This document shows, piece by piece, positions 1 to 64,000 of a stretch of 64,000 nucleotides of DNA. The stretch covers positions 806,001-870,000 of the forward strand of contig NZ_OCMZ01000002.1 in assembly GCF_900215485.1 (NCBI RefSeq), given 5' to 3'. Within the stretch, counting starts at the first letter, position 1, and each line of letters opens with the position of its first letter. This DNA is from Nitrosovibrio sp. Nv4. Its GTDB lineage: Bacteria; Pseudomonadota; Gammaproteobacteria; Burkholderiales; Nitrosomonadaceae. The notes under the pieces were generated by a model that had not been told where the DNA came from, did no database searches, and worked only from the letters and a program-made list of their open reading frames with translations. Position numbers and translations under genes: made by a program.

Positions 1-278
1 GCCTGAAAGCTCGAACGCAGGGCTTCCATATCCAGCTTACCGGCCAAACGCAATCCGCCGCTCAGGTGATACGCCGTGCTCAACGGCTCCAGCTGCCATA
101 AAAACCAGTGACGCTGCTGCGCGTAAGAGAGCGGCGCCGGTCCCGAGGATTCCCTGCGAGAAATGGTTAGTTCCTGCCGGACCGAAGAACTGCCAACTGC
201 CAGGCGCTGTGCCAGCCTGTCCCGCTGCTCGGGAGTCAGGCGCGAACGCCTTTGCGCGAGATCGCTGCTATTCAACAT
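1..278 (-). CDS. Non-ribosomal peptide synthetase, N-terminal fragment (condensation domain), cut by left window edge
   Basis: Only the first ~92 residues lie in the window. After a short basic leader the sequence carries the C1 core of a condensation domain (SYAQQRHWFLWQLEP, then AYHLSGGLRLAG). It closely resembles the condensation domain inside the neighbouring FAAL-NRPS protein (FAQQRQWFLWQLDP). The ATG at 278 is the first in-frame ATG; the next upstream ATG (300) is in another frame and stops quickly. It lies 81 bp downstream of the PKS stop on the same strand, so it is probably the next gene of the operon. A leading C domain implies it accepts the PKS-extended chain and adds at least one amino acid. 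Its adenylation specificity, length and terminal domain are outside the window. Confidence 0.85.
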   Translation of the reverse strand, partial: MLNSSDLAQRRSRLTPEQRDRLAQRLAVGSSSVRQELTISRRESSGPAPLSYAQQRHWFLWQLEPLSTAYHLSGGLRLAGKLDMEALRSSFQ

Positions 279-359
279 AGCAGCGATCCTGGACGAGCAT
301 GTAAGTATGATGGATACGGCAAACCGACAGGATCACGGATACGAAACAAACGGGTGAAA

Positions 360-3300
360 TCATGAGCATTCGATCTCATCCAGCAATTTTGTCTCGACCA
401 ATGCCGCGAGACCCGTAACAGTGGGCGATCTGAAGAAGTCCGCGGGACGCAAGTCAACGGCAAAAGCGGACCGAACCCTGGAAAGAAGCTGAATACCCAG
501 CAAGGAATCGCCGCCCAACTCGAACAGGTTATCATTAATGCCGACAGCATCCATTCCCAGCAGGCTCTGCCAGATCTCCGCGATGCGCTTCTCCAGCTCG
601 CTGTCCGGCGATATGAAAATTGTCTGCAATGCCGGCCTTGGGTATCTCCCCTGCTCCTCCTGTTCCTTGTACTTGCGCGCGGTAGCAAATGCCAAAGGCT
701 GAGCGACGAGATCCTCCTGAGTCTGGCTGAGTCGGGCACCCAAATCCAAGGTCGAAACGATTACTTGAGGTCGCATCAACCCGCTCACGATGCGCTCGAA
801 CGCCCCGACCCCTTCGTTCGGTGCAATTCCTACGCCTTCCGGCATGGCCATATTTGCCGCCATGCCGACATCTCGCCAGCTATCCCAGTTAACCGAAACC
901 ACGGGAAACGCCGATTCGCGATGGGCAACGCGAGCAACCGCATCAAGGTAGGCGTTGCCAGCACAATAATCCACTTTGCTGAGGCCCCCGGCGATGGCTG
1001 CCAGCGATGAGCATAAAAGCATGAAATCCAGGGGCTCGTCCTTGAACACGGTATGCAATGCGCGCGTTCCCTGTATCTTGGGCGCAAATACTTTTTCGAC
1101 CATCTCCCTTGTTTTTGCCGAAATCAACCCGCTACCGACTTCGCCAGCTGTGTGAATCACACCGTGAATGGCGCCGAAGCGCCGATGCGCCTGGACAACG
1201 GCAGCCTCCAATTCCGCCTGAATTGCGACATCCGCTTGCAATACCAGCACTTCTGCGCCCAAGGCCTCCAGGTGCATGATCTTCTCGATCTTGAGACGGG
1301 TGGAATCCGCTTTTTCAGCAGTTGACAGCACTTTCGGCCAATGTTCGCGCGATGGAATGGGAGACCGGCCCAACAGCGCCAGTTTCGCTCTCCGGGTCCG
1401 GGCCAGGTGTTCGGCCAGTGTCAATCCAATGCCGCCCAGTCCGCCGGTAATGAAATAAACCCCCGCCTGCCTGAGAAAGGTCTCACTGTGTGGAGGGCAT
1501 TGCATGGGCTCAAAGGTCTGAATCCAGCGATGCGGCCCCCGATAAGCCACCACCGACGCAACTGTATCTGCCTGCGATTCTCCAAGAATCTGCTTGACCA
1601 GCCGAATATTTGCAAGGCTGTCAGCGATCTGCAGTTCGACGTCGACAATGCGGCATACAAGATAAGAGTATTCTTGTGGGATAACTTTGCACGGACCGAG
1701 CAGCAGCGCTTTATCCGGACGCAGCTGTTCGTTGCCTGTGACATCTTCCAACTGATTGGTGATAACCGTGATTTCCACCGATGTACCTGGGCGAATAAGC
1801 GCTTTGGCACTTTCCAGCGCCTGGGCGAGATAAAACAGACTGAAGAAATTTTTTGCCTGGCTCTCGGCGTGAGAGGGCGCATCGTTATCTGTAGTCACGC
1901 TCCAAAGATGAAAGATATGGCCAATGTTTCTGCCATCATCCCGCATGCCGCGCAGCAGAAGGTCATAATCATGGCGCTCCCCGGCGCGCACGGTATAGTG
2001 GTTCTTGTCCAGACGCCGGAACACAGAACCAGCGGAAACCACGATAGGCTCGATCTCTTGCGTCAGCAAATGCTCGATCAGCGCTGAGCCGAGGTACTCA
2101 TCCCCGAAGATGATGATGGAGCCGGCTTGTCCGGGAAAAATACCGTCGAGTGGGACACCATCAGCACGTCGCCATGAAGGCGCATAAAACCAGTCATCCA
2201 GCAAGCGGATGGCCGATCCGTATCCCTCCTGCAGAGGCAACGCGGCGTTGTTTCCCGTTTCGGCATTGTTTTCCCTTTTTTTGAGAGCTTCAATGCTTGT
2301 ACCTGTCGACCCTCGTTTAACCCAGAAGGACTGACGCTCAAACGGGTAGGTCGGTAGCGAAACACGGTGACGGCGTTCATCCGCGTAGAAATTTTGCCAG
2401 TCAATGGCAAGACCGCTCAACCAGAGCTTGCCCAGGGTGAGATAAAAGTGTTTCTGAGCCAGATACGCCTTGCCCGGATGAGGTAAGGACGACAGAATCA
2501 ATTGTTCGGATTTTGCGTCTGGATGCCGTTGGGCAAGGGTTGTCAGGGTTTCACCGGGCCCGACTTCCAGCAGAATTCGCGCCGGATTGCTCAGCAACTC
2601 GCTCAGGCCGTCGCTAAAACGTACCGTCCCGCGCAAATGGCGTCCCCAGTAATTCGGATCGGTCGCTTCCTGCGGCGTAATCCAGTCGCCGCTGAGGTTG
2701 GAAAGAAATGGAATTTTCGGCGAACGCCGTTCGGTCCCGGCAACCATATCGACAAAAGCCGGCAGCATGGGCTCTATCATCGCTGAGTGGAAGGCGTGGG
2801 AAACATGCAGCCGCCGGGTTACGACGCCTTTATTTCCGAGATCGGCTTCCACAGCCTGGATTGCTGTGGCCGGGCCGGACAGGACACAAAGCGCTGGCCC
2901 GTTGATGGCTGCCAGATCGCAATTTCCATTCAGGTAAGGCTCGACTTCCGCTTCCGGCGCCATGACGGCAAGCATGGCGCCGGTCTCCATGCCTTGCAGC
3001 AGCCGTGCCCGCATGGTTACCAGGCGCAGTGCGTCTTCCAGCGAGAAAACGTCAGCCAGACAAGCGGCGACGTATTCTCCGACGCTGTGGCCTATCATTG
3101 CGGCAGGCATGACACCCCATGACATCCACAGTCGTGCCAATGCATATTCCACGATGAACAGGGCCGGCTGCGTGACTTCGGTCTGTGCAAGCCGCGCGGA
3201 CGCTGCATCCTTTCCTGCTCCATCTTGAGCTTCGTCCGGACCGGGATACAAAAGCGTCAACAGATCGAAACCGACATACGGCTTCAACAAATCGAGACAA

Positions 3301-5009
3301 CGGTCGAATTCCCGACGGAAAACCGGCTCTTCCTGGTAAAGATCCCTGGCCATATCGACGTATTGGGCGCCCTGACCCGGGAAAAGAAACGCAACCGGAC
3401 GGTTTTCGAACGTTACCTGCCCGGTGAAAAAACGGTCCGGATACCGGTATTCCAAAAGGCTGACAGCGTCGCTACCGTCATGGCAAAGTGCGATAGCCCG
3501 GTGGGCAAAACCTTTTCTCCCGGTCTGAAGCGTGTAGGCCACATCCGCCAGCGGTAACTCGGGATGCGCTTTCAGCTTATCGTGCAACCGTGCGGCCATT
3601 GCCTCCAACGCATTACCGCTGCGCGCCGAAAGCGTGAGCAATTGCCAGTTCCTGGATGCGCCGAATGGCTCCGTGGGTGGGGATTCTTCAAGAACCACGT
3701 GAACGTTGGTGCCCCCAATACCAAATGAGCTGACGCCGGCACGGCGCGGCGTGGAACCGATCGGCCAGGCGGTGGTGGTGGTATTCACATAAAAAGGACT
3801 GGAGGAAAAATCGATCTGCGGGTTAGGCTGCCCAAAATTAAGGCTGGGCGGAAGAGTCCGGTGCTCCAGCGCTAGCGCGGTCTTGATCAGGCCCGCGACG
3901 CCGGCCGCGGCATCGAGGTGTCCCACATTGGTCTTGACCGAACCTATGCCGCAAAACCCGCGCCGCTCTGTACTTTCACGAAACGCCTGGGTCAATGCTG
4001 CAACTTCGATAGGATCGCCCAAGGTTGTCCCGGTACCGTGTGCCTCGATATAACTGATCGTATCGGCGGATACGTCAGCGATGCTCTGGGCGGCAAGAAT
4101 CACTTCCGCCTGTCCTTCGACGCTGGGAGCGGTGTAACCGACCTTAGCCGAACCATCGTTATTCACGGCCGAACCTTTGATTACTGCATGAATGGCGTCT
4201 CCATCGGCCAATGCATCCGCCAGTCGTTTGAGTACCACGATGCCGACACCGCTGCCGATTACGGTACCCGCAGCCTTGGCGTCGAAGGCACGGCAATGAC
4301 CGTCGGGCGAGAGGATCGCGCCGGGTTGGTAACGGTAGCCGCCCTCATGCAACAGGTTGACCCAGACGCCTCCGGCAATGGCCATGTCCGCCTCGTGATT
4401 GAGCAGCCCCCTGCAGGCCACATGCACAGCTGCAAGCGAGGTGGAGCAGGCAGTTTGTACGGTGATTCCCGGCCCACGCAGATTGAGCTTGTAAGAGACG
4501 GTCGTCGTCATGGAATCCTTGTTGTTGCCGTTCATCAATCCCTGCAGAGAGGAAATATCCTCCATGTCCGAGAAACGCCCGCTGGAAAACAGATTCAGCA
4601 ACAGATAAGTATTGACGCCGCAACCCGCATATACGCCGATTGGGTCTTTGCAAGTGGAAGCGTCGTAACCCGCATCTTCCAGGGCCTGCCACGCCACTTC
4701 CAGGAACAATCGATGCTGCGGGTCCGTCTCCGCCGCCTCGCGCGGCGTAAAGCCAAAGAACGAAGCATCGAACAAATCCACCCCTTCCAGTTGGGCGCCG
4801 GCTTTGACATAAAGCGGATCATCGAATGTCTTGGGCGAAATACCGCGCGCCAGCAATTCCTGATCGGTAAAGAAAGTGATCGACTCTACGCCGTCACGTA
4901 GATTGCGCCAGAAAGTCTCCACATCATCTGCGCCCGGAAAGCGGCCCGCCATCCCGATGATGGCGATATCGATCTCTGCTCTCCCCGGCAGCTCTTCTGC
5001 ATGATTCAT
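360..5009 (-). CDS. Type I polyketide synthase module, KS-AT-KR-ACP
   Basis: About 1549 residues forming one elongating polyketide module. KS (~12-440) has the active-site Cys in TACSTSL (~189) and catalytic His in EAHGTGT (~325) and KTNVGHL (~365). AT (~540-850) has GHSVGEY (~641-647) and HAFH (~739-742), the residue pair typical of malonyl-CoA-selective domains. KR (~1185-1365) has the Rossmann GGLGGIG and a Ser/Tyr/Asn set near 1335-1353. The ACP (~1470-1545) has the phosphopantetheine serine in LGGDSL (~1503). No dehydratase or enoylreductase is visible, so a beta-hydroxyl should remain. The chosen ATG shares one base with the upstream stop (TGATG) and is preceded by GGAGG at 8 nt; a TTG one codon earlier is less likely. 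Position between FAAL-NRPS and NRPS implies two-carbon extension of an acyl-aminoacyl chain. Confidence 0.95.
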   Translation of the reverse strand: MNHAEELPGRAEIDIAIIGMAGRFPGADDVETFWRNLRDGVESITFFTDQELLARGISPKTFDDPLYVKAGAQLEGVDLFDASFFGFTPREAAETDPQHRLFLEVAWQALEDAGYDASTCKDPIGVYAGCGVNTYLLLNLFSSGRFSDMEDISSLQGLMNGNNKDSMTTTVSYKLNLRGPGITVQTACSTSLAAVHVACRGLLNHEADMAIAGGVWVNLLHEGGYRYQPGAILSPDGHCRAFDAKAAGTVIGSGVGIVVLKRLADALADGDAIHAVIKGSAVNNDGSAKVGYTAPSVEGQAEVILAAQSIADVSADTISYIEAHGTGTTLGDPIEVAALTQAFRESTERRGFCGIGSVKTNVGHLDAAAGVAGLIKTALALEHRTLPPSLNFGQPNPQIDFSSSPFYVNTTTTAWPIGSTPRRAGVSSFGIGGTNVHVVLEESPPTEPFGASRNWQLLTLSARSGNALEAMAARLHDKLKAHPELPLADVAYTLQTGRKGFAHRAIALCHDGSDAVSLLEYRYPDRFFTGQVTFENRPVAFLFPGQGAQYVDMARDLYQEEPVFRREFDRCLDLLKPYVGFDLLTLLYPGPDEAQDGAGKDAASARLAQTEVTQPALFIVEYALARLWMSWGVMPAAMIGHSVGEYVAACLADVFSLEDALRLVTMRARLLQGMETGAMLAVMAPEAEVEPYLNGNCDLAAINGPALCVLSGPATAIQAVEADLGNKGVVTRRLHVSHAFHSAMIEPMLPAFVDMVAGTERRSPKIPFLSNLSGDWITPQEATDPNYWGRHLRGTVRFSDGLSELLSNPARILLEVGPGETLTTLAQRHPDAKSEQLILSSLPHPGKAYLAQKHFYLTLGKLWLSGLAIDWQNFYADERRHRVSLPTYPFERQSFWVKRGSTGTSIEALKKRENNAETGNNAALPLQEGYGSAIRLLDDWFYAPSWRRADGVPLDGIFPGQAGSIIIFGDEYLGSALIEHLLTQEIEPIVVSAGSVFRRLDKNHYTVRAGERHDYDLLLRGMRDDGRNIGHIFHLWSVTTDNDAPSHAESQAKNFFSLFYLAQALESAKALIRPGTSVEITVITNQLEDVTGNEQLRPDKALLLGPCKVIPQEYSYLVCRIVDVELQIADSLANIRLVKQILGESQADTVASVVAYRGPHRWIQTFEPMQCPPHSETFLRQAGVYFITGGLGGIGLTLAEHLARTRRAKLALLGRSPIPSREHWPKVLSTAEKADSTRLKIEKIMHLEALGAEVLVLQADVAIQAELEAAVVQAHRRFGAIHGVIHTAGEVGSGLISAKTREMVEKVFAPKIQGTRALHTVFKDEPLDFMLLCSSLAAIAGGLSKVDYCAGNAYLDAVARVAHRESAFPVVSVNWDSWRDVGMAANMAMPEGVGIAPNEGVGAFERIVSGLMRPQVIVSTLDLGARLSQTQEDLVAQPLAFATARKYKEQEEQGRYPRPALQTIFISPDSELEKRIAEIWQSLLGMDAVGINDNLFELGGDSLLGIQLLSRVRSAFAVDLRPADFFRSPTVTGLAALVETKLLDEIECS

Positions 5010-8000
5010 CAATTGTTCCTCCCTGCGCGCTGCTTCCGTTGAATAAAAGTGCCCCGTTGCCGCTGTGCCCGCTTCTGGTGGCGTTGCAACGACAAGTGCT
5101 CTGTCCGTTCCTGACCGAGGAATTTCGCGAGGCTGGCAACTGTGGTGTATTTGAAAAGATCAATAATGGCAATGCGGGTGTTCAGGCGCTTTTCCAGCCT
5201 GCACTGGACCTTGATCAGCAGCAGCGAATGGCCGCCCAGATCGAAAAAATTGTTATGCAATCCGACACGGGGAGCCTCCAGGATTTCCGCCCAGATTTCC
5301 GAAATCATGGTTTCCATTCCGCTTGCCGGAGCTTCATAATCCTGCTCGCTCAGTTGCTCAGGCAAGGGCAGCGCCTTACGGTCGATCTTGCCATTCGGCG
5401 TGACTGGAAGCGCCTCAAGGAAAACAAATGAAGTGGGAAGCATGTAGTCGGGAAGCACAGCGCCGAGGGCTGTCCTCAACATGGATGCATTCAACAGGAT
5501 CCCGGTGTGGGCCGCCACGTAGGCCGCCAGACGCACGCCATTGCGGCTTTCGTGCGTCAGGACTATCGCATCGCGCACCCCGGTCTGAGCCAGCAGCTGC
5601 GCCTCGATCTCACCGAGTTCGACGCGGAAACCTCGAACCTTGATCTGCTGGTCGAGCCGGCCAATGTATTCCAGTTGCCCGTCGCTCCGCCAGCGCACCC
5701 GATCTCCCGTCCGATAGAGGCGGCCGCCGCTCTGGCTGAAGGGATCGGCAATGAACCGGTCTGCCGTCAGTGCCGGCCGATTGAGATAGCCGCGTGCCAA
5801 CCCCAGGCCTCCTACATGAAGCTCGCCCGGCGTGCCCGGCGGCACGAGATTGAGTTCCGAATCGAGGACATAGAGGCTCCTTTCGCCAACTGGACCTCCA
5901 ATAGGCGCATAATCCCCATCCATGGAAGCCGAAGCATTGTCGGCCTCGATCCTGCCTATCCATGCCGCCGGTGTGATTATCGTTTCGGTCGGGCCATAGG
6001 CGTTGACGAGCCGAACGTTCGGAAACGCCGCCCAGGTAGCTGCAAGGTCTGCGGCAAACCACGCTTCGCCCCCTGCTATGCATGTACGAACCGAAGATTC
6101 GCCGCTGCGTATCAGTGGCAAAAGCAGACGCAGATAAGCCGGGGGCAAGTGCAGCGTCGTTATCTGATGCGCCGCGATCAGGCCGGCGAAGCTATCGCTT
6201 GCCAGGCCACGCACGGAGGGCAGCACAATCGCCGCGCCTTCGCATAACGGGGTCATCCACTGCTCGGCGGCAGCATCAAAGTTCATCGAGAAAAACATCA
6301 ACTCCCGATCCCCTGGCCGCACATCGTAGATTTTCCTGATGGCGGTCAAATGCATCGCGAGAGGGCCATGGGTTACCGCTACACCCTTGGGCCTGCCGGT
6401 CGATCCCGACGTGTAGATAACATAGGCAAGGTTATCGCCGTGCAAGACTGTGTGAGGATTGGTATCGACCCCCGTGGTCAAATCAAGGGCGTCGAATTCC
6501 AGCACTTCCAAACCCGGCGAAAGCGGGATATGGGCCTTGATATGGGTCTGCGTCAGCAGCAGGCCGACGCCGCTGTCTTCCAGCATGTAGCTCAGGCGCT
6601 CACTCGGGTAGTCCGGATCCAGCGGGACATATCCGCCCCCCGCCTTGAGGATAGCCAGGAGACCGATGATCATTTCGAGAGAGCGTTCGACCGCAATGCC
6701 GACCTTTACTTCCGGCTTTACACCCAGCGTAATGAGCCGATGCGCCAATCGGTTGGATCGGTTATTCAATTCCGCGTAGGTTAGTTCGGTATCACCGAAG
6801 AACACCGCAGTAGCCTCAGGACATTTTTCCGCCTGGCGCTCTATCAAGAGGTGTATGAACTCCGCCGCTGAAAATCCGGGCTCAATTTCTCCCCAGGCTT
6901 TGAGTTGCAACCTGTCACTCTCATTCAGCAGGCGGATATCGCTAATTGCCCTCCCAGGCTGCTCGGCAAGGTTACGCAGCACATCAATGTAGTGACGGCC
7001 CAGACGTTCAATGGTAGGGGAATCGAACAATTCGGACGCATGGATGAAACTGGCGCGCACGCTGCCATCCGGGGATTCGATTGTTTCAAGCGTCAGCTCG
7101 AACTGGGCGGCCTGCTCCTGCAATGGGTAGTCTGCCAGGGTAAGGGAGGGAAGTTGCTGAAGCGCCCGATAATCCCTGAGCAGATGATTGATCGTTACCT
7201 GAAACAGCGGGCTATGGCTTAAACTTCGCTCAGGCTGCAATGCTTCAACCAGTTGCTCGAACGGCAGGTCCTGATGGGCCTGTGCATCGATGGCGGCTTC
7301 CCGCACCTGATCCAGGAGGCTTGCAAGTGGCATCCGGCCGTGTATCTGGCCCCGCAAAACCTGGGTGTTCACAAAAAAACCGATCAGGCCTGCGGTCTCG
7401 ATCCGATTGCGATTGGCTATCGGCACGCCCACACGAATGTCCTTCTGCCCGGTATGACGGTACAGCAAAGCCTGAAAGCCAGCCAGCAATGCCATGAAGA
7501 GCGTTGCTCCCCGGTCCTGGGCCAAGCGGCGCAATCCGTTCAATACATCGGGCGGCAAGTCGAACACATACCGTGCCGCCTGATAATTTGCGATCGGCTG
7601 CCGCGGATGATCGGCAGGCAGGGTCAGTATCGTGTCTTCATTGCCCAGGTAGTCGCGCCAGTAGGCTAACTGTCTATCTTTCTCTCCAGCCTCCAACCAT
7701 TTTCGGTGCCATAGCGCATAGTCCGCATAGCGGATGGGCAGTTGATCGAGGCACACGGTTTCGCCTTGCACATGAGCGAGGTAACACGCCGCAAGCTCAT
7801 CGATCAGGATCTGCATCGACGCCCCATCCGAGATGATGTGATGCATGACCATCACCAGGATATTCTCGTTCTCTATGATCTTTATCAGCGCCACTCGCAG
7901 CAGCGGACCTTGGGTAAGATCGAAAGGGGCTGAAACAATGCGTTGCGCTTCTTCCGCCGCCCGCGCTTCCCGCTCTGGCGCAACGGTTTCGCCTAGATCG

Positions 8001-10309
8001 ACGTGTGCAATCTCAAACGGCAGCACTGGCTGGATGGTCTGCTCAACCGAACCATCCGCTCCAACGCGAAAAATCGTGCGCAGCGACTCGTGCCGCCCGG
8101 TCAGATCGTTGAAGGCCGCCCGCAAGGCCGGCTCATTCAGCGATCCGGATAACCGCAATGCGTGTTTAATGTGATAGGCGGTGCTTGACGGATCCAGTTG
8201 CCAGAGAAACCACTGACGCTGCTGAGCGAAAGACAAAGGCATTGAATTGGCCCTGTGTCCGGTCGGCAAAATACTGACGCTTGCCTTGCGCCCGGAAACT
8301 CCCGCAGAGAGACGACGCCTTATTTCTATCGCGCAATCACGTAATCTCGGATTCTCGAACAGGCTGCGCACAGGGAAATCGATCTCCCACTGATCCGCGG
8401 TGCGCACGGCAGCCTGCACCGCGGACAGCGAGTTGCCGCCAGTGGCAAAAAAATGATGCTCAGGCCCCAGCCCTGTGAGATTCAGCACAGTCTCCCAGAT
8501 AGCCGCCAGGCTGATCTCGGTTTTATCCGTTAATGTCTGCGCCGGCTTATCGCCGCCCCCAAGCACGTAGCCGCCGTACTCGTAAATCGCATAGGCATCG
8601 AGTGTGCGCTCGCGCCACCCCTCGCGGCACGCGGCGCGCTGCAGTTTTCCGCTGGAGGTTTTGGGCAGGGCGCCTGGGTTCAATAACACAATCACCGACA
8701 GAGGCTCATGACAGCTTGCACTGACCGCTTCGCCCAACGCTCTCACCAGCGTTTCCACAGGAACCAGCTTCTGCATCCCCCGGGATATCTCAACCGCAAT
8801 GCCTATCCCCTCCGCGACGGCCTCCCCTGCCCGCGTTTCTACCGAGAACGCGGCTACCCGGCCCTTCCGCGCCGCCTCGACCTCCTCTTCGACCACCTGT
8901 TCAAGATCCTGCGGATAAATATTCTGCCCGCGTATGATGATAAGATCCTTGTGCCGTCCTGCAATATACAATTGCCCGGTATGGATGAAGCCCAGATCTC
9001 CGGTGCGCAGCCAGCGTCCACCATCGTGGTTGACAAAAGCTTCCGCTGTTTCCAGAGGTCGCCGCCAGTAGCCGCAGGCAAGGCTTGGACCGTCCGTCCA
9101 GATTTCGCCAATATTGCCATCCGCCAGCTGAACCGACGTTTCCGGATCGACGATTCTTACCGTATGACCGGATGCCGGGGCGCCGCAGGCCACCAGGGAC
9201 GTTCCCTGCTCCGCTACCTCGGCTCTGCCTTGCGCCAGCATCCCGGCTGAAAAAAGGTGCATTTCCACGCCGTCGCCGCGCGTGCCGCCAGTGACAAAAA
9301 GGGTCGCTTCAGCCAAGCCATAACAGGGATAAACGGTGCCTGCTGAGAACCCCACCGGCCCGAACCGTTCAATGAACGCGCGCATCGTATCGTTCCTTAC
9401 CGGCTCTGCCCCGGAAAAGGCAACCCGCCAGCTCGAAAGATCAAGCGCCTGCAATTGCGTATTGCTGACTCGATCCACGCATAACTGAAAAGCAAAATTG
9501 GGAGCGCCGCTGACGGTAGCCCGATGACGGGAAATCGCCTCCAGCCAGCGTACCGGCCGCTCAATAAAAAACTGGGGCGCCATCAGCACGCCTGGAATGC
9601 CGCGATGAATGGGCTGTAATAAACCGCCAATCAAACCCATATCGTGGTAAAGAGGCAGCCAGCTGACAAATATGTCGTCGGCGCTGATCGACATGCCCTC
9701 TTCAAATGCTCTGGCATTTACCATCAGGTTGCCATGGCTGACCATCACCCCTTTTGGAGTGGACGTGGATCCTGAGGTATATTGCAGGAACGCGATATCC
9801 TCATCCCTCGGGATATAGGTGCGCCATGCCGATGCTTCATCCGGGCTCACTGCATCTACCGCAAGCACGTCAGCTTGAGTAAATGGCGTTACGGCCGCGC
9901 CACGTATCAATGGCTCGATTTCTCTTGTGGTGAGGATGCAACGTGCTTCGGCATCGGAAGCGATGGCAAGCAGCCGCGCCAAATGCCGCTCCCGCACTGA
10001 CTCAGGCGGAAAAACAGGCACAGCAATCAGGCCTGCGTAAAGACAGGCAAAGAAGGCAACGACGTAATGCTCGTCGTTGTCGAGCAGTAACAGCGCCCGC
10101 TCCCCGATTTCGAAACGTTCCTGCAGGGTAGCAGCCAGCGCGCGGACATGCTGATCCAGGGTTTCATAATCGATCCTTTTATCGACCGCTGTATCATCCT
10201 GACGCACCACGATCAGCGCGGTATCGCTGGAACGCCCTGACGCGAGAGTCATCAGATGGGCGACCATATTTGTCGGATAACTACGGCGATAAATCAATCT
10301 TGCATTCAT
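5009..10309 (-). CDS. Fatty acyl-AMP ligase / NRPS megasynthase, FAAL-ACP-C-A-T
   Basis: About 1766 residues. An N-terminal adenylating domain (1-~580) with YTSGSTSTPKG (~177) resembles fatty acyl-AMP ligases and is followed by a carrier domain (Ser ~627 in TGGNSL), the usual lipid-loading arrangement. A condensation domain (~690-1120) carries HHIISDG (~823). An adenylation domain (~1150-1650) has YTSGSTGRPKG (~1298), NAYGPTE, YRTGD and NGKIDRKAL. A thiolation domain (~1660-1735) has FDLGGHSLL (Ser ~1694). Reading the A-domain pocket by hand against GrsA gives D-A-E-H-I-G-A-I-T-K; I do not assign a substrate. The start is supported by AAGGA 5 nt before the ATG. The enzyme should activate a fatty acid as acyl-AMP, load it on the ACP and couple it to the first amino acid. 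The C-terminal tail after the T domain is basic and may help docking. Confidence 0.95.
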   Translation of the reverse strand: MNARLIYRRSYPTNMVAHLMTLASGRSSDTALIVVRQDDTAVDKRIDYETLDQHVRALAATLQERFEIGERALLLLDNDEHYVVAFFACLYAGLIAVPVFPPESVRERHLARLLAIASDAEARCILTTREIEPLIRGAAVTPFTQADVLAVDAVSPDEASAWRTYIPRDEDIAFLQYTSGSTSTPKGVMVSHGNLMVNARAFEEGMSISADDIFVSWLPLYHDMGLIGGLLQPIHRGIPGVLMAPQFFIERPVRWLEAISRHRATVSGAPNFAFQLCVDRVSNTQLQALDLSSWRVAFSGAEPVRNDTMRAFIERFGPVGFSAGTVYPCYGLAEATLFVTGGTRGDGVEMHLFSAGMLAQGRAEVAEQGTSLVACGAPASGHTVRIVDPETSVQLADGNIGEIWTDGPSLACGYWRRPLETAEAFVNHDGGRWLRTGDLGFIHTGQLYIAGRHKDLIIIRGQNIYPQDLEQVVEEEVEAARKGRVAAFSVETRAGEAVAEGIGIAVEISRGMQKLVPVETLVRALGEAVSASCHEPLSVIVLLNPGALPKTSSGKLQRAACREGWRERTLDAYAIYEYGGYVLGGGDKPAQTLTDKTEISLAAIWETVLNLTGLGPEHHFFATGGNSLSAVQAAVRTADQWEIDFPVRSLFENPRLRDCAIEIRRRLSAGVSGRKASVSILPTGHRANSMPLSFAQQRQWFLWQLDPSSTAYHIKHALRLSGSLNEPALRAAFNDLTGRHESLRTIFRVGADGSVEQTIQPVLPFEIAHVDLGETVAPEREARAAEEAQRIVSAPFDLTQGPLLRVALIKIIENENILVMVMHHIISDGASMQILIDELAACYLAHVQGETVCLDQLPIRYADYALWHRKWLEAGEKDRQLAYWRDYLGNEDTILTLPADHPRQPIANYQAARYVFDLPPDVLNGLRRLAQDRGATLFMALLAGFQALLYRHTGQKDIRVGVPIANRNRIETAGLIGFFVNTQVLRGQIHGRMPLASLLDQVREAAIDAQAHQDLPFEQLVEALQPERSLSHSPLFQVTINHLLRDYRALQQLPSLTLADYPLQEQAAQFELTLETIESPDGSVRASFIHASELFDSPTIERLGRHYIDVLRNLAEQPGRAISDIRLLNESDRLQLKAWGEIEPGFSAAEFIHLLIERQAEKCPEATAVFFGDTELTYAELNNRSNRLAHRLITLGVKPEVKVGIAVERSLEMIIGLLAILKAGGGYVPLDPDYPSERLSYMLEDSGVGLLLTQTHIKAHIPLSPGLEVLEFDALDLTTGVDTNPHTVLHGDNLAYVIYTSGSTGRPKGVAVTHGPLAMHLTAIRKIYDVRPGDRELMFFSMNFDAAAEQWMTPLCEGAAIVLPSVRGLASDSFAGLIAAHQITTLHLPPAYLRLLLPLIRSGESSVRTCIAGGEAWFAADLAATWAAFPNVRLVNAYGPTETIITPAAWIGRIEADNASASMDGDYAPIGGPVGERSLYVLDSELNLVPPGTPGELHVGGLGLARGYLNRPALTADRFIADPFSQSGGRLYRTGDRVRWRSDGQLEYIGRLDQQIKVRGFRVELGEIEAQLLAQTGVRDAIVLTHESRNGVRLAAYVAAHTGILLNASMLRTALGAVLPDYMLPTSFVFLEALPVTPNGKIDRKALPLPEQLSEQDYEAPASGMETMISEIWAEILEAPRVGLHNNFFDLGGHSLLLIKVQCRLEKRLNTRIAIIDLFKYTTVASLAKFLGQERTEHLSLQRHQKRAQRQRGTFIQRKQRAGRNN

Positions 10310-10406
10310 GTAAATCCTTGGATTACTTTATAGAATTTAAGATAATAGGGGCTTATGCAGAGATCGGATCTGATCACCGCAATATCTTTGCGTTGCATTT
10401 GAATCC

Positions 10407-11147
10407 CTACAATGCGCCCTGATGTTGCTGCGATACCTCGCAAGAATCGAGGAATGAATCATGGTTTTTCACTGCCAGCGCGGCGGCATAACCAACAGGC
10501 GATTCAATGGACCAAACCTTTATTCCTGCCCAATCGGGATTATCGTGAGCAATCTCATAGCATTGCCCATTACATTGTCCATTGCCTGGCAGGATGGAAA
10601 TCGCTTGCAAATGCTCTGAAATACCCAACCCCAGCGCTTTTAGTACCGATTCTTTTGCCACCCAGCGCTCAATGAAATCTTCTGCCTCGTCCGCCAGTCG
10701 TAATCCGGATCGGCGCTCCAGCGAAGAAAAGACATACGGGCTCAGACTCTTCGCGTCTATCCCGTCATCATGACTTTCGATATCCACACCGACCTGACCG
10801 TTGGTTGAAAGCGCAATCAGCGCGAAGCACCCGGCATGTGAAACATTGAACTCGATCCCCAAATCGTCTTGCAGACGGGGCTTGCCATGGCAGTTAACGA
10901 CGAGGTCCAGCTTGTCCGGCCTCAGCATTGCCCGCGCTCCCAGTATTCTTCGCAGGGCCGCCCGTGTCACAGCCGAACGCACCTGGTCTTCTTGCCTTCG
11001 GTACCGCAAGGCGCGTATGCGTTCGTTTTCACTTAACAGCGATAGATCAGAATCCGGCACAGGCAGCTGTAAATCCAGTTTGAGTAGCCACACTTCAACA
11101 CCGGGCGGAATAGTCTCAGGCAGAGGCCAGCGCTGCACTGTGCACAT
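10407..11147 (-). CDS. 4'-phosphopantetheinyl transferase, Sfp type
   Basis: About 246 residues. It carries the signature acidic stretch GVDIES and the downstream WVAKESVLKALG helix (W..KES..K) that bind Mg and CoA in Sfp/EntD-type enzymes. Its role is to convert apo carrier domains of the neighbouring FAAL-NRPS and PKS proteins to the holo form using CoA. The frame is open further upstream, to 11195, but a strong GAGGT lies 5 nt before the ATG at 11147, so I chose that start. It then overlaps the thioesterase 3' end by 32 bp, consistent with translational coupling. The 97-bp gap to the next gene is the only appreciable gap in the operon's first half. Family assignment is firm; activity on these particular carriers is inferred from context. 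Confidence 0.93.
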   Translation of the reverse strand: MCTVQRWPLPETIPPGVEVWLLKLDLQLPVPDSDLSLLSENERIRALRYRRQEDQVRSAVTRAALRRILGARAMLRPDKLDLVVNCHGKPRLQDDLGIEFNVSHAGCFALIALSTNGQVGVDIESHDDGIDAKSLSPYVFSSLERRSGLRLADEAEDFIERWVAKESVLKALGLGISEHLQAISILPGNGQCNGQCYEIAHDNPDWAGIKVWSIESPVGYAAALAVKNHDSFLDSCEVSQQHQGAL

Positions 11148-11862
11148 GCGATACCTCGACTGGATTGCCTGACAAACGATCCGCCAGAGCGGCAAGAAAG
11201 GCGTCTTCCTGTTGCCGGAGAAAGAAATGCCCCCCGTCGAACCAGTCCAGAGAATAGTTCACGTCATTTTCAAATTGCCACGCCTCCAGCTTGGACGGAC
11301 GGATCTCATCGGCGCGCCCGCCAAAAACGTGAATGGGGATGGGTAGCGGCGGCAACTTCCGATAATGGAAGCCTGCGCAAATGCGGTAATCCGCACCCAG
11401 CAAACTCAGCGTCATGGATAGCAGCTCGGCGTTTTCAAACACTTCTTCCGGCGTTCCATTCTGTTTGCGCAGATCAGCAATGAGCGAAGCATCGCTGTCC
11501 TTGTCGGCATAGCGTTTCCAATCCTGGTGAGAAGGGGCCGCACAGGCTGATACCAGCAAGGCCACAGGTAGCGGGCGTTTTCTCATCCGCAGGCAATGAG
11601 TGATCCGATAAGCCAGCAATGCCCCCATGCTGTGCCCGAAGAGTGCATATCGCTGGGGCGGGTACATTTCCAGCTCATCGCACAAACGGTGAGCGAGTGC
11701 ATCAAAAGTCGTCTCCGGCGCTTCATTCAAACGTCCGCCGCGGCCGGGTAACTCGATCGGCTGGATCTGCAGCCAGGATGGCAATTGCCGTCGCCAGCGC
11801 AAATACATGGCGGCACTCGCGCCAGCGCACGGCAAGCAGAATAGTGTTAGTGGCGCAGGCAT
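11116..11862 (-). CDS. Type II (editing) thioesterase of the NRPS/PKS cluster
   Basis: About 248 residues, alpha/beta hydrolase fold of the GrsT/TEII family. The nucleophile elbow is FGHSMGAL, and the catalytic histidine lies in DGGHFFLRQQ near the C-terminus; FCLPCAGASA near the N-terminus is typical of the family. Such stand-alone enzymes release misprimed or stalled acyl groups from carrier domains rather than the final product. The ATG shares a base with the MbtH stop (TGATG), so the two are probably translationally coupled. A GTG one codon upstream is possible but has no better ribosome binding site. The gene overlaps the phosphopantetheinyl transferase downstream. It could in principle serve as the terminal release enzyme if the last NRPS lacks one, which cannot be seen here. 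Confidence 0.92.
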   Translation of the reverse strand: MPAPLTLFCLPCAGASAAMYLRWRRQLPSWLQIQPIELPGRGGRLNEAPETTFDALAHRLCDELEMYPPQRYALFGHSMGALLAYRITHCLRMRKRPLPVALLVSACAAPSHQDWKRYADKDSDASLIADLRKQNGTPEEVFENAELLSMTLSLLGADYRICAGFHYRKLPPLPIPIHVFGGRADEIRPSKLEAWQFENDVNYSLDWFDGGHFFLRQQEDAFLAALADRLSGNPVEVSHVHSAALASA

Positions 11863-12092
11863 CACGGCGCTTTAACTACGGGTTGCTCATCCATGAAGCA
11901 CCGAAGACTAAGGGGACGCATGTCCGTCCAGACTGTTTCAACGTATTCCAGGCAGGTTTTCTTATCTCCCAGTACCCCAGTATCGCGCCATCCGCCCGGA
12001 ACGGCTTTCCAAGCCGGCCAGATAGAATATTGTTCTTCGTGGTTTACCAAAACACGGAATGTCCCATCTTCGCGGTCAAAGCAGCTCGTCAT
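11862..12092 (-). CDS. MbtH-like NRPS adenylation-domain chaperone
   Basis: 76 residues, the usual size for the MbtH family. The conserved N-x-E-E-Q-x-S-x-W-P segment is present as [10 protein letters not shown], followed by VPGGWR and a C-terminal WTDMRP, giving the characteristic tryptophans. MbtH proteins bind adenylation domains and are often needed for their solubility or activity. It is the first gene of the biosynthetic operon. The ATG at 12092 has GGGA 9 nt upstream; a TTG at 12107 in the same frame would add five residues and lacks a clear binding site. Leading position and coupling to the thioesterase suggest the main promoter lies in the 12093-12530 gap. Confidence 0.95.
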
Positions 12093-12530
12093 GACTATTT
12101 TTCCCAAGTTATGAACAGATAAAATTCAGAGGAGCGAAATGCGTCTTAGTCTTATTTAGCTAGACGAACCAGCGGGTGAAGAATTCAGGAAACTGATTGA
12201 TGTGTTACCTGAAAACTGCTGAACAAGCGGCGCAGCGTCTACTCGCAGCCAAAACCGGAAAATCGAGTGATGAATGTTTAGAAGATGCGGGAGAAACTTA
12301 TTCGGAGTGAACGATCGGAGAAGTGTTGACGTCGTGAGCGGGGGTTGCCGTTCGGCCATAGGCAGAGGCACCACAGCATTGAATACTTTTGCAGATACGC
12401 CGTATGTCAATTACCGTCAGGGGAGACAGTCAAAGAACAATAGAAAAACCCGAGATAGAAAAAACCGGAATCAATGGAGAGAAATACCGGCTGATACCGA
12501 TGAAAGGAAACGAGGCAGGCACCATGCCAT
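12093..12530. other. Non-coding gap upstream of the biosynthetic operon
   Basis: About 440 bp with no gene I can defend. A few short open frames occur on both strands but show no family resemblance or ribosome binding site. The region should contain the promoter of the MbtH-led operon, and a candidate is listed separately. It separates the operon from the FecR-like stub and the ECF sigma gene on the same strand. Confidence 0.5.
12133..12158 (-). promoter_or_regulatory. Candidate ECF (PvdS/OrbS-like) promoter before the MbtH gene
   Basis: On the minus strand TAAAT is followed after 17 bp by CGCT, about 40 bp before the MbtH ATG. Promoters read by PvdS-type sigma factors have TAAAT, 16-17 bp, then CGT. 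This site has one mismatch in the downstream box. It is suggestive only because a sigma gene of that family lies 0.8 kb upstream. Confidence 0.3.
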
Positions 12531-12731
12531 TCAGTTATCGGAAGGCGGGACAGATGGTGGAACAAGACCGGTAAGCAGCCAGAGGCGCGAAGCTTCTTCG
12601 TAGGCCGCCTGATTCGCCGGGTCCTCCTTAAGCCAGTCGATCAACTCCTTCATATCAGCGGGACTTAACGATTCATGTCCGCGTATTACCCACTCCACTG
12701 CTGTTTGCCACACAATATCTTCTCGTTGCAT
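12531..12731 (-). CDS. Short FecR-type N-terminal (DUF4880-like) protein
   Basis: 66 residues from the ATG at 12731; a GTG three codons upstream is an alternative. The segment AVEWVIRGHESLSPADMKELIDWLKEDPANQAAYEEASRLW matches in layout the N-terminal helical domain of FecR anti-sigma regulators, the part that contacts the FecI-type sigma factor. The membrane span and periplasmic sensor of a full FecR (~320 residues) are absent, and the following 400 bp does not continue it in any frame I can recognise. It follows the ECF sigma gene on the same strand after a 143-bp gap. It may be a truncated anti-sigma factor or a minimal cytoplasmic regulator; the ribosome binding site is weak. Confidence 0.65.
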   Translation of the reverse strand: MQREDIVWQTAVEWVIRGHESLSPADMKELIDWLKEDPANQAAYEEASRLWLLTGLVPPSVPPSDN

Positions 12732-12874
12732 GTCCGTCACAAATCTACTTTGCTGTTGATCCGATTAAACCCAACAAATGGATGCACCGGTTTTTCGTGT
12801 TTGGCCAAACGGCCCCGAAAGTCAGTATAGTAGAAATGTGGCGTCGTGCGCGGAGAAAAAGAAAAGATGTGCGA

Positions 12875-13393
12875 TTACGCAGACTGGAAGGCTGCCCGAC
12901 AGTGATCAAGTGCCTGGTGGATCAGGATGTTGACCAGGGAAGTCGAGATATCCAGCTCTGCGGCAATTACGCGATGAGTTTGCCCTTCAAGGCGATGAAG
13001 CTCAAAGGCACGCCTCGTCCGTTCAGGCAACTCGGATATTGCCTTTGCGATCAGCGTCAAATGTTGACGACTGATTACAATAGCCTCGGGGGTTCCCATG
13101 AGAGATGGAACGTGCAGTCCTTCGTCTTCGTTCTCAAAGAGATTCATTTCCAGAGCTGCGCGTCGATGATGATCAATCGCCAGATTGCGAACCATCTGGA
13201 ACAGATACGCCAGCGGTTGCTTGATATCAAAAACCGCCGCGGCCTCGCAGACTTTCAAGTAGGCATCCTGTACGACATCCTCGGCACGTTCCGGATTGCC
13301 CAGAATCTTCAGTGCCGCCCAGCGCAGCTGCAACCGATGAGCCATGAACACGTCGCTTAACTCAACCTGCTTCTCAACAATCATCTCTGCCAT
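12875..13393 (-). CDS. FecI/PvdS-type ECF RNA polymerase sigma factor
   Basis: 172 residues, typical ECF length. Region 2 contains LGNPERAEDVVQDAYLKV and the -10-contact segment AYLFQMVRNLAIDHHRR. Region 4 contains LPERTRRAFELHRLEGQTHRVIAAELDIS, a helix-turn-helix, then LVNILIHQALDHCR. Sigma factors of this group (FecI, PvdS, OrbS) drive iron-uptake and siderophore genes and are normally repressed by Fur. A Fur-box-like sequence lies 22 bp upstream of the ATG, supporting that scheme. The gene precedes the FecR-like stub and the NRPS/PKS operon on the same strand, which makes it the obvious candidate activator of that operon. The specific regulon is inferred. Confidence 0.92.
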   Translation of the reverse strand: MAEMIVEKQVELSDVFMAHRLQLRWAALKILGNPERAEDVVQDAYLKVCEAAAVFDIKQPLAYLFQMVRNLAIDHHRRAALEMNLFENEDEGLHVPSLMGTPEAIVISRQHLTLIAKAISELPERTRRAFELHRLEGQTHRVIAAELDISTSLVNILIHQALDHCRAAFQSA

Positions 13394-13414
13394 CCCTCAC
13401 TAGAATATAATAAT

Positions 13415-13433
13415 AACGAGAACCATTCGTATT
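13415..13433. promoter_or_regulatory. Candidate Fur box upstream of the ECF sigma gene
   Basis: AACGAGAACCATTCGTATT matches 15 of 19 positions of the Fur consensus AATGAGAATCATTCTCATT by eye. It lies 22 bp before the sigma-factor ATG inside an AT-rich stretch that can hold its promoter. The divergent efflux operon starts about 270 bp away on the other side. Confidence 0.6.
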
Positions 13434-13703
13434 ATCATATAACAGTTTTTGTTTTACAATATGGATGAATTTGCCGGATGTTAGTTGCTATAGCCCAGCG
13501 GTTGATTCGTCTAGTTTTTTTACATGGAATTATTGATAAAACAGGATAGAAGCCTCGGCCGCATCGCCAGGAGCGCGCGCTCAAGCTGATCTGGCGCTAC
13601 AATCGTCCAATTCACACCATTCTCGGACGGAAATGTGCGGATGGTAATGTTTATTAACAGGGAATATCGCTATCGTATCCCTCTCAAAATCCGCTCAGGC
13701 GAA

Positions 13704-15080
13704 ATGCCAAAGATAATTGCGATAAGCATTATTTCGATCTTCCTGGTTAGTATCGGGGGCTGCAAAACAGCGCCGCAGCGGCACGCCGAAAATGTGGGCG
13801 CTGCAATACCGGACCGGTGGCGCGCGAGTAGCGAATCCCCCCAACCGGCATTCGAGAATTGGGTCGAAACATTTGGGGATCCCAGCCTGAGCGCCTTGGT
13901 GAATAACGCGCTGGAGGAGAACTATGAACTGAAGGCCGCGGCAGCGCGGGTAAAGGCTGCGGTAGCCCAGGCCCGCATTGATGGGGCTGCACGATGGCCG
14001 CAGCTTTTCCTGATTCCGGGTTACCAGCACGCCCAGGTCCGCAATGCGGGATTCGGTTCGCCACGTTTCAGCGTTTTCGAAGCCGTATTCAGCCTGAGTT
14101 GGGAGCTGGATGTCTGGGGACGAATAAATGACTTGAAGACAGCCGCAATAAGAGAGGCGGATGCGACGGCAGCCGATTTTCATGGCGCCCGTTTGTCTCT
14201 TGCCGCCCGGGTAGCGCAGGGCTATTTCGAGCTGGCCGAAGCCAGGCTGCAAGCGGCTGTGGCCGAGCAATCAGTGAAGGATCGAGGTATTATAGTCGAC
14301 CTGGTACGGGGACGCTTTGCGCGCGGATTGACAAAAGCGCTCGATGTGCGTCTCGCGCTCACCGATCTTGCCACCGCGGAAGCTGAACTCACCCAGTCAC
14401 GCAACCGGATCCAGATTATTACGCGCGGGCTTGAGGTTCTGCTAGGGCGCTATCCGACCGGAGCCCTGCCGGAAACATACGAACTGCCGGAGCCTCCTCC
14501 AAGTATGCCCGCCGGACTGCCTTCAGAACTGTTGGAAAGACGGCCCGATCTTGTCGCGGCATTTGATCGCCTGCGATCGGCCGACTCACGGTTGCAAGGT
14601 ACAAGGAAATTATTGCTGCCTCGGGTTGCGCTGACTGCTGCTGGAGGAATGCGCAGCGCCGCGTTGACCGACCTGGTCGACCCCCGGGCGCTGGCCTGGA
14701 ATGTGATTATTGGCTTAGCCCAACCGTTGTTCACCGGGGGGCGAATTCAGGGTGAGATTCAGCTTAATAAAGCTCAAGCCGAGCAAGCGCTTAATCTATA
14801 CAAGGATGCGGCACTTAACGCCTTCAGGGAGGTGGAGCAGGTACTTGCCGCGGATGAGTGGTTGCGGGAAGAGGAAAAGGCTTTGCGAAAAGCCGTTGAG
14901 CAAACCGAAGCCAGCCGCAAACTGGCGGTCTATTCCTACCAGCTAGGATATATCGAAATCCTTACATTGCTGGACAGTTATCGTAGCACCCTGATTGCGC
15001 AGAGTGCTCATCTATCCGTCAAGCGACAACTTCTCAGCAATCGAATCAATCTTTTTCTGGCGTTGGGAGGCGGCATTTGA
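13704..15080 (+). CDS. Outer-membrane efflux lipoprotein, OprM/NodT family
   Basis: About 458 residues from the chosen ATG. From there the N-terminus reads MPKIIAISIISIFLVSIGGC, a compact lipoprotein signal with the lipobox cysteine at residue 20; the frame is open back to an ATG at 13635, which would bury that signal behind 23 extra residues. The body shows two OEP repeats (about 60-260 and 270-455) with SWELDVWGRI and LFTGGRIQGE, features of trimeric TolC-like channels. It is the outer-membrane exit duct of a tripartite pump. The downstream adaptor start overlaps this stop. Orientation is divergent from the ECF sigma gene, with a shared ~310-bp upstream region. Confidence 0.9.
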   Translation: MPKIIAISIISIFLVSIGGCKTAPQRHAENVGAAIPDRWRASSESPQPAFENWVETFGDPSLSALVNNALEENYELKAAAARVKAAVAQARIDGAARWPQLFLIPGYQHAQVRNAGFGSPRFSVFEAVFSLSWELDVWGRINDLKTAAIREADATAADFHGARLSLAARVAQGYFELAEARLQAAVAEQSVKDRGIIVDLVRGRFARGLTKALDVRLALTDLATAEAELTQSRNRIQIITRGLEVLLGRYPTGALPETYELPEPPPSMPAGLPSELLERRPDLVAAFDRLRSADSRLQGTRKLLLPRVALTAAGGMRSAALTDLVDPRALAWNVIIGLAQPLFTGGRIQGEIQLNKAQAEQALNLYKDAALNAFREVEQVLAADEWLREEEKALRKAVEQTEASRKLAVYSYQLGYIEILTLLDSYRSTLIAQSAHLSVKRQLLSNRINLFLALGGGI

Positions 15081-16330
15081 AAATTAGGGAATCAGGTGTG
15101 CTGAAAAATTTGACAAGAAAAAGCATGCTCAAAGTTATTATTCCCATTCTTGTCGTATTGGCCGGCATCAGTATTTCATGGGCCATTGTCATTCATCGCC
15201 CGCAAGCAAAATCCGAGTTACCAGGGAGTGACACGCCGGTGGTTCAGGTAATCAGCGTCGAGCCCCGGACACTCAGACTCAGCATTCAATCACAGGGCGT
15301 CGTCGTGCCGCGTACCGAGATCGACCTGGTGCCCGAGGTAGCGGGGCAAATCATCCGACTCCACCCCAGCCTCGTGGCGGGGGGGTTTTTCGAAGCCGGC
15401 GATATATTGATCACGGTAGATCCGCGCGATTATGACTATGCAATCGCGCAGGCGCTTGCCCGGATCGCCGAAGCCGAGCGGCAGGTTGCCATGGAAGAAG
15501 CCCAGACGGAGCAGGCGCGCAACGAATGGAAGGTTCTTGGCGAAGGACAACCTACGCCGTTGACCCTGCGCGAGCCGCAATTGGCGGAAGCACACGCCAA
15601 ATTGAAGGCTGCGCAAGCCGATCTGATCAAGGCTCGATTACAGCGTAGCCGGTGCGAGTGGCGTGCACCGTTTACCGGAAGAGTGCGGAACAAGCATATC
15701 GGTCTCGGGCAATACGTTCAGCCCGGCCAAAAACTGGCTCGTCTTTATGCCATTGATGTCGCCCAGGTGCGTCTGCCGCTTGCTACCGATCAGCTAGCAT
15801 ATCTCGATCTCCTCCTGGACCATCGCAACAGCAAACCGGAAACAGGTCCGAAAGTCGTCTTGAGCGCAGAGCTGGCCGGCGCCCTGCGGCATTGGGAAGG
15901 CCGCATCGTCCGTGCCGAGGGGGCGCTGGATGAGGAAACCGGACTGCTTCACGCCGTGGCCGAGATAAATAATCCTTATGCAGGAGAAACAGGCCAGCCG
16001 CCGCTCATGCCGGGATTGTTCGTTAAGGCGGAAATCGAAGGACGAGAACAATCGGATGTATTTGTACTACCGCCGGGCGCTGTCAACGGCGCGCGGGAGG
16101 CATTGTGGGTCGATGCGGAAGATCGGCTGCATATTCGCCGCCTCGACATCCTGCGTAACGAGCCGGATCGTATCCTGGTAAAAAGTGGCCTGAACACCGG
16201 CGACCGGGTGGTGATTGCCGGGATCGACATACCGATCGAAGGCATGAAAGTGAAGATCCAGGCTGCAAGACCAGAGCAAAAATTTGAAAAGGCCGCAACC
16301 GCCACATCCACCGCCGGCGGAACGCCGTGA
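15077..16330 (+). CDS. RND efflux periplasmic adaptor (membrane fusion protein)
   Basis: About 417 residues. One N-terminal membrane segment (VIIPILVVLAGISISWAIVI), then a lipoyl half-domain (VVVPRTEIDLVPEVAGQI), a coiled-coil hairpin rich in Ala, Glu and Gln (~105-180), the second lipoyl half (WRAPFTGRV) and beta-barrel domains. This is the HlyD/AcrA architecture that bridges the inner-membrane pump to the outer-membrane duct. The start is uncertain: a TTG overlaps the upstream stop at 15077, a GTG at 15098 has AGGG 8 nt upstream, and an ATG follows at 15125. All three keep the membrane anchor. Confidence 0.9.
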   Translation: MKIRESGVLKNLTRKSMLKVIIPILVVLAGISISWAIVIHRPQAKSELPGSDTPVVQVISVEPRTLRLSIQSQGVVVPRTEIDLVPEVAGQIIRLHPSLVAGGFFEAGDILITVDPRDYDYAIAQALARIAEAERQVAMEEAQTEQARNEWKVLGEGQPTPLTLREPQLAEAHAKLKAAQADLIKARLQRSRCEWRAPFTGRVRNKHIGLGQYVQPGQKLARLYAIDVAQVRLPLATDQLAYLDLLLDHRNSKPETGPKVVLSAELAGALRHWEGRIVRAEGALDEETGLLHAVAEINNPYAGETGQPPLMPGLFVKAEIEGREQSDVFVLPPGAVNGAREALWVDAEDRLHIRRLDILRNEPDRILVKSGLNTGDRVVIAGIDIPIEGMKVKIQAARPEQKFEKAATATSTAGGTP

Positions 16331-16388
16331 GCCATTTCCCGCTATCCCCGCTCGGTTTGCTCAGCGGGCATTTCTTCAAGTGAAGAAA

Positions 16389-19300
16389 ATGACTTCCGCT
16401 TCGCCTTCATCCGGGCCAATTGCCTGGTTTGCCGGCAATCCTGTTGCCGCCAATCTGCTGATGTGGCTGATACTGCTTGGTGGAGCCGGCAGCCTGATGC
16501 TGATGGACAAGGAAGTGTTTCCCCGTTTCATGCCCCATCAGGTCGAAGTCAAGGCAACTTATCCCGGGGCGGGACCCCTGGAAATCGAGGAGTCGGTTTG
16601 CATCCGGATCGAGGAGGCAATCTACGATTTACCGGGTGTAAAGCGGCTGAATTCGGAAATTATCGAGGGTGAGTGCACCGTCAAGCTGGCGGTATTGCCA
16701 AGTTACAATAAGGATCAGGTCATGAACGCAGTGCGCGGGCGAGTACAAGCCGTACAGCGTTTGCCTAAGGGCCTGGAAAAAATAGACGTACAGCCCGCCA
16801 ACCGCATCGGTGACGATGGCGTGATCTGGGTGGCGCTACATGGCCCCACCGATCAACTTACCCTCAAGCGCCTCAGCGATCGAATTCAGAATGAATTGTC
16901 GCAAATCCCGGGTGTTACCCGCGCGCATAATTATTATGATCTGCCTTATGAGCTTGCTATCGAGGTCTCTTCGGAACGGTTGCGCCAATACGGTATATCG
17001 TTGAATGAGGTTACCGAGACAGTCCGGCGCGCTTCGATAGATCTGCCTGGCGGAGTCATGAAGAATCCGATGGGCGAACTATTGCTTCGCGTTAAAGGTA
17101 AGGCCCAGGATAACGTTTCAGCGGGAAACCTGGTAGTTCGCACCAATGCCGATGGCAGCCGGATACTGCTTCGCGACGTGGCAATCGTCAAGGACGGTCT
17201 GGAAGAGCGTCTGTCGGAATGGCACCATAACGGGGAAACGGCGCAAGGCTGGGAAATTCATGCGGAAAAAGATACCGTTGAAGTGGCGCGGCGAGTCAAG
17301 GCTTATGTAGCGGAAAAGAAGGCGGAACTGCCACGGGGTGTGGGGCTGACCACCTGGTGGGACGACTCCCAGGCATATGAAGAACGCATCGGAACCTTGC
17401 TTGAGGATGGGCTGACCGGCTTCGTGCTGGTTTGCCTCATACTGACTCTATTCCTCCATCTCAAGGTGGCCATCTGGGCTGGCATCGGGATCCTTACCTC
17501 GATATTCGGCGCTTTCTGGCTGATGCCGGCGCTGGATGTGTCCCTTAACATGCTATCGTTATTCGGTTTCCTGCTGGCTATGGGAATTCTGGTGGATGAT
17601 GCCATTATCATCGGAGAATCCATTTATGCAAAACAGGAAGCGGCGGATGCCGCCGGCTTGCCGGAATCCGGCAAGGAGTCGCCTTTTATGGCTGAAACCC
17701 TGAAAAATCTGGCATATCTTGAGGCCGCCGTTTTGGGCGCCCGCGAGGTTGCCCTGCCGGTTGTCCTGGCTGTGATGATCGCCCTTGTCGCCTTCCTGCC
17801 CGGCCTGTTCCTGCCCGGATGGGCTGGCCAGATGATGAGACCGATCTGTCTGGTGATGATTCTGACCCTGGTATTCTCCCTCGTTGAAGCACTCCTGATC
17901 TTGCCCGCTCATCTCGCGGTACCCTCAAAACCGCCCTCATCCCCTACTACACTGATGCGGCTGCGCCGGGCTCTCAATCATGGTTTGCAGAATTTTATTC
18001 ACCGGGTTTATGAGCCGTTACTTGAAAAAGCCCTCGCTTGGCGTTATCTCACCATTGCCGCTTTTGCCGCCCTGCTGATGCTCGCGGCCGCACTGGTGGC
18101 CGGGGGTCACGTCCGGCTTTCCTTGCAGGCAGACGTGACAAAAGGCAGCTTCTGGGTCTATCTGAAATTACCTCAAGATACGCCATACAGCGAAACCCGC
18201 AGGATCGCGGAAAAAGTGGAACGGTCATTGCTGGAAATCCGGGACGAAGTCGACAGAAAAGCCAGGGTTCATGATTCGGACATTCAACAAAGCGTGATCG
18301 TCGGTATAGAAACGATAATCTCGGAGCACAGTGCCGGTTTCTGGACCGAATTGTCGCCAGCAGGACGTCGGCATATCGTCGTCGAGGATTTCATCAGGGA
18401 ATGGCGCAAGCGTATCGGCGACATCGGTCGCGCCAAGATTGATTTCCTCTACAAGGAAGGCGATCTTCCCTACGATATTGAATTCGATCTGGGCCATTCT
18501 GATTCAGCGGTCTTGAGCTCGGCGGTAGCACAGCTCAAACAGAAGCTGGCGAGCTACCCGGGTGTATATGATGTGGTGGATTCCGCCGAACCCGGAAAGC
18601 CGGAAGTTCGCCTCCGCGTGAAGCCTGAAGCCGAACGCCTGGGGGTGCGCCTGGAAGACGTCGCCGAACAAATGCGGCATGCCTATTACGGTGACGAGGT
18701 GCACCGGTTTCAAAGAGGGCGTAACGAAGTCAAGGTGATGGTACGGCTGCCTCGAAGTGAAAGACAGTCTCTGGATGATCTGCAGAGCCTTCCGATTCGC
18801 CTGCCCAATGGGGCACAGGCCCCTTTGGGGACTCTTGCAGAAATTGATCTGATGCCTGGACAGGCAAAGCTCCTCCGCCAGAGCCGGCAGCGCATCCTGA
18901 AAATCCAGGCGCAGGTGGACCCCAGGATGACAGACGTCAATGCGATCTATGCCGGTCTGGCAGCGGAAGAAATCCCCCAGATAAAGCGGCAGTTTCCCGG
19001 ACTGGATGTCAACATCGGTGAAGAACGCCAGGAGCAGGAGGACACTGCCCGGACGCTCGTATTGTTTACCGCTGCGGCTTTGACGGTAATCTATGCTTTG
19101 ATAGCGATTCCATTTCGTTCCTATGTCAAACCGCTGATCTTCCTGCTGGGCGCGCCCGTTGCCTGGAGCGGCGCAGTGTGGGCGCACTGGCTGATCGGCT
19201 TGCCACTGTCCATGGAATCCCTGGTCGGCATGATCGCCGCCAGCGGTGTAGTAGTGAATGATAGTCTTGTACTGCTGGATTATGTCCAGAAACGCGAAAG

Positions 19301-19580
19301 CACGGGTCAACCGGTGGCAACACTCATCCTCGAAGCCTGTACCGCTCGCTTTCGGCCCATCCTTCTGGCGTTCCTCACCAACTTTGTCGGGTTTCTCCCC
19401 ATTCTGCTGGAAACCAGTGAGCAGGCCCAGTTTCTGGTCCCGATGACCCTCTCCTTAACCGTTGGCCTATTGGTTGGCATGACCGCCAGCCTGATACTGA
19501 CGCCTGTCTGCTATGCAATTGTAGAGAAATCATGGTTGTCACCGTCCAGTTTGCCCCTTCGCTCGAGGCCGTCTTTATAA
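16389..19580 (+). CDS. RND-family efflux transporter, inner-membrane pump
   Basis: About 1063 residues from the ATG opening MTSASPSSGPIAWFAGNP; the frame extends to 16284 but that would overlap the adaptor gene. Layout is the RND pattern: TM1 (PVAANLLMWLILL), a large periplasmic loop, TM2-6 with the acidic pair in GILVDDAIIIGE, a second loop, and TM8-12 including MIAASGVVVNDSLVLLDYV. The acidic residues in TM4 and an N-D pair in TM10-11 fit proton coupling. It forms a tripartite pump with the two genes before it. The substrate is unknown. Placement next to the NRPS/PKS cluster and its sigma factor makes export of that metabolite a reasonable hypothesis, but generic drug or metal export is equally compatible with the sequence. 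Confidence 0.93.
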   Translation: MTSASPSSGPIAWFAGNPVAANLLMWLILLGGAGSLMLMDKEVFPRFMPHQVEVKATYPGAGPLEIEESVCIRIEEAIYDLPGVKRLNSEIIEGECTVKLAVLPSYNKDQVMNAVRGRVQAVQRLPKGLEKIDVQPANRIGDDGVIWVALHGPTDQLTLKRLSDRIQNELSQIPGVTRAHNYYDLPYELAIEVSSERLRQYGISLNEVTETVRRASIDLPGGVMKNPMGELLLRVKGKAQDNVSAGNLVVRTNADGSRILLRDVAIVKDGLEERLSEWHHNGETAQGWEIHAEKDTVEVARRVKAYVAEKKAELPRGVGLTTWWDDSQAYEERIGTLLEDGLTGFVLVCLILTLFLHLKVAIWAGIGILTSIFGAFWLMPALDVSLNMLSLFGFLLAMGILVDDAIIIGESIYAKQEAADAAGLPESGKESPFMAETLKNLAYLEAAVLGAREVALPVVLAVMIALVAFLPGLFLPGWAGQMMRPICLVMILTLVFSLVEALLILPAHLAVPSKPPSSPTTLMRLRRALNHGLQNFIHRVYEPLLEKALAWRYLTIAAFAALLMLAAALVAGGHVRLSLQADVTKGSFWVYLKLPQDTPYSETRRIAEKVERSLLEIRDEVDRKARVHDSDIQQSVIVGIETIISEHSAGFWTELSPAGRRHIVVEDFIREWRKRIGDIGRAKIDFLYKEGDLPYDIEFDLGHSDSAVLSSAVAQLKQKLASYPGVYDVVDSAEPGKPEVRLRVKPEAERLGVRLEDVAEQMRHAYYGDEVHRFQRGRNEVKVMVRLPRSERQSLDDLQSLPIRLPNGAQAPLGTLAEIDLMPGQAKLLRQSRQRILKIQAQVDPRMTDVNAIYAGLAAEEIPQIKRQFPGLDVNIGEERQEQEDTARTLVLFTAAALTVIYALIAIPFRSYVKPLIFLLGAPVAWSGAVWAHWLIGLPLSMESLVGMIAASGVVVNDSLVLLDYVQKRESTGQPVATLILEACTARFRPILLAFLTNFVGFLPILLETSEQAQFLVPMTLSLTVGLLVGMTASLILTPVCYAIVEKSWLSPSSLPLRSRPSL

Positions 19581-19752
19581 AGAGAATGGCAGGGCTTATA
19601 CTATTCACCTCCCCCACGTGATTTCCCATTTGATTGCCTGCCTGGTTTGACCAGATTCTTGTTGCCAGCCCAATGTCCCACACTCGAAATGATCCGGAGT
19701 ATTTATTCAGAAGTCAGAGCGTGAGTCACGTACTCATGGTGCAGAGTCAGAT

Positions 19753-20871
19753 ATGGAACCTATCGTAAAACAGTCGCGGCGTATCGTTATCAAGGTTGGC
19801 AGCAGCCTCGTCACCAACCAGGGACAGGGGCTGGATCATGCCGCGCTCGCACGCTGGGCGGAGCAAATCGCCAAGCTCAAGAAAATGGGCAAGGAGGTCG
19901 TGCTGGTCTCTTCAGGCGCGATAGCGGAAGGTATGCAGCGCCTGAAATGGAAAAAACGCCCTCATGCGCTGCACGAACTACAGGCCGCTGCCGCCGTCGG
20001 GCAAATGGGGCTGGTACAGGCCTATGAAAGCTGTTTTCGCCGCCACGAAATGCATGCTGCGCAGGTGCTGCTTACTCATGAGGATTTGTCCGACCGAAAG
20101 CGGTATCTTAACGCCCGCTCGACACTGGTTACACTGCTAAGCCTGAATGTGATCCCGGTCATCAATGAGAACGACACGGTGGCAACCGATGAAATCCGTT
20201 TTGGCGATAACGATACCCTGGCCGCATTGGTAACCAACCTGATAGAGGCGGATGTACTGGTGATTCTCACCGATCAAGGCGGGTTATTTACCGCCGACCC
20301 GCGCAAGGACATGCAAGCCAGACTGGTGGATGAGGCCAGGGCTGGTGATCCTGCCATCGAAGCCATGGCAGGCGGCGCGGGGAGCGATATCGGGCGCGGC
20401 GGCATGCTGACCAAAGTGATGGCTGCCAAACGCGCGGCGCGCAGCGGCGCCCATACCGTGATTGCATCAGGACATGAGACTGACGTCCTGATTCGTCTCG
20501 CTCAGGGAGAAACCATTGGCACGCAACTGCTGGCGGAGACTATGACACTGGCTGCTCGCAAACAATGGCTTGCCGATCACCTGCAAATACGCGGAAATGT
20601 CATGCTCGACGAAGGTGCGGTGGAAGCGCTCGCCGCCGGTGGCAAAAGCCTCCTATCGATAGGTGTGGTAAATATCAGCGGTAATTTCGAACGCGGAGAA
20701 GTCGTCGGCTGCCTTGATCCCCACGGAAGGGAAATCGCGCGTGGGCTTGTTAATTACAATGCTGCGGAAACCCGGCGAATTCTGCGGCGAGCAAGTAACG
20801 AAATCGAGGCTATCCTGGGTTATGTTGGTGAACCCGAACTCATCCATAGGGATAACCTGGTTCTGCTGTAA
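19753..20871 (+). CDS. proB: Glutamate 5-kinase
   Basis: 372 residues. The amino-acid kinase domain (~10-260) shows [41 protein letters not shown] and GRGGMLTKV, all diagnostic of ProB; a C-terminal PUA domain follows (~280-365). It phosphorylates glutamate to gamma-glutamyl phosphate, the first step of proline synthesis. Many betaproteobacteria keep proB after obg; here the upstream neighbour is the efflux operon instead, 172 bp away, so the gene should have its own promoter. No ribosome binding site stands out clearly before the ATG. Confidence 0.97.
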
Positions 20872-20922
20872 GGAACTGACGTAGAATATTTACGGTGTCC
20901 AATATTACTCTGAGGAATTTTA

Positions 20923-21255
20923 ATGAAGCCGCGCACTGCAATTGACGATAATTTTTCGACCAGTCCACAGATCAGCGTCGAGGATCTGATTGATATCAAA
21001 GCGGCCGGTTTCAGAAGTGTGATCTGTAACCGACCGGATAATGAGGACGGTGGCGCTCACCCGGATCACAATCTGCTCGAGGCAGAAGCAAAAAAACTGG
21101 GCATCGAATTCGGCTATCTGCCGGTCGCGCCAGGACAAATAAATGAGGCACACGTCGCTCAATTCAAAATGCTTGTCAGCGAACTGCCCGGCCCCATCCT
21201 GGGGTATTGCCGCCTTGGAATTCGCTCGAAGACGCTCTATGAGCGAGCGCGGTGA
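20923..21255 (+). CDS. DUF442 (beta-lactamase-hydrolase-like) phosphatase-fold protein
   Basis: 110 residues. GFRSVICNRPDNED and YLPVAPGQI are typical of DUF442, a dual-specificity-phosphatase-like domain. The C-x5-R loop is present as CRLGIRS, where relatives usually have CRTGTRS or CRSGTRS. The protein stops about ten residues after the loop, slightly shorter than usual. An ATG with GAGG 8 nt upstream starts it. In many proteobacteria this domain is fused or adjacent to an MBL-fold persulfide dioxygenase, and here such a gene follows 112 bp downstream on the same strand, suggesting a role in sulfide or persulfide handling. Catalytic activity has not been assigned firmly to the family. Confidence 0.85.
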   Translation: MKPRTAIDDNFSTSPQISVEDLIDIKAAGFRSVICNRPDNEDGGAHPDHNLLEAEAKKLGIEFGYLPVAPGQINEAHVAQFKMLVSELPGPILGYCRLGIRSKTLYERAR

Positions 21256-21367
21256 GAAAGCAGAGCCCGGGTTTGGCAAGGTAAGGCAGCCACAGGGGCT
21301 ATGGCCGCTATGACCGCTTATCCCGCTTATACTATGCCACGGCAGTAACGGGATAAGAAGGGGCGCC

Positions 21368-22117
21368 ATGATATTTCGCCAGCTATTCGAGCCTTTATCC
21401 AGCACCTACACCTATCTGCTGGGGTGCGAGGAAACCGGGCAGGCCTTGTTGATTGATCCGGTTATTACGTCACTGGAGCGCGATCTGGGCGAGGTACAAC
21501 GCCTCGGGCTGACATTGGCCTATAGTGTAGAAACACATATCCACGCAGATCACATCACCGCCGCACTCGAACTGAAAAAGCAGGCCGGCAGCAAAATCGC
21601 CGGGCCTGCTTTCGACCGGCTACCTTGCACGGATTTTGGCATTGAAGAAGGCAAGCTCCTCCAGATAGGAAGTATAACATTGCAGCCGCTGCACACGCCC
21701 GGGCATACCGATGGACACTTTGCATATATATGCAATGAACGGGTATTTACCGGGGATGCTTTACTTATCGATGGATGCGGCCGCACCGATTTTCAAAACG
21801 GGGATGCGAGAACCTTGTTCAAGAGTGTAAGGGAAAAACTGTTTTCCTTGCCGGATGACTGTCTGGTATATCCCGCGCATGACTATAACGACAAACGGGT
21901 CTCTTCTATTGCACAGGAAAAGAAGCGTAATCCCCGCCTGGGAATCAGCCATACTCTGGAGGAGTTCGAAAAGATCATGGCAACCCTCGATCTGCCACCG
22001 CCGAAGTTTATCGATTACGCGGTTCCGGGAAACCGGCGGTGCGGTATTTGTCCGGATGACCTGCCCGACAATCTGCAGAATTATTGTCTACACATGACCG
22101 ACAGTCCGCAGGGGTAA
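21368..22117 (+). CDS. ETHE1-like persulfide dioxygenase (MBL fold)
   Basis: 249 residues. The metallo-beta-lactamase motif is THIHADHITA, followed by PLHTPGHTDGH and VFTGDALLIDGCGRTDFQ; the GCGRTDFQ stretch and VYPAHDY near 170 distinguish ETHE1/Blh persulfide dioxygenases from glyoxalase II. These mononuclear iron enzymes oxidise glutathione persulfide to sulfite and glutathione. The C-terminal tail contains CGICPDDLPDNLQNYC, a cysteine-bearing extension. Its neighbour is the DUF442 protein that commonly accompanies this enzyme. A sulfide:quinone reductase is not in the window. Confidence 0.9.
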   Translation: MIFRQLFEPLSSTYTYLLGCEETGQALLIDPVITSLERDLGEVQRLGLTLAYSVETHIHADHITAALELKKQAGSKIAGPAFDRLPCTDFGIEEGKLLQIGSITLQPLHTPGHTDGHFAYICNERVFTGDALLIDGCGRTDFQNGDARTLFKSVREKLFSLPDDCLVYPAHDYNDKRVSSIAQEKKRNPRLGISHTLEEFEKIMATLDLPPPKFIDYAVPGNRRCGICPDDLPDNLQNYCLHMTDSPQG

Positions 22118-22143
22118 ACTCGGGAATGAGGCTTTGCCTCCAC

Positions 22144-22662
22144 CTAATACCGGACCGCCTTCGGGTGGACGCCCGCTTTCAACGCGTCAATAGCCTCATC
22201 CGCATCCTTTACCCTGTGAATGCCAAGCGGGCAGAAAAAGTATCTGTAGAGTGCACGGTGGGCGTAGTTCTGGGCAATATCTTCAAGATCAATCCATTTC
22301 GACAATCTTGCCCGCATCCAGGTTTCGTCGTTCCGGCCATAGGCATAGGTTCTCTTTTCGGCGGTCTGGCAGCGTATTCCCTCATAGCTCACGTTCATCG
22401 CGCCCGTGGGTGACTTGACCACGAGACTGAAGCGCACTACGCCGTCCTCTCCCACTGTAATGGATGGAGCGTCAACATAATGAAGATTTGTGCTGACGGG
22501 GCCGGCATCGAACTGCAGCAGATTTTCCTCCTTGGGATAAGCAGGCAACTGTGCCTGCAGCTCGACCCAGGGTCTCTCGTGATCAAATTCATACTCGAAT
22601 TTTTGTTGCTGGGCACAAACGACAGCCGGCAAGAAACACAGCAATACAAGGAATCTGCTCAT
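22144..22662 (-). CDS. CNP1-like family exported protein
   Basis: 172 residues. A cleavable signal peptide (MSRFLVLLCFLPAVVCAQ) leads a mature domain with FDHERPWVELQAQLPAYPKEENLL and YEGIRCQTAEKRTYAYGR, matching the CNP1-like family of betaproteobacteria. The function is unknown. It is the last gene of a minus-strand group, 6 bp after the DUF3501 gene, and its 3' end faces the persulfide dioxygenase gene. One cysteine (in GIRCQT) and another near the C-terminus (FFCPLG) could form a disulfide. Confidence 0.8.
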   Translation of the reverse strand: MSRFLVLLCFLPAVVCAQQQKFEYEFDHERPWVELQAQLPAYPKEENLLQFDAGPVSTNLHYVDAPSITVGEDGVVRFSLVVKSPTGAMNVSYEGIRCQTAEKRTYAYGRNDETWMRARLSKWIDLEDIAQNYAHRALYRYFFCPLGIHRVKDADEAIDALKAGVHPKAVRY

Positions 22663-22668
22663 TACGTA

Positions 22669-23259
22669 TCAGTCCACCGTCAGATCTTTAACTAAAGCGT
22701 CGCGCACCGCCTCGGCCACTTCTTCAGCCGGAACCTCATAGGCGCGGTGGTCGATGCCCATGCTCAAGGGTGCATCCCGGCGCAGTGCCCTTATCATCTC
22801 GGGAGCCAGTTCGAACCGTAAAAAGTGGATCGACGAGGTTTTTTCTTCGGTTTCCCGCTCCAGATCTTCATCAGCAATCGCATAAACCGGATCAGAGCCA
22901 TTCACTTTAACCCAAACCCTGTCCTCTATGCCGATCAATTCCGCGAGCTTCGCGGCGCGCTCGATCGGGTCCGGGTATTCGATCATCATGGTCGCCTTCC
23001 AGTTCGTGCCATCCGGAACGAGGGGCCCATAGGAATCGAGCTCATCGTTTATGCCTGCTTCATCAAAAATCTTTTCGACCCGCAGCATTTCCTGAATTTG
23101 ATACCGTACCGTCAATTCATCCTCGAAAATGAGCGTTACATTTTCTCCCAGATGAACCTTGCGGTTTTTTTTATGCGCCATCACTTTGGCACGGAATTCC
23201 TGCCGTGCTTTGGAATAAGCTTCCAGGGTCATCAGGCTGTCGCGGGTAATCTGAGGCAT
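22669..23259 (-). CDS. DUF3501 family protein
   Basis: 196 residues without signal peptide or membrane span. The opening MPQITRDSLMTLEAYSKAR and the core YQIQEMLRVEKIFDEAGINDELDSYGPLVPDG are typical of DUF3501. The function is unknown. It sits between an HdrD/GlpC-like Fe-S protein and a CNP1-like protein, with rubrerythrin two genes upstream; from memory the Fe-S/DUF3501/rubrerythrin grouping recurs in other bacteria, which suggests a shared oxidative-stress or redox role. Highly acidic overall. Confidence 0.85.
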   Translation of the reverse strand: MPQITRDSLMTLEAYSKARQEFRAKVMAHKKNRKVHLGENVTLIFEDELTVRYQIQEMLRVEKIFDEAGINDELDSYGPLVPDGTNWKATMMIEYPDPIERAAKLAELIGIEDRVWVKVNGSDPVYAIADEDLERETEEKTSSIHFLRFELAPEMIRALRRDAPLSMGIDHRAYEVPAEEVAEAVRDALVKDLTVD

Positions 23260-23336
23260 GGTGTTTTGCTGTAATAATGTGATAAGCAGGGTAAAAGGGA
23301 AATTCGACTGCGTCGATTGCTCGCCCAGCCGTTCAG

Positions 23337-24674
23337 TCAGGTGCTTGAATCAAGTCCATAAGCAATCCGGATGAGCGTTAACGGATGCTGTTTTTGCGCA
23401 GTGGTTTCACCCATGCCTTGCTGAATGTGGCGCCCTGCGATGGCGCAATCAGAACTGATGTAGTCAGGGTCGGACGCCGCCATTTGCCTGAACACGGGTT
23501 TGCCGATTTTCATGGAATCGTCAAAATATTCGCTTTTTACGCCCCATGTGCCGTCATGGCCGGAGCAGCGCTCCACCACGCTCACCTTCGTGTCGGGAAC
23601 CAACTGGAGCAGGTCCCTGGTCTTCTGCCCGATATTCTGCACGCGCAAATGGCAGGGGATGTGGTAGGAAACTTTACCGAGGGACTTTTTAAAATCGGTC
23701 TTCAACAGGCCGTCCCGATTCCGTAACATAAGGTATTCAAAGGGATCGAACATTGCCGCCGCCACCGCTTTCACATCCTCATCCCGAGGAAACATAAGTG
23801 GCAATTCCTGCTTGTACATGAGCGTGCATGAAGGTACAGGCGTAAGTATCGCGTACCCTTCTTTGGCAAGTTTCGCCAGCGGAAGAATATTCCTGTTTTT
23901 AAGTTCTTTCACCGCGTCCAGATCGCCCAGTTCCAGCTTTGGCATTCCACAACAGGCTTCCCTTTCCACCAGGCACACGGGAATTTCATTATGGTCAAGT
24001 ATTTTCAATAAATCGTGGCCTATGCCCGGCTCATTATAGTTGACGTAGCAGGTGGAATAAATTGCCGCTTTGCCCGATGTCCGGTCGCCGTCGCGAACTT
24101 CATGTGATGAATTGATCCGGGCATTCGGACGGAACTTATGGCTATCGTAATCCGGCAGTTTCCGCTGCGAGTGAATACCAAGCACATTATCCATCAGCTT
24201 GCGGGCAGCGGGCGCCTTGTTAAAGGCATTTACCGCCTGCACCACTACTGGAATACTGGCAAGCTTGCCAACCGCATCGGTACTGGAAAGCAGCTTATCG
24301 CGGAAACGGACGTTGCCCTTTTTATGCTTGACCGCTTTGGCGCGCAGCATCAGGTGCGGGAAGTCAACATTCCATGGATGAGGGGGAACGTAAGGGCATT
24401 TTGACATGAAACACATGTCGCAAAGATAGCAACGGTCCGCTATCTCCCAGTATTTTGTCTTCTCCACCCCATCCAGTTCACCGGTCGTTCCCTCATCGAT
24501 GAGATCAAACAACCGCGGAAACGCCGTGCACAGGTTTACGCAACGGCGGCAACCATGGCAGATGTCAAAGACGCGCTCCATCTCGCTGAATAGCAAGGGC
24601 TCGTCATAAAAATCCGGGTTCTCCCAGTCGATCGGATGACGCTTTGGTGGCTCCAGGCTGCCTTCTTGGGCCAT
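23337..24674 (-). CDS. Heterodisulfide-reductase-like / GlpC-type Fe-S protein
   Basis: About 445 residues from ATG 24674 (MAQEGSLEPPKR); the frame is open to 24755 but the extra N-terminus is not conserved-looking. Two [4Fe-4S] motifs occur early: CHGCRRCVNLC (~40) and CYLCDMCFMSKC (~82). Two cysteine-rich CCG-type modules follow: CYVNY...REACCGMP and IPCHLR...CSGHDG. This is the HdrD/GlpC/GlcF layout, in which the protein passes electrons between a soluble partner and a quinone or disulfide. It lies between rubrerythrin and DUF3501 on the same strand. It may be the electron donor to rubrerythrin; that is inference from neighbourhood. Confidence 0.88.
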   Translation of the reverse strand: MAQEGSLEPPKRHPIDWENPDFYDEPLLFSEMERVFDICHGCRRCVNLCTAFPRLFDLIDEGTTGELDGVEKTKYWEIADRCYLCDMCFMSKCPYVPPHPWNVDFPHLMLRAKAVKHKKGNVRFRDKLLSSTDAVGKLASIPVVVQAVNAFNKAPAARKLMDNVLGIHSQRKLPDYDSHKFRPNARINSSHEVRDGDRTSGKAAIYSTCYVNYNEPGIGHDLLKILDHNEIPVCLVEREACCGMPKLELGDLDAVKELKNRNILPLAKLAKEGYAILTPVPSCTLMYKQELPLMFPRDEDVKAVAAAMFDPFEYLMLRNRDGLLKTDFKKSLGKVSYHIPCHLRVQNIGQKTRDLLQLVPDTKVSVVERCSGHDGTWGVKSEYFDDSMKIGKPVFRQMAASDPDYISSDCAIAGRHIQQGMGETTAQKQHPLTLIRIAYGLDSST

Positions 24675-24780
24675 GGCGATAGGGAAATAAGATGGGAAAT
24701 AAAATAGACGGAAATTCGGAGTATTAAAACCGCCGGATCGAATTGAAGCATTCAATCCGGCTCTTTATCCCGGCTTACCC

Positions 24781-25200
24781 TTACTCGATCAGATTATCCA
24801 ATACCTTCTGGAAACGGTTGGCGTGTGAACGCTCGGCCTTGCCTAGCGTCTCGAACCAGTCGGCGATTTCATCGAAACCCTCCTCCCGCGCAGACTTGGC
24901 CATACCGGGATACATATCGGTGTATTCATGCGTTTCGCCGGCTATGGCTGTTTGCAGATTGGCTCGAGATGAGCCGAAAGGCATGCCCGTAGCGGGATCA
25001 CCGCAAGTTTCCAGATATTCCAGATGACCATGGGCATGCCCGGTTTCCCCTTCAGCCGTAGTGCGGAATATGTTTGCCACATCGTCCTGACCTTCAACAG
25101 CCGCTTTGTTTGCGAAATAGAGATAGCGGCGGTTTGCCTGAGATTCTCCGGCAAAAGCTGCTTTCAAGTTTTCTTCAGTTTTAGATCCTTTAAGTTCCAT
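24781..25200 (-). CDS. Rubrerythrin (erythrin type, no rubredoxin domain)
   Basis: 139 residues forming only the ferritin-like four-helix bundle. Diiron ligands are visible in GESQANRRY, EGETGHAHGH, GETHEYTDMYP and LGKAERSHANRF, i.e. E...ExxH repeated. The C-terminal rubredoxin zinc-ribbon of classical rubrerythrin is absent. Rubrerythrins reduce hydrogen peroxide in the cytoplasm. A good AGGAG lies ~7 nt before the ATG. It is the first gene of the group with the Fe-S protein, DUF3501 and CNP1-like protein, and a long upstream gap (25201-25524) should hold the promoter. Confidence 0.95.
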   Translation of the reverse strand: MELKGSKTEENLKAAFAGESQANRRYLYFANKAAVEGQDDVANIFRTTAEGETGHAHGHLEYLETCGDPATGMPFGSSRANLQTAIAGETHEYTDMYPGMAKSAREEGFDEIADWFETLGKAERSHANRFQKVLDNLIE

Positions 25201-25395
25201 GTATTTCCTCCTGTTAGTTCAAGTTGCCAATGGTCAAACTGATCAGGCTTTCGCGGGACTTCCCGGATCCCGCTCGGCCAAAATCGTGTGAAAACAAGCT
25301 GTCTGATATCAGCCAGCTAAACCATATGAGACTATCGAAGGAGGCTTGACTTGTCAACCGTCCGGCTCGCGGCCTTATTACATCGGCTTATTATC

Positions 25396-25413
25396 GATAA
25401 CATATTTGTTATC
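25396..25413. promoter_or_regulatory. Perfect inverted repeat upstream of rubrerythrin
   Basis: GATAACATATTTGTTATC has 7-bp perfect arms (GATAACA / TGTTATC) around TATT, in the 324-bp gap between rubrerythrin and the crystallin-like gene. It looks like a dimeric repressor or activator site. It is ~195 bp from the rubrerythrin ATG, so it could also belong to an unseen transcript. The rest of the gap shows nothing I can name. Confidence 0.35.
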
Positions 25414-25524
25414 ACCGTATTCATGTAGGGCCGGGTACACGGTCATGTATAGGATATTGCATCATGACTGCGCCACGGTTAAGGCGAGTGATGCCAAACA
25501 ACTGCTGCTCGTAAGTACCGGGAG

Positions 25525-25983
25525 CTACTTTGCGCAGGAAAGCGTGAGCGATCGGATGGTTTCAAAAAGTCCGAGTTTTTTATCAAGGTTGGGCGCGCGG
25601 TGACCCTGTTCAAAAGTCGCAACTTTATCTTTGAAGAACTCATTGTCATAGACTGTTAGAGTCGCATCCGGTCCCACGACGAGGCTATCATATTTACGAC
25701 CCCAATCGAAATCCCCAACACGCGCCTTGGGAACGTCGATCGGCCCTGCCAGTAAAAGCACATCACCCTTGTAGTTCTCACTTGGATAAAGTCGCGCCCA
25801 GCATCCGCCTGCACGCTGAGAGTCGATTGCAAAAATCGGTGGCACTAGCATGATAATCGGCGCCAGGGCCTCGTTCTTGTCTTTGTTTTTAAATTGGTCT
25901 TGTTCCTGAGCGGTGGCCGCTGTGCTTATCCCAATTGCAAGCATAAGTGTCAGCAAAGCTGCCAATATTCCGGTTTTTTTCAT
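25525..25983 (-). CDS. Secreted beta/gamma-crystallin-like protein
   Basis: 152 residues with a clear signal peptide (MKKTGILAALLTLMLAIG...ATAQ). The mature part contains CWARLYPSENYKGDVLLLAGP and TVYDNEFFKDKVATFEQG, then GLFETIRSLTL. These are two Greek-key-like half-motifs with the aromatic-rich corners of beta/gamma crystallins. Microbial members often bind calcium through an (N/D)(N/D)xx(S/T)S loop; the second motif here begins FETIRS, so that site looks degenerate. Two cysteines (GGCW and the C-terminal SCAK) may pair. AGGAG lies ~9 nt upstream of the ATG. The role is unknown; an envelope-stress or structural function is speculative. Confidence 0.7.
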   Translation of the reverse strand: MKKTGILAALLTLMLAIGISTAATAQEQDQFKNKDKNEALAPIIMLVPPIFAIDSQRAGGCWARLYPSENYKGDVLLLAGPIDVPKARVGDFDWGRKYDSLVVGPDATLTVYDNEFFKDKVATFEQGHRAPNLDKKLGLFETIRSLTLSCAK

Positions 25984-26381
25984 TTTTCATCTCCTGATTT
26001 CGGTTTATGCCGACTTTAAATCTAGATAATATCGGGTGAGAAAAGGATAGTATGTGGCGTGACGCACATAAAACCTTGGTCTGAATCCTGCCGCGCGTAC
26101 CGCTCTCGACTCTCTGGTATGTGAATCTTGTATCAAGCCGAAGGGCGAGATGCCGAAGCAAGTTGGATTCAGCGTGGCACATAAATGATGGCCGAGTAGC
26201 CAGGAGCTTCATGTCCAGGCAGTTTTGCAGGATCAAAACCTTCGGACTCCCATCTCGGCAATTGTCGCGAACCATCTCTGTAACTCTTGAGTAGATCCCC
26301 GATGAGCGAATTAGCGCAACGCGACAGGCTGGAAAGCGGAATTTTCGTTACAGCCGCTCATGGGCTCAAGCCAGTTTTTGA
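25984..26381. other. Intergenic region without recognisable genes
   Basis: About 400 bp between the crystallin-like gene and the hydroxyacid dehydrogenase. Short open frames here have no homology I recognise, no ribosome binding site and overlap neighbouring genes. It should contain the promoter of the crystallin-like gene. Confidence 0.5.
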
Positions 26382-27338
26382 TCAGGTAACCAAATTCTGC
26401 GGCTTGCCCGCCACCCAGGCCTCGATATTATCGATCAGCTGATCAGCGAGAAATTGCATTGCCTCGGCTGCGGCCCAGGCTATATGTGGCGTCAGGATGA
26501 AATTGGGGCGGCGCAGGTCGAGCAAGGGATTGCCATTCGTCGGCGGTTCGGTAGTGAGCACGTCAAAACCGGCGCCGGCGATGAGACCTTCGTCCAGCGC
26601 CTGAACCAGCGCAGCCTCATTGACCAATCCGCCGCGGGCGGTATTGATCAGAAGCGCGCTGCGCTTCATCTTGCGCAGCTCATTGATGCCGATCATGTCT
26701 CGCGTTGCGGCGGATAATGGACAGTGCAGCGAGAGTATATCCGATTCGGCAAGCACCTGATCAAGCGGCGTGAGTACCACGTCCTTTTTCTTGGACGAGG
26801 CATGATACGCGAACAGCACGAGCATGCCGAAGCCGCGTGCAATGGCTGCGGTGCCACGTCCGATGGCGCCCTCGCCGACAATGCCCATGGTCGCGCCGAA
26901 CAATTCACCAATGTCATGCGTAAACAAGCAGAATTGCTCCGATTTCTGCCACGCCCCCTGCTCAATCTCCTGCCGGTACGCCAACAAATTCCTGCGTAAC
27001 GCGAGCACCATTGCGAACACATGCTCCGGCACGGTATGAATTGCATAATTGCGGATATTCGCCACGGCAATGCCGCGCCTTCGGCAGGCCGCAATATCGA
27101 TGGCGTCATATCCCGTTGCGGCGATGGCAACCATTTTCAGCCTGGGTAATTGCGCGAGAGTTCCCTCGCTCAAGCCAACCTTGTTGATAATTGCGATCGT
27201 CGCGCGCTGAAGGTGCGACACGATCTGATCGGGACCGGTTTGGGCATATTCTTCATAAGTATGTTCGAAATTCGGCCGGCGCACCTCCACCTTCAGCGAA
27301 TCCCGTTCCAGAAACACTACGTGATGATTCATGTTCAT
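26382..27338 (-). CDS. D-2-hydroxyacid dehydrogenase (hydroxypyruvate/glycerate type)
   Basis: 318 residues. The NAD-binding domain has GIVGEGAIGRG; catalytic residues are Arg in INTARGG, Glu in FDVLTTEPP and His in TPHIAW. N-terminal substrate-domain motifs include AATGYDAIDIAAC and VPEHVFAMVLALRR. Length and motifs fit glycerate dehydrogenase/hydroxypyruvate reductase better than PdxB or SerA, which are longer. In an autotroph this would serve glycolate or serine metabolism, but the substrate cannot be fixed from sequence. Two ATGs six bases apart (27338, 27332) are possible starts; GAGAG precedes both. The EamA permease lies upstream on the same strand. Confidence 0.9.
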   Translation of the reverse strand: MNMNHHVVFLERDSLKVEVRRPNFEHTYEEYAQTGPDQIVSHLQRATIAIINKVGLSEGTLAQLPRLKMVAIAATGYDAIDIAACRRRGIAVANIRNYAIHTVPEHVFAMVLALRRNLLAYRQEIEQGAWQKSEQFCLFTHDIGELFGATMGIVGEGAIGRGTAAIARGFGMLVLFAYHASSKKKDVVLTPLDQVLAESDILSLHCPLSAATRDMIGINELRKMKRSALLINTARGGLVNEAALVQALDEGLIAGAGFDVLTTEPPTNGNPLLDLRRPNFILTPHIAWAAAEAMQFLADQLIDNIEAWVAGKPQNLVT

Positions 27339-27414
27339 CTGCTCTCTTTCAGGTCTGTGAGAAGCCGATACGGCAATTGCAATTTGTTACTTACGGGGCC
27401 AGCAAGGCAACCTC

Positions 27415-28326
27415 CTACTCTCGATTCATCCTTGCGGAAAGCAGACTGGCCGAAACGATCATCGCGCCGCCAAGCCATTCCCTGAGCGCCATTACCTCGT
27501 CAGTCAGAAAATACGCCGCAACCGCCGCGGCGACCAGTTCGACCAACATAATTACAATAGCCCGATTCGCGGGAGTATGTGTGAGACCATATTGCACAAT
27601 CACACTCAGCGCAAACACCACCAGTCCTACTCCCAGCAGGAGCAGATACGTTTTGGTAGAGATATCACTCAAAACGGGCAGGTCCGCCAGAAAGAGGCTG
27701 TACCCGAATGCTATCAGTGCAACTCCGATCCACACCGCCACCGATTTCAATTGAACACTGTGGTATTGGTCTTTGCGACTCAGCACGTTTGAGAGCGCAA
27801 ACGTGAAACCGGCTGACAGCCCCATCCAGTCACCGTAGGAGGAATGCAGCGAAACACCATTGTCGGGCTGCCACAACATGATTATCGCGCCGGCGAGAGA
27901 AAAAGCAATAACCAGATACCCATGCAGGCTCAACACCTCGTTCAGCAGGAAGCGTGCAAATACGATAGTCCACAGCGGCGCGAGATAGAATAGCAGCAAG
28001 ACCCGCATGATTTCGCCGTGGATCACCCCAAGCACGTAAGCGAGATTGGTCCAGCCTGCGAACAACGCTATGCCGAACAACAAATGGGATCCGCCGCTGC
28101 CAGGCATCTGCGTTTTCCGCAGGTGCTTCCGAAATACGACCAATCCCAGCAGCAAGGCCATAACATAGGTGATCGCGGTTGCAACCGGCCCACTTATCCC
28201 GGCTTGTTCAAGTAATCGGTACGGATACCACAGCAGACCCCAGATAACGGCACCGATGAGCAGAGCTGCCACCGGTAAGACATTTTGGCTGTTTTGCCCA
28301 TTTTGTTTATTTTGATTGGTTGGCAA
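27415..28326 (-). CDS. EamA/DMT-superfamily permease
   Basis: 303 residues with ten predicted membrane segments in two EamA repeats. Repeat 1 begins VAALLIGAVIWGLLWYPYRLL; repeat 2 begins near GDWMGLSAGFTFALSNVLS. These are drug/metabolite transporters of the inner membrane, often exporting amino acids or metabolites. The N-terminus is Asn/Gln-rich (NQNKQNGQNSQN), which is unusual but short. It is followed 76 bp downstream by the hydroxyacid dehydrogenase and is divergent from dapC. The substrate is unknown. Confidence 0.88.
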   Translation of the reverse strand: MPTNQNKQNGQNSQNVLPVAALLIGAVIWGLLWYPYRLLEQAGISGPVATAITYVMALLLGLVVFRKHLRKTQMPGSGGSHLLFGIALFAGWTNLAYVLGVIHGEIMRVLLLFYLAPLWTIVFARFLLNEVLSLHGYLVIAFSLAGAIIMLWQPDNGVSLHSSYGDWMGLSAGFTFALSNVLSRKDQYHSVQLKSVAVWIGVALIAFGYSLFLADLPVLSDISTKTYLLLLGVGLVVFALSVIVQYGLTHTPANRAIVIMLVELVAAAVAAYFLTDEVMALREWLGGAMIVSASLLSARMNRE

Positions 28327-28412
28327 GGCGCCTGCCCTTTATAATCCTGCTTCGATCAATGACTCAACTTCGGGAATAATGGTTTCAGTACCAGCCTTCT
28401 CCAGCCTTTAAA

Positions 28413-29606
28413 TTGAATCCCAATCTCGACCGCCTGCAACCCTACCCCTTCCAGAAGCTCAACAAGTTGTTCGAGGGAATCGAGCCGGAGCCGGCTTTTT
28501 CTTCCATCAATCTACACATTGGCGAGCCCAAGCACGCAACTCCCGACTTCATTCGCCAGGTTCTAACGGACAACCTCGCGAAAATGGCCCACTATCCCAC
28601 CACGGCTGGAGCAAGGTCGCTGCGTACAAGTATCGGAACCTGGTTGATGCAGCGCTATCAGTTGCCTGCGATCGATCCGGACACGCAGATTCTGCCCGTT
28701 AACGGGAGCCGAGAAGCACTGTTCTCTTTTGCCCAGACAGTGATTGATCCGTCACTTTCAGAAGCCATTGTAGTTTGTCCGAACCCGTTTTATCAGATAT
28801 ACGAAGGCGCGGCCTTGTTGGCAGGGGCCACGCCTTATTTCCTGAATACGCTCCCACAAAATAATTTTGTACTCGACTATGCGCAACTGCCCGAGGACGT
28901 ATGGTCGCGCACACAACTTGTGTATGTCTGTTCACCGGCCAATCCCACTGGCAGAGTAATGTCGAAGGATGAGTGGCGACAGTTGTTCGAGCTTTCAGAT
29001 CGTCATGGCTTTATTATTGCCTCGGACGAGTGCTACGCGGAAATTTATTTCGACGAAAACGGGCGGCCCCTTGGCGCGCTCGAAGCTGCTCATCATTTTG
29101 GCCTCAGCGGCTTTTCCCGGCTTGTCGTATTTGGGAGTCTCTCGAAAAGATCCAATGTGCCGGGGATGCGTTCAGGATTTGTAGCAGGCGACGCAGCGAT
29201 ACTGGAACAGTTCCTGCTCTATCGCACTTACCATGGAAGCGCCATGAATCCGGCAGTGCAGGCCGCCAGCGAGGCGGCATGGGACGACGAGCTTCATGTT
29301 ATCGAGAACCGCCGCCTTTACCGGGAGAAATTTGCCGCGGTGATTGAGCTGCTGAGGGGAACGTTGCAAATTTCCATGCCTGACGCAGCCTTTTACTTGT
29401 GGATAAAAACGCCGATTAGTGACATCGAGTTCGCCCGCCAGCTCTATCGTGATTATAATGTAAAGGTTTTGCCGGGCAGTTATCTGGCGCGGTATGCGCA
29501 TGGGATTAATCCTGGCGAAAATTTCGTTCGCATCGCCTTGGTCGCCCCGTTGGCGGAATGCGTAGCCGCGGTCGAGCGGATAAAAATGCTGGTATCTTCT
29601 CTATAG
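28413..29606 (+). CDS. dapC: Succinyldiaminopimelate transaminase
   Basis: 397 residues, fold-type I PLP aminotransferase. The PLP lysine lies in [25 protein letters not shown] and [10 protein letters not shown] hold other cofactor contacts. The opening [15 protein letters not shown] is typical of betaproteobacterial DapC. It makes N-succinyl-LL-diaminopimelate for lysine and murein. The frame has no usable ATG: an in-frame stop lies at 28377, so TTG at 28413 is the probable start, with no convincing Shine-Dalgarno. dapD follows after 37 bp and dapE a little further on, giving three consecutive pathway genes. Confidence 0.95.
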
Positions 29607-29643
29607 CTGCGGAATCAGAATAACCGGAATTCAAAGGAAAACC

Positions 29644-30465
29644 ATGGATCAGCTCCAAAGCACCATTGAAGAAGCATTTGAACGTCGTGCTGAAATCACT
29701 CCACGTAATGTCGAGGCAAAACTCAAGGAGTCCGTTACGCAGGTATTGGAAATGCTCGACAGCGGCAAACTGCGGGTAGCGGAAAAAACCGACGGCGAGT
29801 GGAAGACACATCAATGGATCAAAAAAGCCGTGTTGCTTTCTTTTCGAATGGAGGATAACAGCTTTATCAAGGGCGGCTTTTCCAATTATTTCGATAAGGT
29901 GCCCTCCAAATTTGCGGATTACAGTTCCAAGGATTTTCGTAACGGCGGCTTCCGGGTCGTACCTCCCGCAGCAGTGCGAAAAGGCTCGTTCATCGCCGGC
30001 AATGTAGTTCTGATGCCCTCATACGTCAATATTGGGGCCTATGTTGATGAAGGTGCGATGGTCGATACCTGGGCTACTGTGGGCTCTTGCGCGCAGATCG
30101 GTAAAAATGTGCATCTTTCGGGCGGTGTGGGGATAGGCGGCGTGCTTGAGCCAGTGCAGGCGAATCCCACTATCATTGAAGATAACTGCTTCATTGGCGC
30201 ACGCTCTGAAATTGTCGAAGGCGTGGTTGTTGGGGAAAACTCGGTCATTTCCATGGGCGTCTATATTGGCCAAAGCACCAAAATTTATCACCGGGGAACC
30301 GGCGAAATAACCTACGGCCGTATTCCACCCGGATCAGTGGTGGTTTCAGGAAACCTGCCTTCTTCAGATGGAAAATACAGCCTTTATTGCGCTGTCATCG
30401 TTAAGCAGGTGGATGCCAAAACCCGTGCAAAAACCGGTATCAACGAACTGCTGCGCGGGATTTAA
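29644..30465 (+). CDS. dapD: Tetrahydrodipicolinate N-succinyltransferase
   Basis: 273 residues, the normal DapD length. A left-handed beta-helix of hexapeptide repeats spans ~100-230 ([22 protein letters not shown], then [10 protein letters not shown]). It transfers succinyl from succinyl-CoA to tetrahydrodipicolinate, the step before DapC. AAGGAAAACC immediately precedes the ATG. It is placed 37 bp after dapC and should be cotranscribed. A dispersed repeat lies between it and dapE. Confidence 0.98.
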
Positions 30466-30542
30466 CCGGCGAATTGTCATTTTTCTCGGCAGTCGTGCGC
30501 CTCTATCCCTATTGCTTACTTGACAGACAAAACATCATGAAT

Positions 30543-31859
<1,317 letters not shown>

Positions 31860-31922
31860 TGATCGACATCCCAACTATTGATGAATCGACAGGGATAGCG
31901 GGACCGATAATCAGCTTACTGT

Positions 31923-32402
31923 TTATTTCCTTCGCGAGCCTTTCACGCGTAGCCGACGGTAAATGGCGTAGGTAGCGGTGAGCAGCAGCCAGGTGTAGAG
32001 ATTGGTCGCCACATCGTCGAGCACGATTCCCAGGCCTCCCGCGACACTTTCCATTTGAGCGGTAGGGGGAGGCTTGAGACCGTCCAGTACTCGACTGGTG
32101 AAGAAGGCGCCGATCAGCATCGGTGGGTGCCGAGCTATTGCCTGGCCGGCCACGGCAGCCGGAAATGTGAGGAATTCATCGGCGACGATCCGGCTGTCAT
32201 CTTTTCCTCCCATCGTGTGGGAGGCGCAGAGAGACACAGCGAGTATAATCAGGCCAGCGGACATGAACAGTTGTACTCGTCGTGACTGGCGCAGGATAAG
32301 CCACGCCAGAACGATGCCAGGGAGGGCTCCAAAGGTACCAGGAAACAGGGGGAGCTGGCCCAGCCCGAATCCCGTCGCCAACCCGGTAATGAAATCACTC
32401 AT
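31923..32402 (-). CDS. pgpA: Phosphatidylglycerophosphatase A family protein
   Basis: About 159 residues from ATG 32402 (MSDFITGLATGFGLGQLPLFPGTFG). That N-terminal glycine/proline pattern and the C-terminal LKPPPTAQMESVAGGLGIVLDDVATNLYTW match PgpA. Three to four membrane helices are apparent. It dephosphorylates phosphatidylglycerol phosphate in the inner membrane. The frame is open back to 32441, but the extra 13 residues are not family-like. It is convergent with dapE and divergent from prmB. Confidence 0.88.
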   Translation of the reverse strand: MSDFITGLATGFGLGQLPLFPGTFGALPGIVLAWLILRQSRRVQLFMSAGLIILAVSLCASHTMGGKDDSRIVADEFLTFPAAVAGQAIARHPPMLIGAFFTSRVLDGLKPPPTAQMESVAGGLGIVLDDVATNLYTWLLLTATYAIYRRLRVKGSRRK

Positions 32403-32623
32403 GAAAATATCATGGCAGCAGCTAGCCGTCCCGCGTCCCATTATTACCTCAGTAGCGGGAGGCCATGCAACATTTGTTAAATTACGTAACAGCCGTCAGC
32501 TTGAGCATAAGGCACATTTCAAATAGATGAGGGTGAATAAATGAAAACCGGTTTTTGCCTGGGTATACTGATTATCCCTGTTCCCGCATTCGCTGCGGGT
32601 TAGGATACTCTCTAATAAACTTC

Positions 32624-33520
32624 ATGTTCACTCAGGCCAATACCCAACTGGAAACCATCCGCGATCTTCTACGCTTCGCGGTAAGCCGCTTTAATGAGGC
32701 CGTCCTGTTTTTCGGCCATGGCTCGGCGTCAGCCTATGATGAAGCGGTTTATCTCATTCTCCATACATTGCACCTGCCGCTTGACCGACTGGAACCATTT
32801 CTTGATGCACGTCTCACTACAGCCGAACTGGAGCAGGTGCTGAGAATAATCGAACGCCGCGTTACAGAAAAAATTCCTGCCGCTTACCTCACCAATGAAG
32901 CATGGCTTGGAGACTTCAGTTTTTACGTGGATGAGCGCGTGATCATCCCACGCTCCTTCATTGCGGAATTGCTGCAAAACCAGCTCGCTCCATGGGTAGA
33001 AGAACCCGATGACGTCCACTCCGCGCTTGATCTTTGTACCGGTTCAGGATGTCTTGCCATATTGCTTGCCCATGCATTTCCAAACGCCATGATAGATGCC
33101 ATAGACATCTCGCATGAGGCGCTCCAGGTCGCACAAAAAAATGTAATGGATTATAACCTGGAGCATAAAATCAGCCTTATTCAATCCGATTTATTCACTG
33201 ACCTGGCGGAACGCCGCTACGACCTTGTTATCAGCAACCCGCCTTATGTCGGAGCAGAAGCAATGATGGTGCTTCCCGAAGAGTATCTTCATGAACCGCG
33301 TAATGCCTTGGCAAGCGGCGAAGATGGGCTGGAGACAACACGGGCAATATTACGAAGCGCAGCAAACCACTTAACCGATCGAGGAATGCTGATCGTCGAG
33401 ATTGGCCACAACAAGAAAATTCTGGAACACGCTTTCCCACATACGCCTTTCACCTGGCTCGAGACCAGCGCTGGGGACGAATTTGTTTTCCTGCTGAAAC
33501 GAGATCAGCTTCCTCAATAG
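32624..33520 (+). CDS. prmB: Ribosomal protein uL3 glutamine N5-methyltransferase
   Basis: About 298 residues from ATG 32624; upstream in-frame codons to 32555 include no convincing start. SAM-binding motif I is LDLCTGSGCLAI and the catalytic NPPY motif is VISNPPYVGAEAM. The N-terminal helical domain (LRFAVSRFNEAVLFFGHG) and AYDEAVYLILH separate PrmB from PrmC. It methylates a glutamine of ribosomal protein L3. It is convergent with rluB, and the region between carries repeat R2 and a perfect hairpin. Confidence 0.93.
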   Translation: MFTQANTQLETIRDLLRFAVSRFNEAVLFFGHGSASAYDEAVYLILHTLHLPLDRLEPFLDARLTTAELEQVLRIIERRVTEKIPAAYLTNEAWLGDFSFYVDERVIIPRSFIAELLQNQLAPWVEEPDDVHSALDLCTGSGCLAILLAHAFPNAMIDAIDISHEALQVAQKNVMDYNLEHKISLIQSDLFTDLAERRYDLVISNPPYVGAEAMMVLPEEYLHEPRNALASGEDGLETTRAILRSAANHLTDRGMLIVEIGHNKKILEHAFPHTPFTWLETSAGDEFVFLLKRDQLPQ

Positions 33521-33563
33521 GTACCCAGGAATTAGCGTAGATCAAGTTTGCTGCTATATAAAT

Positions 33564-33659
33564 GTCATACCTGGGGAATCGGGTATCCGAAGAAGTGGGG
33601 GGCACCCCATTCGTTGATTGTTTTGAAACTGGATTCCGGGTCAAGGACCTGGAATAACG
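33564..33659. repeat. Dispersed intergenic repeat, copy R2 (reverse orientation)
   Basis: Read on the minus strand it gives CTTGACCCGGAATCCAGT, a variable middle of ~45 bp, then GGATACCCGATTCCCCAGGT and ATGAC, matching copy R1 end to end. It lies between the convergent ends of prmB and rluB. Confidence 0.7.
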
Positions 33660-33671
33660 AATGATTTGGAT

Positions 33672-33695
33672 CGATTCCGGTTCAAACCGGAATCG
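33672..33695. terminator. Perfect hairpin between convergent prmB and rluB
   Basis: Arms CGATTCCGGTT and AACCGGAATCG are perfect reverse complements of 11 bp around a 2-base centre. It shares the TTCCGG/CCGGAA core of the neighbouring dispersed repeat. There is no downstream T-run on either strand, so it may be a transcript-end stabiliser or repeat debris rather than an intrinsic terminator. Confidence 0.4.
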
Positions 33696-33754
33696 TAAGT
33701 TGTTTAGGCTGATTTCGGGTCAATCGGGTAGAACCAAATTTCTATCCTGCGGAA

Positions 33755-34645
33755 TTAATAACCAACCAGTTCCAGGAGCCGCGTTATCTCGGTCTCGTCC
33801 AACTCCATCCATTTTCCACGTTTCAAGCGCGGGGGCAGATTTATCGGACCGAAGCGAACTCGCATCAGTCGGCTTACTGTCATCCCGACCGTTTCAAACA
33901 TGCGGCGTACTTCACGATTCCTGCCTTCCTTCAATATCACTCGATACCAGTGGTTGGAACCCTCGCCACCTTCATCCGACAAGTAATCGAATTTTGCTGG
34001 GCCGTCTTCCAGTTCCACCCCTGTAGTCAGCCGTTCCGCTACTTCCGGAGTCAGACGACCCATAATCCGCACCGCATACTCGCGCTCGACTTCGAAACGC
34101 GGGTGCATTAGGCGGTTAGCCAATTCCCCGTCAGTGGTAAAAATCAGCAATCCGCTGGTGTTGTAATCCAATCGACCGATAGCTATCCATTTGGATGACC
34201 GCAGTTGCGGCAGCTTATCGAATACTGAAGGACGGTCTTGAGGATCATCGCGACTGACTATTTCCCCTTCCGGCTTGTGATAAAGCATGACCCGCGGCAG
34301 ACGCCCGCTGGACTTCAAATGAATGGTGCGCTTCCCCACCCGTACAATATCTTCGGGCCCAACACGGTCGCCTATGTTCGCAATCTTTCCGTTGATGGTT
34401 GCCTGTCCGGCAGCGATCAATTCCTCCATTTCGCGGCGCGAGCCCAGCCCGGCTTGCGCCAGCAGTTTATGCAGTTTTTGCGTTTTGGCTGGAGGGGATG
34501 CGGGGCCGTCGATAGAGCGGGCCACCGCGGGCGTTTTCTTCCTTATCGGTCCAGGCGACGAGTGTGATTTCGGCTGCGGCGTTGCCGATTTCGGGGGCTT
34601 CGATGACTTGGAGTGCTTTAAGGGCTTCGATAGCATGGCTTTCAT
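33755..34645 (-). CDS. rluB: 23S rRNA pseudouridine synthase B
   Basis: 296 residues. A low-complexity basic N-terminus (~1-55, rich in Ser, Pro, Lys) precedes an S4 RNA-binding domain (QKLHKLLAQAGLGSRREMEELI) and the RsuA-family catalytic domain with the aspartate in GRLDYNTSGLLIFT. C-terminal EGRNREVRRMFE and MRVRFGPI are typical of RluB (position 2605) rather than RsuA. It lies downstream of recR on the same strand, separated by 159 bp containing a half repeat. Confidence 0.95.
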   Translation of the reverse strand: MKAMLSKPLKHSKSSKPPKSATPQPKSHSSPGPIRKKTPAVARSIDGPASPPAKTQKLHKLLAQAGLGSRREMEELIAAGQATINGKIANIGDRVGPEDIVRVGKRTIHLKSSGRLPRVMLYHKPEGEIVSRDDPQDRPSVFDKLPQLRSSKWIAIGRLDYNTSGLLIFTTDGELANRLMHPRFEVEREYAVRIMGRLTPEVAERLTTGVELEDGPAKFDYLSDEGGEGSNHWYRVILKEGRNREVRRMFETVGMTVSRLMRVRFGPINLPPRLKRGKWMELDETEITRLLELVGY

Positions 34646-34767
34646 CTATATCTCACTTTCAAGCTCTGCAATGTCTGCGTTCATTGTTCGGCAACGAATA
34701 ATACAAACGGAATACCGGTGAAGGCCTGTACGATGGCATACAAAACACGTCAGGATTGATTTGGGGC

Positions 34768-34794
34768 GGATCCTGGGCTCAAGCCAGGAATGAC
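34768..34794. repeat. Half copy of the dispersed repeat (R3)
   Basis: The minus strand reads GTCATTCCTGGCTTGAGCCC, close to the CATTCCGGCTTGACCCGG arm of copies R1 and R2; the second arm is absent. It sits between recR and rluB. Confidence 0.5.
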
Positions 34795-34804
34795 AATAAA
34801 ATAA

Positions 34805-35404
34805 TCACGAAATCTCTCTGCGTTCAAAGACGGCCTGCGCCAGTGTACCGCTATCCACGTGTTCCAGCTCCCCTCCCACCGGCAATCCACGCGCAATGCG
34901 GGTTATTTTCAGGTCCTTATTACTTAGAAGCTCGCTGATATAATGGGCGGTTGCCTCGCCTTCCACCGTGAAATTGGTGGCCAGCACAACTTCCCTTACT
35001 ACATCGTCCTGAGCCCGCTTCACCAGCCGATCAAGATGAATTTCCCTCGGGCCAATACCATCCAATGGCGAAAGTCTGCCCATCAGCACGAAATACATAC
35101 CCTTGTAACAGTGTGCCTGCTCCATCATCAGCAGGTCGGCGGGCATCTCAACTACACATAGCAATGCCGCGTCGCGTCGTGGGGAACGACATAACTCACA
35201 TATTATGTCTTCGGTGAAGTTGTTACATTTCTCGCAATGCTTGATATGCTCCAGCGCATAATCAAGCGAACTGGCAAGGCGCTGCGCCCCGGCGTGATCG
35301 CGTTGCAACAGGTGATAGGCCATACGTTGGGCTGATCTGGGGCCCACGCCCGGCAGGCAGCGTAAAGCATCGATCAGTTCATCGAGGCTGGTTGGCGCTT
35401 TCAC
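34805..35404 (-). CDS. recR: Recombination mediator protein RecR
   Basis: 199 residues, normal length. Helix-hairpin-helix [22 protein letters not shown], a four-cysteine zinc finger [16 protein letters not shown], a Toprim domain ([16 protein letters not shown]) and the C-terminal [25 protein letters not shown] are all present. It acts with RecFO to load RecA at gaps. It follows ybaB and dnaX on the same strand, the widely conserved dnaX-ybaB-recR order. Confidence 0.98.
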
Positions 35405-35516
35405 TTAAGCGAAACAAGGAGAAACACTGAAATGTGGATATCCTGTGGCGGAAAATGGCCGTTGCCGGTATAGGGAATATGGTGCCACTGGAATGTGTTA
35501 TATCGTTCAGATAAAA

Positions 35517-35843
35517 CTAAAATGGCAGTTTCATCCCTGGCGGCAAGGACAGGCCCGAGGTGAAGCCCGCCATTTTTTCCTGAGTGGTGGATTCGACCCG
35601 TCGCACGGCATCGTTTACCGCAGCGGCAATCAGATCTTCCAGCATGTCCTTATCGTCGCCGATGAGGCTGCTGTCAATGTTGACGCGCTTCACATCATAG
35701 CGGCAAGTCATCACTACCTTGACCATCCCGGCCCCGGATTGCCCTTCGACTTCTATCGAAGCCAATTTCTCCTGCATGCTTTTCATGTTTTCCTGCATTT
35801 GCTGAGCCTGTTTCATCAGATTGCCCAAGCCGCCTTTCATCAT
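35517..35843 (-). CDS. ybaB: YbaB/EbfC nucleoid-associated protein
   Basis: 108 residues, normal length. [20 protein letters not shown] and the core [26 protein letters not shown] are characteristic. It binds DNA as a dimer and is always coupled to dnaX and recR. GGAGG lies immediately upstream of ATG with a spacing suitable for translation, and dnaX ends 11 bp before. Confidence 0.97.
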
Positions 35844-35854
35844 TTTTTCCTCCG

Positions 35855-37543
35855 CTATTGAATGGGTTTGATCGAAGAAACGATCAGTTTTGCATCGAAG
35901 TGCTCCACCATGTCCCGAACAAACGGGTCTGATTCGATGGCCGCGACCGCCTGAGACTGCCTCTCCCGCTTTTCACGATCCTCCAGCTCCGCAGCGGTAT
36001 GGCCTGTGACGATCCCAACCGAGAACTTCAGCCGAACCGGCTTACCCAGGCGTTCCCTCAGCGCAGCTTGCATTCTGTCCTGATAGGCTTTATCGAGCAG
36101 GTGCTTATGCATCTCCGGCACACAAAATTCGATTTCGTTCGGTGAAACATTCTTCACTTCACAGTGTTGAGCCAGCATTTTCGTCATGCCGCTCAACTTT
36201 AACTGGTTTACCATCGCCACCCAGTCGCTGCTGAATGAGCTTATGTCAGAGTCCGGTTTGTCAAATGTTTCTGCTGCCGCTGCGGTCGCTGCAATCTCTA
36301 CTGTTTCTGGTGCCTTTTGTGTCTTTGCTATCTCTATATCTATGGTCGGTGCGGCCTTTGCGCTCTCCGCAGCCCGTGAAGGCTTTGGGATTGAGGTCGA
36401 GGGGAGATTCATCCTTGCATCGGGCTTCCCCATCGCTTCCGATACGTTCGATATGCTGTCCGGCATGAAAGCCAGCATCCGCATCAGCGTCATCGTGAAA
36501 CCGGCATACTCATCCGGTGCCCGGCTCAAGTCATCCCGGCCGTGTATGGCGATCTGATAGAACAACTGAATATCTTCCGGCATGTACATTTTTGCCAGCG
36601 CGAAAATCTGCTCACGCTCCGGGGCATCCTCCCCGATGGCTTCCGGCACGATTTGCGCCAGAGCAAGACGGTGTAATAACGTTGCCAGATCCTGTAGGGC
36701 CGTATCAAATGATAGACTGCGGGTTTCCATCGCATCGGCAATCTCTAGCATTCGGGCGCCTTCTTTTAGTGCCAGTGCATACAGCAGATCATAAAGATAG
36801 CTTTGATCAATAGCACCGAGCATGTCGCGCACCCCGGTTTCTTCTATCTTGCCCTCTCCGAAAGCAATCGCCTGATCCAGGATGCTCAAGGCGTCACGCA
36901 TACTTCCCTGCGCCGAACGCGCCAGCAACTGTAACGATGTCGCATCGCAACTTATATGCTCCTGTTCCAGCACATGCTTGAGGTGCGCAGCGATCAGCGG
37001 CAGCGGAATCTGCTTCAGGTTGAATTGCAGACAACGAGATAGAACGGTTACGGGAATCTTCTGCGGATCGGTAGTGGCGAGTATGAACTTGACGTGTTCC
37101 GGCGGCTCTTCCAGGGTCTTCAGCATGGCATTGAAAGCCGATTTGGAGAGCATGTGTACTTCATCAATAATATAAATTTTGTAACGGGCTACTGTAGGGG
37201 CGTAAAGTGCGTTTTCCAGCAGTTCACGCATCTTTTCCACCTGCGTATTGGAGGCGGCATCCATCTCGATCAAATCAACGAAACGACCACCATCAATTTC
37301 GGTACAGGCGGAACATACGCCGCAAGGTGTTGGCGTAATGCCTGCCTGACAGTTAAGAGCCTTTGCTAAAATACGTGCAATAGTCGTCTTGCCGATGCCA
37401 CGTGTGCCGGTAAACAGGTATGCGTGATGCAACCGCCTTTGTTCAAGCGCATTGGTAAGCGCTCTTACCACGTGATCCTGTCCGGTCAGTTCGGAAAAGC
37501 GCTTTGGGCGCCATTTGCGGGCAAGAACCTGAGTCTGGGACAC
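35855..37543 (-). CDS. dnaX: DNA polymerase III subunit gamma/tau
   Basis: 562 residues. Walker A is [11 protein letters not shown], a zinc module [10 protein letters not shown] follows, and Walker B is IIDEVHML with the sensor [10 protein letters not shown]. Domain III and an Ala/Lys/Pro-rich linker (~370-430) lead to the C-terminal tau region. It is the clamp-loader ATPase. It starts the dnaX-ybaB-recR operon, and the 4.5S RNA gene lies about 150 bp upstream on the same strand, a common arrangement. I saw no obvious slippery A-run for a gamma form. Confidence 0.98.
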
Positions 37544-37697
37544 GATATTGAACGACGACTATTATGGAATGAATTTGAAGGCTGAAAAGAATGCAGGATC
37601 TGTTGTGCTTAACAATCTCGAGGTGAAGTAGAACCGGCTTGACGCCGGCTCCACCAGGCCATCCATCTGCACCATCTCTCTATGCAAGCAAAGGGGT

Positions 37698-37793
37698 GGC
37701 GAGCCTGACCCCCGGCACTTGCAGAATATAGCTGTGGCTGCTTCCTTCCGGACCTGACCAGGTTCACTATTATGCAATGCGGGGAGGCCCGCC
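37698..37793 (-). ncRNA. ffs: Signal recognition particle 4.5S RNA
   Basis: The minus strand holds the universal SRP core CAGGTCCGGAAGGAAGCAGC between complementary arms: 5' GGCGGGCCTCCCCGCATTGCA and 3' TGCAAGTGCCGGGGGTCAGG with CTCGCC. The hairpin spans about 96 nt. It binds Ffh through the GGAA-tetraloop region for co-translational targeting. Ends are set by the outermost GGCG/CGCC pairing. Being just upstream of dnaX is typical. Confidence 0.95.
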
Positions 37794-38500
37794 ATAAAAA
37801 CTGAAAGTCAAACAACGCCAAAATAAAAATTATAACATGCATGGGCAGCGGCCTTATCCTGCTTATGCAGAAGTAGTCCGGCAAACTCTGAATCCCTGAT
37901 TTTTCGCTCAGTGCCAGCAGTTCCTCGCCATTCTCTAGACATCGAAATCATAATACCGAGCATCCCAACCTGGCACATCATCCATTACGCCTCCATGATA
38001 GCGTCCAGAAATTCGAACGGCAATGAATTCTAGGTCTGAGAGCACAGTGAGATCCAGTCAAAACGTTATCGGCCTCGGTCCGGCGCCCATCGGCGGCACG
38101 CTACGACTACTTGCAATTTGCCAATGGTAATATTGCCCAATGATTTCTTTATGCAATGGATTACTGCCTGCACAGCCCGCAATGCTACAAGAACGTCTTT
38201 ACGGCCAAGTATGCGAAAAGGGACAATCAAAACCGGCTTTCCGACGTATAGCACAGGAATTAATTAAGATTTAATCACAATTCTAATTGCTGCTAATGGC
38301 TAATGGGGCGTTACGTCCCGAATCGGTTAAAAATTATCTGGAATATGCCATCTGAACATAATGCGCTTATGCAGTTGATACGGCAGATTTGGATGGGATT
38401 TTTAACAACATGCCGGGCTATATTTGCTGCTTCTGCTGCTACGCGTGACTCCGCCCCTGTGTTTGGCAGAGGGCGGAGCGGTCACAGCTACAACCGAGAC
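37794..38500. other. ~700-bp region without recognisable genes
   Basis: Between ffs and amoC (both minus). AT-rich in parts. Short open frames exist on both strands (for example 38066-38254) but I recognise no family and see no ribosome binding site. The 3' end carries the amoC-proximal hairpin listed separately. Confidence 0.5.
38445..38485 (-). terminator. Stem-loop downstream of amoC
   Basis: On the plus strand CTCCGCCC (38449-38456) and GGGCGGAG (38471-38478) form an 8-bp GC-rich stem with a 14-nt loop, extended by GTGA/TCAC. It begins 16 bp after the amoC stop. It lacks a T-run, so it may terminate weakly or protect the transcript 3' end. Confidence 0.45.
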
Positions 38501-39319
38501 TTAGATAACGTCATCTAGAATGGCTCTACTTTGGTTATTCCACTGCACATCCAGAAGATTCGAGAAGCGTGCGATGATTTGTACTGCAACACCACCCGCA
38601 AACAGAGCCGCCCAGGCCAATACCACGAAGCCCCAGTGCAACGGTGCACTGAAGAGTTCTTCCATGAACCAGAAGGCATGTCCCCATTCGTTAAGACCCA
38701 CGTTCGGCAGACTCATCAGCGGGCCGGCAATAGCCATCACCAGGGGAAACGATGTGCCTTTTGCATATAGCGGTAACCTGGTGGTTGCATACAGAAGAGA
38801 CGCAACGCCCATGATGATATACATCGGGAAAGAGCCATAGAAAAGTGGAATATGGCTTGGCGTGAAACTGGTATCACGAATGATCACCTGATGCCATGAG
38901 GCGTCTTGCTCAGTAAAGAAACTTGACCCCCAATACACAGCGAACAAGTAAACACCCAGCCACATGAGGAAATAAAAGTACCGTTTGATTTCCTTCTTCA
39001 CCGGTAAGTTGGCCAGCTGCTCCTGGGTATCGCGCGTCTTCCATACCCAACCCCATACAATCAGCGCTACAACGGGCCAGAGCATCATTTGAAATCGCCA
39101 TAGACCCATCCAGATTTGTTCAAACTCGGGCTCCATTGAGTCCATTCCGTGGGAATAGGCATAGGTGCGCTGGAACCAGACCCAGAATATTGCTATCCCC
39201 AATATGGGTAACAGTCCCAATTTGTAATACTTCGAGTCATACCATTCCGATATATCGTAGGAGGTAATATTTGCCTTCGCTTGATCTACCGCTTTGTTAC
39301 CAAGTGTAGTTGTTGACAT
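38501..39319 (-). CDS. amoC: Ammonia monooxygenase subunit C (solitary copy)
   Basis: 272 residues, normal for betaproteobacterial AmoC. It opens [32 protein letters not shown] and has about six membrane helices, with [43 protein letters not shown] (Asp/His residues of the membrane copper site region) and [14 protein letters not shown]. AmoC is a subunit of the copper enzyme oxidising ammonia to hydroxylamine. The ATG at 39319 has GGAG at 6 nt; an in-frame TTG two codons earlier is less likely. No amoA or amoB lies within 18 kb or more either side in this window. Ammonia oxidisers are known to carry such singleton amoC copies, and in Nitrosomonas one has been tied to stress recovery. Confidence 0.97.
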
Positions 39320-39371
39320 CGCCAACTCCTATTTTAATCAAAGACTTACGAACTAATAAAAATATATATAA

Positions 39372-39414
39372 ACTACCAGTTGAATTTAGATCAAATAAAT
39401 TTCAATATGGTTCC
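39372..39414 (-). repeat. amoC leader repeat, copy 1 (proximal)
   Basis: 43 bp on the minus strand starting GGAACCATATTGAAATTTAT and ending CTGGTAGT, 53 bp before the amoC ATG. A sigma-70-like pair TTGATC and TATATA with 18-bp spacing overlaps its end, so it probably contains or borders the amoC promoter. Similarity to copy 2 continues ~20 bp past the repeat (TTTAT.TAT...TTTTTAT). Confidence 0.65.
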
Positions 39415-39464
39415 AGGATTTCTTCGGTAGCCACCGGGTTCCCACTCGGGATAATGAAAACCAT
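39402..39464 (-). CDS. Putative 20-residue leader peptide in amoC upstream region
   Basis: ATG preceded by AGGAG at 6 nt, the best-spaced ribosome binding site of the region and close to that of amoC itself (AGGAGTT..CGATG in both). The peptide MVFIIPSGNPVATEEILEPY ends inside repeat copy 1. It may be a translated leader, or a relic start left by duplication of the amoC 5' region. No homology is recognised. Confidence 0.35.
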   Translation of the reverse strand: MVFIIPSGNPVATEEILEPY

Positions 39465-39502
39465 CGTAAACTCCTGTGAGGTTGATAAAAATTAATACAT
39501 AA

Positions 39503-39544
39503 ACTACCAGTTCAAATTAGACCAAATTAATTCACAAAAGTTCC
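39503..39544 (-). repeat. amoC leader repeat, copy 2
   Basis: 42 bp starting GGAACTTTTGTGAATTAATT and ending ACTGGTAGT. It aligns with copy 1 with one indel and with copy 3 with none. It lies 39 bp before the ATG of the 20-residue frame. TTGGTC and TATGTA at 18-bp spacing form a weaker promoter-like pair. Confidence 0.65.
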
Positions 39545-39616
39545 GGCTGCGCGATCGGCAATGACCGAACGGTGACTCTTTTCTTGTAACCCGTAATTTC
39601 CAATTGTCGTTATCAT
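39527..39616 (-). CDS. Putative 29-residue frame resembling the amoC N-terminus
   Basis: ATG preceded by AGGAG at 7 nt. The predicted start MITTIGN resembles the AmoC start MSTTTLGN, and the flanking DNA (AGGAG..AAC.ATG) is also similar. The remainder is unrelated to AmoC. It is most easily read as the decayed 5' end of a duplicated amoC; a functional leader peptide is possible. Confidence 0.35.
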   Translation of the reverse strand: MITTIGNYGLQEKSHRSVIADRAAGTFVN

Positions 39617-39666
39617 TTGTTAGCTCCTGTTCGATAATCAAGAAATACCTGTATCGTCCCAAAGGG

Positions 39667-39708
39667 ACTACCAGTCCTCATTCGACTCAGCCTCTTCAGT
39701 AAAGTTCC
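39667..39708 (-). repeat. amoC leader repeat, copy 3 (distal, diverged)
   Basis: 42 bp starting GGAACTTTACTGAAGAGGCT and ending ACTGGTAGT, the same length as copy 2 with matches concentrated at both ends. It lies 51 bp before the ATG of the 29-residue frame. The AT-rich promoter-like part is not kept. Confidence 0.5.
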
Positions 39709-39928
39709 CTGTGCATGCGGCCTGGGTAACTTGGAATCATATCTTGCGAGGACTTGTCCAGTGGTGGTCCATATTCATTCGGCAGAGTCTCTCTGGTCGA
39801 GTGTCATCCCGCAGAGCTACCGAGGTCATGCATTAGATGGAATTCTGCCCCGTGCGTCTCCCCTGGCTGGCCTCTAATTATTAACTTCATGACGAAGTAG
39901 AATTTGATTCCTGGAAAAGGTGCGGCCG

Positions 39929-40070
39929 ATGAAGAAGCGATTTTTTTGGCAAGGAACAGATTATTGGATTTTTTGAAGGAAGCAGATATGGACATGCGGT
40001 TAAGTTGTGCCGCAAGCGTGGTTTTTCCGATGCGTCCTATTACAAATGAAAAGCAAAGTATGGCGCCATG
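39929..40070 (+). pseudogene. IS3-family transposase OrfA remnant
   Basis: Starts ATGAAGAAGCGATTT (MKKRF). After a one-base shift the frame reads KEQIIGFFEGSRYGHAVKLC, then RKRGFSDASYYK, a stop codon, KAKYGAM. Intact OrfA proteins of IS3-type elements read EEQIIGFLKEA..., LCRKHGFSDASYYKW, KAKYGGM, so this copy has at least one frameshift and a Trp-to-stop change (TGG to TGA). No OrfB or terminal inverted repeats are recognised nearby. It is an old insertion relic between amoC and the initiator tRNA. Confidence 0.8.
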
Positions 40071-40468
40071 GTAGTCTGCTACCAACCTGCAAACCAGAAT
40101 GCTGCTGCGCTATGTGGCTCATTCCTGGGAGCAGGTCACCCTAAGAAAACTCTTGTTACAAAAAAACTTGTCCAGAAGAGATTGGCAGATACAGGTTGAG
40201 TGGATAAATTGGCATAGGGACGGTCCATTGGACTTCGCTATGCCACACCATCGGCATGCGCATCTGCGCGATTCGAGAAGATGAGGTCATGAGAGGGAGA
40301 ACTCCAGGGCGCGAAAACTCGCCACACTCCGGTCACCCTCATGCAGATGCACTTCGTTTCGTACGTGGATTCAACTTACGGCTGGACTTGCGCTCGCAAG
40401 AGTGCGTCCCTGCTGGACGCATAAGAAAAAAGCCACTGATCACGTTGATAATCAATGGCTTAATGACC

Positions 40469-40545
<77 letters not shown>

Positions 40546-41073
40546 TCAGAGGGGGCAATTATATAAGGAGAGTGTGCCAAGGTCAAATATTATTCCGGTG
40601 CAAGCTCTGGTCGAGGCAATTTCTTTGGGGCTAACCTCAGACATTCTACAGGTGCCTTTTGATAAAGGTTTTCCTATTTTAGTTACCGGAGCAGGTCTCG
40701 CAATGATGTAGAAAATGAGTATTCCATATATCATCCCATCCGGGTTTGTATAAGTCCTCCATAAGTATCTGGATGGCTCCGGCATTGTGCTGTTGGGAAA
40801 ATCGATTTCTCTGGACAAGCTCGCCTACAGAACCGATGAGCCACATCTTGGAGGAATAGAATCGCTTCCTGTTTTTCTTATGAGAGTTAGCGCACAGAGG
40901 CACACGCAAAATAGCGGCAAAATATGCGCGTTTAAAGCGTGCGTGTCTGAATATCGAACAGGACTCCCTAAAATTCGCTGTTCTCTCAGGCAATTGACCT
41001 GGTTAAGCTCAGCAATATGCCGAGTATGGTTAGGTTTGAGGGGCAGTTTGGTCCGGATGAATATGCAAACAAT

Positions 41074-42012
41074 ATGATCACTGAAACGGATATTCATAGC
41101 GCAAAAATCCTGATCGTCGATGATCAGGAATCAAACGTCCAATTGCTGGAAGGCGTGCTGGCTGCTGCAAACTATACCTCCGTCAGCTCGACGATGGATC
41201 CATATCAGGTATATGACCTGCACCGGCGGAATCATTACGACCTGATCCTGCTCGATTTGAAAATGGCTGGCATGGACGGATTTCAGGTGCTGGACGCTCT
41301 GAAGGAGATTGAAGCGGATGGATACCTCTCGGTACTGGTGGTTACAGCCAATCCGGACTGTAAGCTGCGCGCGCTCCAATCCGGGGCAAAGGATTTCATC
41401 AGCAAACCTTTTGATATGGCCGAGGTGCTTGCGCGCGTTCATAACCTGCTGGAAGTACGCCTCTTGCATCAGCGAGCACGCAGCTATGCCAAAACCCAGG
41501 AATTCATGGCGTTGCATGATCCGCTGACGGGACTTGCCAACAGACGACTCCTGGAAGAAAGGGTTTCCCAGGCTATTATCCATGCAAAGAGGAACAGCAG
41601 CATAATGGCGGTTTTGTATTTGGATCTGGATGGGTTCAGGCAGATCAACAATACGTTGGGTCACGATGTCGGGGATCTGCTTCTGAAACTCGTGGCAGCA
41701 CGCCTGGTAGCCGCGGTCAGACAGGAAGATACGGCGGCACGCCTTGGCGGCGACGAATTTGTGATCGCAATGCCGCATGTCAGTAATATCGGCGGTGTGA
41801 CCCTTGCGGCAGAAAAAATAATCAAGGCGCTATCGCAGCCCTATACTATTCAGGGGAACAATATCAGTCTGACCGCAAGCGCCGGTATCGGTCTTTATCC
41901 TGTCAATGGCAGAGATGTGAGAACGCTGTTGAAGAACGCAGATGCGGCTCTCCTGGATGCCAAGCAAGCGAACAAAAATACCTATAGAATTTCAGAGCAA
42001 GCGTATTCCTAA
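41074..42012 (+). CDS. Response regulator with GGDEF domain (diguanylate cyclase)
   Basis: About 312 residues from ATG 41074; an in-frame ATG at 41017 is possible, but the chosen start aligns with that of the paralogue 1.2 kb downstream (MITETDIHSAKILIVDDQE / MISKPDILNAKILIVDDQE). REC domain ~10-125 has the acidic pair VDDQ, the phospho-acceptor in LILLDLKMAGMDG and the Lys in FISKPFD. The GGDEF domain ~150-310 has HDPLTGLANRR and an intact RLGGDEF catalytic loop. No RxxD inhibitory site is obvious just before it (EDTAARLGGDEF). It should make c-di-GMP when phosphorylated by an unlinked kinase. Confidence 0.92.
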   Translation: MITETDIHSAKILIVDDQESNVQLLEGVLAAANYTSVSSTMDPYQVYDLHRRNHYDLILLDLKMAGMDGFQVLDALKEIEADGYLSVLVVTANPDCKLRALQSGAKDFISKPFDMAEVLARVHNLLEVRLLHQRARSYAKTQEFMALHDPLTGLANRRLLEERVSQAIIHAKRNSSIMAVLYLDLDGFRQINNTLGHDVGDLLLKLVAARLVAAVRQEDTAARLGGDEFVIAMPHVSNIGGVTLAAEKIIKALSQPYTIQGNNISLTASAGIGLYPVNGRDVRTLLKNADAALLDAKQANKNTYRISEQAYS

Positions 42013-42300
42013 TGCCGAATTATATTTTCCGTAGACTCTCGCGGGCTCATTTTCTACTTGGGCTTGATAGTTCACGGCAATCACATGAGGAGAGCCCTCC
42101 ATCGCAGCCTTACTCCCACTCAACAACCTGCCATTTGCCCCGAATGATGTACCGGAATGCGGTAGCTTTCTGTTATCGGGAAAAATAATACAGCCAGTAC
42201 ACAGAAATAACCGCTTTTGCATATCATCTTTAGAACCAATACGATATCTTTGTCAACTTGTAAAGAATTGATCAATTGCCAGTGAAATAGGACAAGAATA

Positions 42301-43137
42301 ATGATTAGCAAACCCGACATTCTTAACGCTAAAATCCTGATTGTTGACGATCAGGAAGCCAATGTCCGGCTGCTTGAGCAAATGCTGAGCGATGCTGGTT
42401 ATACCTGTATCGCCTCGACAATGAATCCCCGCGACGTTAGTGGACTCTATCGCCGGAACCAATATGACCTGATTCTTCTCGACCTGCAAATGCCGGGCAT
42501 GGATGGTTTTCAGGTATTGGAAGCCCTGAAGGAAATCGCACCTGGAGACTACTTGCCGGTACTCGTGATCACCGCCCAGCCGGGCCATAAGCTTCGGGCG
42601 CTACAGGCGGGCGCGAAGGATTTCGTCAGCAAGCCATTTGATCTGATTGAAGTCCAGACACGTATCCACAATATGCTGGAAGTACGTTTATTATACAAAC
42701 AACTGGAGAATTACAATAAAAAACTGGAACAGACCGTGGCGGAGCGGACCGCGGAATTGCGCGAAAGCGAGGCGCGATTTCGTCGCCTGACCGAGTTGGC
42801 CTCTGACTGGTACTGGGAGCAGGATGAAAAGGGCCATTTTACTAAAGTTTATGGGCCGGTCCTTGAAATGCTCGGAATCACAGTTGACAACTTGATGGGT
42901 GAGCCCATAGACCATAAAGCGCACTGGAACAAGGCTGAATACAACGCATTCAAGGCTAACATCGCGGCAAGACGGCCGTTTATCGATTTCGTTTACAGCC
43001 GGACCAAATCTGATGGGACCGAACAATATTTGATGGTTAGCGGCGAGCCGATGTTCGATTCGTCCGGCCGTTTCGTTGGCTATCGTGGGATAGGAAAAGA
43101 TGTTACCGACAGCATGCGTTCCAAGCAGCATTCATGA
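42301..43137 (+). CDS. Response regulator with PAS domain (REC-PAS)
   Basis: 278 residues. REC domain ~10-125 (VDDQE, LILLDLQMPGMDG, FVSKPFD) is highly similar to that of the preceding gene, indicating tandem duplication. A coiled-coil linker (YNKKLEQTVAERTAELRESEARFRRL) leads to a PAS/PAC domain (~165-270, ASDWYWEQDEKGHF ... VGYRGIGKDVTD). It ends just where a GGDEF, EAL or kinase domain normally follows, so no output domain is present. AGGA lies 8 nt before the ATG. Its 3' end overlaps the convergent truB gene by 6 bp. It may act as a phosphate sink or partner of the GGDEF paralogue. Confidence 0.9.
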   Translation: MISKPDILNAKILIVDDQEANVRLLEQMLSDAGYTCIASTMNPRDVSGLYRRNQYDLILLDLQMPGMDGFQVLEALKEIAPGDYLPVLVITAQPGHKLRALQAGAKDFVSKPFDLIEVQTRIHNMLEVRLLYKQLENYNKKLEQTVAERTAELRESEARFRRLTELASDWYWEQDEKGHFTKVYGPVLEMLGITVDNLMGEPIDHKAHWNKAEYNAFKANIAARRPFIDFVYSRTKSDGTEQYLMVSGEPMFDSSGRFVGYRGIGKDVTDSMRSKQHS

Positions 43138-44094
43138 CGACGATGCCGACATGAGCCTTTTGGGAATTATTTCACCGCCTCCAGTCATTTCTCCCAGACC
43201 TAAGAAACGGTTGTCCTGATCGTACAATCGAATCTTTTGTCCCTCCTGCAAGCTATCCGTAGAGAAGTAGTCCCGGATCGTTCGTCCTTGTAGCAAAGAT
43301 GTTACTGCTGCGGCGTCCAGCGTAGCGGCGGGACAACCTCGCATGAGAGTATCAGTGGGGAGGAGGCAGCAGTCCCGCTGCGGCAAGGACATAGCTTCAA
43401 GCGCATCGAGCGTATAGGTATGCGACAAGTCGAAATTATCAAGAGTGCTTCTGCACAAAAAGGTAAGGTACGCTCCACCACATCCGAGCGCCTTGCCTAT
43501 ATCTTCAGCTAGCGTGCGAATATAAGTACCTGTACCGCACTTGACCAGGATGCGCATTTCGTTACCCTCAAGGGAGTTGATATGCAGATCGTGTATAAAG
43601 GCATCACGTGGTTGCCGTTCGATTTCCACCCCTTCCCTGGCATAAATATACATGGGTTTTCCCCGATGCTTCAGCGCGCTGTACATAGGCGGTACCTGCT
43701 TGATTGCACCGGTAAAGCTTGCCAGTACCGCTTCAACTTGTGGCAGCGTAAATTTCAAATAACGGGGCTCTATCTGGCTCGCAACTGAAATTTCACCCTC
43801 GGCGTCCCCGGTAGTACTGATATAGCCGAGTCTCAGGACCGCTTCATATGTCTTGTCTGCGCCAAGCAACGCCGACGAAAACTTTGTAGCTTCACCAAAG
43901 CAAATTGGCAATAGCCCGGTTGCCATCGGGTCTAGCGTGCCTGTGTGCCCCGCCTTGCGCGCGGCAAAGATGCGTTTGGCAATTTGTAGCGCGTTATTGG
44001 ACGAGATGCCGGAAGGTTTGTCGAGCAGCAAAACGCCACTGATCTCGCGTTTGATGGGTTTAGGCTTTAAAATTTGCGGATTCAATCCAGGCAC
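43132..44094 (-). CDS. truB: tRNA pseudouridine(55) synthase
   Basis: 320 residues. LLLDKPSGISSNNALQ and the catalytic aspartate in GHTGTLDPMATGLLP identify TruB; LVKCGTGTYIRTLAEDIG and a C-terminal PUA-like extension follow. It forms pseudouridine 55 in the tRNA T-loop. The start appears to be GTG at 44094. It is the last gene of the rimP-nusA-infB-rbfA-truB run, 27 bp after rbfA. Confidence 0.97.
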   Translation of the reverse strand: MPGLNPQILKPKPIKREISGVLLLDKPSGISSNNALQIAKRIFAARKAGHTGTLDPMATGLLPICFGEATKFSSALLGADKTYEAVLRLGYISTTGDAEGEISVASQIEPRYLKFTLPQVEAVLASFTGAIKQVPPMYSALKHRGKPMYIYAREGVEIERQPRDAFIHDLHINSLEGNEMRILVKCGTGTYIRTLAEDIGKALGCGGAYLTFLCRSTLDNFDLSHTYTLDALEAMSLPQRDCCLLPTDTLMRGCPAATLDAAAVTSLLQGRTIRDYFSTDSLQEGQKIRLYDQDNRFLGLGEMTGGGEIIPKRLMSASSS

Positions 44095-44121
44095 TGAACC
44101 GCGAACTGAACCGTCGGCAGA

Positions 44122-44502
44122 TCAACTACCATCCGGTTCTTTTGCAGGACTCTCCAGCGCCACGGCTTCATCTATCAGTTGTGATAGACGCACGCCTCGC
44201 TCTATCGATTCGTCATAAATGAAATGGAGTTGCGGTACAACCCGAAGCTTCAATCGATGCAACAGATGACTACGTAAAAATCCGGCTGCATGCTCCAACC
44301 CTTTAGCGGTGAGAAAATTGTCACTTTCACTACGCAGCGTCGTATAAAAAACTTTGGCGTGCGTATAATCGTGACTCACCTCAACACCGGTTAACGTGAT
44401 CATGCCAATACGGGGATCCTTCAATTCGTTGCGGATCAGATCGGCCAGTTCACGCTGAATTTGGTCGGCAATACGCAACGAACGAGAATAATCTTTAGGC
44501 AT
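44122..44502 (-). CDS. rbfA: Ribosome-binding factor A
   Basis: 126 residues, single KH-like domain. RIADQIQRELADLIRNELKDPRIGMITLTGVEVSHDYTHAKVFYT is diagnostic. It assists 16S rRNA 5' end maturation and 30S assembly. It is located between infB (23 bp upstream) and truB as in most proteobacteria. Confidence 0.97.
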   Translation of the reverse strand: MPKDYSRSLRIADQIQRELADLIRNELKDPRIGMITLTGVEVSHDYTHAKVFYTTLRSESDNFLTAKGLEHAAGFLRSHLLHRLKLRVVPQLHFIYDESIERGVRLSQLIDEAVALESPAKEPDGS

Positions 44503-44525
44503 AACGGTCCCTACAGGGCCTGCAG

Positions 44526-47147
44526 TTACAAGCTGCGTGCGACTTCGACGATCTCGTACGTTTCAAGTTGGTCGCCCACCTGAATATCATTAAAGTTTTT
44601 CAGCGACAAGCCACATTCAAAACCCGCCCTCACCTCTTTCACATCGTCCTTGAAGCGTTTCAACGACTCAAGCTCGCCAGTATGGATCACCTCGCCGTTA
44701 CGTATCAGTCTCACTAGCGACCCCCGCTTGACGATGCCCTCCTGTACAAGGCAACCAGCTACCGCCCCCACCTTGGAAATACGGAATACTTCACGGATTT
44801 CCACCAATCCGGTGATATTCTCCTTGCGATCCGGCGCCATCATGCCTGACAGTGCTGCTTTGATTTCGTCTACAGCCTCGTAAATAATGCTGTAATAGCG
44901 CACATCCACCCCAGTTGAACTGATGAGCTTGCGCGCGACTGCATCCGCGCGGCTATTGAAGCCGATCACAACCGCTTTCGAAGCTAACGCCAGATTGATA
45001 TCGGATTCAGTAATCGCGCCCACACCACTGTGGATAATGTTAACCCTGACCTCATCGGTAGAAAGTCGTTGAAGTGCATGCGCCAGCGCCTCGTAAGACC
45101 CCTGCACATCGGCCTTGATGATGAGCGCAAGCACTTTGACCTCGCCTTTCTGTTCGAACACATTTTCCAGCTTGGCTGCCTGCTGTTTGGCAAGCTTTAC
45201 GTCCCGGAACTTGCCTTGACGAAACAGCGCAATTTCACGGGCTTTACGCTCATCCGCCAACGCCACTACCGCTTCGCCCGCCACCGGGACTTCTGATAAA
45301 CCCTGAATTTCAACCGGAATGGAAGGCCCCGCCTGCTCCACAGGTTTGCCGGTCTCGTCGAGCATCGCCCGCACCCTGCCAAATACTGCGCCTGCCAGCA
45401 GTATATCGCCGCGCTTCAAGGTTCCAGACTGCACAAGTATCGTTGCCACCGGACCTCGACCCTTATCAAGGCGGGATTCGATGACAATACCTCTGGCGGG
45501 CGCATCTTTTGCCGCCCCGAGTTCCAGCACTTCAGCCTGAAGCAAAACGCTTTCCAGAAGTGCATCGATACCCTGGCCAGTCTTGGCGGAAACCTCGACG
45601 AACATGGTGTCGCCACCCCAGTCCTCCGGCACCACTTCCTGCGTCACCAGTTCTTGCCTGATGCGTTCAGGATTAGCTTCTGGTTTGTCTATTTTTGTCA
45701 TTGCCACCACGATTGGCACTTTGGCAGCCTTTGCGTGATGTATGGCCTCGATTGTTTGAGGCATTACACCGTCATCGGCCGCCACGACCAATATGACCAG
45801 ATCGGTAACCTTTGCGCCCCGAGCGCGCATGGCTGTAAACGCTTCATGGCCAGGTGTATCCAGAAACGTAACCATTCCTCTCTCAGTTTCCACGTGATAG
45901 GCGCCGATATGCTGGGTGATGCCACCTGCTTCTCCACTTGCCACACGGGTACGGCGTATGTAATCAAGAAGGGAGGTCTTTCCATGATCGACGTGCCCCA
46001 TTACGGTGACTACCGGTGCACGCGGCTCCGTCTTGAATTCCACTCCTGGTAACTCCGTATCCGCCAGAAAGGACTCGGGACTGTCCAGCGCTGCGTATTT
46101 GGCTACATGGCCCAGTTCCTCCACCACGATCATGGCAGTTTCCTGGTCCAGCATTTGATTGATAGTTACCATATTTCCCATTTTCATCAGAGCCTTGATA
46201 ACTTCTGCGGCCTTGATTGACATTTTCTGGGCTAGCGCCCCAACGGAAATGGTCTCCGGTACCATAACTTCATGGACAACCGGCTCTGTCGGCACGGAAA
46301 AGCTATGGGCGCCCTGGTCTTCGGCGGAGGGTCTACCGTGTTTATCCCTGCGTGTGCGCCATCCTTTCACGCTTGATAAATCGCCACGCGCCTTGAGTCC
46401 GCGTTTGTCGGTCCTTTCGTCTTTCCAAACTACCTGCTTGGCCTGCTTCTTCTTCTTTTCGGCCTTAGCTGCCTTGTCTTCAGGCTTGACGACCGGTTTA
46501 TGCAAGGTCCCTTCGGTCGGAACAGGCTGCGGCTGAGCCGTTTCTGTTACAGGAGCTACGGATGGGGTAGCGGCAGGTGCAACGGCAGGCGCGGGTTCAG
46601 CAGGCGCCGCGGGTTCACCCACCGCCACAACCGGTTCTTCCTTGACATCTGCCGCAGGCTTTTGCCGCTGCTTCTTCTCCCGGAGTTCTGCGGTCTGCCT
46701 TGCAATCAATTCGGCCTGTTTTCTTGCTTCCTCTTCACGCAATGCCTGCTCCGCAGCATCTATGACCGGGGCACGAACCGGCGCGGCCGTTGAAGGAACA
46801 GAAGGCGCTACGACTGCGGCTTCGACCGTCTTGCTCGCGACTGTTGTCAAATCACCTTTTACAAATACACGCTTTTTGCGCACCTCTACCTGGATACTGC
46901 GAGGTTTGCCGGCGCTATCCGATTTCTTGATTTCAGAAGTCTGGCGACGCGGAAGGGAAATTTTGCCTTTTTCCTCTTTAGCGCCATGAATTTTGCGGAG
47001 ATAATCAAGAAGTTGCGTTTTATCCTTCTCCGTCAAACTATCCTCAGTCAGATGCTTGCGTACCCCCGCAGCCTGAAGCTGTTCCAGTAGTACTGCTGGA
47101 AGCACACCCAGTTCACTAGCGAATTGTTCTACGTTCATTTGAGACAT
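44526..47147 (-). CDS. infB: Translation initiation factor IF-2
   Basis: 873 residues. An IF2N domain at 1-50 precedes a long Ala/Pro/Glu/Lys-rich linker (~80-290, low complexity). The G domain (~375-545) has [23 protein letters not shown] and [12 protein letters not shown]; domains II-IV follow with [10 protein letters not shown]. It brings initiator tRNA to the 30S subunit in a GTP-dependent way; that tRNA gene lies 4 kb downstream. A start is expected at the first ATG (MSQMNVEQF). It is 18 bp after nusA. Confidence 0.98.
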
Positions 47148-47165
47148 TGATAACCTTTAAATAGC

Positions 47166-48653
47166 CTATGCCTTATCTGCAGAGGCAAACCACGGCGCGC
47201 GCGCCGTCATGATCAATTGCCTGGCTCGTTCGGCGTCCATCTCGACCATTTCAACGAGATCATCCACTGCCAGGTCGGCGAGGTCTTCCTGGGTATTCAC
47301 CCCTTTAGCCGCAAGTTCCCGCGCAGTATGGCCATCCATACCTTCGAGCGAAAGCAGGTCTTCTGCTATATGCTCTACTTTTTCTTCACTGACGATCGCC
47401 TCAGTCAGAAGAGCGTTACGAGCCCGAGTGCGAAGTTCGTTGACCGTTTGCTCGTCAAATGCCTCGATTTCCAGCATTTCGCTGAGCGGCACGTAAGCCA
47501 CTTCTTCCAGCGTCGTAAAACCTTCCTGTACCAGGATATCCGCCACTTCCTCATCCACATCAAGTTTTTCCATGAAGAGCTGACGAAGAACGGAAAATTC
47601 TTCTTCATTTTTCGCCTGTGACTCTTCCATTGTCATGATATTGAGCTCCCAACCAGTCAACTCCGAGGCAAGCCGGACATTCTGACCCCCGCGCCCAATG
47701 GCTTGGGCAAGGTTGTCCTCATCCACCACGATGTCCATACTGTGTTTTTCCTCATCCACCAGGATACTGCTGATTTCGGCAGGGGCCAGCGCATTAATCA
47801 CGAATGTGGCAGGGTCATCCGACCACAAAATGATATCCACCCTTTCTCCTGCCAACTCACCCGTCACCGCCTGTACCCTGGAGCCTCGCATACCAACACA
47901 GGTACCTATCGGGTCAACACGCTGATCGTTTGACTTGACTGCAATCTTGGCGCGTGAACCTGGATCCCTTGCCGCGACCTTGATCTCCAGCAGGCCCTCC
48001 TCAATCTCCGGCACTTCCAGTTCGAACAGCTTTATCAGAAACTCCGGTGCAATCCGCGACAATATCAGCTGCGGGCCACGCGCGTTTCGGTCGATCTTGT
48101 ACAGATAGGCGCGCACACGATCGCCGACCCGCAGGTTTTCCTTGGGAATCATCTGGTCACGGGGCAAAGCAGCCTCCACCCTTCCGGATTCGATGATCGC
48201 GTTACCGCGTTCCATGCGCTTGATGGTCCCCGTGACCATGTACTCTTTGCGTTCGAGAAAATCGTTCAGGATCTGCTCCCGTTCCGCATCCCTTATTTTC
48301 TGGAATATCACCTGCTTCGCAGCCTGGGCGCCAATGCGTCCAAACTCCAACGGTTCCAACACCTCTTCAACGAATTCATCCAGATTGATTTCCGGATCGC
48401 GCTGCTGCGCCTCGCTCAAGGGAATTTGACGGGCAGGGTCCTCAACCATATCGTCCGCTACCACCTGCCAACGGCGCAACGACTGATAATCACCCGTCTC
48501 GTGGTCAATCGACACGCGCACATCAGCGTCCTCGTGAAAACGCTTTTTTGTAGCGGATGCCAACGCCAGTTCGAGTGCGACAAAAACAATGTCCTTCTCG
48601 ACATTTTTTTCGCGCGCCAGCGCATCCACCAATAGCAAAACCTCGCGGGTCAT
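47166..48653 (-). CDS. nusA: Transcription termination/antitermination factor NusA
   Basis: About 495 residues. N-terminal RNAP-binding domain ([20 protein letters not shown]), S1 domain (~130-200), KH1/KH2 ([42 protein letters not shown]) and two C-terminal acidic helix-hairpin-helix repeats (~360-490). The ATG at 48653 has GGAGG just upstream, while a TTG five codons earlier is open but would put that site inside the gene. NusA binds RNA polymerase and modulates pausing. Confidence 0.98.
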
Positions 48654-48680
48654 GTTACCTCCAGCCAATTCCTCGGATAA

Positions 48681-49109
48681 TCACAATTTTGGAACCAGAC
48701 GAGCCTTCTCAAGATTATTCAACTCGAGATCAAGCATTTTTCCGTCCACTTCCAGCTTCAACACGCCATCATTCACTTCACGCAGGATTCCGACAAAATT
48801 CCTCTGACCCTGTAACCCTACACGCAACCTCAGTTTAACCGACTCTCCCGCAAAACGGATGAAATCCGAAACCTTTTTCAGTGGCCTGTCCAAGCCGGGC
48901 GATGATACTTCCAGCCGATCGTAATCGATGTTCTCAACCGCAAGCAGCCGACTCAGATGATTACTGACCGCGACACAATCATCTACACCGACACCATCAG
49001 ATTTGTCGATAAACACCCGCAACAGTCTCCCTCGGGATGACCGCTCCACTTCAACCAGCTCGTAGCCCAGTCCCGCCAGAGTCGAGTCGAGTAATTCATA
49101 CAGATCCAT
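48681..49109 (-). CDS. rimP: Ribosome maturation factor RimP
   Basis: 142 residues. [46 protein letters not shown] and [11 protein letters not shown] are diagnostic. It is needed for 30S maturation. First gene of the rimP-nusA-infB-rbfA-truB run; its promoter is expected within about 100 bp upstream. Confidence 0.97.
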
Positions 49110-49180
49110 AGCATTGACACAAACAAAAAATGGGCTAAAAAGAGCCCATAGTCGATGGCTATTTTAGCAAAAATTTATAA

Positions 49181-49510
49181 TTAATGAAATAGATGCTTGC
49201 CAGGAAACTCCCTGCGCGAACCACGGCGAACACATGGATTGCGCCCCGCCAAAATTTCAGGGCACTCCCCCTTCCAGGATTCTGGCGACGGATGGCCATT
49301 ACCATTTGTATCCGCCTCCCTCACTGTTGGGCGTCCAATTGCGAAGTATCCTGGCGCCCCTGCCGCAAATATCGAAACGTTACTCCCATTACTAAGAGGT
49401 TCATAATTATAAATGGTTGCGTTAGCCGATACTTTTCCGGTTACGCTCGCTATCAGACGTGTCGCAAATCCGATTTCGAAGCCAGTTGCGGCACGTAAAA
49501 AATCTGCCAC
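49181..49510 (-). CDS. Hypothetical 109-residue protein, unrecognised
   Basis: A GTG-started frame in the 555-bp gap between rimP and acs. The sequence ([35 protein letters not shown] ... [17 protein letters not shown]) looks protein-like but I recognise no family. There is no clear ribosome binding site. The opening could be the tail of a longer gene broken by a frameshift, since an adjacent minus-strand frame upstream (49453-49647) is also open. Low certainty; it may be a decayed gene. Confidence 0.3.
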
Positions 49511-49664
49511 CCGGGTTTTTGCCCCAGGCTATTCATGCCTCCTTGCGGTACTACATGTAGCCCAATCAAAGATTCTTCCGTATGGCCTGATGCAATTTTC
49601 ATGCAGGGAATCGTCGAGTGATACAATTTCACGATTCCCAAAAACAATTAACCGGAGGGTACCC

Positions 49665-51632
49665 GTGGCCACGATCAAGTCGATCTTGCATGAAACTCGC
49701 ATATTCCCGCCCGACGCGGCGTTCATTGGACAAGCTAATGTGTCCGGCATGGAAACTTACCATGCCCTCTGCGCAGAAGCAGAAAAAGATCTTCCCGCGT
49801 TCTGGGGAAAACTGGCGAGAGAACATATATTGTGGCATAAACCGTTCACTCGGGTGCTGGATGAAACAAATCATCCCTTTCTAAAGTGGTTTGACGATGG
49901 TGAACTGAACGTTTCTTATAACTGCCTCGACCGCCATCTCGCCACTCAACCGGACAAAACTGCAATCGTTTTCGAGGCGGATGACGGCGCCATTACCCGT
50001 TCCACCTATCGCGATCTCCATCGCCGGGTATGTCGGTTTGCCAATGGACTCAAGGCGCTGGGTATCAGGAAAGGTGACCGTGTGGTTATCTACATGCCGA
50101 TGAGCATTGAAGCCGTGGTAGCAATGCAGGGGTGTGCCCGCGTTGGCGCTACTCATTCAGTGGTATTTGGCGGTTTCTCCGCCAAAAGCCTGCACGAACG
50201 GATCCTCAACGCAGGAGCGGTGGCTGTTATCACCGCCGACGAGCAGTGGCGCGGCGGCAAGATTAACCAATTGAAAGCCGTGGTGGATGAAGCGCTGGCA
50301 AGGGGGGAAACCGATTCGGTGAAATCCGTCGTGGTCTATAAACGTGGTAACGGCAGTGCGCAGTTGCAGGTCTCGCGCGACGTCTGGTGGCACGAACTGA
50401 CCCGGGACCAGAATGATACTTGCGAGCCGGAATGGCTCAATGCCGAACATCCGCTGTTCACGCTCTACACCTCAGGTTCCACCGGTCACCCAAAGGGCGT
50501 GCAGCACTCATCCGCAGGTTATCTGCTAGGCGCAATCACGAGCATGAAATGGGTTTTCGATTACAAGCCCACCGATGTTTTCTGGTGTACAGCCGATGTG
50601 GGTTGGGTTACCGGGCATAGCTACGTTACGTATGGTCCATTGGCGCTAGGGGCTACACAGGTCATCTTCGAAGGGGTTCCCACCTATCCCGACGCCGGCC
50701 GCTTCTGGAAAATGATACAGGACCATCGGGTTACGGTGTTTTACACCGCACCGACCGCAATTCGGTCGCTTATAAAACTCGGGCCGGATTTTCCGGGAAA
50801 ATACGATCTTTCATCATTACGCCTGCTAGGCTCGGTAGGCGAACCGATCAATCCGGAAGCATGGATGTGGTACTACACCGTCGTTGGCCAATCCCGCTGT
50901 CCCGTAGTGGATACCTGGTGGCAGACAGAAACGGGCTCTCACATGATCGCTCCCCTGCCTGGCGCCGTACCGCTCAAGCCCGGTTCCTGCACTTTGCCAT
51001 TGCCCGGCATTGTGGCCGCAGTCGTGGACGAAGCGGGACAAGACATACCTGACGGCAAGGGAGGTTTTCTTGTCATTAAACGTCCGTTTCCCTCCCTGGC
51101 GCGCACACTGTGGGGCGAACCGGAGCGTTTCAGGAAAACATATTTCCCCGAAGAGCTTGGCGGGAAGTATTACCTGGCGGGCGATTCGGCCAATCGCGAT
51201 TCCGACGGCTATTTCTGGATCATGGGACGCGTTGACGACGTGCTTACTGTCTCCGGCCACCGTTTGGGAACCATGGAAATCGAATCCGCGCTGGTGGCTA
51301 GTCCTCTGGTCGCGGAAGCGGCAGTGGTGGGCAAACCCGACGAGATCAAAACCGAAGCAATAGTCGCGTTCGTGGTGCTTAAGGGCGCACGTCCGCAAGG
51401 CGAGAGCGCTCACGATATCGCGGCAGAATTGCGTAACTGGGTGTCGACGGAAATCGGTCCCATTGCCAGACCTGATGAGATCCGCTTTGGCGACAATCTT
51501 CCAAAAACCCGATCCGGTAAAATCATGCGGCGCCTGCTGCGCACCTTGGCCAGGGGCGAGGAACTGACCCAGGATATTTCTACACTGGAAAACCCCGCAA
51601 TTCTCGAGCAACTGAAGCAACCGATAGCATAA
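49665..51632 (+). CDS. acs: Acetate--CoA ligase
   Basis: 655 residues from a GTG with GGAGG at 6 nt; the frame stays open to 49413 but the binding site and normal family length (~650) decide for GTG. Motifs: [13 protein letters not shown] (phosphate loop), WWQTETGSH, and the acetylation-target lysine in [20 protein letters not shown] and [14 protein letters not shown] are typical of Acs. It converts acetate, ATP and CoA to acetyl-CoA; propionate use cannot be excluded. In a chemolithoautotroph it supports acetate assimilation or salvage. The MBL hydrolase gene follows after 26 bp. Confidence 0.95.
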
Positions 51633-51658
51633 TTCCTGAAATCAGACCTTATTGTTTT

Positions 51659-52669
51659 ATGGATGACGACTTGTCTCGCCCTGCGAAAGCGCTTGCAACC
51701 CCTTCCACCCAGCCAGCCCGGCCCCGCGTTACCGATTACGAAAATGGCATCAGTGCCATTGACGCGGATTATTTGCGCCAGGGGCTGGCTGCGATTCACC
51801 TCATCGTCGAAGGCGGCAAAGCGGCGCTGGTAGATACCGGAACCTCATCTTCCGTTGCTGGCGTAATGGAAGCGCTGCGAAGAAAGAATCTTGCCCCCGA
51901 CGATATGACTTATGTATTTGTCACACACATACATCTCGATCATGCAGGCGGCGCGGGAGAGTTCATGCATCATTTTCCCAACGCAAAATTGGTAGTGCAT
52001 CCGCGCGGCGCTCGGCATATGGCCGACCCCGCCAGGCTCATCGCAAGTGCAATGACGGTTTATGGGGAAGCCGAATTCAAACGCATATACGGAGCCATCC
52101 GTCCGGTGGACGCAAACCGCATTATCGAAGCGCCAGATGGGTTCAGTCTGGATTTCAACGGTCGCCCATTACTATTCCTCGATACGCCGGGCCATGCACG
52201 CCATCACTACTGTATCTTCGACCAGCAATACCGGTCATTTTTCACCGGAGATACTTTTGGAATTTCCTATCGTGAATTCGACGTGGACGGCATGGAGTTC
52301 GTATTTCCCACCACCACTCCGGTACAGTTCGACCCCGTAGCATTGCACGCCTCACTGGACCGGCTCATGAGCTACAACCCCTCATACGCCTTTCTGACGC
52401 ATTACGGCCGCATCGGCAATTTGCCGCGCCACGCGATCGAGATGCACGATTTGATCGATGCGCATGTGTCGATAGCCAGGAAGTTGCAGAATCACGTTCC
52501 CAACCGGCACGCGGCACTGGTAGAGAAACTTGGAGAACTGTTGTTGCAACAAGTACTCGCACACAGCTGCAAATTGCCGGAGGAAGAGATTCGAAATTTG
52601 CTAAGCCTGGATGTCGAGCTTAATGCGCAGGGTCTGGAGAACTGGTTGGAACAGACACGTGCAGGCTGA
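51659..52669 (+). CDS. MBL-fold metallohydrolase
   Basis: 336 residues. Metal motif THIHLDHAGG, then DTPGHARHHYC and FFTGDTFGISYREFD. The C-terminal ~100 residues are helical (LIDAHVSIARKLQNHV), as in related proteins of betaproteobacteria. It is likely a cytoplasmic zinc hydrolase of unknown substrate; lactonase- or glyoxalase-II-like activity is possible. It follows acs closely and may be cotranscribed with it. Confidence 0.88.
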   Translation: MDDDLSRPAKALATPSTQPARPRVTDYENGISAIDADYLRQGLAAIHLIVEGGKAALVDTGTSSSVAGVMEALRRKNLAPDDMTYVFVTHIHLDHAGGAGEFMHHFPNAKLVVHPRGARHMADPARLIASAMTVYGEAEFKRIYGAIRPVDANRIIEAPDGFSLDFNGRPLLFLDTPGHARHHYCIFDQQYRSFFTGDTFGISYREFDVDGMEFVFPTTTPVQFDPVALHASLDRLMSYNPSYAFLTHYGRIGNLPRHAIEMHDLIDAHVSIARKLQNHVPNRHAALVEKLGELLLQQVLAHSCKLPEEEIRNLLSLDVELNAQGLENWLEQTRAG

Positions 52670-52715
52670 AATGACTTGCAGTGTCGAAAGCCGCGTGAAT
52701 CGAACTCTGGCGGAA

Positions 52716-53549
52716 TTAGGAAACCCGAAACCAAGTGCTACACTCCGGCTGTTTTATCTGCCTCACCCTCTCAAAAAAACACACCGCCGCCGCAGCAGCA
52801 GCGTTCAATGACTCTGTTCGACCCTGCATGGGAATGCTGATTTGTTCGCTGGCTGCTTGCAGCATCGCATCCGACAGGCCCATTCCCTCATTACCGAACA
52901 CCAGGGCGACAGGCCCAGTCAGCCGGGTCTGATAAAGACTATTTTTCGCCTTCAGGGAAGCGGCAATTACCCTGCCGTTAAATGCCCGTGCGACTTCCAC
53001 CAGATCGGATTGCTCGTGTATACAAATTGAAAAATGCGCACCCATCGCGGCTCGCAGCGTCTTGGGCGACCAGACATCAGCACAACCATCGGACAGGTAG
53101 ATATCACTTGCGCCTGCAGCGACAGCAGAACGCAGTATGGAACCAACGTTTCCTGGATCTTGTATAGCTTCGAGCAGCACGCAAAAACTTTCGCCCCTCC
53201 CTCCCTTACACATGAGGATGGTCGACTCGGGAATAGATATCAGCGCCATGACACCTATGGGTGTCTTTACCGGAGAAACCTCGCGAAACAAGGCGTCGCT
53301 CAGCACCACCACCTCCGTGCCTGCGTTGATTGACTGCTCCGCCTGCAAGCGCCTTATCTCCGCATTCTCAAGACCCGACTCGCTCACGATAAGCGCTTGC
53401 GGCGGTCCCAGCGCAAGATTGTAGGCATCTATCAGGTGAACGCCGTCAAGTAGCGTTTGCTCAGCCGTCCGACGTTGCCTGGCTGATTCTTTCAGTTTAA
53501 CCAGTTGCCTGAAGATTGGATTATCGCGAGAAGTGATAAATTTCATCAA
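52716..53549 (-). CDS. TrmH/SpoU-family RNA 2'-O-methyltransferase
   Basis: 277 residues. An N-terminal substrate-binding region (FITSRDNPIFRQLVKLKESARQR) precedes the SPOUT trefoil-knot domain: LLEAIQDPGNVGSILRSA, LVFGNEGMGLS and SLNAAAAAAV. It methylates ribose in rRNA or tRNA with SAM. The resemblance is to the RlmB/TsnR side of the family; the exact target is not assignable. It is 3 bp downstream of greB on the same strand. Confidence 0.92.
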   Translation of the reverse strand: MMKFITSRDNPIFRQLVKLKESARQRRTAEQTLLDGVHLIDAYNLALGPPQALIVSESGLENAEIRRLQAEQSINAGTEVVVLSDALFREVSPVKTPIGVMALISIPESTILMCKGGRGESFCVLLEAIQDPGNVGSILRSAVAAGASDIYLSDGCADVWSPKTLRAAMGAHFSICIHEQSDLVEVARAFNGRVIAASLKAKNSLYQTRLTGPVALVFGNEGMGLSDAMLQAASEQISIPMQGRTESLNAAAAAAVCFFERVRQIKQPECSTWFRVS

Positions 53550-53552
53550 CTA

Positions 53553-54182
53553 TCAGCTACTGGGGTGAGCTCTATCCACCTCAGCCCCGCCCGTTTCCCC
53601 GAACGGCTCCATCGGAATCGTCCGATATTCGACCTCCAGAATGTCCAGCTCTTCAGTTCCACCTGGCGCATGCAGTGTCACCACATCGCCTTCCCGCGCT
53701 TTTATCAACGCTCGCGCCAACGGCGAAACCCAACTTATATAGCCTCTGGAGGTATCGATCTCATCAACGCCGACGATAGAAACTGTTTTCTCCTCGCCTT
53801 TCTGATTGGCAAAAATAACGGTGGCACCGAAAAAGATCTGATTGTCATTTTCCCTCGGTGCTGCAGGATCCACGACTTCGGCTATATCCAGCCGTTTGGT
53901 AAGAAAACGTATACGCCGGTCGATTTCCCGCAAACGCTTCTTGCCGTAGATATAATCCGCATTCTCCGAACGGTCACCGTTGGCGGCGGCCCATGACACC
54001 GTAGCTGTCACATTGGGGCGCTCTTTATTCATCAGCCACAGAAACTCGTCCATTAACCGTTTGTGCCCTCCGGGGGTGATGTAGTTCTTGCTACCTGTGG
54101 GCAAAGGAGGCGAGGAACTGGCAGCCTTTTCTTCGCCAGGATCGTTATCCGATTCGGTTTCCCTGGTAAATGCCTTACTCAT
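53553..54182 (-). CDS. greB: Transcription elongation factor GreB
   Basis: About 209 residues from ATG 54182 (MSKAFTRE). After a variable 35-residue lead-in comes NYITPGGHKRLMDEFLWLMNKERP and the coiled-coil tip with acidic residues (NGDRSENADYIYGKKRLREIDRRI), then the FKBP-like C-terminal domain (GATVIFAN...WVSPLARALIKAREGD). It rescues backtracked RNA polymerase by stimulating transcript cleavage. YIYGKKRLREID is the GreB rather than GreA signature. The N-terminal extension is slightly long for the family. Confidence 0.95.
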   Translation of the reverse strand: MSKAFTRETESDNDPGEEKAASSSPPLPTGSKNYITPGGHKRLMDEFLWLMNKERPNVTATVSWAAANGDRSENADYIYGKKRLREIDRRIRFLTKRLDIAEVVDPAAPRENDNQIFFGATVIFANQKGEEKTVSIVGVDEIDTSRGYISWVSPLARALIKAREGDVVTLHAPGGTEELDILEVEYRTIPMEPFGETGGAEVDRAHPSS

Positions 54183-54237
54183 ATACACTGCCGATCCAGT
54201 CGATGAATTGTCTATCCGTCAAGAAATTCGTGAATTT

Positions 54238-54324
54238 TGTCATTACGACTCAACCCGGAATCCAGCCAAAACCTACGATACTGTGTTTGCACATCCCGGA
54301 TACCTCGTTCCCGCCCGTGTGACA
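54238..54324. repeat. Dispersed intergenic repeat, diverged copy R4
   Basis: Plus strand reads GTCATTACGACTCAACCCGG, AATCCAG, a variable middle, then GGATACCTCGTTCCCGCCCG and TGTGAC. The order matches copy R1 with several substitutions. It lies between glk and greB. Confidence 0.55.
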
Positions 54325-54334
54325 TGACGGCCCC

Positions 54335-55357
54335 CTAGTCGTTTTCAACCAGCATCCGCCGCGCTTCCTCAGTCGCGCCGAGCAATCCGGCTTTGGGGTT
54401 CATCACCACGTGCACAGGCATCTCTCCCATCAATGAGGAAAAGCGTCCCTTGTCGAGAAATGCTTTCATGAAGCCGCCTTCCCTCAACTTGCCGATAATT
54501 CTGGGCGCAATACCGCCAGCCACATACACGCCATTACGACACAGTCCCGCCAGCGCCAGATTTCCCGCATAAGCGCCATAAACCTCAACAAATAAATCCA
54601 TCGCTTTCACTGCGATTGGATGCCTGTGGTTGAAAGCGAGATCGGCGACTTGTGCCGCGCCATCCTCCTCAAGGCGCACCTGCACCAGCCCAGCAGGACC
54701 CTTCAGATCGGTTTGCAGGAAATTGAAAATATTCGTCAGCCCCGGCCCGGACAATACCCGCTCGACCGATACATGCCCAAATATCTTCCGCAAATATTGC
54801 AGTAGCCGGGCCTGTAACTCATCCGCGGGAGCGAAATCCATATGCCCGGCTTCACTTGCTAACGGTATATAACGGCCGCCTTGGCATACTAGCCACGCAC
54901 CCCCCATGCCAGTACCTGCACCAAGCGCGACTCGCATTCCCCCGGCATGAGGATTACCAGTTTGCAGCGTCACCAGATCGCTGACGGAGAGGACTTCAAC
55001 GCTCAGCGCCACGGCTTCGAAATCATTAATGAGTTTAACCTTCGGAATGGAAAATTCTCTCGCGATGTCCTCCTTATCCATCACCCAAGGCAAGTTGGTG
55101 AGAGTTACCTCCTGCTTTGCGACGGGCCCTGCCACTGCAAAACAGGCGCTGGCCACACTGGAGCCAGCTCCGAACGTCGATGTATCATTCAGGAAATCCC
55201 TGAGAATGTCCGAAAAGCTCGAATACTCGCGGCTGGCATAGCGACGTTCGCAACACACCTGAACATTGCGGTCTTGCAGTTGCGATGCTTGCAGCAAGGT
55301 CTTGGTTCCGCCAATATCGCCACTGATCAAGTATCCGGTCAAAGTTCGCTCCATCAT
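54335..55357 (-). CDS. glk: Glucokinase
   Basis: 340 residues, ROK-independent bacterial glucokinase family. ISGDIGGTKTLLQ binds phosphate; LINDFEAVALSV and GAGTGMGGAWLV are typical, as is ISGP-like VLSGPGLTNIF. It phosphorylates glucose with ATP. The ATG overlaps the mtfA stop by 4 bp (ATGA), so the two are translationally coupled. In an ammonia oxidiser it may serve glycogen or sucrose turnover. Confidence 0.95.
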   Translation of the reverse strand: MMERTLTGYLISGDIGGTKTLLQASQLQDRNVQVCCERRYASREYSSFSDILRDFLNDTSTFGAGSSVASACFAVAGPVAKQEVTLTNLPWVMDKEDIAREFSIPKVKLINDFEAVALSVEVLSVSDLVTLQTGNPHAGGMRVALGAGTGMGGAWLVCQGGRYIPLASEAGHMDFAPADELQARLLQYLRKIFGHVSVERVLSGPGLTNIFNFLQTDLKGPAGLVQVRLEEDGAAQVADLAFNHRHPIAVKAMDLFVEVYGAYAGNLALAGLCRNGVYVAGGIAPRIIGKLREGGFMKAFLDKGRFSSLMGEMPVHVVMNPKAGLLGATEEARRMLVEND

Positions 55358-56112
55358 TGTGCGGGATCCTGCCGATAAAACAACGCCAACTGTTCGTAAA
55401 CCAGAGGAAAATGGAGTTTTACCGACAAGGGTGTTTCAAAAAAAGCCTCGCTCATCACCGCAAAGAACTCGGCAGGATTCTCGGCCGCATACGAGTCCAC
55501 CTCTGTCACCTCATCTGCGTCAATACTCATGCAAAAATCCGCATAGGCTTTGCTGAATGCTTCGCTCCATGCCTGCCTGCTCATGTCCGCATGCAGCGGG
55601 GGAAATCCGTTGGCGTCGCCATTCAGCATGTCAAGCTTGTGGGCAAATTCATGTATCACGACGTTATAGCCCACCCCGGTTCCAGCAGCGGCGGTATCCT
55701 CCCAGGAGAGAATCACGGGCCCACCCAGCCAGGATTCCCCTGATGCCGGCTCACTACCGAGATGCACCACGCCATCTTCGTCCACATACTCATAATCGCG
55801 AATAAATTCGCCCGGATAAACGATAATTTCGACCCAGCCATCGTAATAATCCAGATCGAGATTCAGAATCAGAATACAAGCCTGCGCTGCGATCAGCACA
55901 TGCATTTCATCGGTGACAATCAATCCATGCGCACCGCTTATTTGTTTCGCATGAAGGAACAGTATGGCGCATTCGCGCAGGCGCGCGAGTTCAATGGGGC
56001 TCAGGTTGCGCAGAAATCGCAGCCGCGCTACCGCATTTTGCCAAACATCATCAGGGATTGAATCATTCTTGAGGATGCGGCGGCGATACCAGGTTTTAAA
56101 ATTGGAAAGCAT
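55354..56112 (-). CDS. mtfA: MtfA-type zinc-dependent peptidase
   Basis: 252 residues, M90 family. The zinc motif is VIHEFAHKLDMLNG with the downstream glutamate in ENPAEFFAVMSEAFFE. MtfA binds the glucose-PTS regulator Mlc in enterobacteria; here coupling to glk keeps a glucose link, although no PTS gene is in the window. Start at the ATG of MLSNFKTWYRRRI. The rmuC gene ends 12 bp upstream on the same strand. Confidence 0.92.
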   Translation of the reverse strand: MLSNFKTWYRRRILKNDSIPDDVWQNAVARLRFLRNLSPIELARLRECAILFLHAKQISGAHGLIVTDEMHVLIAAQACILILNLDLDYYDGWVEIIVYPGEFIRDYEYVDEDGVVHLGSEPASGESWLGGPVILSWEDTAAAGTGVGYNVVIHEFAHKLDMLNGDANGFPPLHADMSRQAWSEAFSKAYADFCMSIDADEVTEVDSYAAENPAEFFAVMSEAFFETPLSVKLHFPLVYEQLALFYRQDPAQ

Positions 56113-56124
56113 TGAGACTCGGAA

Positions 56125-57252
56125 TCAGTCATCATCGGGCTCCAGCCTAGAGGTTTCCACTTGCAGCGATTCCAGTTCCACCGCGTCAATCCGGGCAAAG
56201 CGCTGGCTAATCTTGCGGCTCGAGACATGAACCTCTTCCACATCCTGATTAGCCTGCCGAATATGATCGGAAAGTTTTTTCATGCGCTCGTCGAAGCGGG
56301 CAAAATCCTTGCCAAGCCTGAAGAGCTCGTTCTTGATGATATGCACCTGCTCGCGGGTTTCAATATCTTTCAGCACGGCCCGGGCTGTATTCAGCACCGC
56401 CATTAGCGTTGTAGGCGAAACTATCCATACCTGTTTCTGCATGGCGTAATCGACCACATCGTACTGACAGGCATGGATTTCGGCAAAAACCGCCTCTGCC
56501 GGTACAAACATTACCGCCCCATCGCAGGTTTCCGGTGGCACTATATATTTGCTGGCTATGTCATCCACATGTTTTTTCACATCCGCCTTGAATTGCTTTT
56601 GGGCCAATGCCCGGCTGGCGTCATCCGCCTGGCGATCAAACATGCGATGGAAATTTTCCAGCGGGAATTTTGAATCAACCGCGACCATTCCGGTTGGCGG
56701 CGGCAGCCGCAACACACAATCCGCGCGGTTGCCGTTGGAAAGCGTATGCTGCATCGTATATGCAGCCGGCGGTAAAACGTTGCGTACCAGTGCTTCCAGT
56801 TGCACCTCGCCGAATGCGCCACGGGAACGTTTGTCCCCCAGAAGCTCCTGCAAACTCACCATGTTGGTGGTAAGACTGTCTATTTTCTTCTGCGCCTCGT
56901 CAATAGTTGCGAGCCGCGTCATGACGCTGGTGAAAGTCTCATTCGTTTTCCTGAACCCTTCATCGAGCCGTTCAGCGACATGGCCGCTGATCTGGTCTAA
57001 TCGCGCTTCCACCGTCCCACGTAATTGCTCGGAAGTTTTGCCGAGCGTCCCTGATATCCGCTCACCCTGATTGGCCAGGCCCTCGTGCAAATCCTTGAGC
57101 ATGTCGCGATGCTTGTCTTCCATCAGCTTCGCTTGCTGTCCCAGCAGATTGCGCACCAGGGTTGAGAGCATGCCGAGTCTGATCACCAGAAAAGCCATCG
57201 TGACAAGCAGGACCGCAGCAGAAGTAATAATCAATAAGTTTGCGGACATCAT
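56125..57252 (-). CDS. rmuC: DNA recombination protein RmuC
   Basis: 375 residues. An N-terminal membrane anchor (LLIITSAAVLLVTMAFLVIRL) is followed by a coiled coil (~30-140) and the RmuC nuclease-like domain with AFGEVQLEALVRNVLPP, VAVDSKFPLENFHRM and FVPAEAVFAEI. It limits DNA inversions at short repeats. It leads a three-gene run with mtfA and glk. Confidence 0.95.
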   Translation of the reverse strand: MMSANLLIITSAAVLLVTMAFLVIRLGMLSTLVRNLLGQQAKLMEDKHRDMLKDLHEGLANQGERISGTLGKTSEQLRGTVEARLDQISGHVAERLDEGFRKTNETFTSVMTRLATIDEAQKKIDSLTTNMVSLQELLGDKRSRGAFGEVQLEALVRNVLPPAAYTMQHTLSNGNRADCVLRLPPPTGMVAVDSKFPLENFHRMFDRQADDASRALAQKQFKADVKKHVDDIASKYIVPPETCDGAVMFVPAEAVFAEIHACQYDVVDYAMQKQVWIVSPTTLMAVLNTARAVLKDIETREQVHIIKNELFRLGKDFARFDERMKKLSDHIRQANQDVEEVHVSSRKISQRFARIDAVELESLQVETSRLEPDDD

Positions 57253-57488
57253 GATATAAAAGTATACCGGAGAATGGGATTAGGGAGCGTCCACCTTTTT
57301 TACCGGTCCGTGCTGGATCGGCACAGGTTGACGAGCAAGAAGGACGACCGGTTATTTGCGCCTTCCACTGCGCTGGCTCGTCTTTGGGTTAATAAATCAT
57401 GCGACTGCTGTTTTAATCCATTGGCAGTCGCTGAAAGCAACCCATCGCTCTGGTCATATCCGGAAAGATATTATGCCCCGTCTGCGAA

Positions 57489-57953
57489 CTATCTCATACC
57501 TACAGGATAGTACCGCTCGCTTTCCATCTGGTGCCTCCGCCATTTACCCTGGCGTTGCTTAAGGCGATCCTGATATCCCCCAAGCTCCTCCGTATTTTTC
57601 GTATTTTCCGTATTTTCCTTCTTTCTCTCAAGCCGCTCCTTCCGGGCTTTTCTGCCTACACGACGCCTCTCCTCCGTTGCTTGCCGCTCTCCCGGTCTCA
57701 ATTCCTTCGGCCTCAACTCTTCCGAAGCGGACTCCCAGGGTCTCGATTCCTTGGGCTTCAACTCTTCCGAAGCGGACGCCCACGGCCTCGACTCCCATGG
57801 CTTTGGCGGAACATTTTTCTGTCCTCGCTGTTTTGCCTGATGCGCTGCCGGCTCTTGTTGTCCCAATGGGCTGTCCTCATATGCGATAACGTGCTGCGGT
57901 GTCAGCATGACAAAAGCGATAAGTGCTGCGCACGGGGTACATGTGACTTTCAT
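57489..57953 (-). CDS. Secreted basic repeat protein, unrecognised
   Basis: 154 residues. A signal peptide (MKVTCTPCAALIAFVMLTPQHVIA) leads a highly charged mature part, poor in hydrophobic residues and probably disordered. Two near-identical 15-residue repeats occur: SRPWASASEELKPKE and SRPWESASEELRPKE, followed by a degenerate third (LRPGERQATEERRR). The repeat is also visible in DNA. A run of Lys/Arg/Glu (ARKERLERKKENTENTKNTEE) follows. AAAGGAG precedes the ATG by 10 nt. The opposite strand is also open over this stretch because of composition. I do not recognise a family. Confidence 0.6.
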   Translation of the reverse strand: MKVTCTPCAALIAFVMLTPQHVIAYEDSPLGQQEPAAHQAKQRGQKNVPPKPWESRPWASASEELKPKESRPWESASEELRPKELRPGERQATEERRRVGRKARKERLERKKENTENTKNTEELGGYQDRLKQRQGKWRRHQMESERYYPVGMR

Positions 57954-58042
57954 GATTGTGCGGCTCCTTTGCTGTTAAGTACTGTTAGTATTAAGTTAGT
58001 TATTGATAAAATTAACCTTGAATCATCAACTCGTAAAACTGC

Positions 58043-58618
58043 TTACTTATCGGATTGCTTATCGCCCACGGCTGCCGTTGCTTGGGGAGGATAACAAATC
58101 TTCAAGCCGTCTGTTTGTGCCCACGGCGTCATCAAATGCAGCTTCCGTCCCTGGGCGTTGATGATGTCTTCCACCCTCGCACCGCGCAATGTAAGCGCAT
58201 CGGCGATCAACGAACGATGGCAACGCCATGGTACCGCTTCGGCACACATCAATGCACACCGCTCGTGCGCAGCAAGCTCCAGGACATCCTGCACATTGTC
58301 GCTGAATTCCGGCGTTTGCATGTAGTCGGCATATCCTCGAAAAGACGCGTTGCGCCAGGCGCCGTTGATCGAATCCTTCCGGGCGTGCCGCAGTCCGCCA
58401 AGTCCCGGTAGATGCGTGTATTTGATTCCAACCGCTTGCAGGGAGCCGGGCAAGGTTTCTTTGTTGAATTGCGGATTCTGCCGGGAACGCGGCATAGTGC
58501 GGACGTCAAGAACATGCGTGACTTCGTTAATCGTTAACAGGCTGACGAACGCATCCAATGAATGCGTCGAATGCCCGATCGTGCATATCAACGGTTCCAG
58601 TGCTGAATGCTTTTTCAT
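58043..58618 (-). CDS. DUF488 domain protein
   Basis: 191 residues. LICTIGHSTHSLDAFVSLL, VLDVRTMPRSRQNPQFN, GLGGLR and CALMCAEAVPWRCHRSLIADAL are diagnostic of DUF488, whose cysteine-rich loop (CAEAVPWRCHR) is conserved. Function is not firmly known; the family is a widespread cytoplasmic protein. It is 90 bp upstream of the repeat protein on the same strand. Confidence 0.9.
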   Translation of the reverse strand: MKKHSALEPLICTIGHSTHSLDAFVSLLTINEVTHVLDVRTMPRSRQNPQFNKETLPGSLQAVGIKYTHLPGLGGLRHARKDSINGAWRNASFRGYADYMQTPEFSDNVQDVLELAAHERCALMCAEAVPWRCHRSLIADALTLRGARVEDIINAQGRKLHLMTPWAQTDGLKICYPPQATAAVGDKQSDK

Positions 58619-58775
58619 AATGTTTGCTTCGCTCGCTCAGTTGCTGCTCGTGGTATCGGCAAACCTGATATGGGAAACTCCAAGCCACTTGAAAACCAGC
58701 TCTACGGAATGCCGACAAAATCCGGTTTCACGAGAGCGGATACTGCCATATGCTAGCCTTGCAATTTACCCACTG

Positions 58776-60542
58776 TTATTGCGCCTTTCCTGCCGGCGGT
58801 GCTGCAATGCATCCGAAGCGCGAGGCGCCGAGTTTCACATCCGCCCTCGTCCATGCCTTCTCGAAGCGCGCCTCGATCAGCGCTGCGCGCTCGTCCTTGC
58901 CCTGCGCGCGAAGCGCCTGCAATAAACCATAAAGCGCCCATCCATTATTACGATTGCGCCGCAGTTCTTCCCAATATACAGTCTCCGCCTCGGCTGGGCG
59001 CCCCGATTCCAGCAGAATAACACCCAACGTCAATCTCGGAGGCGATTGCCATTCCGGCGGCTCGGTATAAGCCAAGGCATCTTCAAGGCGAACCGCGCTG
59101 TCGAGATGCGCGACGGCGGAATCGAATTGTCCCCGGGCCGCGGCGATCTCGCCGGCGAGCACTTCGGGGCCAATGCTCAGAACAGCGCGCGCGGTGTTGG
59201 GTGAAAGGAGCGCTGCGTCCAGCGACTTATCCTTCATTATCTCCCGCAGCGCCGCCAACTCCTGCTCAGCCTGCTGCAACTGCCGCGTGGCGGCAAAAGC
59301 CAGGCCGTGCGCATAATGCCATGCGCCTTTCAGAAACGCGTTCGTTGATGTTGGCGCAGGTTCCTGGAGAATCTCGTTCCATTTCCCGAATCTTGCAAGG
59401 GCCCAGTAGGGGACGGCACGAAATATCGCTGTTCCCGGCACCTCCTTCAGCACGGCATCGTCTATCATGCTCGCCACCTTCTGCGCCGACGCTATCGCAG
59501 TACGGCTCTGGCCGTCCGCGGTAGCGGCAGCCCAGAGAAAGTGCATGTTGTGGGTAAAATACATTACCGGATAAAGTTCCTGTTCCTGCGACGCCTGATC
59601 CCGAGCATGACGCTGCGAGAAATACCTCTCGTCAGCCGCAATGGCGAGCTGATTACTTTTTATTGCATCGGCATATCTGCCCACCCGCAGGTAAATGTGC
59701 GACGGCATGTGTACCAGATGCCCTGCATCCGGCATTAATGTTAGCAGCGTATCGGCTGCCTTCTCAGCCCGCTCGGGTGTATCGGTCGGCTCGATGAGAT
59801 GGATATACAGGTGTACCGCCCCCGGATGTTTCGGATTGCGCCGCATCACCTCCTCCGTAAGTGCGACTATTTCAGCGGTACCCTCAAACGGATAGCCGTC
59901 GCGCATCCAGTAGCCCCAGGGCTGGAGGTCCATCATCGACTCTACATAGAGCATGGCAATATCCAGGTCGTTCGGAAAACGCCGGTGCACATCCCGCATC
60001 GCATCGGCGTAAGCCTTATCGTTAGCCTTGCGATGCTCGGGATTGCCGCTATAACGCTTCTCGAGCGCGCCGAGGAGCGCACGCTCGCGTGGCGAAGCAC
60101 CTGCCACCCGCGACGCGGCCTTTCGCACAAGCTCCAACGCCGGCATCTCATCTTCTGGTTCCATTGCCGCATTGATGTTGGGGCCGAGCACGAGTGCCTG
60201 CCCCCAGTAAGCCATCGCCAGCGAAGGGTCAAGCCGTGCCGCCTCCCGGAAGGCACGGCCTGCCTCGGCATGGTTAAATGCGTACGAGAGGTTCAGCCCC
60301 TGGTTCATGTACTGCTGCGCCAGCTTGTTTTGCGTACTGACCGGAAATGTATGGGAGCCAAGGTTTAGCAGCTTTGGAGCGGCTTCACTGCCGGCATCGG
60401 ACTTGTTCGTCTGATCTTGATGCGCATGAGCTCGCCCCCTGGTTGCCGAAGCCGGCTCTTCCGTCTGGGCAAACGTAGCGGTAACGCCGCTCATCGCCAG
60501 CACTAATCCCAGCATCGTGAAATGACGAATATGGGTTTGCAT
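58776..60542 (-). CDS. Large secreted tetratricopeptide-repeat protein
   Basis: About 588 residues from ATG 60542, which has AAGGAGGT at 7 nt; the frame is open to 60635 but would overlap the EI24 gene. A signal peptide (MLGLVLAMSGVTATFAQ) is followed by a His-rich lead (RGRAHAHQDQ) and TPR-like helices (~65-130, ~230-330, ~400-560). Conserved histidines recur: HLYIHLIEPTD, LVHMPSHIYLRVGRY, YFTHNMHFLWAA and WHYAHGLA. They could bind metal or heme, but that is inference. No enzymatic domain is recognised. It lies 31 bp after the EI24 gene on the same strand. Confidence 0.85.
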   Translation of the reverse strand: MQTHIRHFTMLGLVLAMSGVTATFAQTEEPASATRGRAHAHQDQTNKSDAGSEAAPKLLNLGSHTFPVSTQNKLAQQYMNQGLNLSYAFNHAEAGRAFREAARLDPSLAMAYWGQALVLGPNINAAMEPEDEMPALELVRKAASRVAGASPRERALLGALEKRYSGNPEHRKANDKAYADAMRDVHRRFPNDLDIAMLYVESMMDLQPWGYWMRDGYPFEGTAEIVALTEEVMRRNPKHPGAVHLYIHLIEPTDTPERAEKAADTLLTLMPDAGHLVHMPSHIYLRVGRYADAIKSNQLAIAADERYFSQRHARDQASQEQELYPVMYFTHNMHFLWAAATADGQSRTAIASAQKVASMIDDAVLKEVPGTAIFRAVPYWALARFGKWNEILQEPAPTSTNAFLKGAWHYAHGLAFAATRQLQQAEQELAALREIMKDKSLDAALLSPNTARAVLSIGPEVLAGEIAAARGQFDSAVAHLDSAVRLEDALAYTEPPEWQSPPRLTLGVILLESGRPAEAETVYWEELRRNRNNGWALYGLLQALRAQGKDERAALIEARFEKAWTRADVKLGASRFGCIAAPPAGKAQ

Positions 60543-60573
60543 GGGCGTTACCTCCTTGACAACCGTTAGTTTG

Positions 60574-61296
60574 CTATCGGATAGCTGGATTACGCAGTTC
60601 CGCCAAGCGCGCCAAGCCGAAATGAATGAAGGCAAGCGCGGCCAGCACCGGTGCGAACAGGTTTAAAAATGGTATAAATTGTACCAGGCCGGTCAAAAGC
60701 CCCAAGCCCCACAGTGATGGCCGATGAGCGGAAAATATCGCCTGCATTTCCGCGCGGCTGGCATGTTCACTCAGTGCATCATAGCGGAACAGGCGCTGAT
60801 TCAGATAAGCGGTAGCGGCAAATGGGATGACCACGCCAGCGCCGACCAACCACAAGGGAAGGGTGACCGCCCAAATTGCGACAAAGATGCCGAGAGCGAT
60901 CAAAGCATTGAGCAGACTGCCAACGAGACCGCCACCACTCTCGCGTTTAAGCTGCGGATAATCGCGATTGGCCACCAGACGAATTAGCGCGGACATTGCA
61001 AATAGCGCTGTAATCACCAGCGCTGTAACAAAAACCAGCGGCACAAACAGAATCAGATGCGCAACCGCCTGAATTCCATACGCGATCCATCTCGGTTCCA
61101 CGCCTTCCAGCCAGGTTTGAATACCGATCGCCGTAAGGCCGCTCGCTATCCATCCTGAGAAAGTACTCCAGAATGTCACACCCAGAATCAACCACAACAA
61201 GCTCGCTGCCAACATGGGCCAGATCACGATCCACAAGACCTGAAACTGGAACAAATCACGAAAACCGCGCGAAAACGCTTCGAATACTCGGGCCAC
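60574..61296 (-). CDS. EI24 (CysZ-like) integral membrane protein
   Basis: 240 residues with about five to six membrane segments, including VLWIVIWPMLAASLLWLILGV and LILFVPLVFVTALVITALF. ANRDYPQLKRESGGGLVGS and AYLNQRLFRYDALSEHAS are typical of the EI24 family in betaproteobacteria. CysZ members import sulfate, but the family is broader, so substrate is not assigned. It precedes the secreted TPR gene and may be cotranscribed with it. Confidence 0.9.
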   Translation of the reverse strand: MARVFEAFSRGFRDLFQFQVLWIVIWPMLAASLLWLILGVTFWSTFSGWIASGLTAIGIQTWLEGVEPRWIAYGIQAVAHLILFVPLVFVTALVITALFAMSALIRLVANRDYPQLKRESGGGLVGSLLNALIALGIFVAIWAVTLPLWLVGAGVVIPFAATAYLNQRLFRYDALSEHASRAEMQAIFSAHRPSLWGLGLLTGLVQFIPFLNLFAPVLAALAFIHFGLARLAELRNPAIR

Positions 61297-61339
61297 GCAT
61301 TCTCCTTTCTTAAACTTCTTCTCGGCGGTAAATGTAGGC

Positions 61340-61447
61340 TCAACCTTTACAGCAGTTGAAAATTAAAATGCTCCCCTTGAGTTCGATGATGACCCGCCCA
61401 TTCTTTTCCAATACATTCCTCACACGGTTTACGCATTCCTTATCCAT
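61340..61447 (-). CDS. Possible 35-residue small protein
   Basis: ATG frame MDKECVNRVRNVLEKNGRVIIELKGSILIFNCCKG. Composition looks protein-like, with a Cys-Cys near the end, but there is no good ribosome binding site and no recognised family. It directly follows the DUF5675 remnant on the same strand. Confidence 0.25.
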   Translation of the reverse strand: MDKECVNRVRNVLEKNGRVIIELKGSILIFNCCKG

Positions 61448-61450
61448 AGC

Positions 61451-61693
61451 TTAGACTATCTCTATAAATATTTTTTTGATCTCAGATGCTGCCTTCATTT
61501 TTTCGAACAATCGATTAAGAGTCCGATTTGCTCCGACCGACAAAATTTTCCTCTTTTGTCTCGCCACCCAGTATGCCCCCGTTATCTTGACGGGTCTTAC
61601 TTTATCCTCCAGCGTGCAGCACTCAAACTTGCCATCCACCGGCATTTCGCCAATCGTACGTACTCTGTTCAGAAAAATCTGTTCTTTTAACAT
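61451..61693 (-). pseudogene. DUF5675-like fragment (phage-related), probably truncated
   Basis: 80 residues. The stretch RTIGEMPVDGKFECCTLEDKVRPVKITG matches the start of DUF5675 proteins (STIGELYVDGKFECYTLEDKVR..KIKG), which usually continue with TAIPAGTY and run to ~140 residues. Here the sequence after KITG diverges (AYWVARQKRKILSVGAN) and ends early, so the gene is likely truncated or frameshifted. DUF5675 genes often come from phage or integrated elements. No other phage gene is visible nearby. Confidence 0.55.
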
Positions 61694-62190
61694 GCAACTC
61701 CATTTTTCAGATCTCCTTTATGTTCGGATAGAACAGAAAAACTGTCATAGCCTATTCTATCAATCAGCTCCAGAAGATAGAGGCTATCATAAGCCTTAGA
61801 AGTGGCCTCGGGAATTTAACAAGCCTGTAGGAAAAGCGCTATCGTTTGATGGGCTTAGCTGGAGACGAATGGACGGATGGAGCAAAAACAGCAATGAGGG
61901 AGGTCTTGCGGAAAATGCACTTTGGCGCAGCGTTCACTCTCCATGACAAGCCGGGATCGTGAATACCGGCCCAAGCGGTACACGTTTGAGCAAGAAAAAT
62001 CTGATGGGGTTTATCTCGTAATGCAGCGAGGCGTAAACTGGCACGTGCGAATCAGCAGGGATTTCGTGCGGGCGAGAAACAGAAGGTAGTAAAGATAGAT
62101 TATTAAAGGTCTGATTAATAGCGCGTTCTTTTCTATATTCTATTTGTTATCACATTTTCTCCATGCTATGACTCCCGAAGAAAAGGAAAT
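61694..62190. other. ~500-bp gap before cysS
   Basis: Almost no recognisable content. One small plus-strand frame (61943-62089) is listed separately. It may be decay from the same insertion that left the DUF5675 fragment. Confidence 0.4.
61943..62089 (+). CDS. Possible 48-residue basic small protein
   Basis: ATG frame with REYRPKRYTFEQEKSDGVYL followed by VMQRGVNWHVRISRDFVRAR. It looks protein-like and strongly basic, but lacks a Shine-Dalgarno sequence and any recognised family. Could be a remnant. Confidence 0.25.
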   Translation: MTSRDREYRPKRYTFEQEKSDGVYLVMQRGVNWHVRISRDFVRARNRR

Positions 62191-63582
62191 TCAATCCCGC
62201 CGCCAGGTCGTGCCCTGCGAGCCATCTTCCAGGATAATCCCGACATCCAGCAATTCCTTGCGAATGCGGTCTGCTTCGCTATAATTCCTGTCCGCTCGGG
62301 CAAGGAGACGCTGTTGAATCATCTGCTCGATGCGTTCCGGCGGGAATGCAGAATCTCCTGCCAATCCGCCCTCCTGCAAATATTGCTGTGGATCCTGTTG
62401 CAGCAACCCCAGCACGCCGCCCAGCGCTTTCATCAATTCGATATCCTTCGGTGACGCGGTCTTGTTGACCTCGTTGGCAATATCAAACAGTACCGCTATC
62501 GCATCGGATGTATTGAAATCATCGTTCATCGCTTCCCGGAACCGTAATGCGTAGGGCCCATCCCAATCTATCCAATCTATCGCTGCCACAATTTCGCCGG
62601 CTTTACCGCTTTTCAGGGAGGTGTAAAGCCGATCAAGCGCACGTTTGGCGTCGTCAAGATGCTGATCCGAATAATTCAACGGGCTGCGGTAATGGGCACG
62701 CAGGATAAAGAAACGCACCACTTCCGGCTGGTAGCGGGCAAGAATTTCGCGCACGGTAAAAAAATTGCCCAGCGATTTGGACATCTTTTCATCGTTGACG
62801 CGCACGAAACCATTATGCATCCAGTAGTTGACGAAAGGATGATCATGCGCGCCTTCACTTTGTGCAATCTCGTTTTCATGATGAGGAAACTGCAAGTCCT
62901 GACCACCCCCATGTATGTCGAAGTGTGTGCCCAGATAACGCTCGCCCATCGCCGAGCATTCGATATGCCAACCGGGGCGTCCCCTACCCCAGGGCGAGTC
63001 CCATTGCGGTTCACCGGGTTTGGCCGCTTTCCATAGCACGAAATCCAGTGGATCATTTTTGTTGGGATCAATGATTACTCGCTCGCCCGCGCGCAGATCA
63101 TCGAGTGATTTTCCGGAAAGCTTTCCATACCTGGGGAATCTATGTACGGCATAATACACATCGCCGTTGGAAGCCGCGTAAGCGAGGTTCTTATCCGCCA
63201 GAATGCGGATCATGGCAATCATGTCTTCCACGTGCCGGGTAGCTCGCGGCTCACACGAAGGCGCGGCCACACCAAGCGCGGCGGCGTCTTCTTCCATAGC
63301 CTGGATAAAACGCGTGGTCAACGCTTCGATGGACTCATTGTTTTCCTGTGCACGTTTGATAATTTTGTCGTCAACATCGGTTATATTGCGAATGTAGGTA
63401 ACGTCAAAACCACTCGCCTGAAGCCAGCGTTGTACCATATCGAATACCACCATCATCCGTGCGTGACCCAGATGGCAATAGTCGTAGACAGTCATGCCGC
63501 AGACATACATTTTGACCTTGCCTGGATTCAGAGGGATAAAGTCCTGTTTTTCCCTGGCGAGCGAGTTATGGATTTTGAGCAT
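62191..63582 (-). CDS. cysS: Cysteinyl-tRNA synthetase
   Basis: About 463 residues from ATG 63582 ([34 protein letters not shown]). The class I HIGH motif is HLGHARMM, the zinc cysteine sits in CGMTVYD, and KMSKS appears as EKMSKSLGN. The anticodon-binding C-terminus ends [11 protein letters not shown]. The frame runs open to 63822, but that part overlaps the divergent TPR gene and has no family resemblance. It charges tRNA-Cys. Confidence 0.97.
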
Positions 63583-63668
63583 CTGGCGAGATTGTGATAT
63601 GGATAGGCTTCTTGGTAGAATCCCCAGGATTCTGGATAACCCAACAAAAATCGGAGCAGTATAGCACA

Positions 63669-64000
63669 ATGAAAACGCTGGACTTTCGCCGGATAAGCGC
63701 ATCCATAGCCGCCGCGCTGCTACTGCTGTCGAGCTCCGCCGCACTCGCCGACGAAAACGATAAAGTTGCCAAGCTCTACAAGCAGGGCAATCTGGCCAAA
63801 GCGCTGGAACAGGCAGATGCATACCTCGCCCTCAAGCCAAAGGATGCACAAATGCGCTTCAATAAAGGCCTGATACTTACCGAGCAAAAGAAGACTGCCG
63901 ACGCCATCAGTATATTTTCTTCACTCGCGGAAGAATATCCGGATCTGCCCGAGCCGCATAACAACCTCGCGGTACTTTATGCCGGCCAGGGCCAATATGA
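63669..64000 (+). CDS. Secreted TPR protein, N-terminal part (cut by right edge)
   Basis: The first ~110 residues. A signal peptide ([19 protein letters not shown]) leads TPR helices: [39 protein letters not shown], then [34 protein letters not shown]. Likely a periplasmic protein with protein-protein interaction repeats. It is divergent from cysS with an 86-bp gap holding both promoters. Downstream domains cannot be seen. Confidence 0.88.

Follow-up and report, generated by a model that had tools for sequence, protein, structure and literature searches.

The locus

The window, by which we mean the whole 64-kb stretch analysed here, carries on its minus strand a divergent solitary amoC gene, preceded by a leader with three repeated elements and two small open reading frames (Table 1). 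The product was matched by Pfam AmoC (PF04896) with 433.6 bits and is 99% identical to an AmoC from Nitrosovibrio sp. Nv6. It is encoded by one of seven amoC genes in a genome of 3.27 Mb (hereafter G000). By eye, no amoA or amoB was found among the listed frames around the gene, which is a divergent copy outside the amoCAB operon, as amoC3-type stress amoC genes are. In an AmoC tree with a poorly resolved backbone and a root set for drawing only, the window's AmoC lay on the side of the solitary copy of N. europaea; three other copies from G000 formed a group with 100/100 support on a long branch (0.48), and the window's AmoC fell outside it.

A dnaX-like frame follows amoC, as judged by eye, in the window, Nv6, Nsp11 and G001. 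Upstream of amoC, a tRNA-Met gene is present in the window, in Nv6 and in G002; the stretches from Nsp11 and G001 yielded none. An Rfam scan of positions 38300-40700 returned only tRNA at E values up to 1, ruling out a known RNA family for the leader. Sigma-70 promoters were likewise rejected, as the three predictions within 38250-40400 all lay on the plus strand and shuffled sequences gave 3.4. The one terminator-like site (38810-38798; 2.1 in shuffles) is located inside amoC, and a terminator between the repeated units was thus discarded as well.

Table 1. Features of the divergent amoC gene and its leader (positions in the window)
Feature	Position	Strand	Description
Divergent solitary amoC	38501..39319	-	272 aa; 75% identical to the genome's six other AmoC copies
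Element 1 (P1)	39667..39708	-	42 nt; -35 GGAACTT 39708-39702; spacer 16; -10 TCGAA 39685-39681; dyad ACTGGTAGT 39675-39667
Unit 1 5' UTR, amoC-type leader copy	39617..39666	-	AGGAG at 39628-39624; from leader shuffle comparison
Small frame 1	39527..39616	-	29 aa, MITTIGN...; stop within P2 spacer
Element 2 (P2)	39503..39544	-	42 nt; -35 GGAACTT 39544-39538; spacer 16; -10 TCTAA 39521-39517; dyad ACTGGTAGT 39511-39503
Small frame 2	39402..39464	-	20 aa; stop within P3 spacer
Element 3 (P3)	39372..39414	-	43 nt; -35 GGAACCA 39414-39408; spacer 17; -10 TCTAA 39390-39386; dyad ACTGGTAGT 39380-39372

Sigma-E-like sites in the amoC leader

A preliminary description of this DNA had noted three elements of 42-43 bp upstream of amoC, each followed 39-53 bp later by AGGAG and an ATG, only the last of which opens amoC. 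The coordinates agree with this account: an ATG preceded by AGGAG lies 50, 38 and 52 nt past the end of ACTGGTAGT in elements 1, 2 and 3, respectively, and the ATG that leads the gene recognized as AmoC is the last one. An automated repeat finder linked elements 2 and 3 only (87% over 38 nt). Each element begins with a match to the -35 sequence GGAACTT, which is complete in P1 and P2 (7/7) and partial in P3 (5/7), followed after 16-17 nt by a -10 of the TC(N)AA type. The sigma-E motifs of Salmonella are given as GGAACTTTT and GTCAAA (PMC1804206). The window's elements share with sigma-E promoters of E. coli and Salmonella, such as those of rybB and micA, the GGAACTT -35, a GTC(A)AA-type -10 and a similar spacing (PMC1804206); they differ in their tandem triplication and in a conserved dyad at the predicted start, and their dependence on RpoE is putative.

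Sigma-E-like sites were called with a simple score and a cut-off of 9.5. At this threshold the 420-nt leader contained three sites, compared with a mean of 0.046 in dinucleotide shuffles, and 0/5000 shuffles reached three. Both strands of the entire window held ten such sites, including the three in the amoC leader, and the only two that scored at least 10.5 were both in this leader. The pattern GGAAC-N25-35-ACTGGTAGT matched three times in the 3.27-Mb genome, each time in this leader (reversed control, 0), so that a dispersed repeat was ruled out. With the shorter end, GGAAC-N25-35-ACTGGTAG, the reversed control in the same genome climbed to 2; over the genus, this pattern matched 26 times in 17/23 genomes, fewer than the 63 matches of the reversed control, and was thus not enriched, with 12 of the 26 preceding divergent amoC genes. 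Of the patterns built on the promoter boxes, GGAACT-N16-18-TCTAA had two matches in the genome, one being P2 and the other lying in the leader of a further solitary amoC (reversed control, 7). In 23 genomes from the genus GGAACTT-N16-TCTAA turned up twice, as the P2 of this locus in G000 and in G018 (control, 13). Since its count over the 23 genomes is below the control, the latter site is rare rather than enriched, and support for it comes from its position. The looser GGAACTT-N16-TCNNA gave eight matches in the genome against seven in the reversed control; among the six outside the amoC leader no RpoE regulon could be recognized, and no sigma-E-like site was found at the rpoE locus.

RpoE itself is encoded in the genome (TIGR02939, 325.1 bits; cut-off 236.15), and the gene is followed by RseA- and RseB-like frames, as assigned by eye. 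A second, weaker ECF-sigma-like match to the same model (32 bits, below cut-off) lies on the minus strand of the window at 12911-13306.

As to similarity between the repeats and other amoC leaders of the genome, the exact repeat occurs nowhere else, but a separate sigma-E-like site stands in the leader of a second solitary amoC (L002). This site, GGAACTC-N17-TCTAA, is found at about 1391-1450 of L002 and is followed at the expected start by a strong palindromic hairpin (GGCGGAATGCATTCCGCC).

Distribution and conservation among relatives

Searching 23 genomes of the genus at E values up to 1e-144 yielded divergent amoC genes in nine of them, with 11 copies in total; an additional one in G002 is cut by the contig end. 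Three sigma-E-like sites were present in each of four genomes: G000, G018 (sharing the Nv6 leader), G001 and G021 (sharing the Nsp11 leader). G002 and G020 have two in tandem, and G004 and G006 (sharing the Nl7 leader) have one. Repeats are therefore kept in relatives, the lack of which had been named beforehand as an observation that would speak against the triplicated leader. Scans of the 11 divergent copies detected no site in four of them (the second copies of Nv6 and Nl7, Nl18 and Nl12), where a poorer one, GGAA(C/T)T-N-16-TCTTC, was visible by eye. The dyad accompanies every site in G000, G018, G021, G001 and G002, with the variant ACTAGTAG in unit 1 of Nsp11; in G020 it occurs at the proximal site only, and in Nl7 without a promoter. 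The -35 of P2 is weaker in Nsp11 and G001 (CGAACTA). The AmoC tree paired G000 with Nv6 and Nsp11 with G001. On its poorly resolved backbone these pairs were not joined, and the four bearers of the triplet did not form one group; the single origin of the triplet that we infer hence rests on the aligned blocks.

Alignment of the G000 and G001 leaders revealed identities of 35/42 (83%) in P1, 34/42 (81%) in P2 and 35/43 (81%) in P3. Outside the blocks, identity was 67, 50 and 47% in the UTRs, 43 and 56% in the small frames and 38% in the DNA before P1. Pooled, 104/127 block positions were identical versus 149/262 in the remaining leader (Fisher p = 5e-7). When the block pattern was slid circularly along the alignment, 4/410 registers were as good, all of them at most two bases off the true one. 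For the near pair G000/G018 the pattern was not clear, with 95, 83 and 91% in P1, P2 and P3 versus 73-86% between blocks. The three elements are thus conservation islands between distant relatives and are not distinct between near ones. Taken together with the sigma-E consensus fit at all three elements, these islands support the stacked promoters envisaged in the preliminary description.

Small frames and origin of the repeats

Both small frames have a good AGGAG. In the window and in Nv6, each ends within the promoter block that follows it. Frame 1 showed 43% identity between distant relatives and is wholly different in Nsp11; its stop is lost in G001, where reading continues into frame 2. 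Ratios of pN/pS for frame 1 were 0.37 (first 18 codons, G000/G018) and 1.34 (G021/G001), and for frame 2 0.64 (G000/G018) and 0.51 (G021/G001), each calculated from few changes. Conserved leader peptides, which had been offered as one meaning of these frames, were rejected as unlikely in view of the poor frame conservation, the stop loss in G001 and the lack of clear purifying selection. The small frames are, on this comparison, probably not functional peptides.

A different kind of frame was noticed in the leaders of divergent Nitrosomonas amoC genes (L019, L020, L022, L023, L024 and L035). These share a conserved 36-aa frame, ending NCPKS(D/N)F..KPDW, that sits between a sigma-E-like site and amoC and exhibited a pooled pN/pS of 0.32 (15 pairs of six sequences). 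The one such frame that was tried had no Pfam match. In Nitrosospira, a hydrophobic frame of 25-29 aa (MMKVGKLLALSYF... type) recurs upstream of divergent amoC at L014, L016, L017 and L018.

With regard to origin, the assumption that the leader had been duplicated was supported by the 87% repeat of P2 and P3, by the likeness of the distal 5' UTR to amoC-proximal leaders and by the series of three, two and one sites among relatives. The 5' UTR of unit 1 in Nsp11 agreed with the Nl7 leader at 27/31 bases (0/500 shuffles as good). The corresponding UTR of G000 was matched by at most 1/500 shuffles in comparison with four of 16 leaders (G020, Nl7, G004 and L014; uncorrected) and gave p = 0.012 against the operon leader L005 of its own genome; it failed against several of the 16, its own unit 3 among them (p = 0.058). 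The resemblance of the unit 1 UTR to amoC-proximal leaders indicates that leaders including the ribosome site were copied. The unit 2 UTR was like no amoC leader in this shuffle test (lowest p 0.102 in G000 and 0.058 in G018).

A likeness between the distal frame and the N-terminus of AmoC, also proposed earlier, did not hold up: the protein shuffle gave p = 0.11, and the DNA comparison p = 0.0035 in the window's genome and 0.0975 in its nearest relative. Across the small frames, the best protein p per frame versus AmoC ranged from 0.027 to 0.18 (six targets, uncorrected). That the small frames are decayed amoC coding sequence is unproven. Elsewhere in the genome, at about 1207-1362 of L003 and in the identical L004, we observed a 51-aa frame that resembles a truncated AmoC N-terminus (0/2000 shuffles as similar). 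It has its own leader with a ribosome site and is followed by an intact amoC; Pfam AmoC did not match it.

The dyad at the predicted start

The sequence ACTGGTAGT is self-complementary (ACU-GGU-AGU) and starts 5-7 nt past the -10. For its analysis we aligned 12 typed units, omitting unit 1 of Nsp11 (ACTAGTAG), units 2 and 3 of Nsp11 (identical to those of G001 over that stretch) and the promoterless copies of Nl7 and G004. A five-pair stem was 93.3% paired over these units; 5/500 shuffles reached its covariation score and 18/500 its percentage paired. The two outer pairs had changes on both sides, but a control slide of +1 likewise gave two pairs changed on both sides and is thus weak, and the number of further pair types was no better than in shuffles (458/500).

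Predicted hairpins were weak in the window's own genome, with -1.9 kcal/mol for unit 2 and none for unit 3; at P1, the fold found was a CCC/GGG hairpin and not the dyad. Leaders of the N. europaea type have a stronger hairpin in the dyad's place (-7.0 kcal/mol; 4/200 shuffles as good). Stem-loops after the predicted start were also scanned in 81 distinct amoC leaders, 28 of which had a sigma-E-like site (best site each). In 16 of these 28 the fold beat 95% of mononucleotide shuffles; the other 12, including units taken from Nv6, Nsp11, G001 and G020, fell short. A role of the dyad in RNA stability is a guess. In three amoCAB leaders of the same genome (L005, L006 and L007) we saw by eye ACTGGTAGC, which differs from the dyad element by a single base, some 290 nt upstream of amoC; this eight-base match could be due to chance.

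Interpretation

We consider it likely, with moderate confidence, that the three elements form a tandem array of sigma-E (RpoE, ECF-type) promoters, each with a start-site dyad, which provide nested stress starts. In this reading, the gene is a stress-type, divergent and solitary amoC whose promoter and 5' leader were duplicated repeatedly, the copies being retained by selection. When the envelope is stressed, or when cells leave ammonia starvation, RpoE would initiate transcripts close to ACTGGTAGT in each of the three units. These nested transcripts, with three different 5' ends, would all extend into amoC and hence give a stronger or more graded supply of the AmoC variant. Just past each -10, the dyad may fold into a small stem-loop at the 5' terminus and so delay decay of the mRNA, and the small frames between the promoters would be by-products of copied start codons. 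The layout of the elements, their copy numbers, the conservation islands, the homology of the leaders and the presence of rpoE are direct observations. The use of RpoE is proposed because of the consensus match; this step, the activity of the starts, the graded output and the role of the dyad are what we infer from the letters of the DNA. Weighing against the proposal are the unenriched site pattern with neither a recognizable regulon nor a site at the rpoE locus, the indistinct islands between near relatives, the weak dyad hairpins and the tree that leaves the triplet bearers apart.

It is possible, though doubtful, that duplicated amoC genes decayed into the small frames and that the array is a tandem amoC relic which carried the promoters along. 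The amoC-type leader in the distal 5' UTR and the frame with its own leader before an intact amoC in L003/L004 are in line with such an origin, but the AmoC likeness of the small frames is weak, at the DNA level the nearest relative does not share it, and the 51-aa frame goes unrecognized by Pfam AmoC. This reading bears on origin only and is compatible with tandem promoter copies. If instead one unit alone were a live promoter and the others duplication relics heading to decay, the weaker P2 -35 in Nsp11 and G001, the GGAACCA and 17-nt spacer of P3 and the absence of islands between near relatives could be understood; we regard this as unlikely, because the three blocks are conserved about equally between distant relatives (81-83%) against 38-67% around them.

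The frames could also be regulatory leader peptides acting by attenuation or translational coupling, given the AGGAG of each, the position of both stops in the promoter block that follows (window and Nv6), and the conserved 36-aa frame in amoC3-type leaders of Nitrosomonas. The divergence of frame 1, its lost stop in G001, the few changes without clear purifying selection and the lack of a terminator between units make this very improbable. GGAAC is a common -35 of ECF sigma factors, and the genome contains two weaker ECF-like matches, one of them in the window. An ECF sigma factor other than RpoE, or sigma-32, must thus be weighed as the user of these promoters; a review gives sigma-32 and not sigma-E for amoC3 (PMC6311188). 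The -35, spacer and -10 jointly fit RpoE, judged by the motifs in PMC1804206, and we find a different sigma factor quite unlikely. Beyond tandem RpoE promoters as such, promoter copy number might be an evolved dial, with one, two or three cassettes before the stress AmoC in Nitrosospira, and ACTGGTAGT a new amo-specific start-site element that, as RNA or DNA, governs how long the transcript lasts or serves as the target of a dedicated regulator; we put this forward as a speculation that is rather unlikely to hold.

The closest known counterpart is amoC3 of N. europaea, a divergent amoC without nearby amoA or amoB. Berube, Samudrala and Stahl (2007) and Berube and Stahl (2012) reportedly described a sigma-E-like promoter from which this lone gene is switched on as cells recover from starvation, and the mode of action proposed here is in keeping with that. 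The N. europaea copy (L024) has one upstream site, TGAACTT-16-TCACA, compared with three in the window, and combines it with the conserved 36-aa frame and the stronger start-site hairpin, whereas the frames in the window are unconserved. In E. coli, the ompA mRNA is stabilized by a 5'-terminal stem-loop. The window's dyad resembles it in its place at the predicted 5' end and in the changes on both sides of its outer pairs, but the hairpin is weak in the window's genome. The literature searched, with most subscription journals outside its coverage, contained no account of a triplicated or sigma-E-type amoC leader in Nitrosospira. A sigma-E-type promoter of an amoC3-like gene is of an already known kind; the tandem triplication appears to be new.

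The reason why ammonia oxidisers retain divergent solitary copies of amoC has yet to be settled. That the promoters are preserved in the form of three islands argues for selection, in part of Nitrosospira, on strong or graded expression of this subunit under stress. The series of leaders with one, two and three sites represents a natural strain set for measuring the effect of each added promoter, and stress control of nitrification may be tuned via promoter copy number in some soil ammonia oxidisers.
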